A DNA stretch of 22,058 nucleotides from Saccoglossus kowalevskii (lineage: Eukaryota; Hemichordata; Enteropneusta; Harrimaniidae): positions 1-22,058 of the forward strand of contig NW_003127380.1 in NCBI RefSeq assembly GCF_000003605.2. The letters run 5' to 3'. The stretch's first letter is position 1, and each line of letters opens with the position of its first letter. The position numbers were made by a program, and so were the translations under genes. This document shows, in pieces, positions 1 through 22,058 of this stretch. The notes below the pieces were generated by a model that was not told where the DNA came from, made no database searches, and was given only the letters and a program-made list of their open reading frames with translations.

Positions 1-236
1 TCATTGTTGCTTCATATATACAGACAACAAGATATAATATTTTCGGCAATATGACTATTGCCAAATTGGTTGTTGGTGGTGATACCTATCATTTGGGTCT
101 TCCATCAACACTCATGCGCTATTGCACCATGAGACGTTTCATGCACATCATACCAGATTTAATCATGACACTCTGTTGACAACATTAATTTACCTCATTA
201 TAATGTAAATGTGCATAACCTTTGTTTATTTTCAAT
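1..236. other. Window edge, no gene recognised
   Basis: A plus-strand frame is open from the window edge to a TGA near 177, about 58 codons, with an ATG at 51. I recognise no domain in it, and no splice site is clear enough to call it an exon. The rest is AT-rich sequence without visible repeats. Confidence 0.3.
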
Positions 237-279
237 GAGAGGATGCTTGAATGCACAGTAGTGCTTTCAGCATCCTCTC
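237..279. repeat. Strong 43-nt inverted repeat (hairpin)
   Basis: The arms GAGAGGATGCT (237-247) and AGCATCCTCTC (269-279) are perfect reverse complements over 11 bp. The 21-nt interior folds further: after a mismatch, a G-U pair, two A-T pairs and one bulged T, GCAC pairs with GTGC around an AGTA tetraloop. This gives about 18 base pairs in 43 nt. Pairing stops abruptly outside the arms. It is shorter than a usual animal microRNA precursor, so its role is unknown. Confidence 0.75.
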
Positions 280-1230
280 GCCAGTTATTTACAATGTGCC
301 TCAAGATTTAATTATGGAAGTCCAATCATTTCCAAAGCATTATCTATTTCAACAATGTTCTTCCTATTGAACATTCCTCTACTCAACACCTTACTCAAAT
401 CAATTCCATAAATTTACCAACCGCTCAAGCAAATCATTTGCCCATATTAACTATAGCCTCTTTTGTAAGCCATCTAATACCTGTGGCTTGTGTTTCAATT
501 ACATAACGTTAGTCCGAAAATGTCAGCTTCTATTATTTGAACACTCTGAAAAAACACAATCCCATTATCAAGGTCATGTTTATATTGCGCTGGTCCCGCT
601 AACTCTGGATCCAAATATACACGCAAGCAATCCAGACTAACTAAACAAATGAAACAGGTGAGAACAAGAGAGGTCACAGGTTACCAATGAATGAGAAACA
701 GTTAAATTACAATTTAAAGTGGTGGGAGTACGTGGAGGTATGCGCTTTGAATTAAATATACGTACCATTAATTCGAAGTACATGCGCAATTGCGATTTCA
801 CCACACTCTCACACTTACTGATTACTTTTGTTAAATATTATCTTTGGATCATTCAATTGCAGACACGAAGCCATGCGCTGGAAATCACGTCGACAACTTG
901 TAAGAAATAGAAAATAGACAACGATATAGATTCCACGGAAACCCCCACATTCACATTGTATTAGCTTTGTTTTATCCCATTCCTTTCGCTAGTGGCTTAC
1001 ATGGCCAATACCTTCCACATACGACACGACTCGCACTGACTGACAGAATAAGTCGATACTCCTTCAATTTCGAATCCAAGCGTCGTTTACGTGACATAAG
1101 TTCCATCTACCAAATATTGCACTTATCACGTACATAAATTGTAAATACCCTGCGGCACCCGAGTTAGAGACCAATAGTGATTGAAAAACCTGACTGTACT
1201 GATAATATCACCGTAAAACCAATATTGGAT
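280..1230. other. Intergenic, no supported gene
   Basis: On the minus strand between about 312 and 480, two overlapping frames carry amphipathic-looking peptides (for example NRKNIVEIDNALEMIGLP before a stop at 314-312) interrupted by a stop and a frame change. This could be a pseudogene or transposon scrap but matches no family I know. The 60-residue minus frame at 495-677 and the plus frame at 719-910 have no recognisable content. Confidence 0.3.
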
Positions 1231-1238
1231 TCACAGTA

Positions 1239-1529
1239 TTGATACACTCAAATGCATTGAACGCAGGTCTGGGTTATGAAGGCAAACATTCAAATCCACT
1301 AAATGCAGATCCGAAAATGGTTAGACGGATTTCACAAAGCATTTCAGAATTTGTTGACGTCGTATATCGACGTTTAGTTTATAGTGTGACAGTAATTTTT
1401 GAAAGGATACTCATGTTAATAATACATACGAACCATTTGAAGTGTTTTGAAACCGCTACATGTAAAAGAAAGCAATTCTGGTGTTGTCACTGGAAACTGG
1501 GGCGAATCTTTTATAACGTTAAGGAGTAA
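1239..1529 (+). CDS. Unrecognised open frame with a short internal repeat (doubtful)
   Basis: The frame is open from about 1206 to the stop at 1527-1529, roughly 107 codons. Its first ATG is at 1317, so if it is coding, the part before it would have to belong to an exon. I recognise no domain. The peptide carries two related octapeptides 14 residues apart, HSNALNAG and HSNPLNAD. Several of the base differences between them are synonymous (CAC/CAT, TTG/CTA, AAC/AAT), which is the kind of change selection on protein would leave, although two short copies are weak evidence. Downstream lies a hydrophobic stretch and then a Cys/Lys-rich end. It could equally be a chance open frame. Confidence 0.15.
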   Translation: MIHSNALNAGLGYEGKHSNPLNADPKMVRRISQSISEFVDVVYRRLVYSVTVIFERILMLIIHTNHLKCFETATCKRKQFWCCHWKLGRIFYNVKE

Positions 1530-1551
1530 CCACCACAGATGCGAGTATAGC

Positions 1552-1568
1552 ACGAGATTTGAACCCGT
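1552..1568 (-). other. tRNA-like T-arm / pol III B-box
   Basis: Read on the minus strand, ACGGG-TTCAAAT-CTCGT forms a five-pair stem (one G-T wobble) with a seven-base TTCAAAT loop, as in a tRNA T-arm, and contains a B-box close to GGTTCRANNC. No matching D-arm or acceptor stem was found at the right distance upstream, so this is not a complete tRNA gene. A worn tRNA-derived SINE or chance are the alternatives. Confidence 0.3.
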
Positions 1569-1997
1569 TTCATGAAATAGGCATAACGAATGTGTATATC
1601 GAGTGAAATGACCAACATCGAACGGTTTACTCTGCCTATAGCGTTGGTATATTATCCTTGCACATTATACAAAGTTCATATTAAAGGTACACAAAAACAT
1701 GCTTCACTACGTGCTATGCTGGTAGCGCAAAATGTTGGTTTTGTCGATTTCAGTTGACAGAGGATTTAACATTACGTTGTTCGTGTTATATTCACGTTTG
1801 GAGCCTACTTCTAAAAACGGATAACCTTGGTATATCAGGTATATTAGATTGGCTTGCATAAATTAAAACTATCCTCTATCCAATCACAATCGTTTATTTA
1901 CAGTCGTGACACACTGTTTCAAAATAATTTTAGTAGTTGTATTCGGTATAATATTGCTAGTATTGACCCAAGCCGCGCTTCGCCTTGGCCGGGGTTG

Positions 1998-2046
1998 ATA
2001 TTTATATAATATCTCTCTGTGCAAAATTATACCACCGTCACGTGAC
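1998..2046 (-). promoter_or_regulatory. Palindromic E-box with TATA-like element
   Basis: The 10-bp palindrome GTCACGTGAC (2037-2046) holds a CACGTG E-box of the bHLH-zip type. About 30 bp downstream on the minus strand is TATATAAA (2008-2001), followed by GC-richer sequence. The arrangement resembles a minus-strand core promoter, but no gene with a clear start follows, so this is only a motif-level call. Confidence 0.25.
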
Positions 2047-2138
2047 CCGGTTTGCAAATATTGTAATTTTCGCATAAATGTGACTGTAATTAAAAACTAA
2101 AAACATACACACAATACACAAGAAACAGAAGATACGAA

Positions 2139-2384
2139 TTAGTCACCAAGACATGTGTCCAACGACTGCTGGATGACAGGCTCCCCAACAACACCACATC
2201 CACTGTATTCAAAATACCATCTCCAAACTGCGTTTAGTGCAAAAGTCGATCTCGAAAGTAGAAATAAAGCGAATTTACAAGCCTGAGAACACAAAATGAT
2301 ATGACAATCTTTAAAATAATTGACAACAGAACGACCAAAAACAAAAGATATACATGTACACCACAGTACAAGTAAAAGATACAT
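2139..2384 (-). CDS. Possible small secreted Cys-containing protein
   Basis: A true ATG at 2384 opens an 81-residue frame. The first 17 residues (MYLLLVLWCTCISFVFG) look like a signal peptide. The predicted mature part has cysteines at residues 27, 32, 36, 63 and 78. No family is recognised. The frame may not end at its own stop: a GTGACT donor at 2146 and an acceptor after a pyrimidine-rich tract (AG at 2085-2084) would remove 63 nt and continue in frame to a stop at 1886-1884, giving 145 residues. That intron is far shorter than those of the EF-hand gene nearby. With many frames in the window, one hydrophobic start is expected by chance. Confidence 0.22.
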   Translation of the reverse strand: MYLLLVLWCTCISFVFGRSVVNYFKDCHIILCSQACKFALFLLSRSTFALNAVWRWYFEYSGCGVVGEPVIQQSLDTCLGD

Positions 2385-2549
2385 GTATGTAGAGGATATT
2401 ACATGAATGACACTACAATATCAGGTTCGAGAAAAAACAAATAAAAATAACTACATGCGATCAATAAAATCTGACATTCTAGGGTCACTAAATGTGATAT
2501 CATGTTTATCCCGTGTAACAATTTTGCAGTCTCCAAAAGTTAAAGTTTG

Positions 2550-2900
2550 GAAGTCGTCACCTACGCATGCGTCAAGTGGCCAGAGCTTTTCATTGTTTAC
2601 AAACAAGCATCTATCTATGAACCTTTGCGTTCTTAGCGTGTGTTGTTATCATCGCTTGGGACTCAATTCTCGCGCGTGCGCGGGTGACGACCCTCCCGCT
2701 TTAAAAGCTAACACAGAGATCTTAGTTTGTGAGCGCGTCTTTAAGATCTTAGGGCGTTCTGGCTCATTTGCATATAATATCGCCGTACATCAACGCCGAT
2801 TACAGCCGGGTTACCCTAGAAGCAATGATTTTTTCGGAGTCATCACAATATTTACAATTTGGGAGGGGTGCATTTGTAGCATAATACGCGGCGAATTGCC
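2550..2900. promoter_or_regulatory. CpG-enriched block with dense motif content
   Basis: This stretch is richer in G+C and CpG than its surroundings, for example TCGCGCGTGCGCGGG near 2669. It contains TCAAGTGG (2572-2579, NK2-type), the dyad TTGTTTACAAACAA (2593-2606, two overlapping forkhead-type sites), an octamer ATTTGCAT (2766-2773) running into ATAATAT, and an inverted repeat AGATCTTA/TAAGATCT (2717-2724 and 2742-2749). A plus-strand frame is open across it (2407-2943) but encodes nothing recognisable. The block looks more like a regulatory region than an exon. Confidence 0.35.
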
Positions 2901-2960
2901 ACTAGACGTCGATGGAACAAAATTCTGTGCGTGGAGAAGTTGAGGTTTGGAGAAGCTGAA

Positions 2961-3730
2961 TTTTGGTCTCACAATCTACCAGAAATATTCCGATGAACAT
3001 AATTTTTTAATAATAATTATTAAGCACTATTGAAAGCACACATGTCTCGGAATATTAGCTTTTTTGCGATAGTATGCCATGATTTAAAAAAAGTCAATAT
3101 GTTTGCACGGACCAATCAGATTGCCTGAATTGTCATTACATAGTATGGAGATAATCACTGATATATGGAGATATGGGTTAAATGAAAAAAAAATAACACG
3201 TTTCGCGTGACACGGTTTACAAATGTAACACTTTCTAGAGCCCAAAAACGATTTCTCTGTCTCCCTTCTAATGTAACTTTCACGTGATGTCGTTCTCAAT
3301 TATTGCTCGGCGAATGTGACACAGTTCCAAAATACAACGCATTATGGACAATTGCCTTTCATGAAAATGCTCCGACGTTTACTAGAAAACAATCTCTAAT
3401 GGACTTAATTGTGATGTGTCTAACCAGGAACTTATATATCCCGCCTAATTGCACTGTATTATGGGTAAATATATAGTTGTAACGCATGAATGTATCATGT
3501 GATTAGCAATTATTGCCACTTGTCTCGTTAATGTATCGTCGCTACCTTGACAATTGCTTATCAGTCAGGTATCTAGCCGAGAAATACAGCCTACACAGGA
3601 AGAAATAATAAACCAACAATTACATTTTGAATTCATAATTAACTATAACACAAAAAAACGCAACATTATTTAAATACATAGAATATGCGACATTCCGACA
3701 GAATGTATGGCTCCGGGAAGCCAAGCTATT
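2961..3730. other. Intergenic, no supported gene
   Basis: This lies between the CpG-enriched block and the 3' end of the EF-hand gene. It contains a second copy of a short motif also found at 2038-2066, a second E-box (TCACGTGA near 3284), and A-rich tracts. The minus frame at 3084-3299 has a CxxCxxC cluster but no ATG start and no recognised domain. Confidence 0.35.
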
Positions 3731-3762
3731 CAACACACACTATAATATGCTGAATATTTATT
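3731..3762 (-). terminator. Polyadenylation signal with GU-rich downstream element
   Basis: On the minus strand AATAAA occupies 3762-3757. It is followed within about 15 bases by TATAGTGTGTGTTG (3744-3731), a typical GU-rich downstream element, so cleavage is expected near 3740-3745. This gives the EF-hand gene a 3' untranslated region of roughly 390 bases. A second AATAAA at 3806-3801 could give a slightly shorter transcript. Confidence 0.6.
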
Positions 3763-4131
3763 ACACCAAATCAACGAGAGTCTGTTGCAAAGTACACGGA
3801 TTTATTTACAAATTCGACAGAATGACATGAATATAATAGTTGTCACAATCATAATAAAATAAACGTAATTGCTTTGTCGTAGTCTAAACACGTGATGACG
3901 TTATGAATAAATGGAAATATCCTAAAAAATAAGTCATAAGCTAGATGCGATTCAAAAACTATCCTCAGATGTTGAAAAAAAAACATATTTCTCACGCCAC
4001 ATTTCTTTAGAGTTCAACACATGTACACACACTAGGTCCTTGAAAACGCATTATGATTTGGTCAGCGCACACTTTTCTAATTACTCCTAATTGTCACTCA
4101 TCCCCTGTTGTAATGAGACGAATAGTTGCCG

Positions 4132-4205
4132 TTACACGTTGAGCTGGTCTTCTTCTGAACTCTCGCCATCCTTGATGTATTCGCTGAGACTCACCTTTCC
4201 ATCGC
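4132..4205 (-). other. EF-hand gene, coding exon 3
   Basis: The acceptor is TTTTCTTTTGTAG ending at 4206. The exon completes the split Gly84 codon, then encodes the rest of calcium loop 2, a short YIKDG segment and an acidic end before TAA at 4134-4132. The frame is correct only with the phase-1 donor of exon 2, which supports both sites. Confidence 0.9.
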
Positions 4206-7200
4206 CTACAAAAGAAAACGAAAACAAAATCGAGTCAGAAAAACTTTACCCTTTTATATGCGCCATTGAGAACGAAGCAAAGAATAAGCCTTGGAAATAC
4301 TTTTCTTTGGAACGTCCGCCTAATGGTCGTTTACAGCTATCGAGTGACGCACACTTTTGTGGGCAGGTCACGATCCTTGTCAATCTATTCAGTGAATGAA
4401 ATGAATGAAATAAACAAGTGGAAGGTGACTTAGATGATAGTAATCGACGGAAGGCATGAACTGGGAGGGTTATGCTAATTAAAATAGAAGATACAGTTGG
4501 CGTACGTGATGAGAATAATTTAAAGTTCTAATCACTTTCAATAATGCTAGTTTGAAGAGTAATACCAGTATCTATACAGCCGACAATGCCATCGTTAGCT
4601 CGAGGAGATATTGACGCATACATTTGCGAATGTCTTTTTATCACTCACCGTTGAGATCAGCGGACTGGAGAAACTCCACAAGCCTCTGTACTTCGTTATC
4701 AGTAATAACACCATCTTCGTTCAAATCGAATATACGAAATTCCGCTACATATTCCTTGAATGTGGGCTGAATTTCGGATCGTTTGCAAGACGCCATGCTC
4801 AGTACCTTCCAACGGTTCCGACATGATGCGTTGTTTACTGAGATGAGTTGAACGAGGATTAAACCAATGAATAAAACGCCAACTACAAGAAAAGATTACA
4901 TTTTTTACTTTTTCTGTGAAATAAATATAATGTAACTCACGAGATACGCCCGAGTGTGTCCCGTAAGGTAGCCTCACTGGAGGTAAACTACAGATTATTT
5001 TGTTGATTCGAACATTCTAAAATTTACTTAACACGTAACCATGGCGATATATGTTTCAGGTAACTGGGAAGCAGAACACGATTGTCTAAATGTCATTATT
5101 TGTGCAAGAAATTTAGGTAGCAAGAATGGGGCAATATTTTTTTCTTTATTTTCACGTGTATTTAGACCACCGCGGATAATCAAAATATTAAAATTTTGTC
5201 TTGTAGTTTTATTTGAAAAAAAACAAAAGTTTATCTTTGGGGTGGCTCAGATGATATGCATGTTTGTTTGTCTATCTTTTCTTATCATATGCTTTCAAAG
5301 TAAAGCTTAGATTTGCATATTTTCTCCTAAATTTACAACAAATCGTATCAGTGGTCAACAAGTTTTATAATCATTAGTGAATTGTGATTTAATGATATGT
5401 CAAATATGTCGTGTTTAGTACCCAGTACGTTGTTTTACGGTTTCACAACATTGAAGACAAATGTGGGCTTCTGACTGGATCTCCCATCAAATTGAGTACG
5501 CCTGGTATATATTGCCCAACTTTGCAATAGCGACAAGCAAGGCAGTGACAGAGCGAACATGTCTTGATTATTGAAACCAAAATTGTCACAAAACAAGGTT
5601 TCTTCAAGCACGATAAATATCATTAAAATACTAGGTAGAAAAAAAGTCGGACGAATTTACAAAAAATGGACACATCGGTCAGGACATTGCGTGAATGTGA
5701 GGCGGAAAGTCTTCCCTATTAATCTTGGGTTTTAAAATTTTGATAAGGTTCAGTTATTTGACGTGCCATATGTGTACAATGTGACTATCCACCAGGTAAG
5801 AAATATATTCAATTTTTCAAAAGCATATATCTATGTTTAGAACTAAACATCAGGCATCGGATGCTTTATAAAGTCATCTCATTACCTCAATTTATTAGTT
5901 ATAGCTTTTGCAGGGTGTTCACACTACATACTTGAAACCCTCGCTTATTTTAGGAAAAAACGAGCTACAAAATCGACTTTGATGTCTTGGTGTGTGTATC
6001 CGTAGTTATTTCGACAAGATCGTGAACTAAACCAATCTGACTTGCAACGCTAACTAGGAACGTTTCAGTCAAGAACAATTTCATAGGCATAAATGTTAAT
6101 CGGCTATAATGTCTTCCAGATTACATTAGCAATCTCGTCTTTTATATATAAGTGTTGGCATACTACGAATATATCAGCGCGACATTCAAACTGACGACCA
6201 CGGTAAAGCGCCTTACCACTGTATGCAGACGTCTTGCTTATACTGCAGCCGTTCTAACCGTTGCAAAAAGACAGCTCCACAAAACGCGTAACAAACATTG
6301 GCATTCAGTGACCAGATGGGCATGCGCAAGTGGAATCGCAGCTTGGGTTGAATGTTGTCATAGTTACACATTCAATAAGTTATAGAAAATATTATATGTG
6401 ATAATTAATGATTAAATATGTGTCTTGCTTCTCCTGTCGCCATCAAACCAGACTGTGATAATTTGGTAGACTAAGAGGAATCAAAATAAAATCATAACTG
6501 CCCATGTATGACTCAATATATACGACTCCCCTCCCTAGTTACAATTTTATCTTGAATAGGATGAAAGTGACCTCTCTGATAAATGACACAGAATCAGCAT
6601 CTCAAGACATTTTACAATAACTGCGATGAACATTCACGTTTCTCTACAATAGCACATTTGCCGAATGTCGCGACTGTATGCAGTTATAACCTGACTCTAT
6701 ATATATGATTGAAGCTAACCGTGAAAACGTAGGCGTGAAATATGTAATACGAAAAAATTGTTGAATTGGAATTGTATTGTTGGTTTCAACATGATATATA
6801 TTTAATATGTTTTTACACGTACCTATATTTAGGGAAACAGTTTCAATCAACGGTGACTAAATCATATTTTCTTAGATTTGTGCTATAACTTTTATCTCAG
6901 AAGTTAGTTAAAAAATAATTCATAAAACATGTTGATCTACTACACATGTTGTCAAATACTAGTAGTTCAAAAGTTTTTGATACTATACTGTGGGCATTGT
7001 GCGAGAATTTCTGAGCGGATTGGGTTAGTATGAGGTTATTGCGAGCGAGAACAAGGCAAAGTATACGCGACGCAATGACCTACGCGTATATCTTATGTGT
7101 ATATACAGGTATTCCAGCCTGTAGCCGTAATTGTAGTTAAGGGTAATATAACAAGAAAATAACACATCCACACACAAACAAATAAATAAAACACACACGC

Positions 7201-7962
7201 GGTTTTGTGGCGTTATTATATTTCCGCCACGCGCTACATTATTACTTCGATATAAATTTATGGGAATGCTTTAATGTGACATAGACATTAAGTGCATTTA
7301 AAAAAACACGGAAAGCGTTCTAACGCGTGTCAGGTATATAATACTAAATGATACCCACATTGAAGTCACAAAAAACACGAGAATTTCCCTATGATCCCGT
7401 GACTTGAACTGTATGCATACTTATCTAACTTGCGCTCCTACAAACGCATTTCAAATATTTCCTTTTAACTAGATATTTTGATGAATGATAACTTTAAAGA
7501 TACTATATCAGATTGTTTACACACTCGATACTGTTGGCAATATTTTATGAGTTAGTCGATTTTATGTAGCTGTTTGAAACCGCGTGTATTTTCTTAATTA
7601 TAGTATATTCAATGTGTCTATTTTTTGGTAAGTAATAAAGGTAATGTCATTTATCATAATAATACCCTTTACTGGACAAGAACGACCCCAAAAGACAAAT
7701 GACGACTACGATGAATTAATGTGTGCCACCCTGTCACACAGGTACGCCGGCACCATTAAAAGCGACGTTGAAAGAAAACGAGCCGCTTTCGATACAAATC
7801 AATATAAAATACTTGCTTTAAAAGAGAAACATTTCGCTGAAAAATCAAATTCAAAACCACAACATAACGCAATAGGAAACACTGAAGCAGAAAGTCACTA
7901 GCCGAAGAGCTGTTGAACTTGACAGACGTTGAACATCAACACTTACCCGAATGTGTTTTCAT
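4132..7962 (-). CDS. Secreted two-EF-hand calcium-binding protein, three coding exons
   Basis: Joining 7962-7947, 4882-4649 and 4205-4132 gives 324 nt, that is 107 residues and a TAA stop. Residues 1-24 form a signal peptide: MKTHS, then the hydrophobic core VGVLFIGLILVQLI, then SVNNA. The mature chain has cysteines at 26 and 38. Loop 1 is DLNEDGVITDNE (58-69) and loop 2 is DLNGDGKVSLSE (81-92); each has Asp/Asn at positions 1, 3 and 5, Gly at 6, a hydrophobic residue at 8 and Glu at 12. An acidic tail ends at residue 107. The start ATG at 7962 has A at -3 and an in-frame TGA at 7980-7978 just upstream. Both introns are phase 1. From family knowledge it should bind calcium outside the cell or in the secretory pathway; its partner is unknown. 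The EF-hand exons are near certain and the short first exon is an inference from matching phase and the resulting signal peptide. Confidence 0.85.
4206..4648 (-). other. EF-hand gene, intron 2 (443 bp)
   Basis: The donor is CG|GTGAGT (4648-4643) and the acceptor is pyrimidine-rich. The intron is phase 1 and falls inside calcium loop 2, between Asn83 and Gly84. The plus-strand frame 4091-4399 crosses it and is a shadow. Confidence 0.88.
4649..4882 (-). other. EF-hand gene, coding exon 2
   Basis: The acceptor tract ATCTTTTCTTGTAG ends at 4883. The 234-nt exon encodes the hydrophobic core of the signal peptide, the two cysteines, the entering helix around TFKEYVAEFRIF, all of loop 1, the linking helix VQRLVEFLQSA and the start of loop 2. 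An internal ATG at 4796 in good context could start a 73-residue cytosolic form, but the 29 open codons before it encode a signal-peptide core. Confidence 0.88.
7389..7440 (-). mobile_element. Possible tRNA-derived SINE head (remnant)
   Basis: On the minus strand GAGCGCAAGTTAGATAAG resembles the D-arm/A-box part of tRNA-derived SINEs. It is followed after about 10 bases by a B-box-like AGTTCAAGTCACGGGATC. The spacing is shorter than in a real tRNA and the T-stem pairs poorly. No poly-A tail or target duplication was identified, so the call is tentative. Confidence 0.25.
7644..7901 (+). CDS. Unrecognised 85-residue open frame antisense to intron 1
   Basis: The frame starts at a real ATG and stops with TAG at 7899-7901, only 40 bp from the exon 1 donor of the EF-hand gene on the other strand. 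After a hydrophobic start (MSFIIIIPF) the product is strongly hydrophilic and predicted helical, with segments such as DDYDELMCATLSHRYAGT and VERKRAAFDTNQYKILALKE, more protein-like than most frames here. A CAG|GTACGC site lies inside it and could act as a donor. No homologue is recognised and no poly-A signal follows closely. It may be a small gene, an exon of a plus-strand gene, or chance. Confidence 0.25.
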   Translation: MSFIIIIPFTGQERPQKTNDDYDELMCATLSHRYAGTIKSDVERKRAAFDTNQYKILALKEKHFAEKSNSKPQHNAIGNTEAESH

Positions 7963-8022
7963 GTTGCTCGGCTTGGTTCACTTGTTGAATGTGGTATACC
8001 AGGAACGCGTATCGACCAAAAG

Positions 8023-8028
8023 TATATA
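8023..8028 (-). promoter_or_regulatory. TATA box candidate of the EF-hand gene
   Basis: TATATA on the minus strand lies 61 bp upstream of the start codon. An initiator-like CCACATT (7994-7988) is about 36 bp downstream of it, slightly farther than the usual spacing. The 5' untranslated region would then be about 30 nt. Confidence 0.35.
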
Positions 8029-8039
8029 GCAATCGTATG

Positions 8040-8395
8040 CAGCTCTTATATATACTCGAATAACAAGCTCATGTTTATTTAATTTTTGAGACGCATTCAT
8101 CATATTGAGCGATTTGCACAAATGACAAGAATTCCATAGTAGCATGTGAATAAAAGGCATATTTAATCGCAACATCAGAAGGAAACAAAGATAATTGGAA
8201 GATAACGAGTTTTGTGAATGCATGCGATCACTAGCCGCGATACTAATTCTCATGTAAAATTTATTACTTTATGGTAATGTCATTTCACGCCTCTGTTCAT
8301 ACTTACACTTATGATAGACGAGCATCTTCCGATTGAAATTCAAATTTGTCTACTTCAATCTGTTTTTTTTTGTCATGGTTTGGCAATAGAGTGAA
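8040..8395. other. Upstream flank of the EF-hand gene
   Basis: No gene was recognised. The minus frame at 7978-8253 ends on the TGA just before the EF-hand start codon and is not a continuation of that protein. A T-rich tract lies near 8360. Confidence 0.3.
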
Positions 8396-8398
8396 TGC

Positions 8399-8524
8399 TC
8401 AGTATCCGTCGCGGATTATGGTGTTCCGTATTCTACAATGAAAAGAAAGAAGGTAGATGCACGCTCTTCGTATCTCCGATGTCACGAGGCAAACGTCTTA
8501 CAAGCGTATGATCTTGATTTTTAA
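8399..8524 (+). pseudogene. Possible transposase-type helix-turn-helix scrap
   Basis: A plus frame of about 40 codons reads SVSVADYGVPYSTMKRK before losing resemblance and stopping at 8522-8524. The YGVP-ST-KRK pattern matches the recognition helix of Psq/pogo/Tigger-type domains, which usually read AA-x-x-YGVPxSTLxxR. No catalytic DDE part follows. It may be a decayed DNA-transposon fragment; the match is too short to be sure. Confidence 0.25.
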
Positions 8525-8961
8525 AATAAGTGTGAGAAAATCGAGGTATAATTCAGTTTTTCGCAGCGAAACACACCTGACAAGCTTACGCGGTTGAATT
8601 ACAGGTAATGATTTCCCACACTGTCTGTTATACAAGGGAAATCACTTTACTAAGCAGTTATAAGCATACAATTACCGCCACTAAATAATTCTACCGATCC
8701 ATTAATCCGCAAATTGTCTATTTTGAAAGCCAGTTTCAAAGCTTTTCCCTGTTAGTAATATTCGGTGGAATGGGAGAGTGACCTTTCGAATTGTTATAAT
8801 CTCTATTGCACCGAATGTGATAATGTTGCTCGTTTATTTCCAGTACTAACAAGATTTATTTCAAGTTTAGTATTATTAAGACTATTATTCATACTTTTAT
8901 ACAGGTAAGAACAATACAATAACCCCAGTCGAGAGCTGTGTAGTTAAGGTGTTTTAGGAAT
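8525..8961. other. No gene; good plus-strand splice-acceptor architecture
   Basis: TTTATTTCCAG is followed by TACTAAC (8844-8850), a perfect branch-point consensus. Fifty-odd bases downstream, TTTTATACAG|GTAAGA combines an acceptor-like and a donor-like site at about 8905. This could mark the 3' end of a plus-strand intron leading to the small frame at 8962. No coding support was found within the stretch itself. Confidence 0.25.
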
Positions 8962-9123
8962 ATGTTAGTCGAACTCATTTGTAACGAAGTTTCCACCAAG
9001 TCAGTGAATCCACGACCATCAAAAGAAAATGATTTCGTTAGTGAAAAAAATATACTAGAATGCCCAGATAATCCGAATCCAAACTCGTATCGGAGTTCAA
9101 TCGAAGTGGTATGCCCGAGTTAA
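8962..9123 (+). CDS. Small hydrophilic 53-residue open frame
   Basis: It begins with ATG at 8962 and ends with TAA at 9121-9123, with an in-frame TAG shortly upstream. The product is polar, rich in Ser, Asn, Pro and Glu, for example VNPRPSKENDFVSEKN, with three cysteines (residues 7, 35 and 51). No signal peptide or family is recognised. Its position just after a plausible plus-strand acceptor makes it slightly more interesting than a random frame. Confidence 0.18.
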   Translation: MLVELICNEVSTKSVNPRPSKENDFVSEKNILECPDNPNPNSYRSSIEVVCPS

Positions 9124-9855
9124 AATCTATAGCAAGATAAGTCACCGATCTAACATGAAAATTAATGAGGACCATTACATTTGGTGTCTGTCCATTAACA
9201 AAAATCTTGCAAACAAATATATATATATATATGTATCTATAACTAACATAAGCAGATTTGTTTAAACAAAATATTATTCTGCGACATTTGCATTACCTTG
9301 TGGAAAATGAAATGGACATATGTAATGGACCTGTCACTAATAAACGTATAATTATATTCAAGTGACGTAGTTATCAGTATTCGAGTGAGCGTCTCTACAA
9401 TATAGTTCGTATCCAATAACTAGTGCACAACGCTGTAAGCAGAACAAAAACTGAGACAAATGTGAAAAAGATCATACTAACAAAACTGATAATTTAGACG
9501 AAGACACAAGGGAGAGACGCACAACTTTAGTGTTTCCTTTCAAGTACGGGCGGTTACAATCCCTTGAAATCCATATCATTTTGTATGTTGTTATATGTGG
9601 GTTGTTCATTAGCCTTCTGGGAAATCTTAGCGTTCAATGACGGAAGTCTTGAAGATTATACTTCCTCATGAGCTGCTACGTATATTACAGACAAGCAATT
9701 CGTAAGTGACTGTAATTTTGTAGTTTTGACAATCAAATTAAAGTTTTTAAATATTAATAAAAACACCGTGAAGCCGACATAAATAAGGAACATTTGCACA
9801 CATCATCACCGTCATGCCACTGTCATGATTGTATAATTGTAATATCTTTCAAGCA
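9124..9855. other. Intergenic, microsatellite
   Basis: A short (AT)n tract occupies 9217-9232. Around 9642-9664 CGGAAGT and ACTTCC face each other, an inverted pair of ETS-type cores. I found no exon-like frame. Confidence 0.4.
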
Positions 9856-9889
9856 ACGCACCAATACGTGTCTGCCGTGACTGGTGCGT
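9856..9889. repeat. Inverted repeat, 8-bp arms
   Basis: ACGCACCA (9856-9863) and TGGTGCGT (9882-9889) are perfect reverse complements separated by 18 nt. It may be a small RNA or DNA hairpin, with no further context. Confidence 0.5.
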
Positions 9890-10900
9890 CTAAGGAGTTA
9901 ATGTGCACAATTCGGGAGCTGAATGAAGTATAAGAAAATATTAAAAAAATCAGAAAAGTCATGCCAAACGTGCATTAAAACGTTATATTAGCATTCTATA
10001 ACATGCATATTGTTACAGTTTAATTTATTAATTAATTTAGTCTTCGAATATGACATGCACTTGTACGTAGTATTTAACAATTACTAAAGGTCGCGATGCT
10101 CTTGCTGTCATCAAGTAACTTTAAATACATCTTAGTAATTATATGTCCGTGCACTTTGTGGTGTATTGCTGTAACCGTACACAGACGACGGGGCTGAGGT
10201 TGACGGCTTTCAAATGTTGAAAATTGTATTCGCAGCATAGATCCTGCGATAATGTCAGCGTCGTAAATTCTTTTTTTTTTGCGATTAAAAAAAACAACAA
10301 TCTTAGCACCCTGTTATGTGTGGTTATCTCCGGTTGACAACTGATGTGTTATTTTGCTCGAATTTCAAGAAAGTTGCGAATGTATCTAAGTTCTAAGTAA
10401 TAATCGACGTATTATGGCAAAAGACATATAATGTGAGAGCACGGTGTGGATTTTTATTTTAGCTATACTATCGTTGTTTCAATGAAAATAACTTTCCCAG
10501 AATGCAGTACGACATGACGTGGTGTTTAAGTATTTCTGAGTATCTCGATGTCAAGTTCCGTATCTGAATATTCATAATTTTAGCGAATTATTAAATACCA
10601 GTGATGCAGGATGAGTTTCACTAACCGTGTGAGCAAGGTGACCTATATCTATATATCGTGTTTTAATTCATTCAAAATCGTAATGTCACTTTCACCCTGG
10701 GCTGGTCGATAAAAGCATGCAAATGTCACGAATGTTATCCACTTTAAAATTAAAATAACATTTGGTACTATGCTAATCAACATCCAAATTGCTTGAAAAC
10801 GCTTCCATTGATTAAATTCCTAGTGAATTTGTGACAATAAGCAAACTAACAGAAAAAAATAAATGCATAACAGCATTATAAACATTAGCTATCAAACGTT
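9890..10900. other. Intergenic, no supported gene
   Basis: AT-rich sequence with homopolymer T and A runs near 10271-10300. No open frame, splice pattern or repeat worth calling was seen. Confidence 0.4.
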
Positions 10901-10904
10901 GTCC

Positions 10905-11300
10905 TAGTTACAGCCCCACACGCGCAATAGGTGTTTTTCGTTCAACTGCGAGATCTCGCGAGTTGCATGTAAGACGCGCGTCGAACGTCTGCCGCAAAAA
11001 TCGAACGAGTTGATTTTGAACTCGACTTTCTTTATTTCGTAGCTCACACCGACCGGCCGATCTTCGACAGAAGATATTGCTTTCGAATACCCTCACTTAA
11101 TCGAAAATGTCTATCATCAAATGTGTACAGCACATTATTCAGCATGGAAATGCCCCCCAAAATATTTTCGCGTTTGTCGAGTCCAACGCGATGCTTCATT
11201 TGACGCCACTACGACGCTATGACCTTTGTTTGTCCTGTTTTTACGTTCGATTTCACGCACAACGCGTGATTCTCGCAGTGACCGGAAAATGGCCTATTAT
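10905..11300. promoter_or_regulatory. CpG-enriched block with a small open frame
   Basis: CpG is clearly denser here than in the flanks, for example CGAGATCTCGCGAG and ACGCGCGTCGAACG. In invertebrates such unmethylated-looking blocks can mark promoters or exons. The plus frame 11107-11304 starts in it with AAAATGT and encodes 65 residues without a recognised domain. The minus frame 10908-11096 is Arg-rich, as CpG-rich DNA often produces by composition alone. Confidence 0.3.
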
Positions 11301-11304
11301 GTAA

Positions 11305-12545
11305 TTGTGAATTTGGTTCACAACGTTTTGATTATCATAATCTCGATGTCGATTTCCAGTTCATTGTTTCTCAAATACTGAATTGAGACTATAATACATT
11401 CAATTTGATACAGTGAATGGATTCTCATTTAGTTTATTGTATCATTGCGGATTGCAATATATAAGGTAATGGCCGACTACAAACAGAATATAAAAAAAAA
11501 ATCTTCGTGAAATGCAGTGCTTGCACTATTCGCGAGTTCTTGATCATTTCAATCATCATAATGTTTTTTGTTTTCATTCTCGAAATCAAATACAACTAAG
11601 TTCAATACTTATATAAACAATAATATATGTATAGCACGCAGCTATAATAACGTAATTAATACCGAGCTTGTCCTGCAATATATAATTACAATTTCAATAA
11701 TTTAACTCATATTATCATGGTAGACGCATAACGTGTTTCGCCTATAAATGCCGGAATGTGAGACCCGATTCATTACAATCACGACACAATAATTACAGAT
11801 TTGAGACTTAGTACAATCCCATATCTCTGCTCGGAATGATTTATGTGCCTACTAAGATATAAATATGCGAGAACTCATAAATATTCATTACCTGTGTTTA
11901 CACGTAGTATTCATATTTCACCATCGCGTGTACCTCCGCAGAGTGGTAAAGATAATAATCTATTTATTGATTTCATTCCTAAAGCACGTCATCTGTTTGA
12001 TATATAAATACAAATATATATTGTCATGAAACACCTGCGGCCAGCATCGAATTCTGAAAGGTTGATGGGTTGCTACTGAATAATGATTGGCGGTTCAATC
12101 AGAGGAAGCGCTTCTTGAATGTAAACGCGCTAAAACAGTGTGTATGCTATATTCATAGGTGTGTGTATTAGAACAGTGACTGTCAGTAGTGAAGCATGGT
12201 GTAGACGACCACATATACAGTCAGTGTTGTACAATTTACTATATTAATCTTCAAAACATCGTCTCGACATTCTACACTAAAATGTTTCCCCGTCACTTCT
12301 TTGAAGTACTTAGGCAACAATCTGACAAAGTGCTTTCCAAAATTCATATATATAAAAAAAAATAGAACTCTGTCTTTGTAATAACATTCGGTAATTTAGT
12401 ATGGATTACCAACTCTGCTGGAAACAAATGATTACCCAATCGTATCGCTCGCACATGATAACTCCCCAATTTAACAAGTAATTGCCTTTTGATTGGGTTT
12501 CTTTTAAACGCGACGATCCCTTGCTAATACAGCTACTTTAACAAA
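11305..12545. other. Intergenic, no supported gene
   Basis: Strongly AT-rich sequence. The only structure noticed is TGATTG and CAATCA facing each other near 12084-12101, a small inverted pair of CCAAT-type boxes. No exon was recognised. Confidence 0.4.
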
Positions 12546-12797
12546 ATGGTCTTTCCGGGCGTGCTGGCAGAAGTAAATAAAACCGCAACAAAGTATCATA
12601 GAATTGTATACGTATTGTTACTAAATGCATCATGGTTTTTGAATTCATTCATAAAGTTAGTTGGGGGGAAAGAACACTATACTTACGAAACACACTTCCT
12701 GGCGGTCACGTCAAATCTGCATATTTATTGCATGTGTTCAAATGATATAAACAATGATGGAATGATTTCTATTTCTATTATTAACTATTGTTGTTAG
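12546..12797 (+). CDS. Open frame ending in a degenerate EF-hand-like loop
   Basis: An ATG in good context (AAAATGG) opens an 83-residue frame ending at TAG 12795-12797. Near the C-terminus, 12744-12779 encodes DINNDGMISISI. This has the EF-hand pattern Asp1-Asn3-Asp5-Gly6-Ile8 but Ile instead of Glu at position 12, so calcium binding would be impaired. No second loop follows; the frame ends six residues later. The upstream part has a hydrophobic segment and no recognised domain. It may be a relic of an EF-hand exon or a coincidence. Confidence 0.22.
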   Translation: MVFPGVLAEVNKTATKYHRIVYVLLLNASWFLNSFIKLVGGKEHYTYETHFLAVTSNLHIYCMCSNDINNDGMISISIINYCC

Positions 12798-13843
12798 TGG
12801 TTTTTATACGTCGATACTTGAATTACAACTTATATCCCATGATAGGGAAATTACATCGCTGTAAATTATACTACATGGAGTCATTGTTGCTATGGTAGTA
12901 GTCCCAGAGTTACATGTAGTCTTATTTAATACTTAATACGTTGAACAATACCGTCTAAGCCTATGTTATTATTACAAATACTAGTTATGTTAAGAACAAG
13001 CTACATCTATTAGATGACTATTTACTGCTTTGCAATGTGGATTAATTATTCTCATTTATCGGATGCGAAATAGGGTTACCATGCAACGACCTCCATTGTA
13101 GAACACATTGTAGTCATAGCAACAGCAGGGCAAGCTTGCCTAGCGAATTCTGTATTCAATGTGTGAGATTTATATAGCTAACTGCAGTGGCCGACGATTT
13201 GCGAAAATGTTTCTAGAGATCTGTATTACATTAACGTATAGTATTCGCATTTGAATAACAATCTTACAAAGCAAATCATCCCGAAAACATATATAAATAT
13301 ACTCTCAGAGGTTTGCTGTTGCTTGTATTTTTTTCTAATGGCACAATATTCCCATTGATGATTTGCGACAACCGCATTTCCGTCATTATTGATATAATCT
13401 ATTCTTATGATGAGAAATTTGTTGAACGTTATATTACTCTTTCTGAGTCTATCAGAACAGTATTTTTAATAAAAAAAATACGAGATTAATCCAAAGGAAG
13501 GTTCGCCACAAAAGTACTCCGACAACGGCATTTCATGTGCAGAAAATATTGTCGTACTATTCAAATATGTTTTAATTACCAATGTGCTATTCATGGTCTA
13601 ATGTGAAATATCATTTCTAACGAGTTTGTTGCATCAATATTGCAAATATGTCTTAGAGTAAGTATAGTCACTGGTGGTGATTATGACCCACATTCGAGAC
13701 ACAGTGGTCCACGTACAAAATGTCAACATTGTTGCAAATACGGGAGACACCTGCTAACGCCGTTTCAATATGTACGTAGGCTTCGAGACTGTGACACAGT
13801 CACCTAGCAACCCGATGCGTTCAGATATTATAACAGGAGCAAT
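12798..13843. other. Intergenic with X-box-like motifs
   Basis: Three motifs resembling RFX X-box sequence lie close together: GTTGCTATGG (12886-12895), GTTACCATGCAAC (13075-13087) and CATAGCAAC (13115-13123). No transcription unit can be attached to them. The rest has no exon-like frames. Confidence 0.3.
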
Positions 13844-14212
13844 TTGTGTGTTCATATTGTATATATATATACGTATTTACGAGGGCCGTGTACCACAAAA
13901 TCATTCAATATATTCGCAATAAATGTACTCAAAAAACCAAACACAGATTTTGAGATTACTCGTTTGTGCACTATATACTATATATATATATGTGTGAACA
14001 GTTGTGCCCGAGCGCAGGGGATCGTTTCCTCGATGTTTGAAGGGCAAATGTTCTCCTCTTGCGATAGCACTTACGCTCTTATCCGAGTTGTTGTTTTTGT
14101 GTTATATGCCTCTCAGATAATCGACATGTATTCTAGTCTTCAAAATAAATACCGACATCACCGGCTGAGATTTAGCGAACGCTACATTCTTGTTCAAGTC
14201 TTCTCTGTGTAG
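13844..14212 (+). other. TA-repeat region with a doubtful open frame
   Basis: A 122-residue plus frame spans two (TA)n tracts (about 13859-13872 and 13978-13992) and has no ATG at its start. TGTGTTCATATT before the first tract is roughly mirrored by GTGTGAACA after the second, so the segment could fold back on itself. The frame most likely reflects microsatellite sequence and not a gene. Confidence 0.3.
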
Positions 14213-15250
14213 CAACGCGACCGGTACGACAGTCTACGCACGTTTTAACACACCATACAATCCCCCGAACGTTTGTATTCTAAACTATGTTTCAAATTTG
14301 CGTTAAAATGAAGGCATGAACTAAACTATTGCAATGTATTTAAATAAAATCCAAATTCAAATTCAAAAAGGACGTCCAATGCAATCCGATACGGACGATT
14401 CTGTTGATTACAGGGATACAGCAGAACAATGACATGGGTACGCCCAAGTATAGCGTGTTGATGGTGGCAACTTGGAAAACAATTGATCAATGCGAGTTTT
14501 GTCAACGAAAGCATGTATATCTTGAGTTATATGCGAATGTATGGGGTTAAATGAAAGAAATGCAATTTCAACAATTTAGCTCAGCTTTCCAGCGTTAGTT
14601 TAAACAAGTCGGTGCTGCATGCTATCCGTGAATTGGTTTTAAACTTTTACAGATTAAATTATTAAAAATAAAATCAAGGAGCAAAATACAGCAACACATT
14701 GGCACATGAACAAATATATCAAGTAATTTAGGTGTTTTGAAGCTTGTGTAAAATCTACTTCATACTAACCGTAATTTCGAACACATATTATACAAAGTCA
14801 GGCCAGTTTAAAGCAAATATTTCAATCAATATAGTATATATTCAAAATGTATGATTGTATTGTGCAGTGTTGTGTAACTTGCAGAGCAACCGGGAAAGGG
14901 GGGTGGGTGATCTAAATCAATGTTGTTGGCGATAAGTGAAAAAAAAACCCTATGCTTTATAAGGTTGGATGTATATGAAAAGTATCGTGCATAATAATTC
15001 CCACTATGCTCATTGGCAATGATCTTTTAAAATGTGTGTTTTGAGATTCCCGGAGGAATTGAAAGAAATAGTTATCACGAGTCGCAGGGTAACAACAGGA
15101 AAACAAAATCTTGTGACTTTTGTCGAATCATCGGTTCAAATGGCATAATACAATTCAAAGATGTATAAAACTAAGGTATGTTAGAGAGTATATGTTTTCA
15201 ACTGGTTTTGAGCATTATTCATTATAATAAGTACTTTGACAGTTGAAAGT
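14213..15250. other. Intergenic, no supported gene
   Basis: A minus frame at 14326-14514 (62 residues, ATG start) crosses AAATTC tandem units near 14350 and has no recognised domain. GGTTCAAATGG at about 15133 resembles a pol III B-box without partner elements. Confidence 0.35.
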
Positions 15251-15253
15251 AAG

Positions 15254-15295
15254 GTTGTGTTGCGTTGCGTAGCGTTGTGGTGCGTTGCGTTGTTG
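15254..15295. repeat. Degenerate GTTGC minisatellite
   Basis: The plus strand runs through imperfect five-base units of the type GTTGC/GTTGT. The regularity is visible by eye and the length is about 42 bp. Confidence 0.6.
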
Positions 15296-15887
15296 ACATG
15301 CGTGTATCTCATAGGTAACATGATACGCGCGAGGGAGAACAGGAATGAAATATTGGGAGTTTGCGGCTGTTGAGTCGTATATGATTAGCAATACGGAAGA
15401 CATTTTCACCGAAATGCTTATAGATGGATACAGCTAGGCGATTAGGTGCCGTACGCGAGCGCCGGTTCGAGTCACGCACGCAGTACATGTTTACTATAAT
15501 TAGACGTAGTATTTACCTTGCCGTTTATTCTGTGTTATTTGCTTACTTAGATGGATACATGACGTATAAACGTCTAAAAAGAATACGTTTCATACTAATA
15601 ACCTGTTGATGACAGCAACGGGACGGATTGTATCGAAGATTTTATAAGATTCGATAAATTACGCAATATAGCATAGTGAGTTCGGGTGACAATAAAACCA
15701 ACGATTAACAAAACAGCGTACATACTTTCATATCCAACAGAATTAACTTTGTGTCAAATCCCCACTTTTGCTCAACGACAGACCGGGAAGCATGCCAAAT
15801 ATATGTTTCTGACATTGGTATTATCTTATTTTATCCAAGGAAAACAAGTATTTCTTGGAAACTGGTTACATTGTTGGAGGCTGGTTA

Positions 15888-15980
15888 TGACGTGTTAGTG
15901 ACGTAGTGAACGGTTCAAATTCGTGACATGACTAGAATTGATGACGTAGTCAGCAGCGCAGTGACCTCAATTGATGACGC
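15888..15980. promoter_or_regulatory. Cluster of four CRE/ATF half-sites
   Basis: TGACG occurs at 15888, 15899, 15942 and 15975, all on the plus strand within 93 bp. The third lies in TGACGTAGTCA, a near-palindrome. Two copies share the longer context ATTGATGACG. Such density is unusual in AT-rich DNA and fits a cAMP/ATF-type response region, but no promoter was located beside it. Confidence 0.35.
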
Positions 15981-16010
15981 TGTGGTGGGTCATCATGAAT
16001 TCACAGCGTC
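15976..16010. repeat. Inverted repeat, 9-bp arms
   Basis: GACGCTGTG (15976-15984) and CACAGCGTC (16002-16010) pair perfectly around a 17-nt loop. It overlaps the last CRE half-site of the adjacent cluster. Confidence 0.55.
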
Positions 16011-16216
16011 TTGATTAACACGTATAACATGGGTAGTGTGCGAGTCGTTGCCATAGAAATGAATGCAAATATTCTGCCATACAAAATATTTTATTATGAG
16101 AAAATGTCACCAACATCTATAACAGTTCCAAAAGAATCGGTCGAACTTGTTCATGTCTGACTTGATTCGTGTTCGATCATCATACGTCATAGTGAAATGT
16201 ACCCTGCCTATCACGA

Positions 16217-16240
16217 GAGTACAAGCCCTGTTTTGTACTC
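16217..16240. repeat. Inverted repeat, 8-bp arms
   Basis: GAGTACAA (16217-16224) and TTGTACTC (16233-16240) pair perfectly around an 8-nt loop. It lies in open frames on both strands, neither of which is recognisable. Confidence 0.5.
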
Positions 16241-16759
16241 GAGGCGAATATTCTACCGAGCTAGATTTAACACCCACACCACCCGCGTTTGTCTGTTGCA
16301 ATAGTACACTGTCCGGTTACCTATTTCTAGGACACGCTAGACATAGCTGAGTGACATTTCTAAAAAAATGGAATGCAAATAACAAGAAGCTGTGATAGGT
16401 ATGATTGATCCAGCCTTTTACTAATAACGAATTTTCTAATTTGTACACTTAAGTTTTTATTAACGTATATTTAAGTCATTACACACGTGTCATTTCCGGC
16501 GTATTACTTCTAGATAGATTAAAGAACTCCTGGCAACATAAGTTTGTTGATGGTCGCAAATTTCATGTCGTAAGTTCGTTTATAAGGTAAAAAGGTGATG
16601 CATCCTGTAGTATGTGCCCACTTCACATTACCATCTGTTAGGACTTATTGACTAATTCTATCACGTCACCATTCAGGTGTTCGGAACCCTTTATGATCGC
16701 ACCGATTTCAATCAAACCAGTAGATACAGTGCAGAGGTGTAGATAGAGTATCAGTGTAT

Positions 16760-17975
16760 ACGTATAAGGTTGCATTGTCGTCAGTAGAATTCCTTACCCC
16801 CAATTCTTTTAACAGATTTGCATGGTAGAGTTTCTCGGTACCAGTCTGCCTGATTCATTTCTCGACATGATATGGTCATTGTCGTTGCATACACATATTG
16901 TTCTTGGCCATAGAATAAGGACTTTGCACGTTTGTCAAAAAGTGCTGATCACTAGCTACTGGCAGGTGTCCTTCAATAAATTTTGTAGATCGATGTAATA
17001 TGTACAAGGTGGTCAATGGATCTTGCACCGTCCTCCCTTGCAAAAGCTCAAATAGAGAAAATCCTGAGATGCTGAGAGCCTATACGTATGCAAACAATAA
17101 AGAACCTATGTAACAGTACAAGTCTTTTGGCCCACTAGCTACGTTTGAGCATGGAATTAAAGATGATATAATGATATGACTTTGAAATGAGCTGTTTAAA
17201 GAGTGGCCCAGTCATGCACGCGGCTTGCAAAGTTCCAGTGTAGTAAAGAGTACGCACTTCTAGGTCCATTTTGAGGACTCGTAACATCAGCTATCATCTC
17301 ACTTTCTGTTCACTGAACCTAAACCCTGTTTATTGGAGTCATTCTCCATCACCTAAAAACAAGTGTGTGCAAACTTCCTGCAGGTTGAGATAGTAAAAAC
17401 TTGTTAGTGGTATTCGTGTGTGGCATAATCATGCTCGTTGACATTGCAGTTGTCTGGAAATCAAGCGCAAGGATAAATTTCCCTCTTAGAGCGGTTGTTA
17501 ATAATCTGACATCTGTGACGTATAACTGGGTGATATTATTTGCCTGTTTACTCACTACAGGCGGTATTTGGGATTTCTGTGTGGTGTACGCCGTCTTATT
17601 AAACTTGGATTTGGCCTTTAACTTTTGGTATAATAGCCTTGTTCATTCCGGAGGTCTCCAAATTACGCTCGAGTCTTGACGCTGGAGTTATTTGAAATCA
17701 CCAACATCTCAGGGTTAAACCGTACGTGCTATAACAATTCCAGAGCTTCCACATGCACAATGACGAACATGTTAATGTCACTGTGTTAAATAATGCTCGA
17801 GTCGGATCATAAATTGTCTGGAGGTCTCAAATTTATTAGGACGTGCTAGTTGAAAATCATTCTGTTTGCCCTCCATGCATTCTGCATGTCAAAACCCTCA
17901 CACACTTTCATGGTCATTAAAGGATATCCCACGAAGTAACTTGTTGACAAAGACACCGCCAGTAATCAACTGGCT
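16760..17975 (-). mobile_element. Degraded Ty3/gypsy retrotransposon pol fragment
   Basis: Read on the minus strand, short recognisable blocks occur in pol order, broken by stops and frame changes. LITGGVFVNKLL (17969 down) resembles the retropepsin DTGxSGVFVNKxLV region with the catalytic Asp codon missing. In one frame, 17660-17460, KAKSKFNKT, then QLYVTDV, then RGKFILALDF follow the usual path from the zinc-finger tail into the integrase core. FNSMLKR (17161), PKDLYCYIGSLLFAYV (17130) and GFSLFELLQGR (17064) match the conserved integrase end. FDKRAK (16939), KVLILWP (16925) and KLYHANLLKEL (16833) match the C-terminal module. At least three frames and several stops are needed, so it is inactive. 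No LTRs were identified. It is a genomic retroelement and not a functional gene. Confidence 0.85.
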
Positions 17976-18805
17976 CCCATGGCGTCACCGAACTGAGTAT
18001 TACTTGTACACTTGTGTTATCTGAATGTAAATGCATTCCAACTAGAATAGAAAACAATAGCATGATTTTATTTCCCTCGAGTGATTATGCCTCGTCACAA
18101 CGTGCATGGCTCTAGGCCATGGGTGAATGGGAACAGACATTCGTGTGTATTGCTCACAGGCATAAGCGAGGAATATACAAATAAACCCTAATCGTATACG
18201 TCCATTGTGATAATATTTCACAAAAATGTTAAGAATGCGTGGTGAATTAACCTCTTATACGCCACAACTGTGCGACTCAATACATATGTTTGTCGACAAA
18301 CGTCGTGGTCAGATTCGTGCATATGTTTCAATATATGTTTATTTCAAGCATTCGGTTACGATGGGTCATATCACGACTTGAATTTACCGTACGTATTAAT
18401 AGCCAGCTACTATAGAAAACAATGTATCAGTCGGCTATACTATGATGAGAATACATGCGCCACGTAATCAGCATTCAAATGAATAAAATCGATCTACTAG
18501 GAGGACTGTACAGCACTATTGAGCGACGGATGGCGGAGGTCGATGCGACCATGTACTGTCTGAGTGCTTAATTTGTAGTGCCGTATTAACCGTGTTGTCG
18601 GTCGAAATGCCGATGATACGACATGAAAATTATTTTATTTTCACTAATTTGTCATTACTTTACATTTTTTTTATTATTTTGTTATTAGTATGTTAGTATT
18701 TCCGCCGCTTGGACACAATGGCGGGTGGCATGCGTATATACTGTAGCTGTATGCACGTGTATCCAAATAAAGTAATCTTCATGATTGTTACATGTATACA
18801 CTTAT
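17976..18805. other. Region beyond the retroelement fragment, no gene
   Basis: If the element once extended further, gag and the 5' LTR would lie here, but no zinc knuckle or LTR boundary was recognised. AGCACT (about 18513) and AGTGCT (about 18564) enclose a smaller GGTCG-ATG-CGACC hairpin. The plus frame 18270-18467 has no ATG start and no known domain. Confidence 0.3.
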
Positions 18806-18808
18806 ATT

Positions 18809-18879
<71 letters not shown>

Positions 18880-18881
18880 TA
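18806..18881. repeat. (TTTA)n microsatellite
   Basis: About 18 uninterrupted TTTA units run from 18808 to 18879. The purity of the array suggests recent expansion or active slippage. Confidence 0.95.
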
Positions 18882-19102
18882 ATCATCCAATCCACAGTGC
18901 GATGAATAACAATTTCCTATTTTGAAAACTAGAAAGTGTCGACTTAGAGATGAATTACTTTACACTTTTTATTATAATAAGATCATTTTTTTTAATAACT
19001 TTATTGATATTATTCTTTGAAATGAACATGGCGATGTGCTAATTTGATCACAAAATGAAAGTAGGAGAAATTAAATATTAAAATAAAATATAAATATGTA
19101 TA

Positions 19103-19122
19103 TAGATAGATAGATAGATAGA
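19103..19122. repeat. (TAGA)5 microsatellite
   Basis: Five perfect TAGA units lie in a very AT-rich segment. Confidence 0.9.
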
Positions 19123-19366
19123 TGGTTATCAATATGATACACTTAAAGATACATATTATCATACGAACTTGGAAATTTATTTTATATACCTTGAACTATA
19201 TTATATGTCATGGCCGAAGAATTTAAATGACGGTGTACATTTTGCTTAACTAAAGTAGTGTACAAACCTTAACACACACTCCATGTTTCACAGATAATCA
19301 GGATATGTTTAACACATATATTGTTATATTCTCACAAAAAAACGTTTTTATATTTCAACTGAACTG

Positions 19367-19939
19367 TTATTTTGCATTCATAAAATGGCTATGGTTTTTG
19401 TTCAAAACTTTATTTACACGAACAAGCCTGGGAAAATTCATTTCCAAGATTTCTGTACTAATTGGCGTCATTTTAAACGTGTCTACCTTGCAATAATAAA
19501 CTGGAGGGCCAGTTTGTGTTAGCCGTCGTATCAGCAACTGTTCTGATGTTTTGCAAAATGTATTCATTTTAGTAGTAATATATATCAATAAGGGATGACA
19601 TCGTTCTTTAAGACATTTCACACTTAATTTCACGCCGTTGAGTGTCAAAAAAATCAACGGAAATGTTTGATAACTTGGTTTTAGAATGATTGTAAAACCT
19701 ACTTGATATGTCAATATGTTGTGAACATTTAAGTAAATGTATATTGAGACATAGAGATGAATTTTGTAATTTGCACTTAGATAGAGGCGTTTCCAATCTA
19801 TTTTGATATTCCAAGGCATAGTATTTTTACAAAATAGTTTGATGTCTCCATATTGCACAAAATGTATTTTGGTAAATTGTCTAAAAGTGCATCTCAATCT
19901 TAATCCTGGTTGTTTATATAAGTTGTAAGATGGAAGCAT
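19367..19939 (-). CDS. Unrecognised 190-residue open frame
   Basis: This is the longest uninterrupted frame in the window. The first ATG is at 19939, with the frame open for 12 codons before it back to a TGA. A stop-free run of about 200 codons is unlikely in DNA this AT-rich. The middle contains two hydrophobic stretches (for example HLYVSIYIYLNVHNILTY), and the C-terminal third is basic (LLIRRLTQT, FPRLVRVNKVLNKN). No domain is recognised. It might be a single-exon gene, part of a decayed transposon or a chance frame. The smaller frames at 19305-19496 (+) and 19608-19814 (-) overlap it. Confidence 0.27.
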   Translation of the reverse strand: MLPSYNLYKQPGLRLRCTFRQFTKIHFVQYGDIKLFCKNTMPWNIKIDWKRLYLSANYKIHLYVSIYIYLNVHNILTYQVGFTIILKPSYQTFPLIFLTLNGVKLSVKCLKERCHPLLIYITTKMNTFCKTSEQLLIRRLTQTGPPVYYCKVDTFKMTPISTEILEMNFPRLVRVNKVLNKNHSHFMNAK

Positions 19940-19979
19940 AGTTGCAGCCTTACCGTTATGTGGGCGAGTTAACACTCAG

Positions 19980-20530
19980 CTGATATGTGACCGCTCGATG
20001 ACGTAATGTTCCATCACGCAATTGTGTGTTTGTCCACAATAACAAGGAAATGTACAAGGCTGCTGCTAGACGCATAACCCATAGTTTAAACATAAGGACA
20101 ACTTGATGAGTTTAATTTGGAATGTAACATTGACAGACCCAGACGTGCACAATCGTAATTCAACCAATTTCATCGAATTGTAGAATTTCTCACATACATG
20201 TCAACAATAAGATTAGTGTGGCCATTCATGTGTACGTGATGTTAGTCACCATACAACATGATGTAAGTGAGACACTGCCAATCACCACATTTGGTGTAAA
20301 TATCTAAATATAAAAAGACCACGATCTTTCGGCTGGAAAAACAAATCCGTACGCGAAACGATATTTGTAATATTCGCGTTCTATTGTGTATAATTGCCTA
20401 GACAACGGTAAAAATTTGTATACTATTCAGCTATCATCAGTAACAGTCGTCATAGCAACAAGACAAGCGACAAAAATGCTACCGGCCTACCTCTTAATTA
20501 GCTTTCGATGAGAGTGTACGTTTTTTTCCT
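19980..20530. other. Intergenic, no supported gene
   Basis: No exon-like sequence was seen. CATAGCAAC at 20451-20459 is another X-box-like half-site. Confidence 0.35.
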
Positions 20531-20929
20531 TCTTATAATATATAGGTAGTGCAGTGAGTTAATCCGCAAAGCGCCCTCATGCAGGTGATTGGCAACGTTA
20601 AATATTTAGAGAGGTGAGACACGTGTGGCGCTGTACTGTGTATTTCATATCGGACACAACATACACTCAACAAATTCCAGCATTTTCGTTGTGTTTATTA
20701 GCAGCAATCGCGAATGCATCTTTTCAATAAGTCGCGACACCAGCGGAAAAACGTTTCTAGTACGGCAATGGATGAAAGCAATTATATTGGTTGCGAAGTC
20801 GTTCGGCATTTAGAGGATAGTACATTTTTTCAAGAAAACAGTATTTCTTGGAGGACGCCAACAAACCAAATCAACTTATCGACGTTGCGAATGGCGTCCA
20901 TTTACGTCACCGTAGTCCTTCGACTCTAG
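20530..20929 (+). other. Promoter-like stretch followed by a 71-residue open frame
   Basis: TATAATATATAGG near 20536, GATTGGCAACG (an inverted CCAAT box) near 20587 and GACACGTGTGG near 20620 precede an ATG at 20714. That ATG opens a 71-residue polar frame (20714-20929), including MDESNYIGCEVVRHLED. The start context is poor and no domain is recognised. The arrangement is compatible with a first exon, but nothing proves transcription. Confidence 0.2.
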
Positions 20930-20951
20930 AGGGTGCGATCTAAAGAAACGG

Positions 20952-20969
20952 CGTTGCTATCGTTGCTAT
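20952..20969. repeat. Tandem 9-bp repeat CGTTGCTAT
   Basis: Two perfect adjacent copies of CGTTGCTAT, each containing an X-box-like GTTGC core. Confidence 0.6.
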
Positions 20970-21024
20970 ATGGGTTAAAGTGTGAACCATACAAGAATAA
21001 AAAGATGGTTCAGAATGATGATAC

Positions 21025-21321
21025 TCAATGGACATAATTGTTATTCGCGGCTAAACGCGCGAGGGCTCGGCGAAAAAAGAAAGAAAGAGACACTTTACGC
21101 TGCATCGGTTTTAATGTACGTGTGAAGTTGAGATGTATTCCGGAAATATCTTCAAAGAAACAAAAAAGACAAATAGATATGACCCACATGTTACGCTGCT
21201 TTAAAATAATGTGAAGCATGGACGTGGAACACCCATGATGTTTCTCAGTGACGTCACGTGTTTGAATGTACGAACAAAGTGTAACGTACCATGGAAAGCA
21301 TAGATGCACTATGTTGTGCAT
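21025..21321 (-). CDS. Doubtful 98-residue open frame
   Basis: An ATG at 21321 opens a frame to a TGA at 21027-21025. The product mixes Cys- and His-containing segments with a hydrophobic stretch and a basic C-terminal portion (FFFRRALARLAANN). No domain is recognised. The frame runs over a CRE/E-box element that looks regulatory, which argues against coding. Confidence 0.12.
   Translation of the reverse strand: MHNIVHLCFPWYVTLCSYIQTRDVTEKHHGCSTSMLHIILKQRNMWVISICLFCFFEDISGIHLNFTRTLKPMQRKVSLSFFFRRALARLAANNNYVH
21249..21260. promoter_or_regulatory. Full CRE overlapping an E-box
   Basis: TGACGTCA (21249-21256), the full palindromic cAMP-response element, shares two bases with CACGTG (21255-21260). 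The paired sites suggest a composite bZIP/bHLH-zip element, but its target gene is not visible. Confidence 0.4.
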
Positions 21322-21641
21322 TTGATATTAATTAAAACAGCAATATCTAAACTAAAATCATAAGCGCATGCGCACTACTGTTTTCATTAAATATTTTACA
21401 ATGTAATACAGTTAAAAGCAGTGTTAAAAATATTATTTATTTATTATTTATAAAACATAGTCACAATTGTTTACAGTTAACCCACATTTAATTCATGAAA
21501 GGGCGGTAGATGATTAATATGGCTCTCATATGACGTAGAAAGAAGGAGTTATACGCATGCGTGCGTGAAACGTAATTCAGGGCTCATACCACTAATTGAA
21601 TTTCCATAGACGACAATGTTAACATATGACGAGATTGCTAT

Positions 21642-21911
21642 ATGAAAATGACGAAGAAAGTTGAAAATATGGCTCAAAAATGGGAAATCAACATGCCAGT
21701 AATCAACCATATGAAAAAAACTAACATGTTGGCCAGCTCAAACTCTTGCAAATCTCAGGTAAACAAGACACACCTACTGTATTTGGATTGCACCAAGAGA
21801 AATCACTGGAAAAACACCAAGATTAGAACATCCATTAACACACAGAATAAACCCACAGGTACACAGCCGCTAAGTAGTAAACAAAAGACCACATGTTGGT
21901 CTCGCCTCTGA
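21642..21911 (+). CDS. Doubtful lysine-rich 89-residue open frame
   Basis: The frame begins with ATG at 21642 and ends at TGA 21909-21911. The product is rich in Lys, Asn and Met, for example MKMTKKVENMAQKWEINMPV. A CAG|GTAAAC donor-like site lies inside it near 21760, so only the first 40 codons might be an exon. Nothing is recognised, and A-rich composition alone can produce such a frame. Confidence 0.15.
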   Translation: MKMTKKVENMAQKWEINMPVINHMKKTNMLASSNSCKSQVNKTHLLYLDCTKRNHWKNTKIRTSINTQNKPTGTQPLSSKQKTTCWSRL

Positions 21912-21913
21912 CC

Positions 21914-21946
21914 CAGGTGATTACGCCCTCAAACAGGGAGCACCTG
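21914..21946. repeat. Nested inverted repeat
   Basis: CAGGTG (21914-21919) and CACCTG (21941-21946) enclose CCCT-CAAAC-AGGG, giving two stacked short stems. Beyond it, two ATTGG boxes (about 21971 and 22009) lie at the window end. Confidence 0.4.
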
Positions 21947-22058
21947 AGAAAAATAATATTTAAAAAATTTCATTGGTTCTTGCTGGGCATTTAAATTGAG
22001 CCAGCCATTGGTTAATTAGTGGCATGAGACCAATACAAGTAAGGAAATCATTGAGTCC

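Follow-up and report, generated by a model that had tools for sequence, protein, structure and literature searches.

Can a contig encode a secreted calcium-binding protein when no single open reading frame shows one? This question is raised by a stretch of 22,058 nt from the acorn worm Saccoglossus kowalevskii (the window), which is the entire contig C1986 of an assembly of 572,110,611 bases (572 Mb) in 4830 contigs. A first-pass annotation, made from the letters alone, had proposed that three short minus-strand exons join here into a split gene for a secreted EF-hand protein. We conclude with good confidence, from the sequence and the controls described below, that the window holds a three-exon, TATA-driven minus-strand gene for a probably secreted protein with two predicted Ca2+-binding loops, of which no second convincing copy was found in the assembly.

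Results

Gene structure and splicing

Joining the minus-strand segments 7962-7947, 4882-4649 and 4205-4132 gives 324 nt in phase, which encode 107 residues and then a stop (Table 1). The joined sequence agrees with the exon model first proposed in its exon lengths (16, 234 and 74 nt), its phases, its product and both of its calcium loops. The matching phase-1 sites on which that model relied were found again, both introns being phase 1 and GT-AG, and the 3 kb said to separate exon 1 from the rest corresponds to the 3064 nt of intron 1. The in-frame stop reported ahead of the start codon is a TGA that begins 18 nt upstream of the ATG. The internal ATG placed at 4796 is, by arithmetic, the codon of M35, the sole other in-frame ATG preceding loop 1. 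Intron 2 cuts the coding sequence after the first base of the fourth codon of loop 2.

Table 1. Positions of the gene's features in the window, listed in the direction of transcription.
Feature	Position	Strand	Remarks
TATA box TATATATAAG	8045..8054	(-)	90-92 nt 5' of the ATG; transcription start would be expected near 8020
Exon 1, coding part: MKTHS plus one base, donor CGG/GTAAGT	7947..7962	(-)	16 nt
Intron 1, 3064 nt, phase 1, GT-AG	4883..7946	(-)	length from exon coordinates
Exon 2, 234 nt: hydrophobic leader core, cysteines 26 and 38, EF-hand loop 1 DLNEDGVITDNE, residues 1-3 of loop 2	4649..4882	(-)	
Intron 2, 443 nt, phase 1, GT-AG, interrupting EF loop 2	4206..4648	(-)	
Exon 3, coding part, 74 nt: remainder of loop 2 (GDGKVSLSE), acidic tail, TAA stop	4132..4205	(-)	
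Two AATAAA signals, which begin at 3806 and 3762, the latter preceding a GT-rich stretch	3757..3806	(-)	326 and 370 nt past the stop

The splice sites were ranked against the other candidate sites of the window. Donors were scored with human donor frequencies, and among all 1396 minus-strand GT sites the two donors of the model, CGG/GTAAGT and ACG/GTGAGT, rank second and third. By a simple home-made score applied to 978 acceptor sites, the acceptor at 4205 is excellent (rank 8) and that at 4882 just fair (rank 79). Loop 2 is present only in the spliced sequence. When AG acceptors of both strands were joined to exon 2, one of 2021 restored this loop, the predicted acceptor at 4205. Likewise, when each GT towards the end of exon 2, or in the few bases that follow it, was combined with each AG 60-3000 nt downstream, a single join out of 1422 yielded two loops, and it is the predicted one from 4649 to 4205.

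The top-scoring donor of the whole strand, AAG/GTGAGT at 4195, lies within exon 3, where it encodes KVS of loop 2, and we read it as coding sequence. Three acceptors further downstream passed the filter; joined in phase 0 to 4195, they would append 5-14 residues, then a stop, and abolish loop 2. With its short tail and missing loop, such a product was rejected as the main form; it could still occur as a minor form in which splicing removes calcium loop 2.

EF-hand loops and domain matches

Two 13-residue matches to PS00018 (a 12-residue loop with ligands at positions 1, 3, 5, 7, 9 and 12) begin at residues 58 and 81 of the joined protein, placing the loops at residues 58-69 and 81-92. Loop 1, whole in exon 2, is the sole stop-free match to this pattern when all six frames of the window are read, and 100 randomised windows held a mean of 0.05 such matches. 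A plus-strand candidate for an EF loop, DINNDGMIS at 12744, is without the last ligand and was put down to chance. Above their cut-offs, the joined protein matches EF-hand models only, five in number: EF-hand_5 (2e-11), EF-hand_1 (1.1e-8), EF-hand_7 (4.8e-7), EF-hand_8 (7.2e-7) and EF-hand_6 (1.6e-6). EF-hand_7 describes a canonical pair, with two loops about 36 residues apart in one contiguous stretch; its score of 30.5 bits lies just above the cut-off of 30, yet the match falls into two separate stretches. The two PS00018 loops and the five Pfam models together place the protein in the EF-hand superfamily.

More specialised families fell short, with type I dockerin (PF00404) at 20.2 bits, below its cut-off of 22.9, and CpaD below its Pfam cut-off. 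The calcium-binding domain of SPARC is a secreted EF-hand pair, from which the present protein differs in that it scores 18.6 bits on the model PF10591, under the 22-bit cut-off. The protein resembles the single-motif EF-hand models PF13202 and PF00036, both of which score above their curated cut-offs, and it has two loops. Two sequence searches of the PDB found EF-hand proteins among the best 60 of 369 matches (best E 4.3e-6) and among the best 60 of 399 (best E 7e-7), including calmodulins, calcineurin B and calcium-dependent kinases. In these two sets the best stretches mostly cover one loop, or both at unequal lengths; in some entries for calcium-dependent protein kinase 3 (3o4y_A, 3k21_A), both loops are spanned by stretches of equal length.

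When the unspliced window was searched in six frames with Pfam (stop codons read as X; E <= 0.1), no family rose above its cut-off. The one EF-hand match, EF-hand_5 at this gene, scored 16.4 of the 25.9 bits needed, and the other frames gave none. A scan of the whole genome with EF-hand_7 returned 63 places at E <= 0.001, from which this gene is absent. Frame-wise scans miss it because introns split one calcium loop and the predicted signal peptide. The first-pass annotation had anticipated that ORF-based annotation would pass over the gene, as these results bear out, and its reading, a split gene for a secreted EF-hand protein that is invisible in any one frame, stands as the best one available for the locus.

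Elsewhere in the window, the sub-threshold Pfam names were HNH, zf-H3C2 and Sde182, and searches of the window with Rfam at gathering scores, for tRNAs (bacterial code) and for repeats of >=24 nt returned nothing. A stop-free minus-strand frame of 202 codons at 19367-19975 lies in the most AT-rich kilobase, and a frame of equal length was seen in one of 200 randomised windows. It has no Pfam family above cut-off and could be an exon or chance. There is also a perfect TTTA array of 18.2 copies at 18808-18880 and an imperfect array of the pentamer GTTGC, 7.8 copies, at 15254-15292.

Loop spacing

Loop 2 starts 23 residues after the start of loop 1, which leaves 11 residues between the loops, whereas paired loops in six other EF-hand loci of the genome start 36 apart. 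The comparison comprises the eight loci L001-L008 of the EF-hand_7 genome scan, in which the pattern found eight same-frame pairs in six loci, all spaced 36 (two pairs each in L001 and L003, one each in L002, L005, L006 and L008) and no same-frame pair in L004 and L007. In local alignments, four of the eight match the protein across both loops only if a gap of 13 residues is opened, and for the other four no match was reported. Because the spacing is 23 here and 36 in the six other loci, the loops probably share one helix, which would be at once the exit helix of loop 1 and the entry helix of loop 2.

Leader and mature protein

The protein begins with Lys2 and His4 ahead of a hydrophobic core, whose 12-residue mean Kyte-Doolittle value from residue 8 is 3.0, and continues with small polar residues as far as Ala24. 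Judged by this composition, a signal peptide and secretion are plausible, as is a cut after Ala24, with the qualification that the Asn at -3 of the proposed site is not ideal. Cut at this position, the protein would leave a mature part of 83 residues, with a calculated pI of 4.46 and with cysteines 26 and 38. Tiny first coding exons such as this one are not rare. Phase-1 introns are described as over-abundant near signal peptide cleavage sites in an earlier study (PMC1626468); compared with cleavage-site introns, intron 1 sits earlier, after codon 5.

Copies and relatives

A search of the assembly with the whole protein gave no second convincing copy, within the reach of a method that works exon by exon and scores the best candidates only, and which a diverged or finely split paralog could escape. 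Six candidates were scored. Two are the gene's own two larger exons, exon 2 matching its own place only (E 1.1e-46), and the four others have E values of 0.48 to 4.5. L013 was rejected as a paralog (24% identity, E 1.09), having internal stops and no EF loop on either strand, and is attributed to chance. L012, L014 and L015 overlap EF-hand places of the genome scan and carry EF loops; they are EF-hand frames of other genes. Viral contigs and prokaryote genomes, in which no eukaryotic gene would be expected, gave 7 and 160 pattern matches, respectively, and none of these was confirmed as a relative. A literature search found no paper that could be tied to this gene, a negative that carries little weight. 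Several EF-hand places lie close together on each of contigs C3285, C3987 and C2559, which suggests tandem arrays of calmodulin-like genes.

The first exon and other readings of the locus

Sixteen coding bases say little alone, so the whole exon-1 arrangement was tested. Candidates were sought over the 17 kb that precede exon 2: start exons no longer than 150 nt whose phase-1 donor scores at least 4. The TATA demand required a TATA-like site lying 40-250 nt ahead of the exon, the interval from the expected start site to the exon's own ATG being free of other ATGs. Three start exons emerged. The exon of the model, with a donor score of 7.14, is the only one above 7 and the only one with a TATA-like site in range, and no ATG occurs between 25 nt after the TATA start and the gene's own ATG. 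The other two have one common donor at 16798 (score 5.74), with no TATA box in range. In first-order Markov sequences, a start exon with a donor score of at least 7 and a TATA site appeared in none of 200 sequences of 17 kb and in one of 500 of 5 kb. TATA-like sites are frequent in the window (54 on the minus strand), and the randomised control takes account of them. Exon 1 is convincing because donor and TATA site combine.

We think it unlikely that exon 1 is wrong, that is, that the true first coding exon lies elsewhere or past the contig end, with exons 2 and 3 unchanged. Among start exons of at most 150 nt with a donor score of 4 or more, the only alternatives upstream are the two weaker candidates that splice from 16798 without a TATA box in range, and either would place a longer charged stretch ahead of the hydrophobic core. 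What speaks for another first exon is the only fair acceptor at 4882, the little information that 16 coding nucleotides carry, and the outcome of the Markov control when the TATA demand is dropped, in which 25 of 200 sequences of 17 kb hold at least one equally strong start exon. Moreover, the window is the whole contig, so the view upstream stops at the contig end.

A start at M35 would yield a cytosolic EF-hand protein of 73 residues, with exon 1 non-coding or absent. As the one alternative in-frame ATG ahead of loop 1, M35 would leave both loops in place, but the open, in-frame, leader-like stretch of exon 2, VGVLFIGLILVQLISVNNA, would then be a coincidence, and an exon with a TATA box and an ATG would be left unexplained; we consider this very improbable. 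Lower still do we rate a pseudogene, whether a decayed copy of a gene for a secreted EF-hand protein or one that is not transcribed, to which we give hardly any credence: the frame, the four splice sites, the TATA box and the poly(A) signals all appear intact, even if the assembly shows no intact parent or sister copy, a point on its side.

Discussion

The gene anatomy and both loop motifs are observed here, and around them we can outline how the three-exon gene may work. Minus-strand transcription would begin at a TATA promoter near 8050 and end at a poly(A) site, probably near 3740, as the AATAAA signals and the GT-rich stretch suggest, and the three exons would give rise to a 107-residue pre-protein. 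Its N-terminal ~24 residues would form a signal peptide completed only by splicing, and cleavage after Ala24 would release an acidic mature protein of ~83 residues in which C26 and C38 could form a disulfide. The two loops, on their putative shared 11-residue helix, would bind calcium extracellularly or within the secretory pathway. The protein might then serve as an extracellular calcium buffer, or as a calcium-stabilised matrix or signalling protein. The product is most probably a normal small secreted Ca2+-binding protein of a known kind, whose gene has a tiny first coding exon.

Small secreted EF-hand proteins have been described before. Orpin, with two EF-hands, is reported from echinoderms and Saccoglossus (PMC9501386). 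Compared by that description, the present protein is like Orpin in being predicted as secreted and acidic, with two EF-hands and a cysteine beside the cleavage site, and differs in size and spacing: Aj-Orpin has 164 residues and loops at 117 and 147, a spacing of 30, against 107 residues and a spacing of 23 here. The abalone shell-matrix protein Hdh-SMP5, as described in PMC10741955, is likewise a short, secreted, acidic EF-hand protein with close first loops, the first two of its three starting 20 apart. The molluscan SMP5 type, as described there, has three loops in 134 residues, in contrast to the two loops in 107 residues found here.

The compact spacing is the sole feature that might go beyond the ordinary. 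It is tempting to imagine a lineage-restricted, single-copy secreted protein, with two canonical EF loops at both ends of one shared 11-residue helix, that works as an extracellular Ca-dependent dimer. In that reading, loops on a shared helix would be unable to pair intramolecularly in the usual way, hence the calcium-dependent dimer. We hold this to be speculative and on balance unlikely; if true, it would represent a compact EF-hand form set apart from calmodulin-type pairs.

For genome annotation, the gene is a clean example of what frame-by-frame domain scans miss, and an annotation made without transcript data could omit it or label its product cytosolic. Its recognition would add one small secreted calcium-binding protein, whose close loop spacing may interest structural biologists.
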